This document shows, piece by piece, positions 1-64,000 of a stretch of DNA of 64,000 nucleotides (positions are counted from its first letter, which is position 1; every line of letters begins with the position of its first letter). Source of the DNA: Jiangella aurantiaca (GTDB lineage: Bacteria > Actinomycetota > Actinomycetes > Jiangellales > Jiangellaceae). The translations under genes were made by a program, and so were the position numbers. The stretch covers positions 186,001 through 250,000 of the forward strand of contig NZ_SMLB01000004.1 of assembly GCF_004349105.1 (NCBI RefSeq), written 5' to 3'. Below the pieces are notes generated by a model. That model did not search any database. It saw only the letters and a program-made list of their open reading frames with translations, and was not told the origin of the DNA.

Positions 1-18
1 CCCGCCGACGCCGGCCCG

Positions 19-654
19 GTGACGGTCGTCCTCGTCGACGATCACGCCATGTTCCGCACCGGCGTCCGCGCCGAGCTCGCGCAGGCCCCGTCCGTCGACG
101 TCGTCGGCGAGGCGGCCGACACCGCCGAGGCGGTCGCGGTCGTGCTCCGGACCAAGCCCGAGGTCGTGCTGCTCGACGTGCACCTTCCCGGCGGCGGTGG
201 CGCCGAGGTGATCCGCCAGGTGCACCCGAAGGAGCCCAGTGTGCGGTTCCTGGCGCTGTCGGTGTCCGACGCCGCCGAGGACGTCATCGGCACCATCCGC
301 GCCGGCGCCCGCGGCTACGTCACCAAGTCCATCACCGGCGACGACCTCGTCTCCGCCATCGGCCGGGTGGCCGACGGCGACGCCGTCTTCTCGCCCCGGC
401 TGGCCGGGTTCGTGCTCGACGCCTTCGCCGGCACCGAGGCGCCGTCCGTCGACGACGACCTCGACCGCCTCACCCAGCGCGAGCGCGAGGTGCTGCGGCT
501 GATCGCCCGCGGCTACGCGTACAAAGAGATCGCCAAGGAGCTGTTCATCTCGGTCAAGACGGTCGAGACGCACGTGTCGGCGGTGCTGCGCAAGCTGCAG
601 CTGTCCAACCGGTACGAGCTGACCCGGTGGGCGACCGACCGCCGCCTGGTCTGA
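19..654 (+). CDS. LuxR/NarL-type response regulator
   Basis: Cytoplasmic two-component response regulator, DNA-binding when phosphorylated. The N-terminal receiver domain (about residues 1-120) has the acidic pair D7/D8, phospho-acceptor D53 in LLDVHLP, the switch residue S81 and K103. The C-terminal LuxR-type HTH (about 151-211) carries LTQREREVLRLIARG and SVKTVETHV, the recognition-helix signature. At 211 aa it is full family length. The GTG at 19 gives a start exactly at the receiver beta-strand; the frame is also open to the window edge, so an upstream start or overlap with a partner histidine kinase outside the window cannot be excluded. Family assignment is firm; target genes are unknown. 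Confidence 0.93.
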   Translation: MTVVLVDDHAMFRTGVRAELAQAPSVDVVGEAADTAEAVAVVLRTKPEVVLLDVHLPGGGGAEVIRQVHPKEPSVRFLALSVSDAAEDVIGTIRAGARGYVTKSITGDDLVSAIGRVADGDAVFSPRLAGFVLDAFAGTEAPSVDDDLDRLTQREREVLRLIARGYAYKEIAKELFISVKTVETHVSAVLRKLQLSNRYELTRWATDRRLV

Positions 655-899
655 TCGACGACGATCGCCTGGCCACACTCGCCCGGGGAGCACCTCACTC
701 GCTCCGATGACCGCACCGGGACCGGATTTGCATGGTGTACGGCTCTGCGACGGTCGAGGTGTGCGCCAGACGCGTGACGATGTGACTTCTCCAGGAGCAG
801 CACGAGCCCGCGTGCCGCCGGACTCCCGGCACACATGCTGCAGATCCCCGGCCCGCGGTCGGCCCGTTCACGGCGTTCGACCGTTCTCGCGTCACTTCA

Positions 900-957
900 C
901 TAGGCGTCTTCCCGCTCCACCAGGAATGCATGGCTGGTAGGGCGGGAGAACGCCTAG
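900..957. repeat. Palindromic repeat copy A (hairpin, CATGC-type centre)
   Basis: Outer arms ctaggcgt and acgcctag pair perfectly; the inner arms (908-923 with 934-949) pair imperfectly around the centre gaatgcatgg. The 8-nt left end and the 15-nt core caccaggaatgcatg (918-932) recur at the same spacing at 63233-63265 near the other end of the window, so this is a dispersed element rather than a private terminator. Confidence 0.7.
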
Positions 958-973
958 CGAGGTGGACGAGGCC

Positions 974-991
974 TGCGATCGTGGTGACGCT
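974..991 (-). repeat. Copy of the agcgtcaccacgattgca repeat block
   Basis: The minus strand reads agcgtcaccacgatcgca, matching 17 of 18 positions of the block at 25789-25806 and 42591-42608. It lies 16 bp beyond hairpin copy A, so two sub-blocks of the same mosaic repeat family are adjacent here. Confidence 0.6.
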
Positions 992-1077
992 GGGGTGATC
1001 CTGATCGTGGCCCTGCTGCACCGGAGTACGACACGGCGTAGTAGGCTGCTTCCCGCCTCGACGCAGGAAGGGTGATC

Positions 1078-1434
1078 ATGGAGTTCGTCTACGACCTGGT
1101 GCTCGTGCTGCACTTCTTCGGCCTGGCCAGCCTGCTCGGCGGGATCATGGTCCAGCTGAGCGCCCGGGACGGCCGCGTCGTGAACATGGCGATGCTGCAC
1201 GGCGCGCTGACGCAGCTCGTCACCGGCGTGGCGATGGTCGGCATGGCCTCCGGGATCGATTCTCTCGACAAGGATGTCAACAACGCGAAGATCGGCGTGA
1301 AACTGGTCATCGTGCTGATCATCACCGCGCTTGCCTTCGCGAACCGGAAACGCACGACCATCGCCGACGGATTGTTCTTCGCCCTGTTCGGGTTGTCCGC
1401 GGCGAATGTCGTGATCGCCGTCTTCTGGAACTGA
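1078..1434 (+). CDS. Small integral membrane protein, 118 aa
   Basis: Hypothetical protein with about four hydrophobic helices: residues near 1-25 (FVYDLVLVLHFFGLASLLGG), 40-60, 75-90 (VKLVIVLIITALAFANR) and 97-117. The ATG at 1078 is preferred over the GTG at 1072 because aggaagg (1065-1071) sits 6 nt upstream. Compact four-helix proteins of this kind are common in actinomycetes, but no function can be read from the sequence. It appears monocistronic, about 85 bp before a separate secreted-protein gene. Confidence 0.75.
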   Translation: MEFVYDLVLVLHFFGLASLLGGIMVQLSARDGRVVNMAMLHGALTQLVTGVAMVGMASGIDSLDKDVNNAKIGVKLVIVLIITALAFANRKRTTIADGLFFALFGLSAANVVIAVFWN

Positions 1435-1519
1435 TCCCGGCGGCCCGGAGGGGGCGGTTCACGGATGCGTCGCCGTCGGTTAGGGTGACGGCAGCCGAGC
1501 CTGACTGGGAGGTCCGCGA

Positions 1520-1942
1520 GTGACGCCGATCCGGCGCCTGGCCGCCGCCGCGGCCGCGACGATTCTGACGAGTGTGCTGGTCGCGGGCGCGTCCCCGACG
1601 GCGTCCGCTGCCGAGCACGACGGCGCGTGCCAAGGCTTGGAGCTGTGCCTCTACTACAACTCCGGGCAGGCCGGCGCGCTGCACGACTTCCGCTACCGGG
1701 TGAGCGACTTCGCGCCGTACCGCTTCCTCGGCACTGGCACGGGCGCCGGTAGCCCGGTGAAGAACAATGCCGCGTCGGCGGCGAATCGCGATGGCTATTT
1801 CACCGCGCGCGTCTACTTCAATTCCGGTTATGCTGGCCCGGCTGACGACGTGCCGCCGTTGTCCGCGCGGAATCTCGGCGACACGTACAACGACAACGCA
1901 TCGTTCAACTGGTGCCACCAGCAGCCCCTGGTGTGCGGCTGA
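1520..1942 (+). CDS. Secreted I36-type peptidase inhibitor family protein
   Basis: 140-aa exported protein. A Tat/Sec-like signal peptide (basic MTPIRR, then an Ala-rich hydrophobic stretch ending near ASA, about residue 31) precedes a small domain. That domain has four Cys and the tandem motifs LCLYYNSGQAG and ARVYFNSGYAG, typical of the beta/gamma-crystallin-like inhibitor I36 family (Streptomyces SMI type). The family is known as extracellular metalloprotease inhibitors; inhibition by this protein is inference. GTG start with gggagg at 1507-1512. Only 24 bp separate it from the next lipoprotein gene, so co-transcription is possible. Confidence 0.8.
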   Translation: MTPIRRLAAAAAATILTSVLVAGASPTASAAEHDGACQGLELCLYYNSGQAGALHDFRYRVSDFAPYRFLGTGTGAGSPVKNNAASAANRDGYFTARVYFNSGYAGPADDVPPLSARNLGDTYNDNASFNWCHQQPLVCG

Positions 1943-1966
1943 CCGGTGGCCGCGAAAGGCCGTGGC

Positions 1967-2902
1967 ATGACCGCCCGTGTGCTCGTCCGTACCGCCGTCC
2001 TGCTCGCCCTGCCTGGAGCCGGGTGCGCGGCCGCGCCCGCCGACGTCGCCGTCGAGTCGCCGGGCGGGGGAGCCGCGGTGGCCGGGGCCGTGCCGGCGCG
2101 GGCTGCCGGGCCGGCGCAGGCGGCGGGGCTGACGCTGCCGCTCGACGCGTACGCGTTCAGCGCCGCCGAGGACCAGCTGCTCGGCCGGGCCGCTGCGGCG
2201 CACGTACGCGACTGCGCCGCGAGGCTGGGCCTCGACGCCGCGGCCGTCGACCCGCTGCCGTTCGGCACCGCCGCCGAGTCGGCATCGGCCGCGGCCGGCC
2301 GCCACGACCGCCGGTACGCCGTCGCCGACCCCGAGATCGCCGCCACGCACGGCTACCACCCGCCGTCCACCGTCGACGTGCGGCGCGAGTTCTACGAGGC
2401 GCACACCGACGCCGAGCTGGCGGTCCTGGTCGGCGTGACGGCCGGCGGCGCCCCGGCCGCGCGCGACGGCGTCCCCGAGGGCGGCTGCATCGGCGCGGCG
2501 GCACGCGCCACGGCGGTCGCCGACGAGGCTGCGCTGCGGGCCGGCCAGGACCTGGTCTCCGCCGTCCAGTCCGAGGCCTGGCACGCCGCACTCGCCGATC
2601 CTCGGGTGCTCGACGCGTTCGCGGCCTGGTCGGCGTGCATGGCCGACGCGGGGTATCGGTACGCCGCGCCCATGGACGCCAACGACGACCCGCGCTGGTG
2701 GACGTCCGAGACGGCCGGCCCCGAAGAGATCGCCACCGCCGTCGCCGACGTCGCCTGCAAGGAGTCCACCGGCCTGATCCCCGCCTGGTCCGCCGTCGAG
2801 GCCGACTACCAGGCCCGGTTCATTGCGGCCAACCAAGCGGAGCTGGACGCCTACCGCGCGCTGCTCGACCAGCAGGTGTCCGCCGTGTCCACGGCCAGGT
2901 GA
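1967..2902 (+). CDS. Putative lipoprotein, 311 aa, unknown function
   Basis: Starts MTARVLVRTAVLL and has a lipobox LPGAGC with Cys20, so it is probably a surface-anchored lipoprotein. The mature part is Ala-rich with about four further Cys (DC near residue 84, GGCIG, SACMAD and VACKES), which could form two disulfides outside the cell. Repeated 'D-C/A-C' spacing resembles other actinomycete secreted proteins with conserved Cys, but no named family is recognised. ATG 1967 is preferred over GTG 1946 since the signal peptide follows it directly. Its last 83 bp overlap, antisense, the end of the convergent membrane-protein gene. Confidence 0.7.
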   Translation: MTARVLVRTAVLLALPGAGCAAAPADVAVESPGGGAAVAGAVPARAAGPAQAAGLTLPLDAYAFSAAEDQLLGRAAAAHVRDCAARLGLDAAAVDPLPFGTAAESASAAAGRHDRRYAVADPEIAATHGYHPPSTVDVRREFYEAHTDAELAVLVGVTAGGAPAARDGVPEGGCIGAAARATAVADEAALRAGQDLVSAVQSEAWHAALADPRVLDAFAAWSACMADAGYRYAAPMDANDDPRWWTSETAGPEEIATAVADVACKESTGLIPAWSAVEADYQARFIAANQAELDAYRALLDQQVSAVSTAR

Positions 2903-3557
2903 TCAGGGCCCACACCGCGGCGATGAGCACCGTCTCGACCACCACGTACCAGGGCCAAGGACCGAACAGGTCGAGCACCGACGCCGAGTCCGGCTTGGCG
3001 TTGAGGAAGCCGTAGTTCGTGTCGGCCGCCACGTTGAACGTGAACACCGTCACCGCCCACACCGCCGTCGCCGTCACCGCCACTCGGTACGAGTCCCAGC
3101 CGGGCCGGATCCCCAGCCCCCACGTCAGGAAGATCGCCGCGACGACGGTCATGCCGTGCATCGACCAGTAGAGGATGAACGCGGGGTCGGGGAACTCAGC
3201 GTCGAGATCCGGGGTGAGGATCGGCTGGATGCTGAGGGTGATGCCCCAGTAGAACGTCAGCGCGGCCGACCACCGCCGGCGCGTCAGGAGCGCGTGGATC
3301 GCCGCCAGCCAGGCCAAGTCGCACAGCTGTATCGGCAACGAGAGGCCCACGTCGAAGCGGCCGGGCAGGTTGAAGTACACCTGCAGCGGCAGCGTCAGTG
3401 CCAGGAAGACGAGCGCGAACCCGGCGCTGAGCCGGTCCGCCCCGCGGGTGCCGCGGGCCGCGCGTCCCCGCCGCACCAGCCACCAGGCCAGAGCGGCCAG
3501 GACCACCAGTACGGCCACGTGGGAGGGGCCATACGGCGTGAAGGTGTCGCCCGGCAT
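2820..3557 (-). CDS. TIGR02206 (YwaF-like) integral membrane protein
   Basis: About 245 aa with six to seven transmembrane helices. Characteristic features are the PYGPSH opening, a LPIQLCDLAWLAA segment, and AFILYWSMHGMTVVAAIFLTWG; these match the conserved HxxQLC/LHLCD and H-rich helix pattern of the TIGR02206 family, whose function is unknown. Start taken at MPGDTFTPYG (3557); an alternative ATG lies five codons upstream at 3572. Its C-terminus (Arg/Pro-rich, low complexity) runs 83 bp into the 3' end of the opposite gene, which may mean the tail is unconserved. Confidence 0.8.
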   Translation of the reverse strand: MPGDTFTPYGPSHVAVLVVLAALAWWLVRRGRAARGTRGADRLSAGFALVFLALTLPLQVYFNLPGRFDVGLSLPIQLCDLAWLAAIHALLTRRRWSAALTFYWGITLSIQPILTPDLDAEFPDPAFILYWSMHGMTVVAAIFLTWGLGIRPGWDSYRVAVTATAVWAVTVFTFNVAADTNYGFLNAKPDSASVLDLFGPWPWYVVVETVLIAAVWALITWPWTRRTPAGRAARGRRPAPLGWPQ

Positions 3558-3726
3558 CGATACCGCTCCCACCCTGTACGGTTCCCGTCCGGCGCGAGGT
3601 CATGCGCGTGGGCAGCCGATCGCAGCCGCGTTCGTAAGCGTGTTCGGGCGGAGTGTGTCGGCGGTCGGGCATAGGCTGGGTGCGCCAGCGCCAAGCGAGT
3701 GAGAAGGCGAGTGTGACCCGCCGGCA

Positions 3727-6039
3727 ATGAGTGCCCTGTTCGACGACCTCACCCTGACCGAGGCGGCCCAGCCGAACAAGCCGGTCAAGCGGCGGTCTCG
3801 CGACCCCGAAGCGCTGCTCGGCGGCCTCAATGGGCCGCAGCGCGAGGCCGTGACCCACAAGGGGTCGCCGCTGCTCATCGTCGCCGGGGCGGGGTCGGGC
3901 AAGACGCGGGTGCTGACACGGCGCATCGCCTACCTGCTGGGTGAGCGCAACGCGCACCCGGGCTCCATTCTCGCCATCACGTTCACCAACAAGGCCGCCG
4001 GCGAGATGAAGGAGCGCGTCGCCGACCTCGTCGGGAAGCGCTCCGACATCATGTGGGTGTCCACGTTCCACTCCGCGTGCGTGCGCATCCTGCGGCGCGA
4101 GGCCAAGCACTTCGGCTACACCTCGTCGTTCTCCATCTACGACCAGGCCGACTCCCAGCGGCTGATGGCCATGGTGTGCCGCGAGCTCGACCTCGACCCG
4201 CGTCGCTACCAGCCGCGCCAGTTCAGCTACGCCATCAGCAACTTCAAGAACGAGCTGATCGACTACGAGACCGCGCTGGCCAGGGCCGACACCCACCACG
4301 AGAAGATGGTGGCCGAGGCGTACGAGCTGTACCAGCGCCGGCTCGCCGAGGCCAACGCGTTCGACTTCGACGACCTCATCATGACGACGGTGCACCTGCT
4401 GCAGGCGTTCCCCGACGTCGCGGAGAACTACCGGCGGCGGTTCCGGCACATCCTGGTCGACGAGTACCAGGACACCAACCATGCCCAGTACGTGCTGGTG
4501 CGCGAGCTGGTCGGCACCGGCGTCATCTCCGGAGAGGACGAGCCCGCGGTGCCGCCGGCCGAGCTGTGCGTGGTGGGCGACGCCGACCAGTCCATCTACG
4601 CGTTCCGCGGCGCCACCATCCGCAACATCCTCCAGTTCGAGGAGGACTACCCCGACACCCGGGTGATCCTGCTGGAGCAGAACTACCGCTCGACGCAGAC
4701 CATCCTGTCCGCCGCCAACGCCGTCATCGCGCGCAACCCCGGCCGCAAGCCGAAGCGGCTGTGGAGCGACAGCGGGGACGGCGCCAAGATCGTCGGATAC
4801 GTGGCCGACGACGAGCACGCCGAGGCGCAGTTCGTCGCCGACGAGATCGACCGGCTCACCGACGAGGGGCTGGTCAGGACCGGCGACGTCGCGGTGTTCT
4901 ACCGCACCAACGCCCAGTCCCGCGTGCTGGAGGAGATCTTCGTCCGGGTCGGCCTGCCCTACCGCGTCGTCGGCGGCACCCGGTTCTACGAGCGGCGCGA
5001 GATCCGCGACGCGCTGGCGTACCTGCGGTTCCTGGCCAACCCCGAAGACTCCGTGTCGCTGCGGCGCATCCTCAACGTCCCGAAGCGCGGCATCGGCGAC
5101 CGCGCCGAGGCCATGGTCGAGGCGCTGGCCCAGCGCGACCGGACGACGTTCTTCCAGGCGCTGCGCCGCGCGGCCGACGCGCCCGGCATCGCCACCCGCT
5201 CGGTCAACGCCATCGAGGGGTTCGTCGAACTGACCGACGAGCTGCGGGCGCTGGTCGACGACGGCGTCGGGCCGGCCGCCGTCCTCGAGGCGACGCTCGA
5301 CCGCACCGGGTACGTCGCGGAGCTGTCCGAGTCCGACGACCCGCAAGACGAGACCCGCCTCGACAACCTCCGCGAGCTGGTCGCCGTCGCCGGAGAGTAC
5401 GAGGCGAGCGAAGACTCCGACGGCTCGCTGTCCGGGTTCCTCGAGCAGGTCAGCCTGGTCGCCGACGCCGACGAGATCCCCGAGGGCGACGACCACGACG
5501 GCATGGTCACGCTGATGACGCTGCACACCGCCAAGGGCCTGGAATTCCCGGTGGTGTTCCTCACCGGCCTCGAGGACGGCGTCTTCCCGCACCAGCGCTC
5601 GCTCGGCGGCAACTCCCAAGAGCTCGAGGAGGAGCGCCGGCTCGCCTACGTGGGCATCACCCGGGCGCGCGAGCGGCTGTACCTGTCGCGGGCGTTGCTG
5701 CGCAGCGCGTGGGGATCGCCGGCGCACAACCCGGCATCGCGGTTCCTCGCCGAGATCCCCGACGAGCTGATCGACTGGCGCCGCACCGAGGCCGACCAGG
5801 TCAAGTGGAACACGCCGCCGCCACCGCGCCGGCAGCCGGTCAGTGGCCGGTCCAGCGGCGCCGGCAACCGGCCGGTCATCTCGCTGTCGCCCGGCGACCG
5901 CGTCACCCACGACGCGTTCGGCCTCGGCACTGTCGTCGCGACCAACGGCCAGGGTGAGCACGCGCAGGCCACCGTCGACTTCGGCGAGTCCGGGCTGAAG
6001 ACGCTGCTGCTGCGCTACGCCCCGGTCGAGAAGCTCTGA
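3727..6039 (+). CDS. pcrA: ATP-dependent DNA helicase PcrA/UvrD
   Basis: 770-aa superfamily 1A helicase, 3'-5' DNA unwinding in repair and replication restart. Visible motifs: Q-motif LNGPQREAV (about 34-42), Walker A AGAGSGKT (53-60), TFTNKAA, Walker B LVDEYQDTN (D245 E246), GDADQSIYAFRGA, LEQNYRS, VMTLHTAKGLEFP and AYVGITRARERL. The C-terminus has the Tudor-like RNA-polymerase-binding fold (DRVTHDAFGLGTVV...) that separates PcrA/UvrD from RecB-type helicases. Length fits the family. A second PcrA-type start context is not needed: ATG follows a GTGACCCGCCGGCA leader without a strong Shine-Dalgarno. Downstream is the palindrome-bracketed endonuclease cassette. Confidence 0.96.
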   Translation: MSALFDDLTLTEAAQPNKPVKRRSRDPEALLGGLNGPQREAVTHKGSPLLIVAGAGSGKTRVLTRRIAYLLGERNAHPGSILAITFTNKAAGEMKERVADLVGKRSDIMWVSTFHSACVRILRREAKHFGYTSSFSIYDQADSQRLMAMVCRELDLDPRRYQPRQFSYAISNFKNELIDYETALARADTHHEKMVAEAYELYQRRLAEANAFDFDDLIMTTVHLLQAFPDVAENYRRRFRHILVDEYQDTNHAQYVLVRELVGTGVISGEDEPAVPPAELCVVGDADQSIYAFRGATIRNILQFEEDYPDTRVILLEQNYRSTQTILSAANAVIARNPGRKPKRLWSDSGDGAKIVGYVADDEHAEAQFVADEIDRLTDEGLVRTGDVAVFYRTNAQSRVLEEIFVRVGLPYRVVGGTRFYERREIRDALAYLRFLANPEDSVSLRRILNVPKRGIGDRAEAMVEALAQRDRTTFFQALRRAADAPGIATRSVNAIEGFVELTDELRALVDDGVGPAAVLEATLDRTGYVAELSESDDPQDETRLDNLRELVAVAGEYEASEDSDGSLSGFLEQVSLVADADEIPEGDDHDGMVTLMTLHTAKGLEFPVVFLTGLEDGVFPHQRSLGGNSQELEEERRLAYVGITRARERLYLSRALLRSAWGSPAHNPASRFLAEIPDELIDWRRTEADQVKWNTPPPPRRQPVSGRSSGAGNRPVISLSPGDRVTHDAFGLGTVVATNGQGEHAQATVDFGESGLKTLLLRYAPVEKL

Positions 6040-6329
6040 GCCGGCTCCGCCACCCGCCGCCGCCCGTTCCGATACAGGACGACGGCGGCGGTGATGCTCG
6101 CGGCGGCCGGCGCGATGACGAGGGGCCAGACGATCACGGGTGACAGCACGTCGCCGAGCTGCTCGAACTGGTCAACCACGTCGCCAACGCCCGCGCCGCC
6201 GGCGACCGGGATTTCGAGGATCTCGGCCGTGCGCGCCTCGCCGACCTCACCGTCCACGTTGATCTTGGAGTAACCGGGGAGTTGCCGGGCGATTCGTCCG
6301 ATTGATTCCCCGATTACTCCAAGATCAAC
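6015..6329 (-). other. Open frame with a membrane-helix segment, partly inside the palindrome
   Basis: A minus-strand frame, ending at a TAG that overlaps the pcrA stop, is open back through the whole 72-bp palindrome. Its downstream part (about 6040-6256) encodes an acidic stretch followed by a plausible helix, SPVIVWPLVIAPAAASITAAVV, and a basic tail, like a small type I membrane protein. No start with a ribosome site is visible outside the palindrome. It may be the 3' remnant of a gene whose 5' end was displaced when the palindrome arrived, or a chance frame. Confidence 0.25.
6258..6329 (+). repeat. 72-bp palindrome, copy 1 (left boundary of endonuclease cassette)
   Basis: Arms of 24 bp when extended to 6257-6330, with one mismatch, starting gttgatcttggagtaa and ending with its complement, around a 26-nt centre. 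The reverse complement matches the second copy (7406-7477) at 69 of 72 positions, with no indels. It lies 3' of the endonuclease gene, 218 bp after the pcrA stop. Confidence 0.95.
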
Positions 6330-6376
6330 GCGGACGTAGCGGCAGGAAAGGCGGCGCTGCGCGAAAGGCGGTGGGA

Positions 6377-7393
6377 TCAGGCAGAGCGGCGGCGCTGGCG
6401 GTCGAGGGAGCGACGGACGCGGGCGCACAGCTGCGACGGACGGGCGAGATCGTCGGCCGTCACGCGGATGACCTCCCAGCCGTTGTCGCGCAGCACCTCG
6501 TCGCGAGCGATGTCGGTTCGCCAGCGTTTCCTGTTCGTCCGGTGGACGTCGCCCTCGTATTGGATGGCGACCTTGGCCTCCTCATACGCGAGGTCCGGCC
6601 GGCCGATCCAGCCGCCGTGATCGTCGAGCAGGTCGGGGTTGACCGCGGGCTCGGGCAGGCTCCCGTGGTCGACGAGGGTGAGCCGCAGCCGCGTCTCCTG
6701 CGGCGAGTCGACTCGGTTCCGGATCAGCCGGGCCAGCGACCGTGCCCGGACGATCCCGCGTCGCCGCCGAGCCGCGTCGGCAGTCTCGATGAGTCGTTCG
6801 GGCGTCGTCAGCCCGCGGCCCACCATCGCGTCGCCGACAACCACGAGGTCGACGTCGCCGAGCGTCAGGGACAGATCCAGCCACGTGCGCTCCGGCGTCG
6901 TGACTCGCAGGCCGCGGTGGATCGCGGCATCGTCCGGGCCGAGGCCCTCGTGTGGTTCCAGGCCCGGCCGCCGTCGCGGAACAGTCCCCGGCGGCACGAT
7001 CACCTGCACCGACGATGGCGGCTCCACCGGCAGTCCGTACCACGCCGCAGCCGTCGCGCCGTACAGCGCCGCATCGGCCGGCAATGCCAGCATCCACGCC
7101 CGCACGGCCCGCTCGCCATCCAGCGGCGACCCGCGCTCGGCGTAGACGCAGCGGTGCACCCGGACGTAGGTGCGCCGGCGCAGCTGCTCTGGCGTGACGT
7201 CGCAGGCCCGGCCCGCCGCCAGCGTGAACGCCGTCCCACGCAATGGCGCGGGTACCGGAGTCGGCGTGGGCCCGGGCGGTCGACGTAGCGGCGGCATGCG
7301 TTCACCGTCGCCGTACGCACGGCCCGCCGCCAGGCCGGAACGGCGAAATGTGGACAACTCCGCCGGCCGGCCGCCCCTGTGGGTGGTCGGCAC
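6377..7393 (-). CDS. DUF559/VSR-like endonuclease domain protein with AbiEi-like N-terminus
   Basis: Up to 338 aa. The N-terminal part (about 55-90: FTLAAGRACDVTPEQLRRR, YVRVHRCVYAE) resembles the winged-helix start of AbiEi-family antitoxins. The C-terminus (about 231-330) is a DUF559/VSR-type PD-(D/E)XK domain: SPQETRLR (E234), RPDLAY (D267), IQYEGDVH (E280, D282, H284) and DEVLRDNGWEVIRV. Putative catalytic residues are all present, so a DNA nicking or cutting activity is plausible but unproven. A later start, MPPLRR at 7297, would remove a low-complexity leader. The gene is bracketed by inverted palindromes and sits between pcrA and sdhB with no partner gene, which is unusual if it were a toxin-antitoxin component. 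Confidence 0.8.
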   Translation of the reverse strand: MPTTHRGGRPAELSTFRRSGLAAGRAYGDGERMPPLRRPPGPTPTPVPAPLRGTAFTLAAGRACDVTPEQLRRRTYVRVHRCVYAERGSPLDGERAVRAWMLALPADAALYGATAAAWYGLPVEPPSSVQVIVPPGTVPRRRPGLEPHEGLGPDDAAIHRGLRVTTPERTWLDLSLTLGDVDLVVVGDAMVGRGLTTPERLIETADAARRRRGIVRARSLARLIRNRVDSPQETRLRLTLVDHGSLPEPAVNPDLLDDHGGWIGRPDLAYEEAKVAIQYEGDVHRTNRKRWRTDIARDEVLRDNGWEVIRVTADDLARPSQLCARVRRSLDRQRRRSA

Positions 7394-7405
7394 GCCGCCA
7401 GCCGG

Positions 7406-7477
7406 GTTGATCTTGGAGTAACCGGGGGATCAATCGGACGAATCCCCCGGCAACTCCCCGGTTACTCCAAGATCAAC
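7406..7477 (-). repeat. 72-bp palindrome, copy 2 (right boundary of endonuclease cassette)
   Basis: Perfect 22-bp arms (7406-7427 and 7456-7477) around a 28-nt centre. An alternative inner hairpin is possible: ccgggggat at 7422-7430 can pair with atcccccgg at 7442-7450. It differs from the reverse complement of copy 1 at three positions, two of which improve pairing here. It lies between the endonuclease start and the sdhB 3' end, so it could also act as an sdh terminator. Confidence 0.95.
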
Positions 7478-7496
7478 GGGGAATCGGTGGGAGAAT

Positions 7497-8246
7497 TCAG
7501 ACGCGGCGGAAGAGGAGGGCGCGCTTGACCTCCTGGATCGCCTTGGTCACTTCGATCCCTCGAGGACAAGCATCTGTGCAGTTGAACGTCGTGCGGCAGC
7601 GCCACACGCCGTCGCGGTCGTTGAGGATCTCGAGGCGCTGCTCGGCGCCCTCGTCACGCGAGTCGAAGATGAACCGGTGCGCTCCCACGATCGCCTGCGG
7701 GCCGAAGTACTGGCCGTCCGACCAGTACACGGGGCACGACGTGGTGCACGCGGCGCACATGATGCACTTCGTGGTGTCGTCGTAGCGGGCGCGGTCCTCG
7801 GGCGACTGACGCCGCTCGCGCGACGGCTCATTTCCGCTCGTGATCAGAAAGGGAAGAACAGACTTGTAGGCCTCGAAGAACGGGTCCATGTCGACCACGA
7901 GGTCCTTGAGCACCGCGAGGCCCTTGATCGGCTCGACGGTGATCGGCTTGTGGAGTTCCAAATCCTTGAGGAGAGTCTTACACGCCAGCCGGTTGCGGCC
8001 GTTGATGCGCATCGCGTCAGAGCCGCAGATGCCGTGCGCGCACGACCGCCGGAACGTCAGCGACCCGTCGATCTCCCACTTGATCTTGTGCAGCGCGTCG
8101 AGCACCCGGTCGGTGCCGTGCATGGTGACCGTGTGGTCCTCCCAGCGCGGCTCGGTGTCAGTCTCCGGGTTGAACCGGCGCAGCCGCAGCGTGACCTGGA
8201 AGGACGGGATTGCGCCGGCGACCGGCGCCTCGGCAACTGCAGTCAT
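7497..8246 (-). CDS. sdhB: Succinate dehydrogenase iron-sulfur subunit
   Basis: 249-aa SdhB, carrying electrons from the flavin of SdhA to the membrane anchor in complex II. The [2Fe-2S] site is C69, C74, D77 and C89 (an Asp replaces one Cys, as in E. coli SdhB). The [4Fe-4S]/[3Fe-4S] ligands are in CIMCAACTTSCP (C161, C164, C167, C171) and CRTTFNCTDACPRG (C217, C223, C227). Its ATG overlaps the sdhA stop (TCAT at 8243-8246), implying translational coupling. Last gene of the sdhCDAB operon; palindrome copy 2 lies 19 bp beyond its stop. Confidence 0.97.
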   Translation of the reverse strand: MTAVAEAPVAGAIPSFQVTLRLRRFNPETDTEPRWEDHTVTMHGTDRVLDALHKIKWEIDGSLTFRRSCAHGICGSDAMRINGRNRLACKTLLKDLELHKPITVEPIKGLAVLKDLVVDMDPFFEAYKSVLPFLITSGNEPSRERRQSPEDRARYDDTTKCIMCAACTTSCPVYWSDGQYFGPQAIVGAHRFIFDSRDEGAEQRLEILNDRDGVWRCRTTFNCTDACPRGIEVTKAIQEVKRALLFRRV

Positions 8247-9991
8247 CAGAACTTGCGCTCCATCGGCTGGTATCGGGTGACGACGACGGGCTTGAAGTCC
8301 AGCCGGACTACGTCGCCCTCATCGGAGCGGTACGCCATGGTGTGGCGCATGTAGTTGACGTCGTCCCGGTTCTGGTAGTCCTCGCGGAAGTGGCCGCCGC
8401 GCGACTCCTTGCGCTCCAGGGCGCCGACGACGATGACCTCGGCGAGGTCGAGCAGGAAGCCGAGCTCGACCGCCTCGAGCAGGTCGGTGTTGAACCGGCG
8501 GCCCTTGTCCTGCACGGACACGTTCGCGTAGCGGGCCTTCAGCGCGTGGATGTCAGAGAGCGCCTGCTTCAGCGTCGCCTCCGAACGGAACACCTGGGCA
8601 TTCGCGTCCATCGTCTCCTGCAGCTCGCGGCGCAGGACGGCGACCCGCTCGCCGTCGGCGCGGTCACGGATCCCCTCCAGCAGCGCCTCGGTGTCCGCCG
8701 ACGGCGCGTCCGGCAGCTCGACCAGCGGCGCCTTCGCGGCGAACTCCGCCGCCGCGATGCCGGCCCGCCGGCCGAAGACGTTGATGTCCAGCAGCGAGTT
8801 CGTGCCCAGCCGGTTCGCACCGTGGACGCTCACGCAGGCCACCTCGCCGGCGGCGTACAGGCCGGGGACGACGTGGGTGTTGTCGGCAAGCACCTCGGCG
8901 TCGATGGTCGTCGGCATGCCGCCCATCGCGTAGTGCGCCGTCGGGAAGACCGGCACCGGCTCGGTGTACGGCTCGACGCCCAGGTAGGTGCGGGCGAACT
9001 CGGTGATGTCGGGCAGCTTGGCATCGATGTGCGACGGCTCGAGGTGGGTGAGGTCGAGCAGCACGTAGTCCTTGTTCGGGCCGGCGCCGCGGCCCTCGCG
9101 GACCTCGTTGGCCATCGCCCGGGCGACGACGTCGCGCGGCGCGAGGTCCTTCAGCGTCGGGGCGTAGCGCTCCATGAACCGCTCGCCCTCGCTGTTGCGC
9201 AGGATCGCACCCTCGCCGCGGGCCGCCTCGGACAGCAGAATGCCCAGGCCGGCGAGGCCCGTCGGGTGGAACTGGAAGAACTCCATGTCTTCCAGCGGCA
9301 GCCCGCGCCGGAGCGCGATGGCCATGCCGTCGCCGGTCAGCGTGTGCGCGTTCGACGTGGTCTTGTACACCTTGCCGGCGCCGCCGGTCGCGAACACGAC
9401 CGCCTTCGCGCGGAACACGTGGATCTCGCCGGTGGCCAGCTCGTACGCCACCACGCCGGCCGTGCGCCGGACGCCGTCGACCTCGGTGAACAGCAGATCC
9501 AGCACGTAGAACTCGTTGAAGAACTCGACCTCGCGCTTGATGCACTGCTGGTAGAGCGTCTGCAGGATCATGTGGCCGGTGCGGTCGGCGGCGTAGCAGG
9601 ACCGGCGGACGGCGGCCTCGCCGTGCTTGCGGGTGTGCCCGCCGAAGCGGCGCTGGTCGATCAGGCCGTCGGGCGTGCGGTTGAACGGCAGTCCCATCTT
9701 CTCCAGGTCGAGGACGGCGTCGATGGCCTCCTTCGCCATCACCTCGGCGGCGTCCTGGTCGACCAGGAAGTCACCGCCCTTGACGGTGTCGAAGGTGTGC
9801 CACTCCCAGTTGTCCTCCTCGACGTTGGCCAGCGCGGCGCACATGCCGCCCTGGGCCGCGCCGGTGTGCGACCGGGTCGGATAGAGCTTGGTCAGCACGG
9901 CGGTGCGGACCCGCTGGCCGGCCTCGAGCGCCGCGCGCATCCCGGCGCCGCCGGCACCGACGATCACCACGTCGTACTGATGGGTCTGCAT
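8246..9991 (-). CDS. sdhA: Succinate dehydrogenase flavoprotein subunit
   Basis: 581-aa catalytic subunit oxidising succinate to fumarate. Shows the dinucleotide-binding VIVGAGGAGMRAA (about 9-21), the covalent-FAD histidine H42 in RSHTGAAQGG, the FQFHPTGL substrate-loop motif, and a second FAD segment GEVACVSVHGANRLGTNSLLD. Length and motifs match SdhA rather than fumarate reductase of the Bacteroidetes type. It is preceded 27 bp upstream by sdhD and overlaps sdhB. Operon order C-D-A-B is standard for aerobic actinomycetes. Confidence 0.97.
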   Translation of the reverse strand: MQTHQYDVVIVGAGGAGMRAALEAGQRVRTAVLTKLYPTRSHTGAAQGGMCAALANVEEDNWEWHTFDTVKGGDFLVDQDAAEVMAKEAIDAVLDLEKMGLPFNRTPDGLIDQRRFGGHTRKHGEAAVRRSCYAADRTGHMILQTLYQQCIKREVEFFNEFYVLDLLFTEVDGVRRTAGVVAYELATGEIHVFRAKAVVFATGGAGKVYKTTSNAHTLTGDGMAIALRRGLPLEDMEFFQFHPTGLAGLGILLSEAARGEGAILRNSEGERFMERYAPTLKDLAPRDVVARAMANEVREGRGAGPNKDYVLLDLTHLEPSHIDAKLPDITEFARTYLGVEPYTEPVPVFPTAHYAMGGMPTTIDAEVLADNTHVVPGLYAAGEVACVSVHGANRLGTNSLLDINVFGRRAGIAAAEFAAKAPLVELPDAPSADTEALLEGIRDRADGERVAVLRRELQETMDANAQVFRSEATLKQALSDIHALKARYANVSVQDKGRRFNTDLLEAVELGFLLDLAEVIVVGALERKESRGGHFREDYQNRDDVNYMRHTMAYRSDEGDVVRLDFKPVVVTRYQPMERKF

Positions 9992-10018
9992 GGAAACTCG
10001 CCTCTCTACGGCTGAGCG

Positions 10019-10462
10019 CTACGGCACCGGGCAGAACGACGGCAACAGGTCGGCAGCCGCGTCCGGCGGGCACGGGTCGAACGTGAAGATCACCAGCGTC
10101 CCGAGCACGATGGTGATGGTGGTGGCCGTGTACAGCCCGACCTTCAGCCACAGCCGCACCTGGTCGCGCTCGGCGTAGTCGTTGATGATCGTGCGCAGCC
10201 CGTTGGTGCCGTGCAGCATCGCCAGCCACAGCATCATCAGGTCCCACACCTGCCAGACCGGGTCGGCCCACTTGCCGGCCACGAAGCCGAAGTCGAGCGC
10301 GTTGATGCCGTCGCCGGTCATCAGGTTCACGAACAGGTGCGTGAAGATCAGGATGACCAGCAGCACGCCGGACGCGCGCATGAACATCCACGCGTACAGC
10401 TCGGTGTTGGTGCGGCCGCGCAGCCGGCGCGGTGTCCGCGGGGCGGGAATCGTCGTCGTCAT
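10019..10462 (-). CDS. sdhD: Succinate dehydrogenase hydrophobic membrane anchor
   Basis: 147 aa with three transmembrane helices (about 30-50, 70-95 and 110-130). The motif WMFMRASGVLLVILIFTHLFVNLM carries a heme/quinone-site His, followed by MLHGTNGLRTIINDYAERD, which is diagnostic for the SdhD/CybS anchor. It anchors the complex and helps ligate heme b. The gene follows sdhC by 4 bp. The C-terminus ends in an odd PCPPDAAADLLPSFCPVP tail not needed for function. Confidence 0.92.
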   Translation of the reverse strand: MTTTIPAPRTPRRLRGRTNTELYAWMFMRASGVLLVILIFTHLFVNLMTGDGINALDFGFVAGKWADPVWQVWDLMMLWLAMLHGTNGLRTIINDYAERDQVRLWLKVGLYTATTITIVLGTLVIFTFDPCPPDAAADLLPSFCPVP

Positions 10463-10466
10463 CGCG

Positions 10467-10907
10467 TCAGCCCCCGAACACGTGGGAGAGGTGGCGGATC
10501 GTGAACGGCACCATCAGCACCACCCAGAGGACCAGGACGGTGGCGAACATGTGCTTCTGGTAGCGCGGCCCCTTCGACCAGAAGTCCACGAGGACGATGC
10601 GCAGGCCGTTGAACGCGTGGAACACCACGGCGGCCACCAGCCCGACCTCCAGGAGCCCGACGATCGGGTTCTTGTAGGTGTCGATCACCTCGTTGTACGC
10701 CTCCGGCGACACCCGGACGAGCGCGGTGTCGAGGATGTGCGCGAAGAGGAAGAAGAAGATGCCGATTCCGGTGACCCGGTGGGCCACCCACGACCACATG
10801 CCTTCACGGCCGCGATAGAGCGTGCCAGCAGGCGCCTTGGGCACGAACGTGCTGCCTTCCGATTGCGACGGGGGACGGCCGGGCGTCCGCGCTCGGCCGC
10901 CGCTCAT
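10467..10907 (-). CDS. sdhC: Succinate dehydrogenase cytochrome b556 subunit
   Basis: About 146 aa from ATG 10907 (MSGGRARTPG); a longer frame upstream lacks family-like sequence and would enter the promoter. The SdhC signature is GMWSWVAHRVTGIGIFFFLFAHILDT, with the heme-coordinating His in the second half, and FHAFNGLRIVLVDF. Three transmembrane helices. First gene of sdhCDAB; its promoter is in the 190-bp region shared with the divergent ECF sigma gene, where ccctcactgaggg (10986-10998) is a small dyad that could bind a regulator. Confidence 0.92.
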   Translation of the reverse strand: MSGGRARTPGRPPSQSEGSTFVPKAPAGTLYRGREGMWSWVAHRVTGIGIFFFLFAHILDTALVRVSPEAYNEVIDTYKNPIVGLLEVGLVAAVVFHAFNGLRIVLVDFWSKGPRYQKHMFATVLVLWVVLMVPFTIRHLSHVFGG

Positions 10908-11098
10908 GCTAGCTCCGCCGCAAGGGTCAGGTCCGTGGTCAATCTCACGTCTGACCTGTTCAGGGCATTGTTCGGGCCGTGACATCCCTCACTGAGGGTC
11001 TCCTAACAAACCGAAGATCTTGCTGTTCGGTGCAATGCTGGTGCAGTCCGGTTCGTCCTGTCGGTGAAGGGAGTACGGCCGGCGACGGGAGGAGAGCG

Positions 11099-11725
11099 AT
11101 GGTGCTCACCGCGAGCGACACGGCGGCGCTCCAGCAGCTCGCCCGCGACGAGCTGCCGGGACTGTACGCGCTCGCCCGGCGGCTCGCGGGGCGCAACGAT
11201 GCCGAGGACGTCGTGCAGGAGGCCCTGCTGCGGGCCTGCCAGGCGTTCGGTTCGCTCCGGGATCACCAGGCCGGCGCCCGATGGCTGCGGGTCATTCTCG
11301 CCAATGTCTGGCGTGACCGTGTCCGCAAGGACCTCCGCGCGCCTCGCGAGCTCCCGGTCGACGACGTCGAGCGGTTCTCGCTCTACCGGACGCTCGTCGA
11401 GGAGGACCCGTTCCCTTACTCGGACAGTCTTCACCTGGACTTCCTGAGTGCGTTCACCGATGACGACGTGGACACGGTTCTCGATCGGCTGCCACCTCGC
11501 TACCGTGCGCCGCTCGTCCTTCGTTACGTCGAGGGCTTCGCGACAGCGCAGATCGCCCGGATGCTCGAGCTGCCGCTCGGGACGGTCCTGTCGCAACTTC
11601 ATCGCGGCCGGAGGCTGTTCGAGCGGGAGATGTGGAACTACGCCGCCGAGTGCGGCCTCCTCCCTGATCAGGGCGGCGCCCGGGCCGGGGAACGCGAGGG
11701 AGGGGGTCCGAGGTGGAGCGCATGA
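11099..11725 (+). CDS. ECF-type RNA polymerase sigma factor
   Basis: 208 aa. Region 2 (about 12-80) includes LYALARRLAGRNDAEDVVQEALLRACQAF and WLRVILANVWRD; region 4 (about 135-190) has LDRLPPRYRAPLVLRYVEGFATAQIARMLELPLGTVLSQLHRGRRL, so both core-binding and -35-recognition domains are intact. ATG 11099 is chosen over upstream in-frame starts because gggaggag (11087-11094) precedes it and homology begins there. The 3' end overlaps the next gene by 13 bp, as expected for a sigma/anti-sigma pair. It probably controls the methyltransferase cluster and itself. Confidence 0.92.
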   Translation: MVLTASDTAALQQLARDELPGLYALARRLAGRNDAEDVVQEALLRACQAFGSLRDHQAGARWLRVILANVWRDRVRKDLRAPRELPVDDVERFSLYRTLVEEDPFPYSDSLHLDFLSAFTDDDVDTVLDRLPPRYRAPLVLRYVEGFATAQIARMLELPLGTVLSQLHRGRRLFEREMWNYAAECGLLPDQGGARAGEREGGGPRWSA

Positions 11726-11958
11726 TCAGCTGCGGTGAGGCCGTCCGGCACCTCTGGGAGTTCCTCGATCGGGGACTGTCTGACGAGAACCAGCGCGCGG
11801 TCGAAGAGCATCTGGCCTGGTGCGTTCGGTGCTGCGGTGAGCTGGAGTTCGCCCGGAGCCTGCGGCAGCTGCTGCGGACGACGGCCGAGGGCGGGGTCCC
11901 CGACGATGTCCGGAACCGGCTGTCGCGGTTCATCGACGACCTCGATCACATCGACTGA
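11713..11958 (+). CDS. ZAS-type (zf-HC2) anti-sigma factor, 81 aa
   Basis: Small soluble protein with the zinc-anti-sigma motif H33-x3-C37-x2-C40 and an upstream C7, followed by C41; no transmembrane helix. RsrA-type ZAS proteins release their sigma factor when zinc-ligating thiols are oxidised or modified; the ligand set here supports a thiol-sensing role, by inference. GTG start at 11713 (an ATG three codons later, 11722, is possible); overlap with the sigma gene implies coupled translation. 20 bp separate it from the first methyltransferase. Confidence 0.85.
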   Translation: MERMISCGEAVRHLWEFLDRGLSDENQRAVEEHLAWCVRCCGELEFARSLRQLLRTTAEGGVPDDVRNRLSRFIDDLDHID

Positions 11959-11978
11959 GCCGTGGGGCCCATGGAGAG

Positions 11979-12782
11979 ATGAACGGCGACCTGATGTTCC
12001 AGGAGGAGATCCGGGCCAAGGTCCGCGACGCCTACGGTGCCATCCCCGCCGGGGCCGGACGGGCCATGGCCCAGCGGTTCTATTCGGATGAGGAGTTGTC
12101 CTCGATCCCCGAGCGTGCGGTCGACTGGGCGCTCGGCGTCGGGAACCCCGTCCGGTACGCCGGACTGTCGCCGGGTGACGTCGTGCTCGACGTGGGGTGC
12201 GGCGGAGGCATCGACACAGTCCTCGCGGCCCGTCGCGTCGGTCCGGCCGGCCGGGTCATCGGGTTGGACATGCTCGCGGAGATGTGCGACCGGGCCCGCG
12301 AAACGGCGGAGGAGGCGGGCGTCGGAGCGTCGTGTGAGTTCACGACCGGTCTGATGGAAGACATGCCGCTGCCCGACGCCTCGGTGGACGTCGTCGTGTC
12401 GAACGGGGTCATCAACCTCTCGCCCCGCAAGAGCCGCGTCCTCGCGGAGATCGTCCGCGTGCTGGTCCCGGGTGGACGTCTCTGCGTCGCCGACCTGACG
12501 GTCGAGGACGACCTGCCGGCCGAGGTGCTCACCAGTGACGCCGCGTGGGCCGGGTGCATCTCCGGCGCCCTGTCCGAGCGCGTGTTCGCGAAGAAGCTGG
12601 ATCACGCCGGACTGGTCGGCGTCGAGATGAACGAGCAGGTCCCGTTCGGCCTCGCCGACGTAGCGCTGTATCCGTTGTTCACTCCGGCGGTGCTGGAGCT
12701 CATGGCGCGCGTCATCCCCGAGGGACGACGCGACCGCGTGGCCGTCGGGCTGATCGTCCGCGCCGCCAAGCCGGAGTCCTGA
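11979..12782 (+). CDS. SAM-dependent methyltransferase, ArsM-like, 267 aa
   Basis: Class I methyltransferase. Motif I VLDVGCGGG (69-77), an acidic motif II in VIGLDM, and the post-motif VSNGVINLSPRK are visible. The surrounding layout (FYSDEELSSIPERAV, then xGxGNP, then AGCISGAL) is that of the arsenite methyltransferase ArsM family. However, the conserved Cys of LGCGNP is Val here (ALGVGNP, V54), while the second (C193 in AGCISGAL) remains, so arsenite as substrate is doubtful. Second gene downstream of the sigma factor; likely part of its regulon. Confidence 0.8.
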   Translation: MNGDLMFQEEIRAKVRDAYGAIPAGAGRAMAQRFYSDEELSSIPERAVDWALGVGNPVRYAGLSPGDVVLDVGCGGGIDTVLAARRVGPAGRVIGLDMLAEMCDRARETAEEAGVGASCEFTTGLMEDMPLPDASVDVVVSNGVINLSPRKSRVLAEIVRVLVPGGRLCVADLTVEDDLPAEVLTSDAAWAGCISGALSERVFAKKLDHAGLVGVEMNEQVPFGLADVALYPLFTPAVLELMARVIPEGRRDRVAVGLIVRAAKPES

Positions 12783-12863
12783 ACCGCGCGGGACGGGCAC
12801 GCAATATCCGCGCCGTCCGAACGTCCTCCCCAGCGAAGGATCAGTACGAAGGGGGAGGTCGTC

Positions 12864-13355
12864 ATGGCGACGGAAACGATGCGGACGGGAGTTCACCGCC
12901 AGGCACGAGTCGGGTCGGGGCTGATGGCGCTGGCGGGGCTCGGGTTCATCGGATACGGGGTGATCTTCTTCATCCTCAACTTCTCCGACCAGTTCCTCGA
13001 ACTCGGCATCTCCACCGACGAGGTTCCGGTCACGCGTGACCAGATCAAGGAGTTCAGCCCGGAGCTGTTCGAGTACATCTCGCACCTGCACATCGCGATC
13101 GCCGGCTTCCTGATCGCGCTGGGCGTGGCGGTGGCAGCACTGTCATGGGTGGGTGTGGGAAGCGGGCAGCGCTGGGCGTGGTGGACCGCTGTGGCGTCAG
13201 CGGTGCTGGCCGTCGGCATCGCCCTTCCCGCGCACTACCCCAACGACTTCGACACGATCGAGCACCTCGGCCTCATCTACCTGGCGGTCGCGATCTTCGT
13301 CGTCGGCGCCGTGCTCACCCTGCGGGTCGCGGTGCCACGTCCGGGCGCACACTGA
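12864..13355 (+). CDS. Four-helix membrane protein, 163 aa
   Basis: Hypothetical protein with four predicted helices (about 18-42, 72-92, 100-118, 133-155). A charged external or internal loop after helix 1 holds STDEVPVTRDQIKEFSPELFEYISHLHIA; helix 3 is followed by ALPAHYPNDFDTIEHLG. The conserved-looking HLH and H of AHYPND could bind a metal or heme, but this is speculation. Strong ribosome site gggggagg (12849-12856). It lies between two related methyltransferase genes, suggesting a shared process at the membrane. Confidence 0.8.
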   Translation: MATETMRTGVHRQARVGSGLMALAGLGFIGYGVIFFILNFSDQFLELGISTDEVPVTRDQIKEFSPELFEYISHLHIAIAGFLIALGVAVAALSWVGVGSGQRWAWWTAVASAVLAVGIALPAHYPNDFDTIEHLGLIYLAVAIFVVGAVLTLRVAVPRPGAH

Positions 13356-13373
13356 CAGGGAAGGGGACCAGCC

Positions 13374-14150
13374 GTGAGCACGATGCTCACCGTCGATCCA
13401 GGACAGCTCCGGGCCTCGGTCACGGAGAAGTACGCCGAGTTGGCGCGGCACCCGGCGGGCGGGTTCCACTTCCACACGGGCCGGCGGCTCGCCAGGCTCC
13501 TGGACTACGACGCCGCACTGGTCGAGTCGCTGCCCGACCGCGCGGTCGAGTCCTTCGCCGGTGTGGCCAACCCGTTCTCGCTCGGGCCGCTCGGTCAGGG
13601 CGAGCACGTCGTCGACATCGGTTCAGGCGGCGGCTTCGACACCTTCGTCGCCGCCTGTCTCGTCGGCGCCGACGGCCACGTGGTGGGCGTGGACATGACG
13701 CCCGCCATGCTGGCCAAGTCGCGCGAGACCGCGCGCCTCATGGCGTTCGGCCAGGTCGAGTTCCGCGAGGGGCTCGCCGAAGGATTGCCGGTCGCCGACG
13801 GCTGGGCGGACGTCGTCATCTCCAACGGCGTGTTCAATCTCGTCGCCGACAAGACGCTGGCCCTGGCGGAGGCCTTCCGGATTCTGCGGCCGGGCGGCCG
13901 GTTGCGGATCGCCGACATCGCTCTCGGGCGGCCAGTACCAGCGGCGGCGGCCTGCTCGATCGACCTCTGGACCGACTGCATCGCGGGCGGGTTGTCCGTC
14001 GACGACTGGCGGGGCCTGCTGACGACCGCCGGCTTCGCCGACATCCGAGTCGGGCCGGCGGTCGACACCTTCGGTGGTGCACCGGGGGAGCGCAACGCCC
14101 GCCGGTACGAGGTCTTCGGCTATCCGTTCGCCGCGCGCAAGCCGGGCTGA
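13374..14150 (+). CDS. SAM-dependent methyltransferase, second ArsM-like paralogue, 258 aa
   Basis: Class I methyltransferase with motif I VVDIGSGGG (79-87), VVGVDMTPAML and VVISNGVFNLVADK. The N-terminus has HTGRRLARLLDYD and ESFAGVANPF, and the C-terminal half has TDCIAGGLS (C202), equivalent to the CxxGAL segment of the first methyltransferase. Again the Cys preceding the GNP/ANP motif is absent. Substrate unknown. GTG 13374 has aaggggacc nearby; ATG 13383 is an alternative. Only 18 bp follow the membrane-protein gene, so the five genes 11099-14150 read as one operon. Confidence 0.8.
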   Translation: MSTMLTVDPGQLRASVTEKYAELARHPAGGFHFHTGRRLARLLDYDAALVESLPDRAVESFAGVANPFSLGPLGQGEHVVDIGSGGGFDTFVAACLVGADGHVVGVDMTPAMLAKSRETARLMAFGQVEFREGLAEGLPVADGWADVVISNGVFNLVADKTLALAEAFRILRPGGRLRIADIALGRPVPAAAACSIDLWTDCIAGGLSVDDWRGLLTTAGFADIRVGPAVDTFGGAPGERNARRYEVFGYPFAARKPG

Positions 14151-14166
14151 GCGGTGCGGCGGTCCG

Positions 14167-15297
14167 CTACGCCGCGGGAGCCGCCAGCCGCTTGCGTGCG
14201 ATCGCCGTCGCGTAGTGCTCGAGGAGCTGGTCGCAGATCGCCTCCCACGACCGCCCGTACACCGACTCGCGGGCGGCGGCGGCCATCCGGACCCGGCGGA
14301 CCGGGTCGGCGGCGATCCGCCCCACCGCGTGCCGCAGCTGGTCGCCGTCGCCGGTGTCGACGAGGTAGCCGGACCAGCCGTGATCGACGAGGTCGGTCGG
14401 GCCGCCGGCGTTCGGCGCCACGACGGGGACGCCGGAGGCCAGCGCCTCCTGGACAGCCTGGCAGAACGTCTCGGCCGGGCCCGTGTGCACGAACACGTCG
14501 AGGCTGGCGTAGGCCTTGGAGAGCGCCTGGCCGGTGCGAAAGCCGAGGAACGCGGCGTCGGGCAGCGCGGCCCGCAGCGACTGCTCGCTCGGCCCGCCGC
14601 CGACGATGGCCAGCTGGACGCCCGGCAGCCCGGCCAGCGCGGTGAGCGAGGCGACGTGCTTCTCCGGCGCCAGCCGCCCGACGTAGCCGACGATGACCTC
14701 GCCGTTCGGTGCCAGCTCGCGGCGCAGCTCGTCGTCGCGGTGGGCCGGGTGGAAGCGGACGAGGTCGACCCCGCGGCCCCAGCGGGCCAGCCGCGGGAAG
14801 CCGTGCGCGGCCAGCTGCCGCAGGCTCGCCGTCGACGGCGCAAGCGTGAGGTCGGCCTGCTCGTGGATGCGGCGCATCCAGGACCAGATGGCGTCGTCGC
14901 CGATGGTGCGCCAGAGCCGGTAGCCGCGGGCGAACCCGGCGAGGTCTGTCTGGTAGACGGCGACCGTCGGCAGCCCCAGCCGGGTGGCCGCGTTCATGCC
15001 GGCCTTGCCCAGCCACACCGGTGCCGCCAGGTGCACCACGTCGGGCTCGAAGTCGCGCAGGATCCGGCTGATGCGCCGCCGGGTGGAGATCCCGACGATG
15101 CTGTCGTCGTTGCCCGGGAGTGCGAACGACGGCACCCGTCGCACCTGGTGGCCGTCGTACTCCGACACGCCCTCGCCGGGGGCGATCACGAGGCCGGTGT
15201 GGCCACGTCGCGTGAGATGCTCCGCGACGCGGCATACCGAGTTCGTGACGCCGTTGATCTGGGGGAGGAACGACTCAGCGACGATCGCTACCCTCAT
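14167..15297 (-). CDS. GT4 family glycosyltransferase (PimB/MgtA-like)
   Basis: 376-aa GT-B fold glycosyltransferase. The N-terminal domain begins MRVAIVAESFLPQINGVTNSVCRVAEHL, typical of actinomycete mannosyltransferases acting on phosphatidylinositol or glucuronate diacylglycerol. The C-terminal donor domain has GYVGRLAPEKHV, and the GT4 EX7E motif ETFCQAVQEALASGVPVVA. Retaining transfer from a nucleotide-sugar (likely GDP-mannose) at the cytoplasmic membrane face is inferred from family. Start at ATG 15297; the longer frame upstream has no homology-like sequence. Convergent with the methyltransferase operon. Confidence 0.88.
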   Translation of the reverse strand: MRVAIVAESFLPQINGVTNSVCRVAEHLTRRGHTGLVIAPGEGVSEYDGHQVRRVPSFALPGNDDSIVGISTRRRISRILRDFEPDVVHLAAPVWLGKAGMNAATRLGLPTVAVYQTDLAGFARGYRLWRTIGDDAIWSWMRRIHEQADLTLAPSTASLRQLAAHGFPRLARWGRGVDLVRFHPAHRDDELRRELAPNGEVIVGYVGRLAPEKHVASLTALAGLPGVQLAIVGGGPSEQSLRAALPDAAFLGFRTGQALSKAYASLDVFVHTGPAETFCQAVQEALASGVPVVAPNAGGPTDLVDHGWSGYLVDTGDGDQLRHAVGRIAADPVRRVRMAAAARESVYGRSWEAICDQLLEHYATAIARKRLAAPAA

Positions 15298-15530
15298 GCC
15301 CGCAACCATGCGGGCGCCCGGTGGCGCGACGGGGATGGCCGCATGAACGGCGGTTGACGCTATGGCGTCGGCTGATCCGTGTCCGACCCTTCGAGACGCA
15401 AGGTTCTCACTATGAGAGACGCATGGTGACGCTGAGTGATGACAGCCAGCAAGATCGATACTACGGGTGCGCCCACGGGTCTGACGGGGCTCGGGTGTCT
15501 CGGTACTGCCAGGCGACTGGGGAGTAGCGA

Positions 15531-16106
15531 GTGACGGTTGACATCGGAACACCTGCACGCGTGTTGCTGGTCGGGAAGCGGGTACGCGTCCTCGACGAAC
15601 TGGGCCGGGCGTTACGCGAGGCGGGCATGGTGGTCCGCGAGGAGACCGATGCCGAACGGGTGCGCTACGGCGTCGACGGCGCCAGCATCGACATCCTGGC
15701 GCTGGGCCGGGCGGTCACCGGCCCGAAGCGCGACCGGATGATCTCGTCGCTGAAGGCGCAGAACCCCATGCTGCGGGTCGTCGACGGCCTCGCGCCGATC
15801 CCGTCGATCATCGTGGCGCAGATCCGCGAGGTCGTGACGGCGCCCAACCGCGACACCCGCATCGTCGGCGCGGCCGCCTACGAGTCCGGCGACAACAGCA
15901 TCGTGCTGGTGCTGCGCCGGCCCGCCCACCTGGACGTCACATTGCACCGGCTGGACCCGCTCTACCGGGTGCACGAGACAGACGTCTACACCGGCCCGCT
16001 CGACCGCGGCCGGCAGCGGCTGCCGCTGGGCCGCCGGGTCGGCCGGGGCGAGCGGTTCCTCGTGGTCGAGGCCGACGACGAGACGACGGTGCATCCGCTC
16101 GGCTGA
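15531..16106 (+). CDS. Hypothetical protein, 191 aa, possible degenerate receiver-like fold
   Basis: Unrecognised. The first 95 residues ([27 protein letters not shown], then [23 protein letters not shown]) alternate beta strands and helices like a receiver domain, but lack the acidic pair and phospho-Asp. The second half is beta-rich ([35 protein letters not shown]). GTG start follows a weak ggggag at 15520-15525. Monocistronic between a divergent glycosyltransferase and the mutase gene. The 233-bp upstream region holds a small dyad (ttctcactatgagaga) possibly regulatory. Confidence 0.65.
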
Positions 16107-16171
16107 GCGCCGAGGTTGTGCAGAAAGTCACCACCCACACTCGTCGCCGGGTCACTACCGTGGACAGCACC

Positions 16172-17749
<1,578 letters not shown>

Positions 17750-17807
17750 GCCCTCTGTCAGGGGCGGAACATACGATGTGGCCGTCCGCACGTCGACGGA
17801 GGTCCTC

Positions 17808-18491
17808 ATGAGCCGACGCACGCTGGTGCCGGGCGCCACCGTGCTCGCGTTCCTGCTCTCCGCGTCCTGCTCATCGGCCGGCGACGAGCCGGAGAGCCTC
17901 ACCGACGAGCCGTCCACGGGCGCCGTGACGACGTCCGCGTCCGCCCCGCCGCCGGGTGGGGGCGATTCGCCCGACGGTGGCCCTTCCGGCCCCGCCCCGG
18001 AGCCCGGCGCCACGTTCACCCCGCCGTACCTGCCGCCCGACGAGGAACGCGTCATCGAGCTCCCCAGCGAGCTGCCGATCGAGCCGCCCGACGGCGCCAC
18101 CGACGAGGAGCGCGCGGTGCTGCAGGCCGCCGGACGGTTCATGGCCAGCTGGGACGCCATCCTGTTCGGCGCCGGCGACGAAGAGTCCGGCATTCTGCGT
18201 ACCGCTGTCGACCCGCAGCTGGGCCGGCTGCTCAACTATCTCGTCGAGTCGGTCTCGAAGCAGCGGGTCATCGTCGGCGAGCCGACGGAGATCGAGCTGC
18301 GCGACGTCACGGTCGGCGACAGCACCGCCGAGGTCGACATCTGCACGATCATGCGCGACTGGGTCCAGTACACCGGCGGCACGCCCGAACCGCAGCCTGA
18401 AGTCGAGCGGCTGCTGCTGACGATGACGCTGGTCGACGGCGCCTGGCTGGCCTCCGACACCGAGCAGGCCGACCCCGAACCCTGCGAGTGA
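17808..18491 (+). CDS. Putative lipoprotein, 227 aa
   Basis: Signal peptide MSRRTLVPGATVLAFLLSASC with lipobox LSASC (Cys21) marks a membrane-anchored exported protein. A Gly/Pro/Ser-rich disordered linker (to about residue 75) precedes a compact domain with DEERAVLQAAGRFMASWDAILFGAGD and a two-Cys C-terminal part (DICTIMRDW, EPCE). The domain resembles small SnoaL/NTF2-like cone-shaped folds seen in actinomycete lipoproteins, tentatively. Ribosome site cggagg at 17797-17802. Followed by a small terminator-like hairpin. Confidence 0.72.
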   Translation: MSRRTLVPGATVLAFLLSASCSSAGDEPESLTDEPSTGAVTTSASAPPPGGGDSPDGGPSGPAPEPGATFTPPYLPPDEERVIELPSELPIEPPDGATDEERAVLQAAGRFMASWDAILFGAGDEESGILRTAVDPQLGRLLNYLVESVSKQRVIVGEPTEIELRDVTVGDSTAEVDICTIMRDWVQYTGGTPEPQPEVERLLLTMTLVDGAWLASDTEQADPEPCE

Positions 18492-18515
18492 GACGGACTC
18501 CTGACGGCGTCCGTC
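18492..18515 (+). terminator. Terminator-like hairpin after the lipoprotein gene
   Basis: Arms gacggac (18492-18498) and gtccgtc (18509-18515), loop 10 nt, starting at the base after the stop codon of the lipoprotein. No U-tract, as is common in high-GC actinomycetes. Confidence 0.4.
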
Positions 18516-18834
18516 GCCGATGGTCAAGCCCAGGTCCGCCCGATATGACCGAAACCATCCGCGCCGACGTCGTGGGCACAGACGTCTGGGCCGAGGTGAT
18601 CGCCACCGACGGGCTGTCGATCGCGTCGCCAAACGCGTCGGCTGGAGCGACGTTCCGGGCGCCTTCGCTGTGCGGCGGTTCGACAGCGACTTGGTCACGG
18701 ATGTATCTCGGCTGCTCAGCGCGCGTTCAATCGGCGAGATCGGCGGTTAGCCTACGGCTTGGATCCGTAGCGATTTCGGCACCACCGGATACGAGTGGCA
18801 CGGCCGATCGACCATCTGGGGCCTGGAGGGGCAG
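18516..18834. other. Intergenic region upstream of the nucleoside-uptake operon
   Basis: About 320 bp with no supported gene. Two overlapping frames each hold a fragment with protein-like composition (for example DVWAEVIATDGLS in one and RRFDSDLVTDVSRLLSARS in another), which could be a decayed gene with a frameshift, but no family is recognised. The operon promoter should lie near its 3' end, which is locally less GC-rich (18700-18800). Confidence 0.4.
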
Positions 18835-19935
18835 ATGAACAAGAGGTTTCGGCTCGCCGCTGCGGTGAGCGCGGTCGCGCTCGCGGTGGCGGCCTGTGGT
18901 GAGGCTCCGGACGAAGAGGGCGGCGACGGCACGGCGACCGGCGACGGCGGCGGCGACTTCACCGCGTGCATGGTCTCCGACCAGGGCGGCATCAACGACA
19001 AGTCGTTCAACGAGACCTCGTACAACGGCCTCGTGCTGGCCCAGGAAGAGGGCATCATCCCGGAGCCGAAATTCGCCGAGTCGCAGTCCGACGCCGACTA
19101 CGGCCCCAACGTCGACGCGATGGTGCAGGACGACTGCGGGCTCATCGTCACCGTCGGCTTCCTGCTGGCCGACGCCACCCGCGAGGCGGCCGAGGCCAAC
19201 CCCGAGGAGCAGTTCGCGATCGTCGACTTCCAGTACGTCGACGAAACCGGCGCGCCGGCCCCGATCGACAACGTCAAGCCGCTGGTGTTCAACACGCATG
19301 AGGCGGCGTTCCTCGCCGGCTACGCGTCGGCCTCCTACTCCAAGACCGGCATCGTCGGCACCTGGGGCGGCGCGAAGATCCCGACCGTCACCATCTTCAT
19401 GGACGGCTTCTACGACGGCGTCCAGTACCACAACGAGCAGAAGGGCACCCAGGTCCAGGTGCTCGGCTGGGACAAGGCAACCCAGGAGGGCCAGTTCGTC
19501 GGCGACTTCGCCAACACCGGCCTCGCCCGGCAGATCAGCGACAACCTGATCAGCCAGGGCGCCGACGTCCTGCACCCGGTCGCCGGCCCGCTGGCCGAGA
19601 GCGCGGCCATCGCGGCGCAGGCGGCCGGCGACGTCGCGGTCGTGTGGGCCGACTCCGACGGCTTCGAGTCCGCGCCCGACTACGGCGACGTCATCCTGAC
19701 CTCGGTCCTCAAGGGCATGGACCAGGCCGTCCTCGCGGCGACGCAGGAGGCGGCGGACGACGCGTTCACCAACGAGCCGTTCGTCGGCACGCTGGAGAAC
19801 GGCGGCGTCGGCATCGCGCCGTTCCACGACTTCGACGCCGAGATCTCCCAGGAGACGAAGGACGAGCTGGCGCAGATCCAGGAGCAGATCATCTCCGGCG
19901 AGCTCGTCGTCGAGTCGGACGCGGCGTTCTCCTGA
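18835..19935 (+). CDS. BMP-family nucleoside-binding lipoprotein of ABC transporter
   Basis: 366-aa extracellular solute-binding lipoprotein. Signal peptide with lipobox VAAC (Cys21). The BMP/PnrA-like fold is shown by CMVSDQGGINDKSFNETSYNGL near the start, DDCGLIVTVGFLLADAT, and FLAGYASASYSKTGIVGTWGGAKIPTV. Members such as PnrA, and BmpDEFG-type systems, bind purine or pyrimidine nucleosides. ATG preceded by ggaggggc. It is separated from the ATPase gene by 156 bp that include a dispersed 45-nt repeat. The downstream cdd gene supports nucleoside as ligand. Confidence 0.93.
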   Translation: MNKRFRLAAAVSAVALAVAACGEAPDEEGGDGTATGDGGGDFTACMVSDQGGINDKSFNETSYNGLVLAQEEGIIPEPKFAESQSDADYGPNVDAMVQDDCGLIVTVGFLLADATREAAEANPEEQFAIVDFQYVDETGAPAPIDNVKPLVFNTHEAAFLAGYASASYSKTGIVGTWGGAKIPTVTIFMDGFYDGVQYHNEQKGTQVQVLGWDKATQEGQFVGDFANTGLARQISDNLISQGADVLHPVAGPLAESAAIAAQAAGDVAVVWADSDGFESAPDYGDVILTSVLKGMDQAVLAATQEAADDAFTNEPFVGTLENGGVGIAPFHDFDAEISQETKDELAQIQEQIISGELVVESDAAFS

Positions 19936-19974
19936 CAGCTCGGCACGGCCACCCCGAACGGCCAACTCACTTTT

Positions 19975-20019
19975 CCCTCGTCGGACTCGCCACCGCCTGG
20001 GACCTCGCGGTCGGCGTCG
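19975..20019 (+). repeat. 45-nt dispersed repeat, copy 1
   Basis: Matches the reverse complement of 32130-32174 at 39 of 45 positions, with a perfectly conserved run of 21 nt that contains gcctgggacctcgcggtcgg. It starts 40 nt after the stop codon of the BMP gene. Not a hairpin. Function unknown. Confidence 0.75.
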
Positions 20020-20091
20020 GTCCGTCCCCGGGGCCGTTCGGGGTACCGTCGTGCTCACATCGCTCGTACCACGAGGAGGGTGGTCCGGCCG

Positions 20092-21677
<1,586 letters not shown>

Positions 21678-21681
<4 letters not shown>

Positions 21682-22928
21682 CCGACACCAAGCCCCCGGC
21701 GGCCGCGCCCGAGGAGCAGCCGAAGCCGCCCGCCGAGGAGACGTTCTTCCAGCGGTTCATGCGGGAGCTGACCAGCGGCAGCATCCTGGTGACGATCCTG
21801 TCGGTGGTGCTGGCGCTGCTCATCGGCGCCGTGCTGATCGCGGCGTCCGACCCCGACGTGCAGGACCGCGCGGGTTACTTCTTCTCCCGTCCCGGCGACA
21901 CGTTCGAGGCCGCCTGGAACTCGGTGAGCAACGCCTACAGCGCGCTGTTCACCGGGTCGATCATCGACATCAACGAGTACACCGTCGGCCGGGCACTGCG
22001 CCCGCTGGCGGAGACCGCGACCAACGCCGCGCCGCTCATCGCCGCCGGCCTGGGCGTGGCGCTGGCCTTCCGGGCCGGCCTGTTCAACATCGGCGCCGAG
22101 GGCCAGATCATCCTGGGCGCCATCCTGGCCGGCTATGTCGGCTTCGGCTGGCAGCTGCCGACCGGCCTGCACCTGATCGTCGGCGTGCTGGCCGGCATCG
22201 TGGGCGGCGCCGTCTGGGGCGGGGTCGTCGGCCTGCTGAAGGCGCGCACCGGCGCCCACGAGGTCATCGTCACGATCATGCTCAACTACGTGGCGCGGTT
22301 CCTCATCGCCTACCTGCTGACGACGGCGGCGTTCCAGCGGCCCGGCGCGGCCAACCCCGTCAGCCCGATCGTCGACGAGTCCGCGCAGCTGCCGCGGTTC
22401 TTCGACGACTCCCGGCTGCACCTGGGGTTCGTGTTGGTCATCCTGGCCGCCTTCGGCGTGTGGTGGCTGCTCGAGCGCAGCACGATGGGCTTCGAGTTCC
22501 GCGCCGTCGGCGCCAACCCGACCGCCGCGCGCACCGCCGGCATGTCCGTCAGCCGCACGTACATCTGGGTCATGCTGCTGGCCGGCGGGCTGGCCGGGCT
22601 CGCGGGCGTCATGCAGGTGCTCGGCACCGAGCGGTACCTCACGACCGGCATCTCCGGCGGCCTCGGCTTCGACGCGATCACCGTCGCGCTGCTCGGCCGG
22701 GCCAGCCCGTGGGGGACGGTGGCCGCCGGCCTGCTGTTCGGCGCGCTGCGCGCCGGAGGTGTGCCGATGCAGGCGGGCACCGGGACCCCGATCGACATCA
22801 TCCTGGTCATCCAGTCGCTGATCGTGCTGTTCATCGCGGCGCCGCCGCTGGTCCGGGCGATCTTCCGGGTGAAGGTGCGCGCGGCCGGGCAGCCGGTCGC
22901 CGGGCTGCAGAGGGGGTGGGGCGCGTGA
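21678..22928 (+). CDS. ABC transporter permease (BPD_transp_2), first subunit
   Basis: 416-aa inner-membrane permease of the nucleoside importer. A charged N-terminus rich in Lys/Pro/Glu precedes about ten hydrophobic helices. Characteristic segments are [28 protein letters not shown] and [17 protein letters not shown], plus [31 protein letters not shown], matching BmpC/YufP-type permeases. GTG start overlaps the ATPase stop (GTGA), and the second permease overlaps its own stop, indicating tight coupling. Confidence 0.93.
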
Positions 22929-24208
22929 GCGCGCAGACGATGACCGCGCCGCCGACGGCCGGCGCCGAACTCGCCGTCCGGCCGAGCTGGAAGGCGCCCA
23001 TCGCGTTCGCCGTCCTGGCGCTGGTCGCGCTGATCACCTTCGGCATCCTCGGCGAGTCCGGCCAGACCAGCACGTTCGGCATCTCGACCGGCTCGGACGC
23101 CTGGCAGATCGACCCGCTGGCGCTGTCGTCGCGGCCGGTCGCGCTCGGCCTGTCGCTGGTGTGCGTCGTCATCGCGGCGTACGCGGCCTGGCTGGTGCGC
23201 GCCGGTCAGGCGGTGCCGGTCTGGCTGACGGTGTTGTTCGCTGTCGCGTTCGTGCTGGCGTTCCTCGTCTGGGCGGTGGCCGGCGAGCAGATCTCGTTCA
23301 CGTCGCTGCTGCAGGGCGCGCTGGCGCTGTCGGTGCCGCTGGTGTTCGGCGCGCTGTCGGGTGTGCTGTGCGAGCGGGCCGGCGTCATCAACATCGCCAT
23401 CGAGGGCCAGCTGCTGGCCGGCGCATTCCTGTCCGCCGTCGTCGCGACGCTGACCGGCAACCTCTACGTCGGGCTGATCGCTGCCGTCGTGGCCGGACTG
23501 CTGGTGGCGTTCGTGCTGGCGGTGTTCGCGATCAAGTACATCGTCAACCAGATCATCGTCGGCGTCGTGCTGAACGTGTTGGTGCTGGGCGTGACGAACT
23601 TCCTGTACGGCCAGCTGCTGGCGCCCGAGGCGGGCACCTGGAACAGCCCGGGCACGCTGCCGCGGGTGGAGATCCCGCTGCTCAACGAGATCCCGGTGAT
23701 CGGGCCGGTGGTGTTCGAGCAGACGATCATCGTCTACGCCATGTACGTCACGGTGATCCTGGTGCACATCGCGCTGTTCCGCACCCGCTGGGGGCTGCGC
23801 GTCCGCGCCGTCGGCGAGCACCCGAAGGCCGCCGACACGCTGGGCATCCGCGTCAACACGGTGCGGTTCCGCAACGTCCTGCTGGGCGGGGCGGTGGCTG
23901 GGCTCGGCGGCGCGTTCTTCACGCTCGGCAACGTCGGCGCGTTCAGCCGGGAGATGTCGGCCGGCCAGGGCTTCATCGCGCTGGCCGCGATGATCTTCGG
24001 CCGGTGGAGTCCGCTGGGCGCGCTCGGGGCGGCGCTGCTGTTCGGGTTCGCGAACAACCTGCAGAGCGTGCTCGGCATCATCGGCACGCCGATCCCCAGC
24101 GAGTTCATGCTGATGCTGCCGTACATCCTGACGATCTTCGCGGTCGCCGGGCTGGTCGGCCGGGTCCGGGCGCCGGCCGCCGACGGCGAGCCGTACGTGA
24201 AGTCGTGA
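22925..24208 (+). CDS. ABC transporter permease (BPD_transp_2), second subunit
   Basis: 427-aa partner permease. Key segments: ALSGVLCERAGVINIAIEGQLLAGAFLSAVVA, AIKYIVNQIIVGVVLNVLVLGVTNFLYG and FALGNVGAFSREMSAGQGFIALAAMIFGRW (with FT for FA at the start of the last). GTG 22925 overlaps the previous stop by 4 bp; the frame upstream of it runs antisense-free through the first permease and is a shadow. Two different permeases, one fused ATPase and one BMP lipoprotein make a complete importer. Confidence 0.93.
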   Translation: MSAQTMTAPPTAGAELAVRPSWKAPIAFAVLALVALITFGILGESGQTSTFGISTGSDAWQIDPLALSSRPVALGLSLVCVVIAAYAAWLVRAGQAVPVWLTVLFAVAFVLAFLVWAVAGEQISFTSLLQGALALSVPLVFGALSGVLCERAGVINIAIEGQLLAGAFLSAVVATLTGNLYVGLIAAVVAGLLVAFVLAVFAIKYIVNQIIVGVVLNVLVLGVTNFLYGQLLAPEAGTWNSPGTLPRVEIPLLNEIPVIGPVVFEQTIIVYAMYVTVILVHIALFRTRWGLRVRAVGEHPKAADTLGIRVNTVRFRNVLLGGAVAGLGGAFFTLGNVGAFSREMSAGQGFIALAAMIFGRWSPLGALGAALLFGFANNLQSVLGIIGTPIPSEFMLMLPYILTIFAVAGLVGRVRAPAADGEPYVKS

Positions 24209-24648
24209 CCGGGTCGGGCGGCGGGCCGGACGGCGGCGCGGGCGGCGGCCCGGACGTCGACTGGGCCGCGTTGCGCGCGGCCGCCGTCGAGGTGGCCGCG
24301 CGCGCCTATGCGCCGTACTCCGGGTTCCCGGTCGGCGCGGCGGCGTTGGTCGACGACGGCCGCGTCGTCACCGGCTGCAACGTCGAGAACGCCGCGTACG
24401 GCGTCACGCTGTGCGCGGAGTGCGGGCTGGTGTCGTCGCTGGTCGCCGGCGGTGGCGGCCGGCTGGTCGCGTTCACCTGCGTCGGCGGGACGGACCAGCG
24501 GCTGACCATGCCTTGCGGCCGCTGCCGCCAGCTGTTGTGGGAGCACGGCGGCGCGGCGCTGTTGGTCGAGACGCCGCTCGGGCTCCAGACGATGGACCAG
24601 GTGCTGCCGCAGGCGTTCGGGCCGGAGGAGCTGCCGTCGCGTCCTTAG
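24205..24648 (+). CDS. cdd: Cytidine deaminase
   Basis: 147-aa zinc enzyme converting cytidine or deoxycytidine to uridine or deoxyuridine. The homotetrameric type is shown by short length, the zinc ligands C70, C104, C107 and the proton shuttle E72 (TLCAE, PCGRC), and substrate residues in TGCNVENAAYG. An unusual Gly-rich N-terminal extension (TGSGGGPDGGAGGGPD) precedes the core. GTG 24205 overlaps the permease stop by 4 bp, so uptake and deamination are co-translated. A terminator-like hairpin follows at 24682. Confidence 0.95.
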   Translation: MTGSGGGPDGGAGGGPDVDWAALRAAAVEVAARAYAPYSGFPVGAAALVDDGRVVTGCNVENAAYGVTLCAECGLVSSLVAGGGGRLVAFTCVGGTDQRLTMPCGRCRQLLWEHGGAALLVETPLGLQTMDQVLPQAFGPEELPSRP

Positions 24649-24681
24649 GGCGGCGGTGTGTCGGTCCCCGCCCGTAGGGTG

Positions 24682-24708
24682 GGATCCCCGCCCAGCCGGG
24701 CGGGGTCC
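24682..24708 (+). terminator. Probable terminator after cdd
   Basis: ccccgccc (24686-24693) and gggcgggg (24698-24705) with a 4-nt loop agcc, extended by gga/tcc with one bulged t. Very stable stem 38 nt after the cdd stop; it would end the BMP-ABC-cdd operon before the protease gene. Confidence 0.55.
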
Positions 24709-24735
24709 GCCCGCGACCGTCCCCGGGAGTCGCCC

Positions 24736-25680
24736 ATGGAGCTGCAGACCGCGCGTGAAATCAAGGCCCAACTCCGCCGCCGGACGGCGGCGCTCGCCGC
24801 CCCGCCCCGTCCGCACACCCCCACCGGCGGCGTGGCCGTCGGCGTCTGCGTCGTCGGCCCCGCCACCTACGGGGTCGCCGTCCGCACTTTCGGCTCCTCC
24901 GAGCTGGCCGACGCCGTCGTCCAGGCCGGCCGCGAACTGGCCGGCGACGAGTGCGACGTCCGCGACGTCGGCGTCGTCCGCGCTTACCAGTGGGACGCCG
25001 CGGAGCTGCAGCAACGGCAGCGGCCGCTGCGGCCGGGGCTGTCGGTCTCGCACCTCGACGTGACGGCGGGGACCATCGGCGCGTTCGTCGTGGACGGCTC
25101 CGGCGCCAGGCTCGTGCTGTCGAACAACCACGTGCTTGCCGACTCCGATCGCGGCGCGCTGGGCGATGTCGTCGTCCAGCCCGGGGTGGCCGACGGCGGC
25201 ACGGCGGCCGGCGACCGCATCGGCGTCCTCAACGGCGTCGTCGCGCTCGACCCGGTGGCGCCCAACCTCGTCGACGCCGCGACGGCCCGGCTCGACGACG
25301 GCGTCGAGGTGTCGGCCGAGTATCCCGCCGGGGCGCTGGCCGGCTGGGCCGCCGTCACCGACGACATCGAGGTCGAGAAGGCCGGCCGCACCACTGGAGT
25401 GACGCGGGGCCGGGTCAGCGCCATCGAGGTCGACGGCATCAGCGTCCAGTACCCGTCCGGCGTCCTCGACTTCGACGACCAGATCGAGGTCACCGGCGGC
25501 GGCTCGGCCGGCTTCTCCTCCGGCGGCGACAGCGGCTCGCTGGTCTACCGGCCGGACACCCGCGAGGCGGTCGGCCTGCTGTTCGCCGGCAGCGACACAG
25601 GTGGTCCCAACGGGCAAGGGCTCACCTACTGCAACCCGATCGGCACGGTCTTGGAGCGGCTGGGCGTCCGGCTCGCGTGA
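24736..25680 (+). CDS. Trypsin-like serine protease without signal peptide, 314 aa
   Basis: Chymotrypsin-fold protease with catalytic triad residues H132 (LSNNHVLA), D180 (VDAATAR) and S266 (SGGDSGSLVY), plus the oxyanion-hole Gly. The first 100 residues form a separate domain (GGVAVGVCVVGPATYGVAVRTF, ELADAVVQAGRELAG) of unknown role, possibly regulatory. No signal peptide or membrane helix is visible, so it is likely cytoplasmic, which is unusual for this fold. ATG 24736 with cgggag upstream. Its position between cdd and deoA gives no functional clue. Confidence 0.82.
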   Translation: MELQTAREIKAQLRRRTAALAAPPRPHTPTGGVAVGVCVVGPATYGVAVRTFGSSELADAVVQAGRELAGDECDVRDVGVVRAYQWDAAELQQRQRPLRPGLSVSHLDVTAGTIGAFVVDGSGARLVLSNNHVLADSDRGALGDVVVQPGVADGGTAAGDRIGVLNGVVALDPVAPNLVDAATARLDDGVEVSAEYPAGALAGWAAVTDDIEVEKAGRTTGVTRGRVSAIEVDGISVQYPSGVLDFDDQIEVTGGGSAGFSSGGDSGSLVYRPDTREAVGLLFAGSDTGGPNGQGLTYCNPIGTVLERLGVRLA

Positions 25681-25762
25681 GATCGGACGGCGGCAGTTCG
25701 CCGTGGGGGTCGACCGCTGGCCGTCCCCTCCTCCCCATTCTCTTGGCCGCGAACCCGCGCCT

Positions 25763-25852
25763 CACGTCCGCTTCACGAGGATTTCTCGAGCGTCACCACG
25801 ATTGCAGGCGTAGTGCGACACGAGTTCTCGTGGTGAACGTGATCATTTCCGG
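25763..25852. repeat. Palindromic repeat copy C in a convergent intergenic region
   Basis: Contains gagcgtcaccacgattgca (25788-25806), identical over 19 nt to 42590-42608, and aacgtgatcatttcc (25836-25850), identical over 15 nt to 63292-63306. Outer segments (25771-25787 and 25823-25838) are partly self-complementary. Sits between the 3' ends of the protease gene and the MDMPI gene. Confidence 0.65.
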
Positions 25853-25876
25853 CCGGGGCGCGGTCGGCGCGGCACG

Positions 25877-26509
25877 TCAGATCGCGGTGATGTCCGACGG
25901 CGCGCGTTCGGCCCGGGACAGGGCCCGCAGCACAGCCTGTGCGCCGTGCTTGCGCACCGACAGCGTCGTCAGCAGGGCGAACACCGGGTTCAGGACGGCG
26001 TCGGGCAATGGCGGGGTGTCGACGCCGACGCTGACGGCGAGGTCGTCGTCGTGGACGGCGATCTCCAGCAGCCGGGTCGTCAGGTAGTCGTCGAGGGTCA
26101 GTGACCAGCGGCCGGTCAGGTGCACGAGCCGGCCGGCGGGCTCCGCGGACAGCGTGGCGCGGAGATCGGCCAGTGTGTCCGCCGTCCGCGCCACCAGGGC
26201 GGCCGGGCCGGCGGCGGCCGCGGCGTCGCCGCGCTCACGGATCGCGACGTTGGTCTCCGCGTCGAGGCCCGCATCGATCCACGTGGACCGGGTGTAGTGA
26301 TCGAGCAGCGCGGCCGGCGGCTCGTCGGGCAGCGGCGTGGCGAGCACGTCGGGCACCGCGAGCACCTGACCGGCGAGGTGCCCGGCCAGCCCGCTGACGG
26401 TGAACGCCTCGAGCGCGCTGGGCTCGTCCCAGCGCGCCGCGACCGCGGGGTCACCGAGGAGCGCGAGCGCCGTCGCGGCCGCGTCGAGATAGGCCTGCCG
26501 CACCATCAT
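25877..26509 (-). CDS. Maleylpyruvate isomerase / MDMPI N-terminal domain protein
   Basis: 210-aa DinB-like four-helix protein. The opening YLDAAATALALLGDPAVAARWDEPSAL, the helix FTVSGLAGHLAGQVLAVPDVLAT with a metal-type His (H44), and LTLDDYLTTRLLEIAVHDDDLAVSVG (H153) match the mycothiol-dependent maleylpyruvate isomerase fold. This family uses mycothiol as thiol cofactor in actinomycetes; the specific reaction here is unknown. Two adjacent ATGs (26509, 26506) are possible. Divergent from deoA with only 43 bp between starts, so the promoters overlap. Confidence 0.82.
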   Translation of the reverse strand: MMVRQAYLDAAATALALLGDPAVAARWDEPSALEAFTVSGLAGHLAGQVLAVPDVLATPLPDEPPAALLDHYTRSTWIDAGLDAETNVAIRERGDAAAAAGPAALVARTADTLADLRATLSAEPAGRLVHLTGRWSLTLDDYLTTRLLEIAVHDDDLAVSVGVDTPPLPDAVLNPVFALLTTLSVRKHGAQAVLRALSRAERAPSDITAI

Positions 26510-26552
26510 GCCCACCAGCCTACGGTCGCACCGGAGGTGCGATGATCCCAAC

Positions 26553-27851
26553 ATGGCAGCACCCGAACCCTTCGACGCCGTCGACGTCATCCGGACCAAG
26601 CGCGACCACGGCGAGCTGTCCGACGGGCAGATCGACTGGGTCGTCGACGCGTACACGCGTGGCGTCGTCGCCGACGAGCAGATGTCGGCGCTGGCGATGG
26701 CGATCCTGCTCAACGGCATGACGCGGCGCGAGATCGCCCGCTGGACCGATGCGATGATCCGCACCGGCCGGCGCATGGACTGGTCCGCCGTCGACCGTCC
26801 CACCACCGACAAGCACTCCACGGGCGGCGTCGGCGACAAGATCACGCTGCCGCTCGCGCCGACGGTCGCCGCCTGCGGTGCCGCCGTGCCGCAGCTGTCC
26901 GGGCGTGGCCTCGGCCACACCGGCGGCACGCTGGACAAGCTCGAGTCGATCCCGGGCTGGCGGGCGTCGCTGTCGGCCGACGAGATGCTCGGCGTGCTGC
27001 GCGACACCGGCGCCGTCGTCTGCGCGGCCGGCGACGACCTCGCCCCGGCGGACAAGAAGCTGTACGCGCTGCGCGACGTCACGGGCACCGTCGAGGCGAT
27101 CCCGCTCATCGCGTCGTCGATCATGAGCAAGAAGATCGCCGAAGGCACCGGCGCGCTGGTCCTCGACGTCAAGGTCGGGTCGGGCGCGTTCATGAAGGAC
27201 GTCGGCTCCGCGCGCGAGCTGGCCGAGACGATGGTCGCGCTCGGCACCGACGCCGGCGTGCGCACCGTCGCGCTGCTCACGAACATGGAGACGCCGCTCG
27301 GGCTCACTGCCGGCAACGCGCTGGAGGTGCGCGAGTCGGTCGAGGTGCTCGACGGCGGCGGGCCGGACGACGTCGTCGAGCTCACCGTCACGCTGGCGCG
27401 GGAGATGCTGGCCGCGGCGGGCATCAGCGCCGGGAAGGACCCGGCCGACGCGCTGAAGGACGGGTCGGCGATGGACGTGTGGCGGCGGATGATCGCGGCG
27501 CAGGGCGGCGACCCGTCCGCGCCGTTGCCGGCCGCACGCGAGACGCACACCGTCCTCGCCCCGGCCGACGGCCTGCTGGCGTGGCTCGACGCCTACCAGG
27601 TCGGCGTCGCGGCCTGGCGGCTCGGCGCCGGCCGGGCCCGCAAGGACGAGGACGTCCAGGCCGCCGCCGGGGTCGAGCTGCACGCCAAGCCTGGCGCCGT
27701 CGTGCGAGCCGGTCAGCCGCTGCTGACGCTGCACACGGACGAGCCGGCCCGGTTCGACCGCGCGCTCGAGGCCCTCGACGGCGGCTACGTCGTCGCGCCG
27801 GCGGGCAGCCGGCCGGACCTGCCGCCGCTGGTCATCGACCGCATCGGCTGA
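26553..27851 (+). CDS. deoA: Thymidine/pyrimidine-nucleoside phosphorylase
   Basis: 432-aa enzyme splitting thymidine, deoxyuridine (or uridine) with phosphate into base and (deoxy)ribose-1-phosphate. Signature motifs: VDVIRTKRDHGELSD, the phosphate-binding DKHSTGGVGDK, SGRGLGHTGGTLDKLE, and the C-terminal lipoyl-like domain with DEDVQAAAGVELHAKPGAVV. ATG 26553 follows ggaggtgcg. It supplies deoxyribose-1-phosphate that a phosphopentomutase and DeoC, both nearby in the window, can degrade. Family-typical length. Confidence 0.95.
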   Translation: MAAPEPFDAVDVIRTKRDHGELSDGQIDWVVDAYTRGVVADEQMSALAMAILLNGMTRREIARWTDAMIRTGRRMDWSAVDRPTTDKHSTGGVGDKITLPLAPTVAACGAAVPQLSGRGLGHTGGTLDKLESIPGWRASLSADEMLGVLRDTGAVVCAAGDDLAPADKKLYALRDVTGTVEAIPLIASSIMSKKIAEGTGALVLDVKVGSGAFMKDVGSARELAETMVALGTDAGVRTVALLTNMETPLGLTAGNALEVRESVEVLDGGGPDDVVELTVTLAREMLAAAGISAGKDPADALKDGSAMDVWRRMIAAQGGDPSAPLPAARETHTVLAPADGLLAWLDAYQVGVAAWRLGAGRARKDEDVQAAAGVELHAKPGAVVRAGQPLLTLHTDEPARFDRALEALDGGYVVAPAGSRPDLPPLVIDRIG

Positions 27852-27929
27852 CGCGTCTACCTCGGTCCGAGCGATGCGAACGGCTGGGGCACGTGGCCGC
27901 CGTGCGTGGCCTGGAACGAAAGGACTGTC

Positions 27930-28283
27930 ATGGTGAGACTGATCGACGCGCCGGCCCGGATCCCGGTTCCCGGCGGCAAGGTCATCGACGAGTACGTCGG
28001 CCGCGTCGCGACGCAGAACGGCGCGGTCTCGGTGGCGCGGATGCAGGCGCCGCCCGGCTGGGACGAGCCGGCCCAGGAACCGGAGTTCGACGAGATCACC
28101 CTTGTGCTGAGCTGCAGCGTCGTTGTCGAGCACGACGGCGGCAGCACCACGGTGGCCGCGGGGCAGGCGCTGTTCACGGCGGCCGGCGAGCGGGTCCGGT
28201 ACACCGCCGGACCGGACGGTGCGGAGTACGTCGCCGTCTGCCTGCCGGCGTTCGCGCCCGATCTGGCGCACCGCGAGGAGTGA
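27930..28283 (+). CDS. Cupin-domain protein
   Basis: 117-aa single-cupin protein: beta-barrel with EPEFDEITLVLSCSVVVEHDG and GQALFTAAGERVRYTAG, the two cupin motifs. The metal His/Glu set is incomplete (motif 1 reads EFDEITLVLSG-type without a HxH), so enzymatic activity is uncertain; it could bind a small ligand. ATG 27930 with gaaagga upstream is preferred over 27906. Lies 46 bp before the MocR regulator, on the same strand. Confidence 0.75.
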   Translation: MVRLIDAPARIPVPGGKVIDEYVGRVATQNGAVSVARMQAPPGWDEPAQEPEFDEITLVLSCSVVVEHDGGSTTVAAGQALFTAAGERVRYTAGPDGAEYVAVCLPAFAPDLAHREE

Positions 28284-28308
28284 CGGTTCGCCGCAAGAAG
28301 GGCCGCAG

Positions 28309-28327
28309 CCGTACCAGTACAGTTGCG
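28309..28327 (+). promoter_or_regulatory. Shared operator/promoter motif upstream of the MocR gene
   Basis: ccgtaccagtacagttgcg ends 2 nt before the MocR ATG. The identical sequence except for one base occurs, reading toward paiB, at 30428-30410. TACAGT may be a -10 element, which would give a leaderless or near-leaderless MocR transcript. A MocR binding site for autoregulation is inferred. Confidence 0.6.
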
Positions 28328-28329
28328 AC

Positions 28330-29661
28330 ATGGCAGCCGAGCAGGTGATCGCCGGCCGCACGTCGCGGGCCATCGCGGACAGCGTCGAGGCGGCCATCGA
28401 GGCCGGCCGGCTGGCCGAGTCCGAGCCGCTCCCGTCGGTCCGCGGCCTCGCGGCGCGCCTCGGCGTCAGCCCGACGACGGTGTCCGCCGCCTACCGCGAC
28501 CTGCGGCTACGCGGCGTCGTCACGAGTGAGGCGGGCCGGGTGACGCGGGTCGGCGTCCGGCCGGTCAGCCGTGCGCAGCAGTACGGCCCGGTCGGGCCCG
28601 GCGTCCGCGACCTCAGCGACGGCAACCCGGACCCCGAGCTGCTGCCCGACATCCGCGCGGCGCTGCGCCGGCTGGAGCTGCCGCCGTTCCTGTACGGCGC
28701 GCCCGCGGTGCTGCCGGAGCTGGCGGAGATCGCGACGGAGCAGTTCGGCGACCTCCCGGGCTGGCTGCGCACCAACTCCGGGCCGGTCGCCGTCGTCGGC
28801 GGGGCGATGGACGGCGTCGAGCGGGTGCTGGCCAGCCGGGCCCGGCCCAACGACCGCGTCGCCGTCGAGGACCCCGGCTACCCTGGCGTGCTCGAGCTCG
28901 TCAGGTCGATGGGCATGGTGCCGGTCGGCGTCGCCGTCGACGACGGCGGGCCGGTGCCGTCGTCGCTCGCCGCCGCGCTGGCGACCGGGCCGGTCGCGTT
29001 CGTCGTCACCCCGCGGGCGCAGAACCCCACCGGTGCCGCCGTCGACGCCGCCCGTGCGCGCGAGCTGCGCGCCGTTCTCGACGACTACCCGGACGTCCTC
29101 GTGGTCGAGGACGACCACGCGTCGCTCATCGCCGGCGCCCGGTACGTCTCCGTCTGCATCGGCCGCCGGTCGTGGGCGATCGTGCGGACGACCAGCAAGG
29201 TGCTCGGGCCGGACCTGCGCACCGGCTTCCTACTCGCCGACCCGCGCACCGCCCGCCGCGTCGCCGAACGGCAGCTGGTCGGGGCCGGCTGGGTCAGCCA
29301 CCTGCTGCAGCGCCTGGTCGTCCAGCTCTGGTCCGACGACGACGTCCGCACCGGGATGCGCCTCGCGGGCGACGTCTACCGCGCCCGCCGCGAGGCGTTG
29401 CTGAGCCGCCTCGCCGAGCGGAGGATCGCGGCCCGCGGCCGGTCCGGGCTGAACGTCTGCGTGCCGGTGCCGCACGAGGTCGCCGTCGTGCAGGCGCTGC
29501 AGAGTCGCGGCTGGGCGGTACGGGCCGGCGAGCCGCACCGCACGCACGGTGAGCCGTTCGTCCGCATCACGACCGCGACGCTCACGGCCGACGAGGCGGA
29601 CCGGCTGGCCGCCGATCTCGCCGCCGTGCTGGGCCGGTCGCGGCGGACGCGGCTGGCGTGA
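28330..29661 (+). CDS. MocR/PdxR-type regulator (GntR wHTH fused to aminotransferase fold)
   Basis: 443-aa regulator. N-terminal GntR winged helix (about 8-75: LPSVRGLAARLGVSPTTVSAAYRDLRLRGVV) and a C-terminal fold-type I aminotransferase domain. The PLP lysine is K290 in RTTSKVLGPDLRTGF, with TPRAQNPTGAAV and VEDDHASL around it. Such proteins sense pyridoxal phosphate or PLP adducts. ATG 28330 lies directly after the shared motif. The convergent gene 29689-30360 carries the same motif in its promoter, so it is the likely target together with autoregulation. Confidence 0.92.
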   Translation: MAAEQVIAGRTSRAIADSVEAAIEAGRLAESEPLPSVRGLAARLGVSPTTVSAAYRDLRLRGVVTSEAGRVTRVGVRPVSRAQQYGPVGPGVRDLSDGNPDPELLPDIRAALRRLELPPFLYGAPAVLPELAEIATEQFGDLPGWLRTNSGPVAVVGGAMDGVERVLASRARPNDRVAVEDPGYPGVLELVRSMGMVPVGVAVDDGGPVPSSLAAALATGPVAFVVTPRAQNPTGAAVDAARARELRAVLDDYPDVLVVEDDHASLIAGARYVSVCIGRRSWAIVRTTSKVLGPDLRTGFLLADPRTARRVAERQLVGAGWVSHLLQRLVVQLWSDDDVRTGMRLAGDVYRARREALLSRLAERRIAARGRSGLNVCVPVPHEVAVVQALQSRGWAVRAGEPHRTHGEPFVRITTATLTADEADRLAADLAAVLGRSRRTRLA

Positions 29662-29688
29662 GCGCTCGCCGCACCGCCAGCGGGCGGC

Positions 29689-30360
29689 TCAGCCGGCGGC
29701 GCCGAGGTCGAGGACGTCGGCCATGAGAGCGGCCACCTCGCGGTCCCGGCCGTGCGTGCTGGCGGCGAGCGTCGCCTGCACCCGGCTCTGCGTGTCGACC
29801 GGCTTGTTCTGGCTGAGCTTGAACGTGCTCCGGACGTCCGCGGCGGTGAGCTCGAACGCGACGATGCCGGCCAGCAGCCGGTCGACGTAGCCGAGCGACG
29901 GCGTGGGGTCCCAGCCGGTGCCGGCGTACGCCTCGGTCGCGTCGACGCTGGCCAGGATGATCGCCAGCGCCTCATCGGGGTCGTCGACGACGCGGACCGG
30001 CCCGCTCACGTGCACCGCGGCGTAGTTCCACGTCGGGACGTTCGGCCGGTCGCCGTCGTACCAGGTGGGCGAGACGTAGCCGTCCGGGCCGAGGAACACC
30101 GCCAGCGCCGATCCCGCCGTCCGCAGCGCGGCGCTCTGCGGGTTGACCTTCGCCAGGTGCCCGACGATCGCGGTGCCGGGCAGCGGCTCGCCGTCGGCCG
30201 GCGCACGGCCGTCCGGGCCGGGGCGGCGCAGCATCGGCACATGCGTGGCGATGGGGGCAGCGCCGGCGTCGCCGCAGATGATCAGGCCGAACGGGTTCTC
30301 GCGGACCAGCCGTCCCTCGCGGTCCGGCGAGTCGGCGCGGAAGTGCCGGGGGGTGTGCAT
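29689..30360 (-). CDS. FMN-binding negative regulator, PaiB family
   Basis: 223-aa split-barrel flavin protein: MHTPRHFRADSPDREGRLVRENPFGLII at the start, then HVPML and the conserved KVNPQ (HLAKVNPQ) with LAVFLGPDGYVSPTWYDGD. PaiB family members bind FMN or heme-like cofactors; the name 'negative regulator' comes from Bacillus subtilis PaiB and need not apply here. Ribosome site tttggag before ATG 30360. Its 5' leader of about 50 nt starts just after the operator motif it shares with the MocR gene. Confidence 0.88.
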   Translation of the reverse strand: MHTPRHFRADSPDREGRLVRENPFGLIICGDAGAAPIATHVPMLRRPGPDGRAPADGEPLPGTAIVGHLAKVNPQSAALRTAGSALAVFLGPDGYVSPTWYDGDRPNVPTWNYAAVHVSGPVRVVDDPDEALAIILASVDATEAYAGTGWDPTPSLGYVDRLLAGIVAFELTAADVRSTFKLSQNKPVDTQSRVQATLAASTHGRDREVAALMADVLDLGAAG

Positions 30361-30402
30361 CGCGGCTCCAAAGCGGTGTCAGCCGACCGCAGGGTCTGAC
30401 GT

Positions 30403-30462
30403 CAGTCGGCGAAACTGTACTGGTACGGATGCTGTGACCGTAACGCAACAGTCGGCGAACTG
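30403..30462. repeat. Direct repeats flanking the operator in the paiB-amidohydrolase promoter region
   Basis: cagtcggcgaaactg (30403-30417) and cagtcggcgaactg (30449-30462) are near-identical, 46 bp apart, one overlapping the shared motif. They may be further regulator half-sites or a small duplication. Confidence 0.4.
30410..30428 (-). promoter_or_regulatory. Shared operator/promoter motif upstream of paiB
   Basis: Minus strand reads ccgtaccagtacagtttcg, 18 of 19 identical to the motif before the MocR gene and in the same orientation to its gene. It is 50-68 nt upstream of the paiB ATG, fitting a promoter position with TACAGT as -10. Confidence 0.6.
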
Positions 30463-30501
30463 CCAGACTGTGCCCGCGACGACGGACGACGTGGAGGTGC
30501 G

Positions 30502-32127
30502 GTGGAGCTCGACCTGCTGGTGACCGGCGCCCGGATCCTGACCATGGACCCCACCCGGCCGACGGCCTCGCGGCTCGGCGTCTGGCGCGGCCGCGTCGTC
30601 GGGCTGGACGAGGAGGTCGACGGGCTGCGGGCGCGGCGCACGGCCGACCTCGGCGGCGCCACCGTGCTACCGGGATTCGTCGACGCGCATGGCCATCTGG
30701 CATGGACGGGCATGGCCGCCGGCCTGGTCGACCTGTCGGAGTGCCGCACCCGCGACGCCGTTCTCGACGCCGTCCGCCGAGCCGCCGCGGTCGTCCCCGG
30801 TGACGGCTGGGTCGACCTCGCCGGCTACGACCAGCGCCCGCTCGGCGGCCACTTGACCCGCGACGATCTCGAGTCGGCTGTGCCCGGCCGCCGGCTCTAC
30901 ATCCGGCACACCTCCGGGCACGCCTGCCTGGTCTCCGACGCCGTGCTGGCCACTGTCACCGACGACGAGCTGGCCGCGGCCGGGCCGGGCGTCGTCCGCG
31001 ACGCGACCGGCCGGCCGACCGGGCTGCTGGAGGAGGGCGCGATGGCGATCGCCCGCGCCCGCCGGCTGCCGCACTCGCTGGACGAGATCGTCACCGCCGT
31101 CGAGATCGCCGGTCGCGAGTGCCTGGCGCAGGGCATCACGACCGTCGCCGAGGCCGGCATCGTCACCGACCTCGCCGGGTCGTCGCCGGTCGAGCTGGCC
31201 GCGTACCAGGTCGCCCGCGAGCAGGACCGGCTGCCGATCCGGGTCCAGGCGATGGTGCCGGCGGCGATGCTGCGGCCCTCTGGCGCGGCGGCCGGCGACG
31301 GCATCGCGCGCGCCATCGACCTCGGCCTGCGCACCGGCCTCGGTGACGACATGCTGTCGATCGGTGCGCTGAAGCTGTGGCTCGACGGCGGCATGATGGC
31401 GCGCACGGCGGCGCTCACCTCGCCGTATGTGACGCCGGACGGCTCCGACGGCGGCAACGGCCAGCTCGCCTTCGGCGACGACGAGCTGGCGGCGCTGATC
31501 CTGGACGCGCACCGGGCCGGCTGGCAGCTGGCCATCCACGCCATCGGCGACGCCGCGGTCGACCAGGCCATCGCGGTCGTCGCCGCGGCCCAGGCGGCGC
31601 ACCCTCGGCCCGGCGCCCGGCACCGGGTCGAGCACTGCGGGCTGGTCCGGCCCGAGCAGCTGCCGCGGCTGGCGGCGGCCGGGTTGACCGCCGTCGTGCA
31701 GCCGACCTTCCTGCACGCCTTCGGCGACGACTACTCGTCGATCGTGGGGCCGGAGCGCAGCGGCTGGATGTACCGGGGCCGGTCGTTCCTCGACCACGGC
31801 ATCCCGCTCGCCGGCAGCTCCGACCGCCCGGTGGCCGACGGTGCGCCGCTGCGGGCCATCCAGTTCATGGTCGAGCGGACCAGCTCCGGCGGCGCCCCCG
31901 TCGGACCGGACGAGGCGGTCGCCGTCGACGAGGCGCTGGCCGCCTACACCACCGGCAGCTCCTACGCCTGCCGCGTCGAGGACGTCGCCGGCAGCCTCGC
32001 CGCGGGGAAGCTCGCCGACCTGGTGGTGCTCGGCGCCGACCCGCGCTCCGTCGAGCCGTCGGCCATCGCGGCCATCCCGGTCGTGGCGACGGTTCTCGGC
32101 GGCGAGGTCGTCCACGGGGCGATCTAG
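30502..32127 (+). CDS. Amidohydrolase family protein (YtcJ/NfdA-like)
   Basis: 541-aa metal-dependent hydrolase. The entry motif FVDAHGHLAWTG holds the first metal histidines (HGHL), followed by WVDLAGYDQRPLGGHLTRDDLE. Later ligands are in LAIHAIGDAAVDQAI and RHRVEHCGLV, and the final Asp is in GSSDRPVADG. The composite urease-like domain closes at LAAGKLADLVVLGADP. Members hydrolyse N-substituted amides or formamides; substrate here unknown. GTG start with ggagg at 30493-30497. Divergent from paiB, so it could share its regulation. Confidence 0.88.
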   Translation: MELDLLVTGARILTMDPTRPTASRLGVWRGRVVGLDEEVDGLRARRTADLGGATVLPGFVDAHGHLAWTGMAAGLVDLSECRTRDAVLDAVRRAAAVVPGDGWVDLAGYDQRPLGGHLTRDDLESAVPGRRLYIRHTSGHACLVSDAVLATVTDDELAAAGPGVVRDATGRPTGLLEEGAMAIARARRLPHSLDEIVTAVEIAGRECLAQGITTVAEAGIVTDLAGSSPVELAAYQVAREQDRLPIRVQAMVPAAMLRPSGAAAGDGIARAIDLGLRTGLGDDMLSIGALKLWLDGGMMARTAALTSPYVTPDGSDGGNGQLAFGDDELAALILDAHRAGWQLAIHAIGDAAVDQAIAVVAAAQAAHPRPGARHRVEHCGLVRPEQLPRLAAAGLTAVVQPTFLHAFGDDYSSIVGPERSGWMYRGRSFLDHGIPLAGSSDRPVADGAPLRAIQFMVERTSSGGAPVGPDEAVAVDEALAAYTTGSSYACRVEDVAGSLAAGKLADLVVLGADPRSVEPSAIAAIPVVATVLGGEVVHGAI

Positions 32128-32129
32128 CT

Positions 32130-32174
32130 CGAAGCCGACCGCGAGGTCCCAGGCCGCGGCAAGTCCCACAAGGG
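32130..32174 (-). repeat. 45-nt dispersed repeat, copy 2
   Basis: Reverse complement matches 19975-20019 at 39 of 45 positions. It begins 2 nt after the amidohydrolase stop. Relative to the gene it follows, it is inverted compared with copy 1. Confidence 0.75.
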
Positions 32175-32296
32175 CGATGCGACTCTGAGTCCGCTCCGGG
32201 TCCCCCTTACGGGAGAGCCCCTACGTCCTGGGACGTAGGCGACGGCTCGGCTCCAGGACCGATGTGCGGGCGTCCCCCGGCTGGGACCGTAGAGCC

Positions 32297-32446
32297 ATGG
32301 TGTTCAGGATGCTGGCGACGGGCGCGTTCCTCGTCGGCACGTCGGCGCCGGCCGGCCCCGACCCCGGCGCCGAGCCGGCGGAGTCGCCGTCGTCGCCGGG
32401 AGCGGCCGACGGCGAGCGCGAGCCGGACGCCGTCGCGGGGAAGTGA
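32297..32446 (+). CDS. Possible small ORF, 49 aa
   Basis: MVFRMLATGAFLVGTSAPAG followed by a Pro/Glu/Ala-rich tail. It looks like a signal peptide with a short disordered remainder and has no recognised family. No clear ribosome site. It may be a decayed gene or chance ORF in a 408-bp gap. Confidence 0.25.
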   Translation: MVFRMLATGAFLVGTSAPAGPDPGAEPAESPSSPGAADGEREPDAVAGK

Positions 32447-32471
32447 CCCACCGGCGGGGGTGAACGGGGCA

Positions 32472-32514
32472 GCGAGAGCGCCGGGCTCGCGGGGGTCGAG
32501 CCCGGCGCTCTCGC
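32472..32514 (-). terminator. Strong stem-loop 3' of the DoxX gene
   Basis: Perfect 18-bp arms (32472-32489 and 32497-32514) around a 7-nt loop, 22 nt beyond the DoxX stop. This is the most stable simple hairpin in the window. No U-tract. Probably an intrinsic terminator. Confidence 0.7.
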
Positions 32515-32536
32515 CGGTCGTGGGGGGTGACGGTGG

Positions 32537-33034
32537 TCAGCGTGCGCTCGGCTCCAGCCGTGCACCGAGCGCCTTGGCGCCGATCACCAGGACGGCCGCG
32601 GCCAGGATGATGTCCTTGAACACGTACTGTGCCTCGAGCGTCGGCGTGCCGTCCGGGAACATGTCGCCGAAGAAGAGGACCAGCGGCGACATCATCCCGA
32701 CCAGCGCGCCGGCCAGCACCACCAGGCCGGTGCGCAGGAACACGCCGGTGACCAGCGTGAGCCCGATGAACGTCTCGATGACGGCGGTCAGCGTCACCGC
32801 TGCCTGCCCGCTCACGAGGCCCATCGTCAGCGTGTCGACGGTCCGCATGACCAGCGGCTCCGCCGGGCTCGCGCCGGGGAAGAACTTCAGTGCGCCGAAC
32901 GCCAGGACCACGATGCCGAGGCTGACCTGAAGCGCCTGGATCCCGTGCGCCGCGAGCCACCCAGCGGCGACGGCGACCGGGTCGCGGCGGGCGGATGCGC
33001 CGGTGCTCGGACGGGCGGGGGCTGTGGTGGACAT
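32537..33034 (-). CDS. DoxX/YkgB-like membrane protein, 165 aa
   Basis: Four transmembrane helices (about 22-46, 66-92, 95-118, 140-158). The pattern LQVSLGIVVLAFGALKFFPG, then an acidic/charged loop, and FIGLTLVTGVFLRTGLVVLAGALVGMM is typical of the DoxX-like family (DUF417/YkgB branch), small quinone-linked or redox-associated membrane proteins of unclear function. Start ATG 33034 with a weak AG-rich leader (gatggtagatc upstream on the minus strand). Followed by a strong terminator. Confidence 0.82.
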   Translation of the reverse strand: MSTTAPARPSTGASARRDPVAVAAGWLAAHGIQALQVSLGIVVLAFGALKFFPGASPAEPLVMRTVDTLTMGLVSGQAAVTLTAVIETFIGLTLVTGVFLRTGLVVLAGALVGMMSPLVLFFGDMFPDGTPTLEAQYVFKDIILAAAVLVIGAKALGARLEPSAR

Positions 33035-33604
33035 GATCTACCATCCTTCGTTGAGAGGGGTCCGCGGCTTGGACTGTCCTTCTCGGCGGACCGCCGGAGT
33101 TGCCGCTCCGGCGGTCCTTCACCGACTCCGGTTCGGAGTGGCTTCACGCTACGAAGGCCTGGCGTGCCCGGGCGTCGGCTTGCGGGCGTATCTTGCGCCT
33201 ACGATCGGCGACGTACGGGGTGCACGGGATCTCCCGGGGGAGTGCGGCCCGGCGCTGGAGTTGATCAGTTCACGTAGGGGTGTGTGAACACGCCGAGGGC
33301 GGAGCGCCGGGTCCGCTCACGAACGCAGAGACCGGGGGACCCGGGCGCTGCCTTCGCCCGGATCCCCCGGCCATTCCCCGTGATCCCCCGTCGTGCGGGT
33401 CGGGATCATTCCGCCGAACTCCGGCAGCACACCCGAACGCCCTATTGCTGCATCAGCCGAACGGCCGACTGGACCATCGGGCCATTCCCAGCTTCCCGAA
33501 GAATTTCACCCATGTGATTGTTCCGGGCCTCGCCGGCCCGCGCTCGAACTGGAGGAACAATTCGGACGAATCATCCCGCGCCCGGATATCGCCGGAGCCG
33601 TCAT
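33035..33604. other. Gene-poor region
   Basis: About 570 bp without a supported gene. Frames here lack family-like sequence or ribosome sites, and base composition drops below the window mean around 33400-33560. It contains one stable hairpin (33332-33370) and a C-rich stretch with repeated atcccc/gatcat words. Confidence 0.5.
33332..33370. repeat. Isolated stem-loop in the gene-poor region
   Basis: Arms of 16 bp with one C-A mismatch (33332-33347 and 33355-33370), loop ctgcctt. Starts ccgggggacccgggcg. Not next to a gene end, so it is not an obvious terminator. Confidence 0.6.
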
Positions 33605-33766
33605 TCAGTCCGCAGTCGCGTCGGGGAAGACCGTCGGGAGCCGTCCGGCCGAGCCGTCGGGAGCGAGCGGCACGATGCGCCGGCCCTCGCGCCGGATCGG
33701 GCGCGCTTCCCAGGCGTGGTCGGCGGCGTTCCAGGTCAGGACGTACTCCGTGTCGCGGTGCAGCAT
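33605..33766 (-). CDS. Small hypothetical protein, 53 aa
   Basis: Starts MLHRDTEYVLTWNAADHAWEARP and continues REGRRIVPLAPDG: two beta-hairpin-like strands with aromatic residues, then an acidic tail. Codon use is typical of real genes here, and gaagg/gagg lie 6-14 nt upstream. No family recognised; it is not DUF397, the common small partner of XRE regulators in streptomycetes. Divergent from the XRE gene. Confidence 0.45.
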   Translation of the reverse strand: MLHRDTEYVLTWNAADHAWEARPIRREGRRIVPLAPDGSAGRLPTVFPDATAD

Positions 33767-33901
33767 CGGCCTCAACCTTCCGAATCCCCTGCGTCCCCCG
33801 GAAGTCGCGGCGGGTTGCCGGGTTCGGGGTGGTCTGCCCGGCAACCCGCCTCAAGTCACGGCATCCATGATCGGTGTCGAATCGGGAGAAAGGCACCGGC
33901 C

Positions 33902-33946
33902 ATGACTCGTGTTTCGATCATTTCGCCGGAATTGGGTGATCAGTAG
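33902..33946 (+). CDS. 14-codon ORF upstream of the XRE regulator
   Basis: Encodes MTRVSIISPELGDQ. A good ribosome site (gagaaagg, about 8 nt before ATG) precedes it, and the main regulator gene begins 37 nt after its stop. Could be a leader peptide or a small signal peptide; equally a chance ORF. Confidence 0.3.
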   Translation: MTRVSIISPELGDQ

Positions 33947-33983
33947 GGTATCGAGGTGGGATCATCGGGGGAGGCGAGTGGGG

Positions 33984-35465
33984 ATGGTTCGGGATTCTCC
34001 GGAGCACCTGACAGCAATACGCCGAGAATGCGATTATGTTCCTCCCCACGTACGTGGAGACATCGTGCGCGAACCGAACGAGCACCTGCGACTGGCCCGC
34101 GAGAGCACGCCGTCGGCCGACGTGCCGGATGCGGCGATGTCCCGCCAGGAGCTGGCGGACCGCGTCAACGCCTACCTCTTCGACCACACCGGCCGGCTGC
34201 ACGAGCTGGACGACAACTACATCGGCAAGCTCGAGCGCGGCATCATCCGCTGGCCCCAGGCCGCTTACCGCGAGGCCCTGCGCTCCGTCCTCGGAGCGGC
34301 GACCGACCGCGACCTCGGCTTCGTCAACACCCGCCGGCTGCAGTCCGCACCGGTCGTGCGGCTCGCCGCGCCCCAGCCGGGTCTCGCCGACGCGCACCCA
34401 CCGCATCCCACGACCGCCCTCGAGCCGATGGGCGGTGAGCCGGACGTGAAGCGGCACGAGTTCCTCCGCGCGGCCTTCGTAGGAGTCGGAGGCCTGCTGG
34501 CGTCGCCGTCCACGCTGCTCGACCTGCTGGCGCCGCTGCGGCCCACCGACGCGCCGAAGCGGGTCGGCCGCAGCGAGATCGAGCAGGTCCGTGGCGCCGC
34601 CGACCTGCTGGTCAGCTGGGGGCACAGCCACGGTGGCGCAGGGGTGCGCGAGGCGGCGAACGCCCAGCTGCGCTGGTTCGGCCAGTTGCTCAACGCCCAG
34701 GCGACGCCCGAAGTGCGGGTCGAGCTGCACGAGGCGGTCGGGCTGCTCGGCCACGCCACGGCGCACATGGCCTTCGACGCGTGCGCGTACGACGACGCGC
34801 GGCAGATCTTCAAGTTCGCGCTGGCCTGCTCCGAGGAGGTCGGCAGCTGGCACCTGCGCGCCAAGGTGCTGTCGTCGCTGGCCCGGCAGGAGATCTGGCG
34901 TGGCGAGCCCGACCTCGGCCTGACGTACACGGAGCTGGCGCTGGTCCGGTCCGACCGGCTGACGGCCACCGAGCAGGCCATGCTGCACACCGCCCGGGCC
35001 CGCGCGCTGGCCAAGCTCGGCCGCTACCAGGACACCCTGCGCGCCGTTGGCCAGGCCGACGAGGCGTTCGCGCACACCGCCCCGGCCGGCGACCCGCCGT
35101 GGATGGCGTACTACGACGCCGCCCAGCACGCCGGCGACACCGGGCACGCGCTGTTCGACCTGACGGTGCAGGGTCACCGCACCGAGGCCGCGGACCGCCT
35201 GCAGGCCGCCGTCGACGGCCACACCGCCGACTACGTCCGCTCCCGCGCCATGTCGCAGACCAAGCTCGCGTCGCTGACCATGGCCGTCGGCGACCCCCAC
35301 GAGGCCGCCCGCCTCGGCCTGGCCGCCGTCACCGACGCCGGGCGGCTGCACTCGCGGCGGGCCGCGATGGACCTCGCCGAACTGCGCACCTACGCCGGCC
35401 GGCACGCCGGTGTCCCCGAGGTGGCCGAGCTGCGGCATCGGCTCACCACCGCACTGGCGTCGTGA
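33984..35465 (+). CDS. XRE-like regulator with helical/TPR C-terminal domain
   Basis: About 493 aa. N-terminal HTH: REPNEHLRLARESTPSADVPDAAMSRQELADRVNAYLFDHTGRLHELDDNYIGKLERG shows the actinomycete XRE type in which 'MSRQELADRVN' and 'YIGKLERGIIRWP' flank the recognition helix. The rest (about 190-480) is alpha-helical repeat (ADLLVSWGHSHGG..., ARQIFKFALACSEEVGSWHLRAKVLSSLARQEIW) suited to ligand binding. ATG 33984 has gggaggcg upstream; GTG 34065, right before REPNEH, with ggaga, is an equally credible start. GTGA overlap with the kinase gene implies a functional pair. Confidence 0.82.
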   Translation: MVRDSPEHLTAIRRECDYVPPHVRGDIVREPNEHLRLARESTPSADVPDAAMSRQELADRVNAYLFDHTGRLHELDDNYIGKLERGIIRWPQAAYREALRSVLGAATDRDLGFVNTRRLQSAPVVRLAAPQPGLADAHPPHPTTALEPMGGEPDVKRHEFLRAAFVGVGGLLASPSTLLDLLAPLRPTDAPKRVGRSEIEQVRGAADLLVSWGHSHGGAGVREAANAQLRWFGQLLNAQATPEVRVELHEAVGLLGHATAHMAFDACAYDDARQIFKFALACSEEVGSWHLRAKVLSSLARQEIWRGEPDLGLTYTELALVRSDRLTATEQAMLHTARARALAKLGRYQDTLRAVGQADEAFAHTAPAGDPPWMAYYDAAQHAGDTGHALFDLTVQGHRTEAADRLQAAVDGHTADYVRSRAMSQTKLASLTMAVGDPHEAARLGLAAVTDAGRLHSRRAAMDLAELRTYAGRHAGVPEVAELRHRLTTALAS

Positions 35466-36346
35466 CGGTCGACCACGCCCACCGCGTTCTGCACCACGCC
35501 TGCCGCCGCGCCGGACTCGATCCGGCACCGGCCGAGCTGATCCGCCGCGCCGAGAACTCCGTCTACCGCCTCCCGGGCGAGGTGATCGCCCGGGTCGGCC
35601 GGTCCGGTCAGACGGCCGCGGCCGGCAACGAGGTGCGCGTCGCCCACTGGCTGGAGCGGGCCGGGCTGCCCGCCGTCCGCGCGCTTCCTGGAGTCGAGCA
35701 GCCGGTCGACGTCGACGGCGTCCCGGTCACGTTCTGGCGGGCGCTGCCGCCGCACCAGGAGGCCGCCGACCGGCAGGTGGCTGACGTGCTGCGGCGGCTG
35801 CACGTGTTGGACCCGCCGGGCGAGTTCGCGTTGCCGGAGCTGGCGCCGTTCGTGCGCGTGCGCGACCGGATCGCGGCGGCGCCGACGGTGTCCGCGGCGG
35901 ATCGCGCGTGGCTGCTCGGGTACCTCGCCGAGCTCGAGGCCCGGCACGCCGAGCTGCCGGGCGGCCTGGCCGCCGGCGTCGTGCACGGCGACGCGTGGGC
36001 GGGCAACGTGGTGGCCGACGGCGGCGGCACCGTCTGGCTGCTGGACCTCGAGCGGTTCTCCTTCGGCCCGCCGGAGTGGGACCTGGTGTCCACGGCGGTG
36101 CGCATGACATCGTTCGGGACGCTCGACGCCGCCGAGTACGCCGACTTCTGCGCCGCCTACGGCCACGACGTCACCGGCTGGGCCGGCTACGAGACGCTGC
36201 GCGACATCCGCGAGCTGCGCGCCTGCTCGTACATGCTGCAGCACGCCGGCCGCAGCGACGCGGCGCGGGCCGAGGCTCACTGGCGGCTGGCCTGCCTGCG
36301 CGGAGGGTCCGGCGACCGGCCGTGGCACTGGCGGCGCGTGTTCTGA
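35462..36346 (+). CDS. Aminoglycoside-phosphotransferase-fold kinase
   Basis: 294-aa APH/choline-kinase-fold protein. Catalytic loop VVHGDAWAGNVVAD (the HGDxxxxN motif) and the DFG-like LLDLERFSFGPPEWDLV are intact; the N-lobe has RRAENSVYRLPGEVIARVGR. A small-molecule kinase, substrate unknown. A drug-resistance role should not be assumed: this family has many metabolic members. GTG 35462 overlaps the stop of the XRE gene, so the regulator likely senses or controls the kinase's pathway. Translationally coupled. Confidence 0.85.
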   Translation: MTVDHAHRVLHHACRRAGLDPAPAELIRRAENSVYRLPGEVIARVGRSGQTAAAGNEVRVAHWLERAGLPAVRALPGVEQPVDVDGVPVTFWRALPPHQEAADRQVADVLRRLHVLDPPGEFALPELAPFVRVRDRIAAAPTVSAADRAWLLGYLAELEARHAELPGGLAAGVVHGDAWAGNVVADGGGTVWLLDLERFSFGPPEWDLVSTAVRMTSFGTLDAAEYADFCAAYGHDVTGWAGYETLRDIRELRACSYMLQHAGRSDAARAEAHWRLACLRGGSGDRPWHWRRVF

Positions 36347-36353
36347 TCCTCGG

Positions 36354-37019
36354 TCAGAGCAGCCGGGTCAGCAGGCCGTGGGCGAAGGCGTCTTCGGCCG
36401 ACAGCACCCGCCCGGCGCGCAGGTCCGCGCGGACGGCGTCGGCGTCGCGCCCGGTCGTGCCGGCGACCAGCTCGCACACCCGGTCGACCTGGCGTTCGTG
36501 CTGGTCGGCCTCGACGGCGAGCTGTGCGGCCGTGCCCGCCGCCTCGGTGCGCGGCAGCGACAGCACCAGCGTGGCGCCGCGGTGTGCGGCGCGGTCCTGG
36601 GCGGCGCAGAGGACCGCGATGGCGGGCCCGCGCAGCGTCCCGTGGACGACCACGTGCACCGGCGCGGCGAGCACGCTCACGGTGCCGGCCAGCGCGAGCG
36701 ACGCGTCGAGCTCGCTGTCGCGGCAGGACAGGTGCAGCTCGACCGGCCGGGGGTCGTGCCGTCCGAGCAGCAACAGCTGCGCGGTCGTCCGGTTGGCGAG
36801 CGTCGTGTCCAGCCGTCCACCGGCGTGCACGATGCGCTCGTCGAGCAGCCGGTCCGCGATGTCGCGGTCGGACGGGGTCAGATGCCGCTCCTCCCAGCCG
36901 GGGAGGATGGGCGGCGACGGTGCCGGCCCCGTGGGCTGCCACGGCGTGCCGGGGCGGAACGGCGGCGGCACCTCGGGCGGGCCGGGCGGCCAGCTGGCGG
37001 CAGGATCGGTGCGGGGCAT
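36354..37019 (-). CDS. ClpP-like protein without catalytic residues
   Basis: 221 aa. After a Pro-rich N-terminus of about 45 aa, residues 50-221 match ClpP: LLDERIVHAGGRLDTTLANRTTAQLLLLG, then the LSAEDAFAHGLLTRLL C-terminus. The catalytic Ser region (normally GQAASMGA) is GTLRGPAIAV (128-137, Pro132), the SPGGS turn is SCRDSE, and the catalytic His region (MIHQP) is VLSLPR. It is therefore a probable non-proteolytic ClpP homologue, analogous to ClpR. No clpX or active clpP is adjacent. Start ATG 37019 with gaggag upstream. Confidence 0.85.
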   Translation of the reverse strand: MPRTDPAASWPPGPPEVPPPFRPGTPWQPTGPAPSPPILPGWEERHLTPSDRDIADRLLDERIVHAGGRLDTTLANRTTAQLLLLGRHDPRPVELHLSCRDSELDASLALAGTVSVLAAPVHVVVHGTLRGPAIAVLCAAQDRAAHRGATLVLSLPRTEAAGTAAQLAVEADQHERQVDRVCELVAGTTGRDADAVRADLRAGRVLSAEDAFAHGLLTRLL

Positions 37020-37107
37020 GGGGAACTCCTCCCACGAGGTGGTGCTCCTGCCAGCATGCACCTTTTCCGGACGCGCATCGTCCGGAACCGGCGCTACGGT
37101 TTCCGGG

Positions 37108-37848
37108 ATGCCTGAGTTCGAGGACGAGAACCTGAGCGGCTCCCGGTTCCACCGGGTCGACCTGTCCGGGGCGCACTTCCGCGACGTCAACCTGTACCGG
37201 GTGGTGATGCGGGGCGTGGAGCTGGGCGACGCCGACATCAGCGGCGACATCACCGGTCTCACGCTCAACGGCGTCGACGTCGCGCCGCTGGTCGATGCCG
37301 AGCTGGACCGCCGCGACCCGGACCGCGCCCAGATGCGCCCGGCCGACGCCACCGGCTTCCGCGCCGCCTACGACCTGCTGGAACGGCGCTGGGACGAGAC
37401 CGTCGCGCGGGCCCGCCGGCTGGACCCTGCGCTGCTGCACGAGTCGGTGGACGACGAGTGGTCGTTCGTCGAGACGCTGCGGCACCTGGTGTTCGTGACC
37501 GACTCGTGGGTGCGGCGGGCGATCCTCGGCGAGCCGGCGCCGTGGCACCCACTGGCGCTGCCCTGGGACACGATGCCCGAGTATCCCGGCGTCCCCTGGG
37601 ATCGCGACGCCCGACCGTCCCTCGACGCCGTGCTCGACCTGGTGCGGGACCGGCGGGCCACCGTCCGGACGGTGCTCGGCGGCCTGACGGAGGAGTCGCT
37701 GGCGGCCGACACCGCGGCGCCCGACGGCCCCGGCTGGCCGCCGCCGCGCAGCTTCCCCGTCCGCGAGTGCCTGCTGATCCTGCTCAACGAGGAGTACCAG
37801 CACCGCCTCTACGCCGAGCGCGACCTCGCCGTCCTGGAAACGCGCTGA
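37108..37848 (+). CDS. DinB-domain protein with pentapeptide-repeat N-terminus
   Basis: 246 aa. Residues 1-55 are pentapeptide repeats of A(D/N)LXX type: ENLSGSRFHRVDLSGAHFRDVNLYRVVMRGVELGDADI. Residues about 75-245 are a DinB_2 four-helix domain with WSFVETLRHLVFVTDSW (H131) and EYQHRLYAERD (H235) as metal-ligand candidates. DinB proteins bind divalent metal and act as thiol transferases; this fusion is recurrent in actinobacteria, its substrate unknown. ATG 37108. Convergent with the BNR gene, terminator-like GC dyad between. Confidence 0.85.
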   Translation: MPEFEDENLSGSRFHRVDLSGAHFRDVNLYRVVMRGVELGDADISGDITGLTLNGVDVAPLVDAELDRRDPDRAQMRPADATGFRAAYDLLERRWDETVARARRLDPALLHESVDDEWSFVETLRHLVFVTDSWVRRAILGEPAPWHPLALPWDTMPEYPGVPWDRDARPSLDAVLDLVRDRRATVRTVLGGLTEESLAADTAAPDGPGWPPPRSFPVRECLLILLNEEYQHRLYAERDLAVLETR

Positions 37849-37849
37849 C

Positions 37850-37886
37850 TCCTCCCGCCGCCCGCCGGTACCGGCGGCGGAAGGAG
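37850..37886. terminator. Bidirectional terminator-like dyad between convergent genes
   Basis: ctcctcccgccg...cggcggaaggag around gccggtaccggc; imperfect but stable dyad in the 50-bp gap between the DinB and BNR genes, both of which end here. Confidence 0.4.
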
Positions 37887-37898
37887 CCCAGGCGGCGG

Positions 37899-39755
37899 TC
37901 AGGACTCGTCGCTGAACGTGCCTCCGAAGATGTCGGAGTTGCCGAACGTCGGCGGGCACTGGGTGTTCGGGCCCGGCCGCAACGCGCCGGAATGGGCGTT
38001 GGGCAGCTCCGCGGCCGACGCCCGGTCCGCCGGCCGGTCGCCGACGATGGGCTCGGCCGTACCGGCCAGGACGTCCTCCACGAATGCCTGCCGGTAGGCG
38101 TTGATGGCTGGGCAGACCGTGCCGTTGCGCATGTCGTTCCAGACCAGCGAGCCGTAGTCGCGGGTCGCCACGGCGTAGTTGTAGTCGCCGAGGAACTCCG
38201 ACGTCAGCCCGTTGGCCGACGAGGCTCGCCCGTCACCGATGGCGCCGCGCAACTCCGTCGTCCACGCCCCGATCGCGCCGGTGACAGGGTTGACGTCGGC
38301 GTGCCGCACGACACCGAGCATCCGCCGCGGCGACGTCGTGTCGGTGCGCCACGGGTCGAGCCAGGCGTTGTAGACCAGCCAGGCGTCCGTGCCGTCCGGC
38401 GAGATCGCGACGGCGGGGAAGTTCGCCCGGTCTGCGCCGTCGTTCGCGTTCATCGGCGCCGAGTAGGTGTCGCCGCCGTTCGTGCTGCTGACGACGAAGG
38501 CGCGTTCCTGATTGACGCCGGCGCGGTCGTCGGACCAGGTGATGAGGATCTGGTCGGTGGCGTCGGCACCGGACGGAGCGCCGTTGGCGATGTCGATGCT
38601 CGGGAAGGAGTTGGTCCGCGCGCCGGCGATGCCGTCGATGGTGAACCGGCCCTGGGCGGGGTCGAACTGGCCGATGCCGGCGATCGGTCGCACGATCACC
38701 CGCGGCCGCTCGAAGTTCGCGCCGCCGTCGAACGAGCGGGCCTGGAAGAACACGCCCTCGCGAGTGCGGACGTCGGTGCCGATCCAGACGACGTAGACCA
38801 CGCCGGTGCTGTCGGTGCGGATCGCGCAGCCCTGGCGGCCACCGGTCTGCGGGTTGTTCGTGGCCGGGGTCAGCTGGCGGGTGCGCCAGGTGTCGCCGCC
38901 GTCAGTGGACCGGGCAAACAGTACCGGTTCGGCGCCGCCGGCCCCGCGGAAGCCGACATTGCAGACGTAGGCGTTGCCGAAGTGCGGGCTCGATTCCGCG
39001 TTGTCCGCCCAGACCTGCTCCTTGTCGCTGAACAGCGCCGAGCTCTGCCGGGTGACGACGACCGGGTCCATCCAGGCGTCGTTGTCACCGGCGATCGCGC
39101 CGGCGATGTCGTCGGTGCGCGAGATGGCGATCGCGGCGGCGCCACGGAAGCCCGGGTTGCCGGGGAACGGGGTAGCGATGTTCGTGTAGTACAGCCGCTG
39201 GCCGTTCGCCCAGGAGAAGTCGCCGTCGGCGTCGGGCACCGGCCCGAACGCCAGCTCCGGGTCACCGTTGGAGACCATGCCGTTCTCGAAGTAGTTCGGC
39301 AGCGTGCCGATCGGGCCGTCCGGGTCCGGTACGCACCCGGTGTCGGTGGGCGGCGGCTGGCCGGGAGCGAGGTCGGGCTGACCCAGGCAGCTCGGCGTCA
39401 CTCGCGCGGAGTAGCCGGTGTACGTCGGCTGGACCCAGGTCCGCCCGGCATCGGTGGAGAACTGCACCCCGGACAGGCCCACGCCCGGCGTGAACGGACA
39501 AGTGCGGTCGTCGCCGGCGTTGCACGCCTCGAGGTCGATGTTGTCGTTCGCCCCGGCCGCCAGGATGTTCGGCTGGACGGGGTTCACGGCGAGACCCGGT
39601 TCGTTCTGCTTGTTCTGCGAGAACAGCTGGTCGTTGCTCCCCACGGTGACCTCGGTGGATCCACCGGGGGTCAGCGGGGCCGCTGCGGCGATCCCGGCGA
39701 CGAGGACGGTGCTGAGGGCCGCGGTGATCACCACGGTGGGTCGCCCGATGCGCAT
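37899..39755 (-). CDS. Secreted BNR/Asp-box (sialidase-fold) protein, 618 aa
   Basis: Signal peptide [26 protein letters not shown]. The mature part has at least four Asp-box-like turns: [30 protein letters not shown] and [10 protein letters not shown], the mark of six-bladed beta-propellers such as exo-sialidases. Cys pairs ([21 protein letters not shown]) suggest disulfides. No catalytic Tyr/Glu/Arg set can be assigned, so glycan cleavage is only a possibility. Start at MRIGRP rather than the longer frame. Similar in plan to the second BNR protein at 59519. Confidence 0.78.
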
Positions 39756-39914
39756 GACATCTCCTGTCTGTGGCGGAAAGGTCTGCGCGGCGCGCCGCAT
39801 CAGGTGACCAAGCCCCCCGAGGCGCCCGGTGCCCGGACGCGGTGGTCGCAGCCAGCAGCCTTCACCCGGGGTGCGGTGGTCGCAAGCGGTGGTCGGAACC
39901 GGCCGGTGACCGCG
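39756..39914. other. Short intergenic region
   Basis: Contains two exact copies of gcggtggtcgca (about 39839 and 39872) and a third partial one; otherwise nothing recognisable. Holds the promoter of the minus-strand BNR gene and the 3' end of the DUF427 gene. Confidence 0.35.
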
Positions 39915-40736
39915 TCACGACCACGGCGAGACGGGGCGCGGCCGGGGCTTGCCGTCGACCGTGACGTCGACCTTCTCGTCGAAGAACGTCATGCGGTCCT
40001 TCACCTCGACCCCGTCGGACAGCGGCTGCTCGTAGCTCCACGCGAGGTTGCGGCGCACCTGGCTGTTCACCTGCGCGGACCAGTACCGCGCCTGCCCCTT
40101 GTACGCGCACCAGCTGCGGGTGTCGCTGGGGACGAGCAGGTCCATGCGCACGTCCTCGCGCGGGAGATAGGTGCGCACGGGCAGGTGCGTCTCGAACAGC
40201 AGCTTCGCCCGCGTCGACTCGGCGAGCACGACGCCGTCGACGGAGATGACGAGGTGCCGGCTGGTGGAGCGCACGTCGATGCGCTTGAACGGGTCGCGCG
40301 CATGGGCGAAGTTCTGGTCGTCCTCCTCGAGCCACTGGTCGAAGGCCGCGTAGTCGAGGAGGACGTAGCCGGCGAGGTCGCGGTCGTCAGCCCGGAAGCC
40401 GGCCGCCTCCAGCGTCGTGCCGCCCCGCCGCAGCGACAACGGCTCACCGGGGGTCGAGCGGACGGAGAACGGCGTGCGCGGATCGAGCACCGGCGGCCCG
40501 TCGGCGTCCATGCGGACGGGGTGCGCCTCGGCCTCCGGCGATGGGTCGGCGGGCAGCAGCTCGGCGTCGAGGTCGGCCTCGGGGACGGCGTAGCCCGGCA
40601 CGATGCGGCGCGGTTCCCACACCACCATGGCGGTGGTGGTGTCGGCCCAGGTCTGGCCGCCGACGAGGGCGCGGACCCGCTTCGGGGACGGCTCGAACCG
40701 CAGCTCCGGCAGCGCCCCCATGATGAGGGCACTCAT
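39915..40736 (-). CDS. DUF427 protein, two domains
   Basis: About 273 aa. Two copies of the DUF427 fold: residues ~10-90 (ELRFEPSPKRVRALVGGQTWADTTTAMVVWEPRRIVPGYAVPEADL) and ~165-265 (RHLVISVDGVVLAESTRAKLLFETHLPVRTYLPREDVRMDLLVPSDTRSWCAYKGQARYWSAQV). The second has the complete core. Function unknown; the fold is small and beta-rich. Start at MSALIMGALPEL (40736), an ATG four codons upstream is possible. Divergent from the next gene. Confidence 0.85.
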   Translation of the reverse strand: MSALIMGALPELRFEPSPKRVRALVGGQTWADTTTAMVVWEPRRIVPGYAVPEADLDAELLPADPSPEAEAHPVRMDADGPPVLDPRTPFSVRSTPGEPLSLRRGGTTLEAAGFRADDRDLAGYVLLDYAAFDQWLEEDDQNFAHARDPFKRIDVRSTSRHLVISVDGVVLAESTRAKLLFETHLPVRTYLPREDVRMDLLVPSDTRSWCAYKGQARYWSAQVNSQVRRNLAWSYEQPLSDGVEVKDRMTFFDEKVDVTVDGKPRPRPVSPWS

Positions 40737-40801
40737 CCTGATGGCCATGGCCCACTATCCGCGCGCGAGAATGGCCGCGTCAACGACGGAGGGCGGGAGA
40801 C

Positions 40802-42136
40802 GTGGCGGGGAAAGCTGACAATGGGCCGCCGGCCGACGGCACGGGCAGGAAACACGACAATGGGCCGCCGGCCGACGGCACGGGCAGGAAAAAGGTCGAG
40901 CAGGTGTCGACGGCGTCGGTGCTGGGCGCGCTGGCGGGCGTGGCCCTGGGCGCCGGACGGGGGAGGCGTGCGGCGGCGCTCGGGGCACTGGTCGGCGCCG
41001 CCGTCCTTGGGGCGTCGGAGTACGTGGCCCGGAGGCGGCAGCGGCCGGACGAGATCCCCGCGCTGCCGCACCGGATCCTGGCCAGCGGCGCCGTCGCCGC
41101 GCCGCTGGGCTGGGCGGCCGGCGCGCTGACCCGCCAGCCGGCGGCGCGGGTCGCGCTGGCGGCCGGCGGCGTGGCCGGCGGGCTCGGCGTCCGGCCGCAG
41201 AAGGTGCTGCTCGGCCCGGCGATCGGACTCGCGGTGCGCCCGGCCGTCGCGGGGAGCACCCCGGCGCGGGCCGCCGCTGTCGCCGTCGTCGCCTACCGGA
41301 TCGCCGCGGCCGCGCTGTTCCGCGACCCGCAGGTGTCACTGCTGGCCGAGCGGGCCGCGCCGGCTGACCTGCCATTCGTGGTGCCGCTCGCGGCGCGCGG
41401 CCGGTACGTCGGGACGGAGTTCGTGCGCCACCTCGCCGCCCAGCTCGACGGCACGTACACCCGCGACGCCCCCGACATCGGCATCGTCGCGTCGCTGGAC
41501 GAGCTGGTCGGCGGCGACTTCTACCCGGCCGCCGTCGACCCGCTGGTGCGCGAGTTCTACGAGCACACGACCCGGTTCGCGCTCGACATCGTGCCGGAGT
41601 GGCGGGCCTGGGTGCGGCCGGGCTACCTGCTGTACCGGACGGCGCTGGCCCGGCCGCTCGGCCAGGCCAACGTGCCGATGAACCAGCGCCAGGCGCAGCG
41701 AGGCGTCGTCAGCCGCATCGACACCGTCGACCAGCCCGACGGTGCCCGGGTGCGCGGCTGGATCCGCTCCTACGCCGACGACGACGAGCCGATCTACGTC
41801 GGCGTCTACACCACGTACCGCCGCGACGGCCGCGGCTACGTCAGCGTCGGCTTCCCGGTGCCCGGCGGCAGCTTCACCGCGACCCTGGAGCCGCGGCTGC
41901 GCCCGGGCGGCGGGCTGACGCTGACCAGCCACGGCACCCGCGTTGACGCCGGCCACTATCTCACCGTCGTCGACCCCGACACCGGTGAGCTGACGACGCT
42001 CACGGTGCCCGGCTTCGGCGAACAGCTCCAGGTCTGGGCCGACGGCGGCGAGCTACGTGCCGACCACGCGTTCTCGCTGTTCGGGCTGCCGTTCCTGGTG
42101 CTGCGCTATGGCATCAGCCGCAAGCCCACGCCCTGA
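40802..42136 (+). CDS. Conserved actinomycete protein of unknown function, 444 aa, with 13-residue tandem repeat
   Basis: Begins with two copies of [12 protein letters not shown](H/K). Residues ~35-185 are Ala/Gly-rich hydrophobic helices ([39 protein letters not shown]), then a soluble part: [51 protein letters not shown] and a beta-rich end ([23 protein letters not shown]). The [16 protein letters not shown] and NxPMNxxQ blocks look like a conserved family core, but no named domain. GTG 40802 with gggag upstream. RidA follows 28 bp later. Confidence 0.72.
40817..40894 (+). repeat. 39-bp tandem duplication inside the 444-aa gene
   Basis: Two adjacent 39-bp units (40817-40855, 40856-40894) identical over the first 36 nt, encoding the 13-residue repeat. 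The near identity implies recent duplication. Confidence 0.9.
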
Positions 42137-42164
42137 CCGACATCCGGCCGCACCGAGGAGACCG

Positions 42165-42551
42165 ATGGAACTCGTCCCGCACAACCCTGCCGAGGGCGTC
42201 TACCCCGCCACCGACGACTACGTGCACGCCATGGAGGTCCGCGGCGCCGGCCGGCTGCTGTTCGTCGCCGGCACCATGGGTCTCGACTCGTCCGGCCGCC
42301 CGGGCGCCGGCCTGGAGGAGCAGCTTGAGCTGATCTGGGCCAACATCCGCGCGATCCTCGCGTCCGCGGGCATGACGGTCGACAACATCGTGCGGCTGAC
42401 CAGCTACCTGCGCGATCCTGCCTACGCCGAGGCCAACGCCGCCGCCCGGACCGCCGCCCTCGGCGACCACCGGGTGCCGACGACGGCCGTCGTCGCGACC
42501 ACCCTCGACCCGGCCTGGCTGGTCGAGATCGAGGTGGTGGCCGCGGGCTGA
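42165..42551 (+). CDS. RidA/YjgF-family protein
   Basis: 128 aa. RidA fold with PHNPAEGVYPATDDYVHAMEVRG, LLFVAGTMGLDSSGRPG, EQLELIWANIRAILASAGMTVDNIVRLTSYLRD and the C-terminal VPTTAVVATTLDPAWLVEIEVVA. The canonical 2-aminoacrylate-binding Arg is not placed in the usual RVPR (here HRVPTT is different), so imine deaminase activity is uncertain. ATG 42165 with gaggag at 42155-42160. Convergent with ackA. Confidence 0.9.
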   Translation: MELVPHNPAEGVYPATDDYVHAMEVRGAGRLLFVAGTMGLDSSGRPGAGLEEQLELIWANIRAILASAGMTVDNIVRLTSYLRDPAYAEANAAARTAALGDHRVPTTAVVATTLDPAWLVEIEVVAAG

Positions 42552-42565
42552 GCGAGCGGCCGCGT

Positions 42566-42658
42566 CACGTGGTGTCACTACGTTTTCTGGAGCGTCACCA
42601 CGATTGCAATCGTGTCGAGGCTCCAGGAATCCTGGTGATGCGGATGATCATGGTCCGG
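42566..42658. repeat. Palindromic repeat copy D in a convergent intergenic region
   Basis: Outer arms 42575-42593 and 42622-42640 pair at about 15 of 19 positions; inside lies a perfect 16-bp palindrome cacgattgcaatcgtg (42599-42614). Shares gagcgtcaccacgattgca with copy C, and tgatcat near the end. Lies between the 3' ends of the RidA gene and ackA. Confidence 0.7.
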
Positions 42659-42663
42659 TGCGA

Positions 42664-43806
42664 TCAGGCCCGCGCGACCAGCCCGGTCGCCTGGCGGGCG
42701 ATCTCCAGCTCCTCGTCGGTGGGAACGACGAGGACGGTGACGTCGGCGTCGTCGGGCGAGATGACCTGGGCGCGGCTGCTGGTGAAGGAGTTGCGGACGT
42801 GATCGACCTCGACGCCGAGGTGACGGAGTCCGCCCAGCGCGTGCGAGCGCACCCACGAGTCGTTCTCGCCGACGCCGGCGGTGAAGACGATGGCATGCGC
42901 CCGGCCGAGCACCGCGAGGTAGGCGCCCACGTAGTGCCGGATCCGGTAGCAGTACAGCTCCCGCGCCAGCTGCGCAGCGGCGTCGCCGGCCCTGGCCCGC
43001 CGGTGCACCTCGCGCAGATCGTTCGCGCCGGCCAGGCCGAGCAGCCCGCTGGATCGGTTGACCAGCCGGTCGAGGTCGTCGACGGACAGCCCGGCCTCGC
43101 GGTGCAGGTAGAACAGTGCGCCGGGGTCGACGTCGCCGCTGCGGGTGCCCATGACCAGGCCCTCCAGCGGCGTCAGCCCCATCGACGTGTCGACGGAGCG
43201 GCCGCCGCGCACCGCCGTCGCCGACGCGCCGTTGCCCAGGTGCAGGACGACGAGGTTGGTGTCGGCAGGGTCGCGGTCCAGCAGCCGGGCCGCCTCGCGG
43301 CTCACGTACGACACCGACGTGCCGTGGAAGCCGTAGCGGCGCACACCGTATCGGGCGGCGACCTCGCGGTCGAGGGCGTACGTGTACGCGACCTCCGGCA
43401 GCGTCTGGTGGAACGCGGTGTCGAAGACGGCGACGTGCGGGACGTCCGGCAGCTCGCGCCGGGCCAGCCGCAGCGCCGTCAGCCCCGGCGGGTTGTGCAG
43501 CGGCGCCAGCGGTGCGAGCTCCTCGATGGCCCGCTCGACGTCGTCGTCGACCAGCGTCGGCTCGGCGAAGCGGTCGCCGCCGTGCACGATGCGGTGCCCG
43601 ACGGCGGCCAGCCCCAGCTCGTCGAGCGGGCCGCACTCGCGTTCCAGCTCGGCGACGACCTGACGGAGCGCGGCGGCGTGGTCGGCGACGCCGTCGTCCT
43701 CGCCGATCCGCTCCACGATGCCCTTGGCCAGGCGGGCCGGGCCGGCCGGGTCGATCAGCTGGTATTTGATGGACGACGATCCGCAGTTGAGCACGAGGAC
43801 GGTCAT
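42664..43806 (-). CDS. ackA: Acetate kinase
   Basis: 380-aa ASKHA-fold kinase: acetate + ATP to acetyl phosphate. Motifs: VLVLNCGSSSIKYQLI at the N-terminus, GHRIVHGG (H/R), VAVFDTAFHQTLP, YGFHGTSVSYVSR and TAGVGENDSWVR. Length fits (380-400). ATG 43806, divergent from the flavin oxidoreductase gene 45 bp away. pta is on the same strand upstream but separated by that opposite-strand gene, so they cannot form one simple operon. Confidence 0.95.
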   Translation of the reverse strand: MTVLVLNCGSSSIKYQLIDPAGPARLAKGIVERIGEDDGVADHAAALRQVVAELERECGPLDELGLAAVGHRIVHGGDRFAEPTLVDDDVERAIEELAPLAPLHNPPGLTALRLARRELPDVPHVAVFDTAFHQTLPEVAYTYALDREVAARYGVRRYGFHGTSVSYVSREAARLLDRDPADTNLVVLHLGNGASATAVRGGRSVDTSMGLTPLEGLVMGTRSGDVDPGALFYLHREAGLSVDDLDRLVNRSSGLLGLAGANDLREVHRRARAGDAAAQLARELYCYRIRHYVGAYLAVLGRAHAIVFTAGVGENDSWVRSHALGGLRHLGVEVDHVRNSFTSSRAQVISPDDADVTVLVVPTDEELEIARQATGLVARA

Positions 43807-43850
43807 CGAGGGGGTCCGTTCCTGTCGGAGGGTGCCGTTACTGTGCCGCC

Positions 43851-44819
43851 ATGCCTACCAACCGCCTGCAGGTCGGATTGTGCTTCGACCGATCGTTCCC
43901 GCCCACCTTCGTCACCGAGGTGGCCCGCTCGCTCGAAGCCGGCGGCGCACAGCAGCTCTGGGTCATCGAGGACTGCTTCTTCACCACCGGCCCGAGCCTC
44001 GCGGCGGCGGCGCTGACGGTCACCGAGCAGCTCACGGTCGGTGTGGGCATCCTGCCGGCGGTCGCCCGCACCGCGCCCGTCACGGCCATGGAGATCGCGA
44101 CGCTGTGCGGGCTCGCGCCCGGCCGGGTGCTGCCCGGCGTCGGGCACGGCGTGCAGGAGTGGATGGCGCAGATGGGCGTGCGGCCGGTGTCGCCGCTCAC
44201 CGCGCTCGAAGAGGTCATGGTCGCGGTGACGCGCCTGCTGGCGGGCGAGCAGGTCACCAGCCGCGGCCACTACGTCAACCTCGACGCCGTCCGGCTCGAC
44301 CAGCCGCCGGCCGACCCGCCGCCGGTGCTGGCCGGCGTGTTCGGGCCGAAGTCGCTGGCTCTGGCCGGCCGGGTCGCCGGCGGCGTGGTGCTGGCCGAGC
44401 CGGCGAGTCCGTCCTACGTGCGCTGGGCGCTGGAGCAGGCCGGCCGTCGTCCCGGTGACCCCGATTTCCACGTCGCCGTCTTCGGCGTCGTGTGCGTGAA
44501 GAAGGACCGCGCCGAGGCGTACCGCACCATGGCGCCGTGGCTGGGCCGTCAGCTCGACCAGCCACGGACGACGCTCACCACGCTGCCGTTCTTCGACGAT
44601 CTCGCCGCCCGCTACGCAGACAAGGGCCTCGACGGCCTGGCCACCATGCCGGCGGAATGGTGGACGGAGCTCGCGCCGGTCGGCACGCTCGACGACGCCG
44701 CCGCGCACCTGCAGGGCCTCGAGGACGCCGGCGTGCGCAGCATCGGCATGTACCCCATTCCCGACGTCGAGGTCGCCCGGACCCAGCTGGCCGACGTGGT
44801 GGAGCTGGCCCGGGGCTAG
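43851..44819 (+). CDS. LLM-class flavin-dependent oxidoreductase
   Basis: 322-aa (alpha/beta)8 barrel of the luciferase-like/F420-dependent family: QLTVGVGILPAVARTAPVTAMEIATLCGLAPGRVLPGVGHGVQEWMAQMGVRP and the insertion GVVLAEPASPSYVRWAL. FMN or F420 use cannot be separated by sequence; the actinomycete setting makes F420 plausible. ATG 43851. The gene reads opposite to ackA and pta, filling the gap between them, with 11 bp to the pta stop. Confidence 0.88.
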   Translation: MPTNRLQVGLCFDRSFPPTFVTEVARSLEAGGAQQLWVIEDCFFTTGPSLAAAALTVTEQLTVGVGILPAVARTAPVTAMEIATLCGLAPGRVLPGVGHGVQEWMAQMGVRPVSPLTALEEVMVAVTRLLAGEQVTSRGHYVNLDAVRLDQPPADPPPVLAGVFGPKSLALAGRVAGGVVLAEPASPSYVRWALEQAGRRPGDPDFHVAVFGVVCVKKDRAEAYRTMAPWLGRQLDQPRTTLTTLPFFDDLAARYADKGLDGLATMPAEWWTELAPVGTLDDAAAHLQGLEDAGVRSIGMYPIPDVEVARTQLADVVELARG

Positions 44820-44830
44820 CCGCAGAGCGG

Positions 44831-46945
44831 TCACGGCGCCTCCGCCCCGGGCTGCGCGGCCGGAGGCGGCGGAGCCGCGGCGGCCGGCTCGGCCGACTGC
44901 GCCTGGATCGCGGTGATCGCGATCGTGTTGACGATGTCGCGGACCAGCGCGCCGCGGGACAGGTCGTTCACCGGCTCACGCAGGCCCTGCAGGACCGGGC
45001 CCACCGCGACGGCACCGGCGCTGCGCTGCACCGCCTTGTACGTGTTGTTGCCGGTGTTGAGGTCCGGGAAAACGAACACCGTCGCGCGGCCGGCCACCTC
45101 GCTGCCGGGCAGCTTGGCCCGGGCCACGCTGGCGTCGACCGCGGCGTCGTACTGGATCGGGCCCTCGACCTCGAGATCCGGCCGGCGTTCGCGGACCAGC
45201 GACGTCGCGGTCCGCACCTTGTCGACGTCGGAGCCGGTGCCCGACTCGCCGGTCGAGTACGACAGCATCGCGACCCGCGGCGCCACGCCGAACCGCGCCG
45301 CCGTCTCGGCCGACGAGATCGCGATGTCGGCCAGCTGCTCGGCCGTCGGGTCGGGATTGACGGCGCAGTCGCCGTAGACCAGCACGCGGTCGCGCAGGCA
45401 CATGAAGAACACGCTGGACACGATCGACACCCCGGGAAGCGTCTTGATCACCTCGAACGCCGGCCGGATGGTGTGCGCCGTCGTGTGCACGGCACCGGAC
45501 ACCATGCCGTCGGCAAGTCCGAGCTGCACCATCATCGTGCCGAAGTAGGAGACGTCGGCGACCTGGTCCCACGCCATCTCCTGGGTGACGCCGCGGTGCT
45601 CGCGCAGCCGGGCGTACTCGTGCGCGAACCGGCCGCGCAGCTCGCTCTCCCGCGGGTCGACGACCTCGGCGGCGCCGATGTCGACGCCGATGCGGTCGGC
45701 GGCGGCCGCGACGTCGGCCGGCGGCCCGAGCAGGGTGAGGTCGGCGATGCCGCGGCGCAGGACGGTGTCGGCGGCGCGCAGGATCCGCACCTCGGTGCCC
45801 TCGGGCAGCACGATGCGCCGGCGAGCGGATCGAGCGCGGTCGACGAGATCGTGCTCGAACATCAGCGGCGTGACGACGCCGCTGCGGGTGACGTCGAGGC
45901 GGTCGAGCAGGTCGCCGCCGTCGACGTGCCGGTCGAACAGGGCCAGCGCGGTCTGCACCTTGCGAGTCGCGTCGTAGGTCAGCCGGCCGCGGACGGCGGC
46001 CAGTGCGGTCGCCGTGCCGAACGTGTCGCCGGGTGCCGTCACGATCGGCAGGCCGACGTCGAGGCCGTCCATCAGCCGGACGATCTGCGCCGGCAGCTCG
46101 AACCCGCCGTTCAACACCACGCCGGCCAGGGTCGGGAACGTCTTCGACCCGTGCGCGGCCAGCACGCCGAGCAGCACGTCGCTGCGGTCGGCCGGGGTGA
46201 TGACGACGGCGTCGTCGAACAGCCGGTCCAGCACGTGCGGCAGCGTCATGCCGGCGACGACCAGCCCGCCGACCTCGCGGCCCAGCCGGGACGGGTCGCC
46301 GCGGAACAGCTCGCCCCCGGCCGCTGTGACGAGGTCGCCCATGGTCGGCGCGGACAGCAGCGGCTCCTCCGGCAGCGCGTACGCCGGGCCGAGCCCGCTC
46401 AGCGCCGTCCGCGCCTCGTCCAGCGCCGCTGGGGGCACTCTGTTGGCGACCAGCGCGGCCAGCGTGCCGTAGTTGGCGGCCAGCTCCGCGGTGGCCAGCT
46501 CGGCGACGGCGCGCAGGTCGGCGGGCGACCGGGCGTGGCCGTTGAGCACCAGCACCACCGGCGCGCCGAGGTTCGCCGCCACCCGCGCGTTGAAGGAGAA
46601 CTCCGTCGGGCTGTCGACGTCGGTGTAGTCGCTGCCGACCACCACGACCGCCTCGCACTGCGCGGCCACGGCGCGGTACCGGCCGAGGATGGTGCTCATC
46701 GCGGCGTCGGGGTCGGCGTGCACGTCCTCGTAGGTGACGCCGGCGCACACGTCATACGGCAGGTCGACGCCGTCGTGCTCCAGCAGCAGTTCCAGCACGT
46801 AGTCGGGCTGGGTGCCGGCCCGGACCACCGGACGGAACACGCCGACCCGGCCCAGCCGGCGGGTGAGCGCCTCCAGCGCACCGAGCGCGACCGTCGACTT
46901 CCCGGTCTCGCCCGTGACGGATGCCACGTAGACGCTGCGAGCCAC
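44831..46945 (-). CDS. pta: Phosphate acetyltransferase, long form
   Basis: 704 aa. Three regions: N-terminal BioD/CobB-like P-loop domain (MARSVYVASVTGETGKSTVALG), a middle DRTGG domain (VAGMTLPHVLDRLFDDAVVITPADRSDVLLG), and a C-terminal PTA_PTB catalytic domain (GMVSGAVHTTAHTIRPAFEVIKT, SYSTGESGTGSDVDKV, GPIQYDAAVDASVARAKLPGSEVAGRATVFVFPDLNTGN). Reaction: acetyl-CoA + phosphate to acetyl phosphate. The long form is regulated in other bacteria. Part of the AckA-Pta acetate route. Confidence 0.95.
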   Translation of the reverse strand: MARSVYVASVTGETGKSTVALGALEALTRRLGRVGVFRPVVRAGTQPDYVLELLLEHDGVDLPYDVCAGVTYEDVHADPDAAMSTILGRYRAVAAQCEAVVVVGSDYTDVDSPTEFSFNARVAANLGAPVVLVLNGHARSPADLRAVAELATAELAANYGTLAALVANRVPPAALDEARTALSGLGPAYALPEEPLLSAPTMGDLVTAAGGELFRGDPSRLGREVGGLVVAGMTLPHVLDRLFDDAVVITPADRSDVLLGVLAAHGSKTFPTLAGVVLNGGFELPAQIVRLMDGLDVGLPIVTAPGDTFGTATALAAVRGRLTYDATRKVQTALALFDRHVDGGDLLDRLDVTRSGVVTPLMFEHDLVDRARSARRRIVLPEGTEVRILRAADTVLRRGIADLTLLGPPADVAAAADRIGVDIGAAEVVDPRESELRGRFAHEYARLREHRGVTQEMAWDQVADVSYFGTMMVQLGLADGMVSGAVHTTAHTIRPAFEVIKTLPGVSIVSSVFFMCLRDRVLVYGDCAVNPDPTAEQLADIAISSAETAARFGVAPRVAMLSYSTGESGTGSDVDKVRTATSLVRERRPDLEVEGPIQYDAAVDASVARAKLPGSEVAGRATVFVFPDLNTGNNTYKAVQRSAGAVAVGPVLQGLREPVNDLSRGALVRDIVNTIAITAIQAQSAEPAAAAPPPPAAQPGAEAP

Positions 46946-46998
46946 CCCGAGAGGCTATATCGCCTTGGTGCACGTCGTGCGGCGCCCTGCCCGGCGAG

Positions 46999-47487
46999 TC
47001 ACATCGCCTCCGCGCCCCGTTTCGGCGGCTCCTCGCTCCCACGCGAGTTGGACCGGGCGAAGACGGAGAACGTGCCGTCGGGCTCCAGCACCATGAGGTC
47101 GACGTCACCCAGGTCGCGGATGCCGTGCTCGCGTGCGGCTTCGAGGACGTCGTCGATCGGCAGCCGCTCGTAGCGCAGTACCTCGTCGTCGACCTTGCCG
47201 TCCTTGATGATGACCGTCGGCTCGCCTTGAAACAGCTTCCGCGGACGCTTGAACCGCCAGCTCAGCCAGGACAGCAGAACCGACAGAAGGGCGAAGGTGG
47301 CGACGGCGAGCGTGCCGCCGGTCAGCGAGAGGTCCTCCTGCAGGACGGTCTGGCTGATCAGGTCGCCCAGCGTGACCAGCAGGATGAGGTCGAACGCGGA
47401 CAGCTGCGTGACCTGCCGCTTCCCGGACATCCGCAGCACCAGCCACAGGATCACGAAGACGACGGCGGCGCGGACGACGATGTCCAT
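46999..47487 (-). CDS. DUF421/YetF-like membrane protein
   Basis: 162 aa, three helices (about 5-24, 30-50, 57-78), then a cytosolic DUF421 tail: RPRKLFQGEPTVIIKDGKVDDEVLRYERLPIDDVLEAAREHGIRDLGDVDLMVLEPDGTFSVF. The family (YetF) is linked to sporulation/cell-envelope functions in Bacillus but is generally uncharacterised. The ATG at 47487 overlaps the stop of the upstream gene. Confidence 0.9.
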   Translation of the reverse strand: MDIVVRAAVVFVILWLVLRMSGKRQVTQLSAFDLILLVTLGDLISQTVLQEDLSLTGGTLAVATFALLSVLLSWLSWRFKRPRKLFQGEPTVIIKDGKVDDEVLRYERLPIDDVLEAAREHGIRDLGDVDLMVLEPDGTFSVFARSNSRGSEEPPKRGAEAM

Positions 47488-48008
47488 CAGGGCAGCACCG
47501 TCATCCGGAAGTCCGCCTCGACCATCACGACGTCCTGGTCGACGACGGCGACGGTGTACCGCCCTGAGCTGGGCAGCTGCCCCGGCGCCGTCCGTGCGTC
47601 GAGCATGATGTGCAGGACCTCGCCGGCGGGCGGGCTGAACTCGTACTCCAGGCGGTCGGGCCCGGACGTCTCGCCGTCGGGGTTGGGGTACCAGTCGTTG
47701 AAATCGGCCCGGTCCAGCAGGTCCTTGTCGATCGACAGGGTGACCGGTCCATCGAATCCGCCGTCGCGCCGGACACTGATCTCCAGCGGAATGGGGATGC
47801 TCGGGCGCGTGATCTGCGCGTGCCGGACGGTCAGCTCGTAGCCGCCACCGGACGCCGCGGTCGTCGCCGCCCGCGGCCCGAGCAGGCCGGCGAGCGCCGC
47901 CACCACGAGCACAGACAGCGCGACGATGCCCACCCGGCGCAGGTTCCGGCCGCGGCGCGACGCGGCGGCGTCCCGGCTGGTCGGCAGCGTCGCCAGGTGC
48001 TGGGTCAC
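47487..48008 (-). CDS. Membrane-anchored extracytoplasmic protein, 173 aa
   Basis: Signal-anchor helix VGIVALSVLVVAALAGLLG (about 26-44) and a periplasm-facing beta-rich domain: YELTVRHAQITRPSIPIPLEISVRRDGGFDGPVTLSIDKDLLDRADFNDWYPNP and GRYTVAVVDQDVVMVEADFRMTVL. Unrecognised family. The overlapping stop/start with the DUF421 gene (both minus) suggests the two membrane proteins work together. Start ATG 48008. Confidence 0.75.
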   Translation of the reverse strand: MTQHLATLPTSRDAAASRRGRNLRRVGIVALSVLVVAALAGLLGPRAATTAASGGGYELTVRHAQITRPSIPIPLEISVRRDGGFDGPVTLSIDKDLLDRADFNDWYPNPDGETSGPDRLEYEFSPPAGEVLHIMLDARTAPGQLPSSGRYTVAVVDQDVVMVEADFRMTVLP

Positions 48009-48070
48009 CTCCCCGTTCTACCGGGGACCGCGCGGACGCCGCGGGTGGCGCGCCGGAGTAGCGTCGAAGC

Positions 48071-49213
48071 ATGCGACCGACCGACGCCGAGATCCTGTCC
48101 GCGCCGAAGGTGCTGCTGCACGACCACCTCGACGGCGGACTGCGGCCGGCGACCATCCTGGAGCTGGCCGCGGAGATCGGGCACGAGCTGCCGGCCGCCG
48201 ACGAGCCCGGTCTGCGGCAGTGGTTCGTCGAGGCCGCCGACTCCGGGTCGCTGGAGCGGTACCTGACGACGTTCGAGCACACGGTCGCGGTCATGCAGAC
48301 GCACGACGCGCTGGTCCGGGTGGCCGCCGAGTGCGCCGAGGACCTCGCCGACGACGGTGTCGTCTACGCCGAGGTGCGTTACGCCCCGGAGCAGCACCTG
48401 AACGGCGGCCTCTCGCTCGACGAGGTCGTCGCGGCGGTGGAGCAGGGGTTCCGGCTGGGTGAGACGCGGGCAGCCGAGGCGGGCCGGCCGATCCGCGTCG
48501 CGACACTGCTCACGGCCATGCGGCACGCCGCCCGGTCCCGCGAGATCGCCGAGCTGGCGGTGCAGAACCGCGAGGCCGGCGTCGTCGGCTTCGACATCGC
48601 CGGCGCCGAGGCCGGTTTCCCGCCCACCCGCCACCTCGACGCGTTCGAGTACCTGCGCCGCGAGAACGCGCACTTCACCATCCACGCCGGCGAGGCGTTC
48701 GGGCTGCCGTCCATCTGGGAGGCGCTGCAGTGGTGCGGCGCGGACCGCCTCGGCCACGGCGTGCGCATCATCGACGACGTCGAGGTGCGGCCCGACGGTG
48801 AGGTGCACCTCGGCCGCCTGGCGGCGTACGTCCGCGACAAGCGGATCCCGCTGGAGCTGTGCCCGTCGTCGAACATCCAGACCGGTGCCGCCGGCTCGAT
48901 CGCCGAGCACCCGATCGGCCTGCTTGCGCGGCTGCGGTTCCGGGTCACCGTCAACACCGACAACCGGCTGATGAGCGGGACGTCGATGTCCCGCGAGTTC
49001 GCCCTGCTGGCCGACGCGTTCGGCTACGACCTGCCTGACCTCGAGTGGTTCACGGTCAATGCGCTGAAGAGCGCGTTCATCCCGTTCGACCAGCGGCTCG
49101 CGCTGATCAACGACGTCGTCAAGCCCGGCTACGCCGCGCTGGGCGCCCAGCGGGCGTTCGACCGCGTCCGGGCCGCCGGGACGACGGAACGGCTCAGTCC
49201 TCGGTCGGCATGA
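48071..49213 (+). CDS. add: Adenosine deaminase
   Basis: 380-aa zinc amidohydrolase-fold enzyme, adenosine/deoxyadenosine to inosine/deoxyinosine. Metal and catalytic signatures: [12 protein letters not shown] (HxHxDG), [18 protein letters not shown], and [13 protein letters not shown] (usually NTDDP; here the D-D pair reads DN). That last difference is at a non-ligand neighbour; the first Asp remains. ATG 48071, divergent from the 173-aa protein. Together with cdd and deoA it completes nucleoside salvage. Confidence 0.93.
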
Positions 49214-49406
49214 TGATCCAGAGCGCCAGGTAAACCAAGATCTGCGGACCGGGCAGCAGGCAGGACAGCAGGAAGAGGAGCCGCACGGTGCGCGTCTTCA
49301 TGCCGAACCGCCGGGCCAGGCCGGCGCAGACGCCGGCGATCATGCGGTTGCCGGTCGGGCGGACCAGGCCGCCGCGGGCCTCGGGGTAGTAGCTGCTTGT
49401 GCTCAT
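49194..49406 (-). CDS. PspC-domain protein
   Basis: 70 aa. [54 protein letters not shown] is the canonical PspC domain with one or two helices. PspC proteins are linked to envelope stress in other phyla; role here unknown. Its last 20 bp overlap, antisense, the end of add. Confidence 0.9.
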
Positions 49407-49477
49407 ACCTCAACGGTAGGTCCGCGCGACTGCCCGGGACGTCCGTCTCGCGGATGGTCCGACCCGGAGCCTGCAGG

Positions 49478-50098
49478 TCAGGGCTTCCCGGAGGGCGCGT
49501 CGGCGGCACCCCTGATGGCTTTGCGGGCGTCCTCCGCATTGGCCGGCCGGGCGCCCAGTCCGCGCTGCCGGTCGACGATCGCCCGCTCGGTGCGCATCAG
49601 CGCGCGACCGCGGCGCAGCAGGGTCAGCGGCGGCTTGCGGTGCTCGGCGAGGTCGCGGGTGAGCCGGCGCAGGAAGTTCTTCCACGGCTTGCGGTGCAGC
49701 ACGATGGCGTCGGCCAGGATGCCCCGTGCCCGGCAGGCGTCGACGATGTCCGCCGCGAACAGGCCCTCGGCGACGAACACAGGCGCGGTGCCGACGGTGA
49801 ACAGCTCTGTGCCGACGGTGCGGTCGTGCGCGATGTCGTAGACCGGGATCTGCGCACTGCCGGTGCGGCACAGCTGGACCAGCGTGTCGACGGCGCGCTC
49901 GGCGTCCCAGGCCCGCGGATCGTCCCAGTCGACGATGCCCAGCTCCGGATGGCGCGGCATGTCCGGGTCGTCGCCGTCGCGGTAGAAGTGGTCGAGGTTG
50001 AGCACTGGCAGGCCGCTCTCGCGGGCCAGCCGGGACTTGCCGCTGCCCGACGGGCCGGCGAGGAGGACGACATGGTGCACGGACGCACAGTCTGTCAC
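49478..50098 (-). CDS. Uridine-kinase-like P-loop kinase
   Basis: 206 aa. Walker A LLAGPSGSGKSRLA (about 12-25) close to the start, then the uridine-kinase pattern LNLDHFYRDGDDPDMPRHPELGIVDWDDPRAWD and VYDIAHDRTVG. GTG 50098 puts the P-loop about 10 residues from the start, as in Udk; longer frames have no homology. Phosphorylation of uridine/cytidine is consistent with the nucleoside-rich neighbourhood. The C-terminus (RRLTRDLAEHRKPPLTLLRRGRALMRTER) is basic. Confidence 0.85.
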   Translation of the reverse strand: MTDCASVHHVVLLAGPSGSGKSRLARESGLPVLNLDHFYRDGDDPDMPRHPELGIVDWDDPRAWDAERAVDTLVQLCRTGSAQIPVYDIAHDRTVGTELFTVGTAPVFVAEGLFAADIVDACRARGILADAIVLHRKPWKNFLRRLTRDLAEHRKPPLTLLRRGRALMRTERAIVDRQRGLGARPANAEDARKAIRGAADAPSGKP

Positions 50099-50197
50099 GC
50101 TGCGTGGCAGGTGGGGGACGTGTGCCTGGTCACGGAGCCGTTCGCACCACCCGTGGGCGGATGCGGGAAACGGCTCGGTCGCGGCACACGGTGACTC

Positions 50198-50344
50198 GTG
50201 CCCACCGCGCTGGAGTACGCGATCGACGCACTGTCGGATCCCGAGGTTGGTGACCTCGATGGACTCCTGGCGGCCGCCGCCGAGGCGCTCCGTGCCGACG
50301 CGGGAGCTGCGGGCGCCGTCAGGCGGGACTTTCACCCGCTATAG
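50198..50344 (+). CDS. Possible small protein, 48 aa
   Basis: GTG-started ORF: PTALEYAIDALSDPEVGD, then DGLLAAAAEALRADAGA and VRRDFHPL. Helical, with normal codon use, but without clear ribosome site. Could be a small gene or the 3' remnant of one. Confidence 0.3.
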   Translation: MPTALEYAIDALSDPEVGDLDGLLAAAAEALRADAGAAGAVRRDFHPL

Positions 50345-50457
50345 CGAGGAAGACCCCCTCCTGGCCTTTCCGTCGTCGCCTGATGTGCGGATTGCTGCTG
50401 CTCTGGCCGTAGTGGAGCGCACATCACGACAACCGCCGGCACTGAGACCGCTAGACA

Positions 50458-50472
50458 TACCCTAGGGGGGTA
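50458..50472 (+). promoter_or_regulatory. CsoR-type operator
   Basis: taccctaggggggta: inverted repeat of TACCC/GGGTA around a G-rich centre, the form bound by Cu-sensing CsoR. It is about 82 bp upstream of csoR, next to a promoter-like atrich segment (agacatac ... tagtgtac). Loss of binding on Cu(I) would induce the operon. Confidence 0.75.
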
Positions 50473-50553
50473 GTGTACGAATGGATGCAGACGCCGATAC
50501 CGCACCTGGGTACCGTGTAAGGGAACGGATCGGCGTCGACGCGAGGAGGACAC

Positions 50554-50865
50554 ATGACCGAGACACCGGGTGCCGAGCACGGCCACCACGGCTACATCCA
50601 CCGCAAGGACGACTACCTCAAGCGGCTCACCCGCATCGAGGGTCAGGCGCGGGGGCTGCAGCGCATGGTCGCCGAGGAGAAGTACTGCATCGACATCCTC
50701 ACGCAGGTCTCGGCCATGACCAAGGCACTGGAGTCGGTCGCCCTCGGGCTGCTCGAGGAGCACCTGGCCCACTGCGTCGTCGAGGCCGCTCGCCAGGGCG
50801 GTCCCGAGGCCGACGTCAAGGTCAAGGAGGCGTCCGACGCCATCGCCCGGCTGGTCCGGTCCTGA
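50554..50865 (+). CDS. csoR: Copper-sensing repressor CsoR
   Basis: 103 aa. DUF156 fold with Cu ligands C45, H70, C74 in the classic C-H-C spacing (YCIDIL, EEHLAHCV). The N-terminal GHHGYIHRKDDYLKRLTRIEGQARGL has the DNA-binding basic motif. Cu(I) binding releases the repressor from DNA. First gene of csoR-copZ-51146-copA; ATG with gaggagg at 50543-50550. Confidence 0.95.
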   Translation: MTETPGAEHGHHGYIHRKDDYLKRLTRIEGQARGLQRMVAEEKYCIDILTQVSAMTKALESVALGLLEEHLAHCVVEAARQGGPEADVKVKEASDAIARLVRS

Positions 50866-50913
50866 CTCGCGACGTCCACGCACCACCGTCCTAGGCACTA
50901 GGAAAGGCATCGC

Positions 50914-51123
50914 ATGACCACCTCCACCTACACCGTCGTCGGCATGACCTGCGACCACTGCGCCGGCTCGGTCCGCGAGGAGCTCGGCCGCCTCGACGGC
51001 GTCAGCCAGGTCGACGTCGACCTCGCCAGCGGCAACGTCGACGTCACCAGCGCCGCGCCGCTGAGCGCCGACGACGTCAAGGCCGCGGTCGAAGAGGCCG
51101 GCTACCAGCTCGCCGGCTCCTGA
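50914..51123 (+). CDS. copZ: Copper chaperone CopZ (HMA domain)
   Basis: 69-aa ferredoxin-like fold with the metal-binding GMTCDHC (C13, C16) and the GYxLA end, typical of Atx1/CopZ. It moves Cu(I) to CopA's N-terminal HMA. The 48-bp gap after csoR has a small dyad (cctaggcactagg) that may be a second operator half. Confidence 0.93.
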   Translation: MTTSTYTVVGMTCDHCAGSVREELGRLDGVSQVDVDLASGNVDVTSAAPLSADDVKAAVEEAGYQLAGS

Positions 51124-51145
51124 TCCCACCCACGGAGGTAGTGCC

Positions 51146-52074
51146 ATGAACGCGCCGGCCAAGCTCGCCGTATACGCGCTGTGCCTTGCCGGCGCGTTCG
51201 GCCTGGCGGCCGGGGCCGGCCGCATCGTCGGCCCGATCGGCGAGGACGACGCCCCGGTCGCGTCCGAACCGGAGGTTCCGGCCGAAGGTGGGCACGGCGA
51301 CGACGGCGACAGCGGCGGTCACGGGGAATCGCCGGATGAGAACGCCGAGGACGCTCCCGCCGCCGACCTGCCGGGCGGGCTGATGGTCTCCGACCACGGC
51401 TACACGTTCGCGCTGACGGCGGACACCCTGCCGGCCGGCCCGGCGCAGCCCGTGTCGTTCGTCATCGACGGCCCCGACGGCGTCGTCACCGAGTTCGACG
51501 TCGAGCACGAGCAGGAGCTGCACCTCATCGCCGTCCGCCGCGACCTCACCGGCTACCAGCACGTCCACCCGGTCCGGGCCGTCGACGGCACCTGGTCCGT
51601 CCCGCTGGACCTCACCCCCGGCGAGTGGAAGCTGTTCGCCGACTTCTCCACCCACGGCGAGGCGCTGACGCTCGGCACGGACCTGTCCGTCCCGGGCGAC
51701 TATCAGCCGGCGCCGCTGCCCGCGCCCGGCACGACCGCGGAGGTCGACGGCTACGCCGTCACGCTCGGCGGCGAGCTGCACCCGGGTGAGGAGTCCAAGC
51801 TCACGCTGTCCGTCAGCCGCGACGGCGTCCCGGTGACCGACCTGGAGCCGTATCTCGGCGCCTACGGCCACCTGGTCGCGTTGCGCGACGGCGACCTCGC
51901 CTACCTGCACGTCCACCCCGAGGGCGAGCCCGGCGACGGCGTCACGGCGCCCGGCCCGGACGTCTCGTTCTTCGCCACCGCCGCGTCCGCGGCCGACTAC
52001 CGGCTGTTCTTCGACTTCGAGCACGACGGCGTCGTGCGGACCGCGGAGTTCACCGTCACCGCCGAGGAGGACCG

Positions 52075-52078
<4 letters not shown>
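51146..52078 (+). CDS. Membrane-anchored His-rich protein of the copper operon, 310 aa
   Basis: N-terminal signal-anchor ([24 protein letters not shown]), an Asp/Glu/His-rich linker ([16 protein letters not shown]), then two Ig-like or cupredoxin-like beta domains. The motifs [18 protein letters not shown] and [15 protein letters not shown] recur, with paired His suitable for Cu binding. Such proteins appear between copZ and copA in actinobacteria and are uncharacterised; a role as extracellular copper binder is inference. Overlaps copA start (ATGA). Confidence 0.8.
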
Positions 52079-54268
<2,190 letters not shown>

Positions 54269-54285
<17 letters not shown>

Positions 54286-55366
54286 GGTCGGTGCACTCGC
54301 GAAGGGCGGCGCGGCCGGCGATCATCGCCCCGGCCGCGTCGCCCGTCGCGAACACCGGGAGGCCGTCGGCGCCGATCCGCGCGGGCGCCCAGCTCTCCGC
54401 CGTCACCGCCCCGTTCTCCACTGCCAGGGTGAGCACACCGGTCGTCGACGTCGCCTCGGAGGCCTGCGTGTACCAGGCGAAGTTGCCCAGCCCGTACGCC
54501 ACGTAGGCGTCACCGGCCGGGGCCAGGCCGGCGCCCTGCAGCTGGTGTGTGTGGCTGCCGACGACGACGTCGGCGGTGGTCGCGAGCGCCGTTGCGAGGG
54601 AGAGCTGCGACGGGCTCGGGCAGCTCTCGCCCTGCACGCCCCAGTGCAGGTACACCACGACGACGTCGGCGCTCCGCCGGGCCTGGGCGACGGCGTCCAG
54701 GAGCGGCGCCGGGTCGAGCGCTGTCGCGACCCCGGCGGTGGCGGCGGTGGCGGCCCAGTGAGCGGTCGGGTCGGCGCCGGGGTCGTCCGGCACGTTCGCC
54801 CCGATGACGGCGACCGTCGTGCCCCGGACGTCCCGGATCGCCGGGGCGAACGCCTCCGTGACGTTCGCGCCGACGCCGACGACGTCGAGGCCCGGTCGCG
54901 CGGCCGCGCTGCCCGCCAGCGTGTCGGTCAGCCCGTCCGGGCCGAAGTCCATCGCGTGGTTGTTCGCCATCGTGACGACGTCGACGCCGGCCGCCGCGAG
55001 CGCCGCGAACGCCGTCGTCGGGGCCTGGAACGTGAACCGCTTGCCCGGCTCCGGCGCGCCGCTGGTCCCGACCGCCGTCTCCAGGTTGACGACCGTGAGG
55101 TCGGCGGCGCCCAGCTGCGCGGCGATCGGGGCGAACGCGGTGGCGGGGTCGTCAAGGCGGGCGCGCAGGGCGCCCTCGAAGTGGATGTCGCCGGCGAACG
55201 CCAGCGTGACCGCCGCCGGCTCCGGCGTGGGCGTCGGCGTGGGCGTCGGCGCGGGGCTGGCGCTGGGCGTCGGGGTCGGTGTCGCGGACGGTGCGCCGAC
55301 CCCGTCGCTGCCGGCACAGCTCGCGAGCAGCGCCGCGGCCAGCAGCAGAATCGCGCGCCCACGCAT
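54269..55366 (-). CDS. CapA/PgsA-family lipoprotein
   Basis: 365 aa. Lipobox LLASC (Cys16) after [15 protein letters not shown], then a Thr/Pro repeat linker ([10 protein letters not shown]...) and the CapA calcineurin-like fold: [43 protein letters not shown] and GSHTHQLQG. These are the metal-binding motifs of the PGA-capsule-associated family. Its role in actinomycetes is unclear. Divergent from padR; the intergenic region contains a 58-bp perfect palindrome. Confidence 0.9.
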
Positions 55367-55391
55367 GTCGTGACCCTACGCCCGCCCCTCC

Positions 55392-55449
55392 GCCCCATGA
55401 TCATCAAGGATCGACCACGTCATGATGTGGTCGATCCTTGATGATCATG
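55392..55449. repeat. 58-bp perfect palindrome between capA and padR
   Basis: Arms of 25 bp without mismatch (55392-55416 and 55425-55449), starting cccatgatcatcaaggatcg, loop gtcatgat. It lies in a 138-bp divergent promoter region, so it is not a terminator for either gene unless transcription passes from outside. Sequence differs from the other palindromes. Confidence 0.95.
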
Positions 55450-55504
55450 GGCTCTCCGGCGTGTCGCGCCTTCCGTGGTAGTGCGCAGTGCATAATAGTG
55501 CGCC

Positions 55505-55840
55505 ATGGACACCAGTCAGCTCCTCAAGGGAGTGCTCGACCTCGCGGTGCTCGCGGTGCTGCGCGAGGAGGACGGCTACGGCTACGACGTCGTGCGGCGG
55601 CTGCGCGCGGCCGGCCTGACGGAGGTCGGCGACGCGTCGGTGTACGGGACGCTGCGGCGGCTGTACCATGCCGGCGCGCTGACCACGTACGTCGTGCCGT
55701 CCGAGGAGGGCCCGCACCGCAAGTACTACAGCCTCAACGGAACCGGCCGCGACCTGCTGCGACGCTCGGCCAAGACGTGGCGCGAGTTCGCCGGGGTGCT
55801 GACGGAGCTGGTCGACCACTCCACGAAGGAGGCAGCGTGA
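55505..55840 (+). CDS. PadR-family transcriptional regulator
   Basis: 111-aa winged-helix regulator: LLKGVLDLAVLAVLREEDGYGYDVVRRLRAAGL and YGTLRRLYHAGALTTYVV, short PadR-s2 type with a C-terminal dimerisation helix. Overlaps the next gene by 4 bp. PadR/HAAS pairs are common membrane-stress or ligand-sensing modules; the inducer is unknown. Confidence 0.92.
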   Translation: MDTSQLLKGVLDLAVLAVLREEDGYGYDVVRRLRAAGLTEVGDASVYGTLRRLYHAGALTTYVVPSEEGPHRKYYSLNGTGRDLLRRSAKTWREFAGVLTELVDHSTKEAA

Positions 55841-57036
55841 GCACCACCCGGGCCACCGCCCACCCGGCCGTCGCGACGTACGTCGCCGCGGTGCGCGAGG
55901 AGCTCCGTGACCTGCCGGCGGACGAGCTGGCCGAGATCGCCGAGGACGTCCGTGACCACCTCGACCACGTCGCCGCCGAGTACGGCGACGACGTCACCGC
56001 CGGCGTGCTGATCGACCGGCTGGGCGCGCCGGCGGCGTACGCGGCCGAGCTGCGCGCCGCGGCCGGGCTGCCGCAGCCGGCCCCGGAGACCGCGCCGGTA
56101 CGGGACGGGTTCGTGCGGCGGCTGCTGCGGTTCATGGTCGCGTTCTTCGGCTGGGCCGCGGTCGGGCTGGGTGCGGTCGCGTTCGTCGACACGCTGTTCG
56201 GGCTGAGCGGCGCCCCGGCGATGTTCGCGGTGCCGGCACTGGTGGCCGCCATCGTCGCCGTCGGGGCGGCGCTGCTGCTGGTGACCGGCCGCGAGGACCC
56301 GGTCGCCGAGCTGCGCCGGGTCCCGACCGCGCCGCTGCTGGCGCAGGTCGAGGAGTGGGTGCGCAGCGTGCCGTGGGGACGGCCGGCCATCGAGCTGGTG
56401 GCGTCGCTGCGGCCGGCCTGGTGGATCGCCCGGGCCGGCGCGCTGGCGCTGATCGCCGCGTACGTGGCCGAAAGCATCCCGTTCGGCCTGGCGGTGTTCC
56501 TCGGCGCGGTGGTCGCGTCGGTGTGGCTCGGCCGGCGGACGGCGGCGGACGAGATCCGCGGGCGGCGCCTGGTCGCGGTCCAGGCGGCCAACGCCGCGCT
56601 GGCCATCGGCGGACTGGTGGTGGCCGGTGTGGCGGTCGACTACGCCGCCCGCGACCGTGTGCAGTACGTCGACGGCGGCTACGACTACACTGGCCCGGCC
56701 GCATACGGCGGGCCGGGCTTCTACGACGAGAACGGCACGCAAGTCACCAACATCTTTCCATACGGTCCTGATGGCACGCTGCTGGAGAACGTCCGGCTCT
56801 ACGACCAGAACGGCAACCCGATCGACCTCGGCTGGTTCGAAGAGTGCTACGACGGCGCCTACGACGAGCAGTCGTTCACCGCCGCCAACCCCTGGGGCGA
56901 CCACGTCTTCCCGCGGCTGACGGTCGACGTGGATCGGGACGGTCAGTGCGGGCAGCCGGCGCTCGACGCGCCGTTCGGGACGCTGCTCCCAGGCGCGACG
57001 GCGCCGACGCCGACCGGGACGCCCTCGCCGAAATGA
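55837..57036 (+). CDS. HAAS/DUF1700-type multi-helix membrane protein
   Basis: 399 aa. The N-terminal HAAS-like helical domain (VRDHLDHVAAEYGDDVTAGVLIDRLGAPAAYAAELRAA) is the usual partner of PadR. At least six helices follow (about 97-117, 125-150, 195-215, 222-238, 250-270). The C-terminal ectodomain has two Cys (EECYDGAYDE, DGQCGQP) and repeated YD/DENG motifs (DENGTQVTNIFPYGPDGTLLENVRLYDQNG). Start GTG 55837. Convergent with the truncated ALDH gene, 4 bp apart. Confidence 0.85.
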   Translation: MSTTRATAHPAVATYVAAVREELRDLPADELAEIAEDVRDHLDHVAAEYGDDVTAGVLIDRLGAPAAYAAELRAAAGLPQPAPETAPVRDGFVRRLLRFMVAFFGWAAVGLGAVAFVDTLFGLSGAPAMFAVPALVAAIVAVGAALLLVTGREDPVAELRRVPTAPLLAQVEEWVRSVPWGRPAIELVASLRPAWWIARAGALALIAAYVAESIPFGLAVFLGAVVASVWLGRRTAADEIRGRRLVAVQAANAALAIGGLVVAGVAVDYAARDRVQYVDGGYDYTGPAAYGGPGFYDENGTQVTNIFPYGPDGTLLENVRLYDQNGNPIDLGWFEECYDGAYDEQSFTAANPWGDHVFPRLTVDVDRDGQCGQPALDAPFGTLLPGATAPTPTGTPSPK

Positions 57037-57040
57037 CGGG

Positions 57041-57913
57041 TCAGACGCCGACCGGGTGCCAGACGGTCTTGATCTCCAGGTAGGCGGTGATGCGCTCGAG
57101 GCCGGGCTCGGCGATCCAGTCGGGCTCGGCCTCCGGCGCGCGCACGACCCGCTTGAGGTTGTCGGCGGCCGCCAGCTCCAGCTCGCGCGCTTGCTCGGCG
57201 TCGCCGGCAGCACCGGTCAGGTCGACGGCGTTGACGTCCATGTGCGCGGCCAGGATCGGCGCGGTGTCGGCCAGCGTCCCGGTGAGGATGTTCACCACGC
57301 CGCCAGGCACGTCGGACGTCGCCAGCACCTCGGACAGCGTGATGGCCGGCAGCGGCCGGTCCGCCGACGCCAGGAGCACCGCCGTGTTGCCGCCGACGAT
57401 GACTGGCGCCAGCACCGACACCAGGCCGAGCAACGACGACCGCTGGGGCGCGAGTACGGCGACCACGCCGGTCGGCTCGGGCACGGAGAAGTCGAAGTAG
57501 GGCCCGGCGACCGGGTTGCTCGACCCGACCACCTGGGCGATCTTGTCCGCCCACCCGGCGTACCAGACCCAGCGGTCGATGGCCTCGTCGACCAGCGCCG
57601 ACGCCTTGCCGCGGGCCAGGCCCTCGCCGGCGGCGACCTCGTTGACGAACTGGGCGTGCCGGCCCTCCATGACCTCGGCGACGCGGTAGAGCACCTGGCC
57701 GCGGTTGTACGCCGTCGCGCCGGACCAGCCGGGCAGCGCCTTGCGGGCGGCGACGACGGCGTCGCGGGCGTCCTTGCGCGAGGCCCAGGCGGCGTTGGCC
57801 AGCAACCCGCCCTTGGCGTCGGTGACCTCGTAGGACCGGCCGGACTCCGAGCGGGGGAACTTGCCGCCGACGTACAGCTTGTAAGTCTTCTTCACAGCCA
57901 GTCGCTCGGCCAT
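57041..57913 (-). CDS. Truncated aldehyde dehydrogenase-like protein, no catalytic Cys
   Basis: 290 aa. Contains an ALDH NAD-binding half (KTYKLYVGGKFPRSESGRSYEVTDAKGG, GVVAVLAPQRSSLLGLVSVLAPVIVGGNTAVLLAS, PGGVVNILTG), but the catalytic-domain Cys/Glu region is absent; the usual PWN is PQR. The C-terminus (ERITAYLEIKTVWHPVG) is the family end. Its ATG overlaps the stop of the full-length ALDH gene. It resembles the vestigial second domain of ALDH16, here on a separate polypeptide. Likely structural or regulatory partner. Confidence 0.85.
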   Translation of the reverse strand: MAERLAVKKTYKLYVGGKFPRSESGRSYEVTDAKGGLLANAAWASRKDARDAVVAARKALPGWSGATAYNRGQVLYRVAEVMEGRHAQFVNEVAAGEGLARGKASALVDEAIDRWVWYAGWADKIAQVVGSSNPVAGPYFDFSVPEPTGVVAVLAPQRSSLLGLVSVLAPVIVGGNTAVLLASADRPLPAITLSEVLATSDVPGGVVNILTGTLADTAPILAAHMDVNAVDLTGAAGDAEQARELELAAADNLKRVVRAPEAEPDWIAEPGLERITAYLEIKTVWHPVGV

Positions 57914-59367
57914 CAGTGCTCCGCCTTCAGGTATGCCAGTAGACCGTGCCGGCCGCCCTCGCGGCCGTAGCCGGACTCCTTGTAGCCGCCGAACGGCGAC
58001 GTCGGGTCGAACCGGTTGAACGTGTTGGCCCAGACGACGCCGGCCCGCAGCTGCTGCGCCATCGACAGGATGCGCGAGCCCTTCTCCGTCCACACACCGG
58101 CGGACAGCCCGTACGGTGTGTTGTTGGCCTTCTCGACCGCCTCGGCCGGGGTGCGGAACGTCAGCACCGACAGCACCGGGCCGAAGATCTCCTCGCGGGC
58201 GATGCGGTGCGCCTGGCTGACGCCGGTGAACACCGTCGGCGGGAACCAGAAGCCGCGCTCGGGCAGCTCGCACTCCGGCGACCAGCGCTCGGCGCCCTCG
58301 GCCTCGCCCACCTCGGACAGCTCGCGGATGCGGGCCAGCTGGTCGGCGGAGTTGATGGCGCCGATGTCGGTGTTCTTGTCCAGCGGGTCGCCGACTCGCA
58401 GCGTGCCGAGCCGCCGCTTCAGCCGGCCCAGGACCTCGTCGTACACCGACTCCTGCACCAGCAGCCGCGAGCCCGCGCAGCACACGTGCCCCTGGTTGAA
58501 GAAGATGCCGTTGACGATGCCCTCGACCGCCTGGTCGATCGGCGCGTCGTCGAACACGATGTTCGCGGCCTTGCCACCCAGCTCGAGCGTCGCCTTCTTC
58601 ACGCTGCCGGCGACGCTACGGGCGATCTGCTTGCCGACCTCGGTGGACCCGGTGAACGCGACCTTGTCGACGCCCGGGTGCTCGACCAGGGCCCGGCCGG
58701 TGTCGCCGGCGCCGGTGACGATGTTGACGACGCCCGGCGGGAGGTCGGCCTGCTGGCAGATCTCGGCGAACAGCAGCGCTGTCAGAGGTGTGGTCTCGGC
58801 CGGCTTGAGCACGACGGTGTTCCCGGCGGCCAGCGCCGGCGCGATCTTCCACGCCAGCATGAGCAGCGGGAAGTTCCACGGGATGACCTGGCCTGCGACG
58901 CCATATGGCTGCGGTGGTCGGGACGGTGTACTCGGACCGCCGGCCCACGCCAGCTTGTCGGCCCAACCGGCGTAGTAGAAGAAGTGCGCCGCGACCAGCG
59001 GGATGTCGACGTCGCGCGACTCGCGGATCGGCTTGCCGTTGTCGATCGACTCGAGGACGGCCAGCTCGCGGGCGCGCTCCTGGATGATCCGCGCGATGCG
59101 GAACAGGTACTTGCCGCGGTCGCGGCCGGACAGCTCCGACCAGGTGCGCTCGTAGGCCCGGCGGGCCGCCTGGACGGCCTTGTCGACGTCGTCGACGCCG
59201 GCCGCCGCGATCTCGGCCAGCACCTCCTCGGTGGCCGGGTTGACCGACTTGAACATCGACCCGTCGACGGGATCGACGAACTCGCCGTTCACGAACAGGC
59301 CGTACGAGCTCTTGATGTCGACGATGGCCCGCGACTCAGGCGCGGGGGCGTACTCGAACTTCGTCAT
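57913..59367 (-). CDS. Aldehyde dehydrogenase, full length
   Basis: 484-aa NAD(P)-dependent ALDH: Rossmann segments GVAGQVIPWNFPLLMLAWKIAPALAAGNTVVLKPAE, FTGSTEVGKQI, the general-base Glu in TLELGGKAANI and the nucleophile Cys in NQGHVCCAGSRLL (about residue 290). An unusual CC pair occurs at the active site. ATG 59367. Followed by the truncated paralogue with ATGA overlap. With deoC nearby, oxidation of acetaldehyde to acetate is likely, by inference. Confidence 0.93.
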   Translation of the reverse strand: MTKFEYAPAPESRAIVDIKSSYGLFVNGEFVDPVDGSMFKSVNPATEEVLAEIAAAGVDDVDKAVQAARRAYERTWSELSGRDRGKYLFRIARIIQERARELAVLESIDNGKPIRESRDVDIPLVAAHFFYYAGWADKLAWAGGPSTPSRPPQPYGVAGQVIPWNFPLLMLAWKIAPALAAGNTVVLKPAETTPLTALLFAEICQQADLPPGVVNIVTGAGDTGRALVEHPGVDKVAFTGSTEVGKQIARSVAGSVKKATLELGGKAANIVFDDAPIDQAVEGIVNGIFFNQGHVCCAGSRLLVQESVYDEVLGRLKRRLGTLRVGDPLDKNTDIGAINSADQLARIRELSEVGEAEGAERWSPECELPERGFWFPPTVFTGVSQAHRIAREEIFGPVLSVLTFRTPAEAVEKANNTPYGLSAGVWTEKGSRILSMAQQLRAGVVWANTFNRFDPTSPFGGYKESGYGREGGRHGLLAYLKAEH

Positions 59368-59518
59368 GGGGATCAGTCCACGGTCACTCGGTCGGCCTGC
59401 ACGGTACCCAGCGTAGGCGCTCCGGCCCGCCGCCGTTTGTCCGTACCGGTGCTTGCGCGGGCGGGGCCGCGGTGCCAGCGTCGGGGACCGTGTGAATCGA
59501 CCTCGGGGGGCGACTTCT

Positions 59519-61042
59519 ATGCCTAGTCGGCGAGCTGTCACGTTCATCGCGGGCTCCGCAGTCATCGTGGCCGGCGCGATCCCGGCGATCGCCGCGCCGT
59601 TCACGACCGGGCCGCTGGTCCAGGTCTCCGGCACCAGCCCGTTCCTGGGCTGCACCGCGGACGCCGTCGAGGACCAGTCCGGGACGGTGTTCCTCAACAG
59701 CGAGGTCGAACCGTGGATCGACGTGAACCCGACCGACACGGACAACGTGGTCGGGATCTGGCAGGCCGACCGCTGGTCCAACGGCGGCGCCCGCGGCCTG
59801 GTGGCCGGTGTCAGCCAGGACGGGGGCAGCACCTGGCAGCAGGTGGTCATCCCGGGCATCTCGCTGTGCTCGGGTGGCACGTACGACCGGTCGACCGACC
59901 CCTGGGTGTCGTTCGGACCCGACGGCCGGCTGCACCAGCTGGCGCTGTCGTTCAACGACGTCGCGCCGCCGTTCGAGCCGCGCGACTTCGACCACGCGCT
60001 GCTGGCCAGCTACTCCGACGACGGCGGCCTGACCTGGACCGACCCGGTCGAGGTGATCCGTGACCTGGACGCCAACGTGTTCAACGACAAGCAGTCCATC
60101 ACCGCCGACCCCACCGATCCGGACCTCGTCTACGCGGTCTGGGACCGGCTGGTCTTCCCCGGCAGTGAGCGGGCCAGCGTGATCGCCGGCTTCGTCACCG
60201 CTGCCTTCAGCGGGCCGGCCTGGTTCGCCCGCAGCACCGACGGCGGCGAGACCTGGGAGGCGCCGAAGGAGATCTACGACCCCGGCATGCGGGACCAGAC
60301 CATCGGCAACCAGATCGTCGTGCAGCCGGACGGCACGCTCGTGAACGTCTTCAACGAGATCCGCAACGACAACCGCGGCGGCCGGCGCGGCAACAACGTG
60401 GCCGTCATGATCTCGGAGGACCAGGGCGTCACCTGGTCCGAGCGGATCTTCGTCAGCCGGCTCGGCACCATCGAGATCACCGACCCCGACACCGGCGACC
60501 CCGTCCGCACAGGCGACATCATCCCGGAGGTCGCCGTGGACCGCGAGACCGGCGCCCTGTACGTCGTCTGGCAGGACGCGCGCTTCAGCGGCGGCCGGTT
60601 CGACAGCATCGCGTTCTCACAGTCGCTGGACGGCGGGCTGACCTGGTCGCAGCCGATCAAGATCAACGCCACACCGGGGACGGTGCCGCCCGGCAACCAG
60701 CAGGCGTTCACGCCGTCGGTGCACGTGGCCGACGACGGGACCGGGGGGGTCACGTACTACGACTTCCGCAACAACACACCGTCGCCCACGACGCTGCCCA
60801 CCGACTACTGGATGGTGCACTGCCACCCGACGACGCCGACGGCCTGCGCCAGCGCGGCGAACTGGGGCAACGAGGTCCGGCTCACGAACACGCCGTTCGA
60901 CATGCGGCTGGCGCCGTTCGCGCGGGGGTTCTTCACCGGCGACTACGAGGGCCTGTCGAACATCGGGACGGACTTCGCGGCGTTCTTCTCACAGTCGAAC
61001 GGTACCGACCCGGCGAGCACGTTCTTCCGCACGGCCGGGTGA
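59519..61042 (+). CDS. Secreted BNR/Asp-box protein, 507 aa
   Basis: Signal peptide MPSRRAVTFIAGSAVIVAGAIPAIAA. Five Asp boxes: SQDGGSTWQQ, SDDGGLTWTD, STDGGETWEA, SEDQGVTWSE and SLDGGLTWSQ, indicating a beta-propeller of sialidase type. Lacks an identifiable arginine triad, so activity unknown. ATG 59519. Sits between the ALDH operon and deoC, reading the opposite way, with only 10 bp to the deoC stop. Similar to the BNR protein at 37899. Confidence 0.8.
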   Translation: MPSRRAVTFIAGSAVIVAGAIPAIAAPFTTGPLVQVSGTSPFLGCTADAVEDQSGTVFLNSEVEPWIDVNPTDTDNVVGIWQADRWSNGGARGLVAGVSQDGGSTWQQVVIPGISLCSGGTYDRSTDPWVSFGPDGRLHQLALSFNDVAPPFEPRDFDHALLASYSDDGGLTWTDPVEVIRDLDANVFNDKQSITADPTDPDLVYAVWDRLVFPGSERASVIAGFVTAAFSGPAWFARSTDGGETWEAPKEIYDPGMRDQTIGNQIVVQPDGTLVNVFNEIRNDNRGGRRGNNVAVMISEDQGVTWSERIFVSRLGTIEITDPDTGDPVRTGDIIPEVAVDRETGALYVVWQDARFSGGRFDSIAFSQSLDGGLTWSQPIKINATPGTVPPGNQQAFTPSVHVADDGTGGVTYYDFRNNTPSPTTLPTDYWMVHCHPTTPTACASAANWGNEVRLTNTPFDMRLAPFARGFFTGDYEGLSNIGTDFAAFFSQSNGTDPASTFFRTAG

Positions 61043-61052
61043 TAGTGGGCCG

Positions 61053-62006
61053 TCAGTCGAGGGTGAAGTAGTCGGGACCCGCGTACCGGCCGGTGGCGAT
61101 CTTCTGCCGCTGCATGAGCAGGTCGTTCAGCAGGCTGGAGGCGCCCAGGCGGAACCAGTCGGGGTCGAGCCAGTCGTCGCCGACGGTCTCGTTGACCAGA
61201 ACCAGGTATTTGATGGCGTCCTTGCTGGTCCGGATGCCGCCGGCGGGCTTCACGCCGATCTGGCGGCCGGTGGCCTCGCGGAAGTCGCGGACCGCCTCGA
61301 GCATGACCAGCGTGACAGGCAGGGTCGCGGCCGGCGCGACCTTGCCGGTGCTGGTCTTGATGAAGTCGCCGCCGGCCAGCATGGCCAGCCAGGACGCCCG
61401 CCGGACGTTGTCGTACGTGGCCAGCTCGCCGGTCTCGAGGATCACCTTGAGGTGGGCGTCGCCGGCGGCCTGCTTGACCGCGACGATCTCGTCGAACACC
61501 TCGCCGTAGCGGCCGGCGAGGAACGCACCGCGGTCGATGACCATGTCGACCTCGTCGGCGCCGGCCGCGACCGCCTCACGCGTGTCGGCCTCCTTGACCG
61601 CCAGGCTCGTGCGCCCCGACGGGAACCCGGTGGCGACGCTGGCGACCTTGACCGGGCTGTTCGGGCCGAGGGCCTCCTTCGCCGTCGCGACCAGGTCGGG
61701 GTAGACGCAGACCGCCGCGACCCGCGGGACGGTGCGGTCGGACGGGTCGGGGCGCAGCGCCTTCGCGCACAGTGCCCGCACCTTGCCGGGGGTGTCCTGG
61801 CCCTCCAGCGTGGTGAGGTCGATCATCGAGATGGCGAGGTCGATGGCGTACTGCTTGGCCGTGGTCTTGATGGACCGCGTGGCCAGCGCGGCCGCCCGGG
61901 CCTCGGCACCGGTCTGGTCGACCCCCGGCAGGCCGTGCAGGAAGCGGCGCAGCGACGCCTCGGAGGAGGCGATGTCGGACAGGCGCGCGTCGTCGAGCAT
62001 GGTCAC
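61053..62006 (-). CDS. deoC: Deoxyribose-phosphate aldolase
   Basis: 317-aa class I aldolase: deoxyribose-5-phosphate to glyceraldehyde-3-phosphate and acetaldehyde. Schiff-base Lys in GDFIKTSTGKVAP, catalytic Lys in GVKPAGGIRT, and DEVDMVIDRGAFL. Longer than the E. coli enzyme, with an N-terminal helical extension (about 60 aa) common in actinomycetes. ATG 62006. It links nucleoside catabolism (deoA, cdd, add) to the ALDH pair. Confidence 0.95.
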   Translation of the reverse strand: MTMLDDARLSDIASSEASLRRFLHGLPGVDQTGAEARAAALATRSIKTTAKQYAIDLAISMIDLTTLEGQDTPGKVRALCAKALRPDPSDRTVPRVAAVCVYPDLVATAKEALGPNSPVKVASVATGFPSGRTSLAVKEADTREAVAAGADEVDMVIDRGAFLAGRYGEVFDEIVAVKQAAGDAHLKVILETGELATYDNVRRASWLAMLAGGDFIKTSTGKVAPAATLPVTLVMLEAVRDFREATGRQIGVKPAGGIRTSKDAIKYLVLVNETVGDDWLDPDWFRLGASSLLNDLLMQRQKIATGRYAGPDYFTLD

Positions 62007-62252
62007 GCGTCGAGTCTAGGCGCTCGTCCGCCAGTCCAGATCTCGCCGGAGCTCCCGCCGCAGCACCCCATCGAGGTGACCCGCCGATGGCTGAGGGATC
62101 TGTGCGGCCCTGGCTACCCGAATCCCTCGACCACGCGCGCCGTGTGACCGACCGCGGACCCGACGCACCCACGGATCGGGTCCGGGAGCCTCAATCCCCG
62201 GAGCCGATTCCCACGTACACCAGGCGACGCCGATCGATCGAGGAGGTTCGAC
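62007..62252. other. Divergent promoter region deoC / FnIII gene
   Basis: 246 bp, no gene. Ribosome site gaggagg lies at 62240-62246 for the FnIII gene. No repeat of the families described. Confidence 0.5.
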
Positions 62253-63206
62253 ATGCACGTACGCAGGCGTTTCGTCGCACTCGCTGCGGGGTTGACCACG
62301 GCGCTGTCACTGGGCCTGGCCGGGCCGGCGACGGCGACCGCGGGGACCGCGCCGCCGACCCCGTTCAACTTCTACGTCAACAACGTCACCGACACACTGG
62401 TCTCGATGCAGTGGTCGCCCGGGGCCCTCACCGAGCCGACCAGGTGGCGCGTCTACCAGAACGACGTGCTGGTCACCACGAGCCTCGGCAGCGCCTACGT
62501 CGCCCGGAACCTGGTACCGGGACAGACGTACGGCTACCGGATCGTCGCCGTGGACGCGTCCGGCGATGTCGCCGCGCCCACTCGGACGATCACCGTCACC
62601 ACCCGCGGTCCCGGTGTCCAGCCGGGCGCGCCGTCCGGCCTGAGGGCCACCGAGGTCTCACCTGCGCGCGTGAGCCTGGAGTTCGACCGCCCGGGCGACG
62701 AGTTCGACGTCTGGGCCTACCAGGTCTTCGACGGGCCGACGCTGGTCGGCACGGCGGCCGCGCGGTTCGCGCAGCCGACGGCGACGGTGACGATCCGGCG
62801 GCTGGCGCCGGGCAGCGCGCACTCGTACACCGTACGAGCCCTCCGGAGCGGCGGCCTGTCGGCGCCGTCGAACGCGCTGGCCGTCACGACGCCGGCCACC
62901 ACCGACGTCACGCCGCCGGGCACGCCGTCCGGGCTGACGGGCCGGATCGCCCGCTACACCTGCGACAACGCGGCCCTCACGTGGACGCCCTCGGCCGACG
63001 ACCGCGATGCCGCGGCGGACATCGATTACGAGGTGTTCGGCAACGGCCGGCTCATCGGCGTCGCACGCGGCACCGGCGCCGCGACCGTGTGGCTGCCCGA
63101 CCCCGGCGGCAACACGATCACGGTGCGAGCCGTGGACAGCTCGGGCAACGCCTCCGCCGCCGGCAACGCGATCACGTTGACGGTCGACCCCGCCTGCGAG
63201 CCCTAG
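62253..63206 (+). CDS. Secreted fibronectin type III protein, 317 aa
   Basis: Signal peptide MHVRRRFVALAAGLTTALSLGLAGPATA. Three FnIII-like beta-sandwich repeats: PTPFNFYVNNVTDTLVSMQWSPG (~34-115), APSGLRATEVSPARVSLEFDRPG (~126-210) and TPSGLTGRIARYTCDNAALTWTPSADD (~228-315). No catalytic domain is attached, which is unusual: FnIII modules normally accompany glycoside hydrolases. Possibly an adhesion or carbohydrate-binding protein. Strong gaggagg ribosome site. Confidence 0.82.
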   Translation: MHVRRRFVALAAGLTTALSLGLAGPATATAGTAPPTPFNFYVNNVTDTLVSMQWSPGALTEPTRWRVYQNDVLVTTSLGSAYVARNLVPGQTYGYRIVAVDASGDVAAPTRTITVTTRGPGVQPGAPSGLRATEVSPARVSLEFDRPGDEFDVWAYQVFDGPTLVGTAAARFAQPTATVTIRRLAPGSAHSYTVRALRSGGLSAPSNALAVTTPATTDVTPPGTPSGLTGRIARYTCDNAALTWTPSADDRDAAADIDYEVFGNGRLIGVARGTGAATVWLPDPGGNTITVRAVDSSGNASAAGNAITLTVDPACEP

Positions 63207-63232
63207 GTCGTTTCTCCATGATGGCCGTCGGA

Positions 63233-63306
63233 CTAGGCGTGTTCACGGTTCACCAGGAATGCATGCCTGTCAGAGCGAACACACCCTACTCAACGTGATC
63301 ATTTCC
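63233..63306. repeat. Palindromic repeat copy B in a convergent intergenic region
   Basis: Starts ctaggcgt and contains caccaggaatgcatg at the same offset (18 nt) as copy A, ending in aacgtgatcatttcc shared with copy C. Imperfectly self-complementary (ctaggcgtgttc / gaacacaccctac). Lies between the 3' ends of the FnIII and phosphosugar-mutase genes. Confidence 0.65.
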
Positions 63307-63323
63307 ATCGGTGCCCGACAACC

Positions 63324-64000
63324 CTAGACGCCGAGGCCTAGCGCGGCGGCGACGTCGGCGCGGACGGCGGCCAGCCGGTCGGCGGCAACGGTCCGCGCGG
63401 CGGCGACGTCGCCGCCGGCGACCGCGACCACGACCTCGAGGTAGCACTTGAGCTTCGGCTCGGTGCCGCTGGGCCGGACGACGACGCGGGTGGCGTCGGC
63501 GGTCAGGTAGCGCAGGCCGTCCGCGGGCGGCAGGCCGCCGTCGCCTGCCAGCAGGTCGTCCGTCGTCACGACGGCGGACCCGCCCAGCGAGGCCGGCGGC
63601 GCCGAGCGCAGCCGGGCCATCGCGTCCGCGATCAGCGACAGGTCGTCGACGCGGACGGAGAGCTGGTCGGTGGCGTGCAAGCCGTGTGCCACGGCGAGGT
63701 CGTCGAGCACGTCCCAGAGCGTCCGGCCGGCCGCCTTGGTCTGCGCGGCCAGCTCGGCCACCAGCACGGCCGCCGAGATGCCGTCCTTGTCGCGCACCGA
63801 CTCCGGGTCGGCGCAGTAGCCCAGCGCCTCCTCGTAGCCGTACGCCAGGCCCGGCACCCGGGAGATCCACTTGAATCCGGTCAGCGTCTCCGCGTGCTGC
63901 AGGCCGTGCGCGGCGGCGATGCGCCCGAGCAGCCGCGACGACACGATCGAGTTGGCCAGCACGCCGGTGCGGCCGCGCCGGGCCAGGTGCTCGCCGAGCA
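63324..64000 (-). CDS. Phosphosugar mutase (phosphoglucomutase/phosphopentomutase-type), partial
   Basis: C-terminal 225 residues; the gene continues beyond the window. Motifs: TLTGFKWISRVPGLAYGYEEALGY (sugar-binding GFKW/GYEEA), VRDKDGISAAVL, and the phosphate-binding RPSGTEPKLKCYLEV near the end. In actinomycetes such genes stand beside nucleoside-catabolism genes and act as phosphoglucomutase, phosphomannomutase or phosphopentomutase on ribose-1-phosphate; the neighbourhood favours the last by inference. Start lies outside. Confidence 0.9.
   Translation of the reverse strand, partial: LGEHLARRGRTGVLANSIVSSRLLGRIAAAHGLQHAETLTGFKWISRVPGLAYGYEEALGYCADPESVRDKDGISAAVLVAELAAQTKAAGRTLWDVLDDLAVAHGLHATDQLSVRVDDLSLIADAMARLRSAPPASLGGSAVVTTDDLLAGDGGLPPADGLRYLTADATRVVVRPSGTEPKLKCYLEVVVAVAGGDVAAARTVAADRLAAVRADVAAALGLGV

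Follow-up and report, generated by a model that had tools for sequence, protein, structure and literature searches.

What does a bacterium methylate when an ECF sigma factor and a zinc-binding anti-sigma factor are encoded directly ahead of two methyltransferases that resemble the arsenite methyltransferase ArsM, yet keep only one of its cysteines? The question is raised by a locus of the soil bacterium Jiangella aurantiaca, contained in a stretch of 64,000 nucleotides that is referred to here as the window. The original prediction described five tightly packed genes, and the operon is real: gene order and coordinates hold, and all genes lie on the forward strand (Table 1). Pfam and NCBIfam searches recover sigma-70 regions 2 and 4 (Sigma70_r2/r4), zf-HC2, and two ArsM-like methyltransferases. 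For the anti-sigma factor, the ATG at 11722, which overlaps the stop codon of the sigma gene (ATGA), is more likely to be the start than an alternative GTG at 11713. The most likely explanation of the locus is a thiol-triggered regulon that methylates a soft substrate, of the sulfur, selenium, or metalloid type, held by one cysteine or selenocysteine (Sec).

Table 1. Features of the operon, in positions of the window
Feature	Position	Strand	Remarks
Promoter motif TGCAAT-N17-CGTC	11031..11057	+	Sigma start codon 41 bases downstream
ECF sigma factor (SIG)	11099..11725	+	PF04542 42.3 bits, PF08281 56.2 bits
Zinc-binding (ZAS) anti-sigma factor	11722..11958	+	zf-HC2 38.4 bits; RsrA model 49.1 bits
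MT1, ArsM-like SAM methyltransferase	11979..12782	+	One of three ArsM cysteines, C193 (C224 equivalent)
MT1 Cys193 codon (TGC)	12555..12557	+	TGA here in 18/24 MT1 sequences
Candidate weak second promoter CGCAAT-N16-CGTC before MEM	12800..12825	+	Found by eye
MEM, four-helix membrane protein, unnamed family	12864..13355	+	Four hydropathy peaks; no Pfam/NCBIfam match over cut-off
MT2, second ArsM-like methyltransferase, GTG start	13374..14150	+	Same single ArsM cysteine as MT1
MT2 C224-equivalent Cys codon (TGC)	13977..13979	+	TGA here in 9/13 MT2 sequences

The sigma factor, its anti-sigma factor and their promoter

SIG exceeds the cut-off of the superfamily model TIGR02937 and stays below the others among the 25 NCBIfam matches listed, scoring 98.5 bits against TIGR02947 (SigH_actino; cut-off 251.55). 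The anti-sigma model nearest to its partner is TIGR03988 (RsrA), with 49.1 bits for a cut-off of 62.5. This score rejects orthology with RsrA; a separate Jiangella RsrA is over the cut-off, with 87.1 bits. The pair is like SigR/RsrA in combining an ECF sigma factor with a small ZAS anti-sigma factor, in the ATGA overlap, and in the Cys/His spacing known from RsrA, but the operon has a promoter, TGCAAT-N17-CGTC, that is unlike the SigR consensus, GGAAT-N18/19-GTT. The ZAS motif C-x25..27-H-x3-C-x2-C-C is present in all 25 anti-sigma sequences, the one in the window included, which bears out, at the level of sequence, the thiol-type sigma switch that had been proposed. The motif suggests that the sigma factor would be released when the cysteines of its partner are oxidized, persulfidated, or bound by a soft metal.

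The sigma, anti-sigma, and MT1 genes are adjacent on one strand in all 24 MT1 loci fetched outside the window, and their grouping is, because of this adjacency, not a matter of chance. The gene order expected to be conserved is therefore kept for this three-gene core, whereas the full five-gene order was found, among the loci fetched, only in the window genome and in Jiangella asiatica. In a sample of 393 genomes of the class, MT1 itself occurs in two, both from Jiangella, a genus that contributes 12 genomes to the sample. Locus L091 was dropped as coming from the same genome as L013, and G022 and G044 are one genome.

A shared -35/-10 motif, which the original prediction called for, is present before sigma genes and other genes of the module. 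The pattern TGCAA-N17..19-CGTC precedes 15 of 24 sigma genes, where resampled sequence gives 0.07 on average (a control for the sigma set only), and is missing before the other nine; the sigma gene of L081, cut by the end of a contig, was left out of the count, and some of the matches are distant from the start or without the T of TGCAAT (L075). The motif also precedes 6 of 13 MT2 genes, 3 of 7 OsmC genes, and 6 of 17 MEM genes, the latter being 6 of 11 in sigma-bearing loci and none of 6 in sigma-less ones. It precedes none of 24 MT1 and none of 25 anti-sigma genes, as expected, since these genes are internal to the operon. In the 64-kb window, the only mismatch-free match to TGCAAT-N17-CGTC is the one before the sigma gene. 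The 7-Mb genome of J. asiatica (G008) holds only two matches to TGCAAT-N17-CGTCY, one before the sigma gene and one before MEM, so that its MEM gene is preceded by the full TGCAAT-N17-CGTC. The second genome-wide match in the genome of the window (contig C22) looks like chance, lying by what appear by eye to be a LacI-type regulator and a sugar-binding protein. An autoregulated ECF/ZAS operon is very probable: once freed, the sigma factor would transcribe its own operon from TGCAAT-N17-CGTC and, to judge from the motif, separate MT2, MEM, and OsmC units in relatives.

Two methyltransferases with one ArsM cysteine

MT1 and MT2 score 220.7 and 200.4 bits against the ArsM model NF008823, both under its cut-off of 263, and six of their relatives score 194.9-236.7 bits. 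They have in common with ArsM and AS3MT (NF008823; PDB 5evj, 5eg5, 4fr0) a SAM-methyltransferase sequence over most of their length, the glycine-rich SAM-binding motif (aligned to 5evj and 5eg5), and the cysteine equivalent to C224 of CmArsM, but they are without the C72 and C174 equivalents. In a tree of ArsM-like proteins, MT1 and MT2 fall on opposite sides of a branch with 100/99 support, with ArsM in separate clades. The two enzymes had been called paralogous, which is true only in a loose sense, as this branch parts them.

The residues at CmArsM positions 72, 174, and 224 are V, G, and C in both window enzymes, and C, C, and C in all eight ordinary ArsM compared, which were the top scorers among those fetched. 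Position 72 is never a cysteine in any MT1, MT2, or outside relative examined, being V or I and rarely L or T (one MT1 is gapped there), and position 174 is glycine in every one of them. Position 224 is C or U in 24 of 24 MT1 and 13 of 13 MT2, and C in seven outside relatives. The MT1 fragment of L095 and a small N-terminal MT1 piece of L090 were left out of the MT1 alignment, and the MT2 set does not include that of L079, which was found as two pieces scoring under 200 bits. That both enzymes miss the ArsM cysteine beside the GNP motif had been predicted correctly, valine taking its place in each; this clue was incomplete, as alignment to ArsM adds the loss of C174 and the retention of C224. 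PMC5552862 reports C72, C174, and C224 as conserved in 343 ArsM sequences, a conservation that is partly the result of selection, because that set admitted only sequences with at least three of the four cysteines.

From this pattern, a methyltransferase chemistry based on a lone chalcogen is probable: MT1 and MT2 would use SAM and a single reactive cysteine to hold and methylate a soft substrate, the reactive residue being Sec in most of the relatives sampled. The cysteine pattern also supports the doubt over plain arsenite in the original prediction. A rival explanation stays with metal(loid) detoxification, in which MT1 and MT2 would methylate a monothiol-bound arsenical, mercury, tellurium, or similar, with Cys/Sec as the sole protein ligand and a low-molecular-weight thiol giving the others. 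The nearest models and structures are indeed those of ArsM, and the Sec-containing ArsM-like models NF041537 (ArsM/AhpD), NF041536 (ArsM/DUF2284), and NF047649 (MTase/UXPK-star) match well, though below cut-off. PMC13188914 lists these families with a UxxG motif, which fits the U-x-x-G of the MT relatives. Their cut-offs (460-575) are nevertheless far above the MT scores, only the methyltransferase part is matched, and the two methyltransferases described here are separate, unfused proteins encoded next to a sigma factor. MT2 comes closest to NF041537 (244.3 bits, cut-off 510), and the fused AhpD domain of that family is absent, the match stopping at profile position 227 of 345. The rival is further weakened by the loss of the C72 and C174 equivalents in MT1, MT2, and the outside relatives. 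Of the 75 Pfam families found in 89 of 181 predicted neighbouring ORFs, the 25 listed first include no arsenic gene family.

Probable selenocysteine in the relatives

An in-frame TGA takes the place of the C224-equivalent codon in 18 of 24 MT1 and 9 of 13 MT2 genes. It is always opposite Cys and confined to a single internal column in each of the two families. A hairpin of the bSECIS type follows the TGA in all 27 of these copies, with stems of 7-9 bp, compared with 2 of 10 Cys copies (counted at a stem of at least 7 bp; p = 1.2e-6, with kinship of the sequences ignored). The hairpins were fitted on loop, stem, and spacing of the bSECIS model, which PMC13188914 gives as a loop of 3-9 nt with G in the first two positions, a stem of at least 4 bp, and a spacing of 16-37 nt. 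For MT2, the score for pairing and covariation is above that of all 500 shuffles. SelB is over cut-off in 15 of the 17 genomes with a TGA-bearing MT1, against a background of 212 in 396 genomes, and its match is split or partial in the remaining two; SelA was read by eye in one genome. Sec is almost certainly present in these TGA-bearing relatives.

The alternative that the TGAs reflect true termination, errors of sequencing, or codon reassignment is highly improbable. In its favor, several carrier genomes are incomplete, tRNA-Sec reaches at least 60 bits in 13 of the 17 and is not found in the other four, and covariation of the MT1 hairpin is weak, with one covarying pair and 81 of 500 shuffles equally good. 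An Rfam search of L014 and L023, one of which is a TGA locus, matched no SECIS element, and the single-sequence fold of the TGA stretch there is unremarkable (z -0.04), the hairpin being visible only by comparison. Such causes are hard to reconcile with a single column in each of two families, with the hairpin contrast and the SelB counts, and with the in-frame stops of ordinary ArsM, of which there are none among the matches listed.

MT1 and MT2 of Jiangella are themselves ruled out as selenoproteins by their TGC codons and by the lack of a SelB over cut-off in the window genome, where the best match to the SelB model has 210.1 bits (cut-off 242.25) and the best tRNA-Sec 42.2 (cut-off 47). 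Among the relatives, the listing of open reading frames cut MT1 short in L014, and ordinary gene calling likely truncates both enzymes in Sec-using carriers because of the in-frame TGAs. No description of this system was found in the literature by title or opening of the abstract, and the TGA forms may have been published before (Haft and Tolstoy 2025; Haft and Gwadz 2023).

A further rival explanation takes MT1 and MT2 for ordinary methyltransferases of small molecules, quinones, or lipids, in which the Cys/Sec would serve as a redox switch, reset by an OsmC protein, instead of binding the substrate. Both belong to the broad Methyltransf_11/UbiE superfamily, and the regulator is of the redox type by motif. 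The residue, however, occupies the arsenic-ligand position of ArsM, and Sec would be an expensive choice for both enzymes if it served only as a switch. This reading is quite unlikely.

Partner genes and the nature of the substrate

An OsmC partner is encoded in 7 of the 24 actinobacterial loci; it is absent from the Jiangella operon, the nearest homologue lying elsewhere in the genome. Haloarchaea carry a trio of OsmC, MT2, and MEM, with OsmC adjoining the MT2-like genes, which the annotated plasmid records examined name only 'methyltransferase domain-containing protein'. Compared with the OsmC-like (seleno)proteins (NF041052 / PF02566), the OsmC of the module scores 35.7 bits, below the NF041052 cut-off of 95, and three of six haloarchaeal OsmC proteins match it weakly, at 18-23 bits. 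The original prediction did not include the OsmC partner or the haloarchaeal trio, nor did it remark on the retained C224 position or on the TGA that, with its SECIS-type hairpin, replaces this codon in relatives.

MEM was correctly described as a four-helix membrane protein between the methyltransferases, as its hydropathy shows four transmembrane peaks, and it matches no Pfam or NCBIfam family over cut-off. H74, H124, H134, and Y139 are among the positions identical in all 21 sequences of an alignment that spans Actinomycetota and haloarchaea (the MEM of L081, in two pieces, was left out). Structure predictions from three-row alignments were too poor for use (mean pLDDT 59.6 for MEM and 43.1 for MT1). 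MEM occurs without a methyltransferase or OsmC in L089, L092, L093, and the haloarchaeal L108 and L109.

The link to sulfur rests on gene neighbourhood, mostly via MEM. In three of the six sigma-less MEM loci (L094, L096, and L097), the genes near MEM encode an ArsR-type regulator, an MFS transporter, and a protein of the metallo-beta-lactamase fold; two of the three also have an OsmC-like protein. The ArsR-type regulator of L097, the one locus scanned whole, bears a rhodanese domain. The best match of the metallo-beta-lactamase-fold neighbour is GloB, with 90.7 bits for a cut-off of 200.8; the sulfur dioxygenase Blh is matched only weakly, with 68.3 bits for a cut-off of 625. DsrE-like proteins are 2 of the 89 neighbouring proteins scanned, one of them in L078, and a relative lies beside MT2 in L080. 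A merB gene near one haloarchaeal trio would fit mercury as well, in line with metal(loid) detoxification. That rival is unlikely, although it is rated slightly higher because of the GloB match and the partial likeness of the OsmC proteins.

With a regulon that acts on a soft substrate as the preferred reading, this substrate would be sulfur or selenium in a reactive form, for example a sulfane sulfur or selenide held by the Cys/Sec, with OsmC reducing the enzyme or its product and MEM performing a step at the membrane. The choice of sulfur or selenium over other soft species is made with caution, and the whole explanation, a thiol-responsive and self-activating stress regulon for such a substrate, is tentative. 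More doubtful is a dual-selenoprotein pathway under sigma control, in which two ArsM-like lineages, each with one catalytic chalcogen that is Sec in most carriers sampled, would act with OsmC and MEM on reactive sulfur or selenium, with Jiangella having the Cys version and the OsmC-MT2-MEM half also present in haloarchaea. Both the whole explanation and this pathway are rated lower because the neighbour matches GloB better and the OsmC proteins are only partly alike.

The MT1/MT2 group can be told from ArsM by its pattern of residues, by the exchange of Sec and Cys, and by the shared promoter motif, and Jiangella offers a cysteine-containing host genus in which to search for the substrate. The apparent exchange of Sec for Cys in both enzymes of the relatives points to an uncharacterised detoxification chemistry. 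If the substrate is indeed sulfur or selenium, the system would represent a new detoxification route.

Gene content of the operon and of related loci

The original prediction of five tightly packed genes holds for both their identities and their coordinates: an ECF sigma factor, a ZAS anti-sigma factor and two ArsM-like methyltransferases (MT1 and MT2) separated by a four-helix membrane protein (MEM). The ATG of the anti-sigma factor gene overlaps the sigma stop codon, and the following gaps measure 20, 81, and 18 bases. Judged by eye from translations, an sdh-like operon on the left and a glycosyltransferase on the right flank the operon, both on the opposite strand. The finding of this methyltransferase operon is confirmed, and is stronger than first described. 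The system combines known kinds of parts, namely an ECF/ZAS switch, an ArsM-like enzyme, and, in relatives, a probable selenoprotein.

Location of the operon, its putative promoter and related features in other fetched stretches
Feature	Location	Positions	Remark
ECF sigma, ZAS anti-sigma, MT1, MEM, MT2, in this order	Window	11099-14150	Five genes
Exact promoter-motif match	Window	11031-11057	Only one in the window
selA-like gene, then two-frame-broken selB match	L023, KatS3mg013	about 260-4205	MT1 locus of this genome is L014
OsmC, MT2-like methyltransferase, MEM	L105, haloarchaeal plasmid	3547-5435	MEM annotated 'hypothetical protein'
Same trio	L106, haloarchaeal plasmid	3551-5447	As above
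Same trio	L110, haloarchaeal plasmid	3599-5435	As above
Annotated organomercurial lyase (merB)	L110	7514-8059	
Sigma-70, zf-HC2, ArsM-like methyltransferase	L103, Chelatococcus plasmid pCO-6	5202-6816	
63-aa Cys-rich protein	L071	1906-2094	
OsmC closest to module OsmC	L127, contig C25 of the window's genome	5222-5860	Away from operon

In the 24 fetched MT1 loci surveyed, the window excluded, sigma factor, anti-sigma factor, and MT1 are always adjacent, accompanied by MT2 in 13, MEM in nine, an OsmC protein in seven, and at least one of these three in 21. Conservation of the gene order in other genomes is thus borne out for this three-gene core, but the complete five-gene order on one strand is found solely in the window and in J. 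asiatica, whose MEM is 83% identical to that of the window. Within the class, MT1 was found in two of 393 genomes. Both belong to Jiangella, of which 12 genomes were searched, so that this genus has probably acquired it horizontally. A 63-aa Cys-rich protein is encoded close to the sigma or MEM genes in three loci (L071, L072, and L073); the L071 copy matched nothing in Pfam or NCBIfam at a threshold of 0.001. The Jiangella OsmC closest to that of the module (124 bits) adjoins a gene that looks FAD-dependent by eye.

OsmC, MT2, and MEM form a contiguous trio in three haloarchaeal plasmid records, and OsmC and MT2 without MEM were found three more times on haloarchaeal plasmids, in one case on the record that carries the L110 trio. 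Of the six haloarchaeal OsmC proteins, three are good matches to the OsmC of the actinobacterial module, at 136-149 bits, and three are weak ones (18-23 bits). The merB gene of L110 lies about 2 kb from the trio. In the alphaproteobacterium Chelatococcus, plasmid pCO-6 carries a sigma-70 factor, a zf-HC2 protein, and an ArsM-like methyltransferase ordered as in the window.

Cysteine pattern and phylogeny of the methyltransferases

MT1 and MT2 fall near ArsM in NCBIfam and PDB searches, and the two window enzymes score 220.7 and 200.4 on the ArsM model, both under its cut-off of 263. The arsenic-binding cysteines 72, 174, and 224 (CmArsM numbering) were located in an alignment of 24 MT1, 13 MT2, seven outside relatives, and eight ordinary ArsM, the latter being the best-scoring among those fetched. 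All eight ordinary ArsM have the three cysteines. Position 72 is V in 21 MT1 sequences, with one L, one T, and one gap, and V in nine and I in four MT2 sequences; position 174 is G and position 224 is C or U (probable selenocysteine) in every MT1 and MT2. The seven outside relatives hold V, G, and C. Contrary to the ArsM examined, MT1 and MT2 therefore retain exactly one of the three cysteines. The cysteine loss originally predicted is real in both enzymes, but the one that is kept had been overlooked. PMC5552862 reports the three cysteines as conserved among 343 ArsM sequences, a sample restricted to sequences with at least three of four ArsM cysteines, and this support is partly circular because the sequences were chosen by cysteine content.

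In an unrooted tree, calculated without the three Cys columns, MT2 joins haloarchaeal and Chelatococcus proteins, the pCO-6 enzyme on a long branch, and MT1 joins ordinary ArsM. Since the branch dividing them stands at 100/99, the two enzymes do not stem from a recent duplication, and the term paralogous fits them loosely. This split would mean that either the two Cys losses occurred twice, or the three-Cys form came later.

Probable selenocysteine at the 224 position

In most relatives, the residue at the 224 position is most likely selenocysteine, read from an in-frame TGA. When stops were read through, a sample of 396 genomes of the phylum, with that of the window among them, yielded the MT1 family in 22, with 23 matches of at least 270 bits; the next match (217 bits) is an ordinary ArsM. 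One TGA is present in 18 of the 23, and none was seen in ordinary ArsM among the matches listed. With J. asiatica added, the sole internal TGA column of MT1 is the 224 position, with U in 18 and C in six of the 24 sequences, as is the single one of MT2, with U in nine and C in four of 13. Both window enzymes have TGC codons there. PMC13188914 already lists other ArsM-like families that have selenocysteine within a UxxG motif, so its position is not new. No description of the MT1/MT2 subgroup, its pairing, or its control was found in the literature searched, a 2025 selenoprotein paper lying outside its coverage.

Downstream of the TGA, the 18 MT1 copies share a stem of 7-9 bp with the loop CGUGN or GGUGC, and all nine MT2 copies have a stem of 7-8 bp, with the loop CGUGY in eight and UGGAA in one. 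A free search considered stems of at least 7 bp satisfying three bSECIS points given in PMC13188914: a loop of 3-9 nt with G in its first two positions, a stem of at least 4 bp, and a spacing of 16-37 nt. Fitting hairpins were found in 27/27 TGA copies versus 2/10 Cys copies (Fisher p = 1.2e-6, relatedness ignored), in 0/7 outside relatives, and in 14-21% of resampled MT1/MT2 stretches. The MT2 hairpin has two covarying pairs, and its pairing and covariation score exceeds all 500 shuffles. Covariation is weak in the MT1 hairpin (81/500 shuffles equally good) because it is nearly invariant. Seven residues past the 224 equivalent, MT2 reads LPCAGW in eight of nine TGA copies, and the codon of this second Cys falls in the SECIS loop; three of the four Cys-type copies lack this Cys, and J. 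asiatica has one. One genome holds two separate sigma/anti-sigma/MT1 loci (L078 and L079) with a TGA in both, the second having a two-piece MT2.

Among the 17 genomes whose MT1 carries a TGA, 15 have SelB above its cut-off, versus 212 of the 396 sampled. Of the remaining two, the hot-spring MAG KatS3mg013 has a selA-like gene (by eye) and a broken selB match on the contig of MT1, and the second has a partial SelB match. A tRNA-Sec of at least 60 bits, a threshold of our choice because weak matches appear in all genomes and controls, is present in 13 of the 17. Neither SelB over cut-off nor tRNA-Sec over gathering was found in the window's genome. SelB is present in three genomes with Cys-type MT1 (G248, G140, and G097), of which G140 has an MT2 with TGA.

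Regulation and possible substrate

The motif C-x25..27-H-x3-C-x2-C-C is found in 25/25 anti-sigma sequences. The operon's anti-sigma factor scores under the RsrA cut-off, and the genome has a distinct RsrA gene at another locus. As anticipated, a -35/-10 motif is shared by the sigma gene and others. A two-block count over the regions preceding 24 sigma genes ranked TGCAA-N18-CGTC first, and the wider TGCAA-N17..19-CGTC precedes 15 of them, compared with a mean of 0.07 and at most 2 over 1000 rounds of resampling. These regions were the discovery set; among the test regions, the wider pattern lies upstream of 6/13 MT2, 3/7 OsmC, and 6/17 MEM hits (6/11 in sigma-bearing loci, 0/6 in loci without sigma), 0/24 MT1, and 0/25 anti-sigma genes, where the random control covers the sigma set alone and, for divergent genes, part of the intergenic DNA is common to both sets. 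Across whole genomes, TGCAAT-N17-CGTCY occurs twice in that of the window, with one copy preceding the sigma gene, and twice in that of J. asiatica, both times at the operon locus; the backward pattern, used as a control, has one match and none, respectively.

Three of the six actinobacterial MEM loci without sigma (L094, L096, and L097), which also lack a methyltransferase, have an ArsR-type regulator, a metallo-beta-lactamase-fold protein, best matched by GloB, and an MFS transporter alongside MEM. The regulator of L097 carries a rhodanese domain, and an OsmC-like protein also lies beside MEM in L096 and L097. On an Arthrobacter plasmid, MEM adjoins an ArsR/SmtB regulator. These gene contexts favour, circumstantially and tentatively, a sulfur or selenium substrate over an arsenic one, with the GloB match of the metallo-beta-lactamase-fold protein as a caveat.
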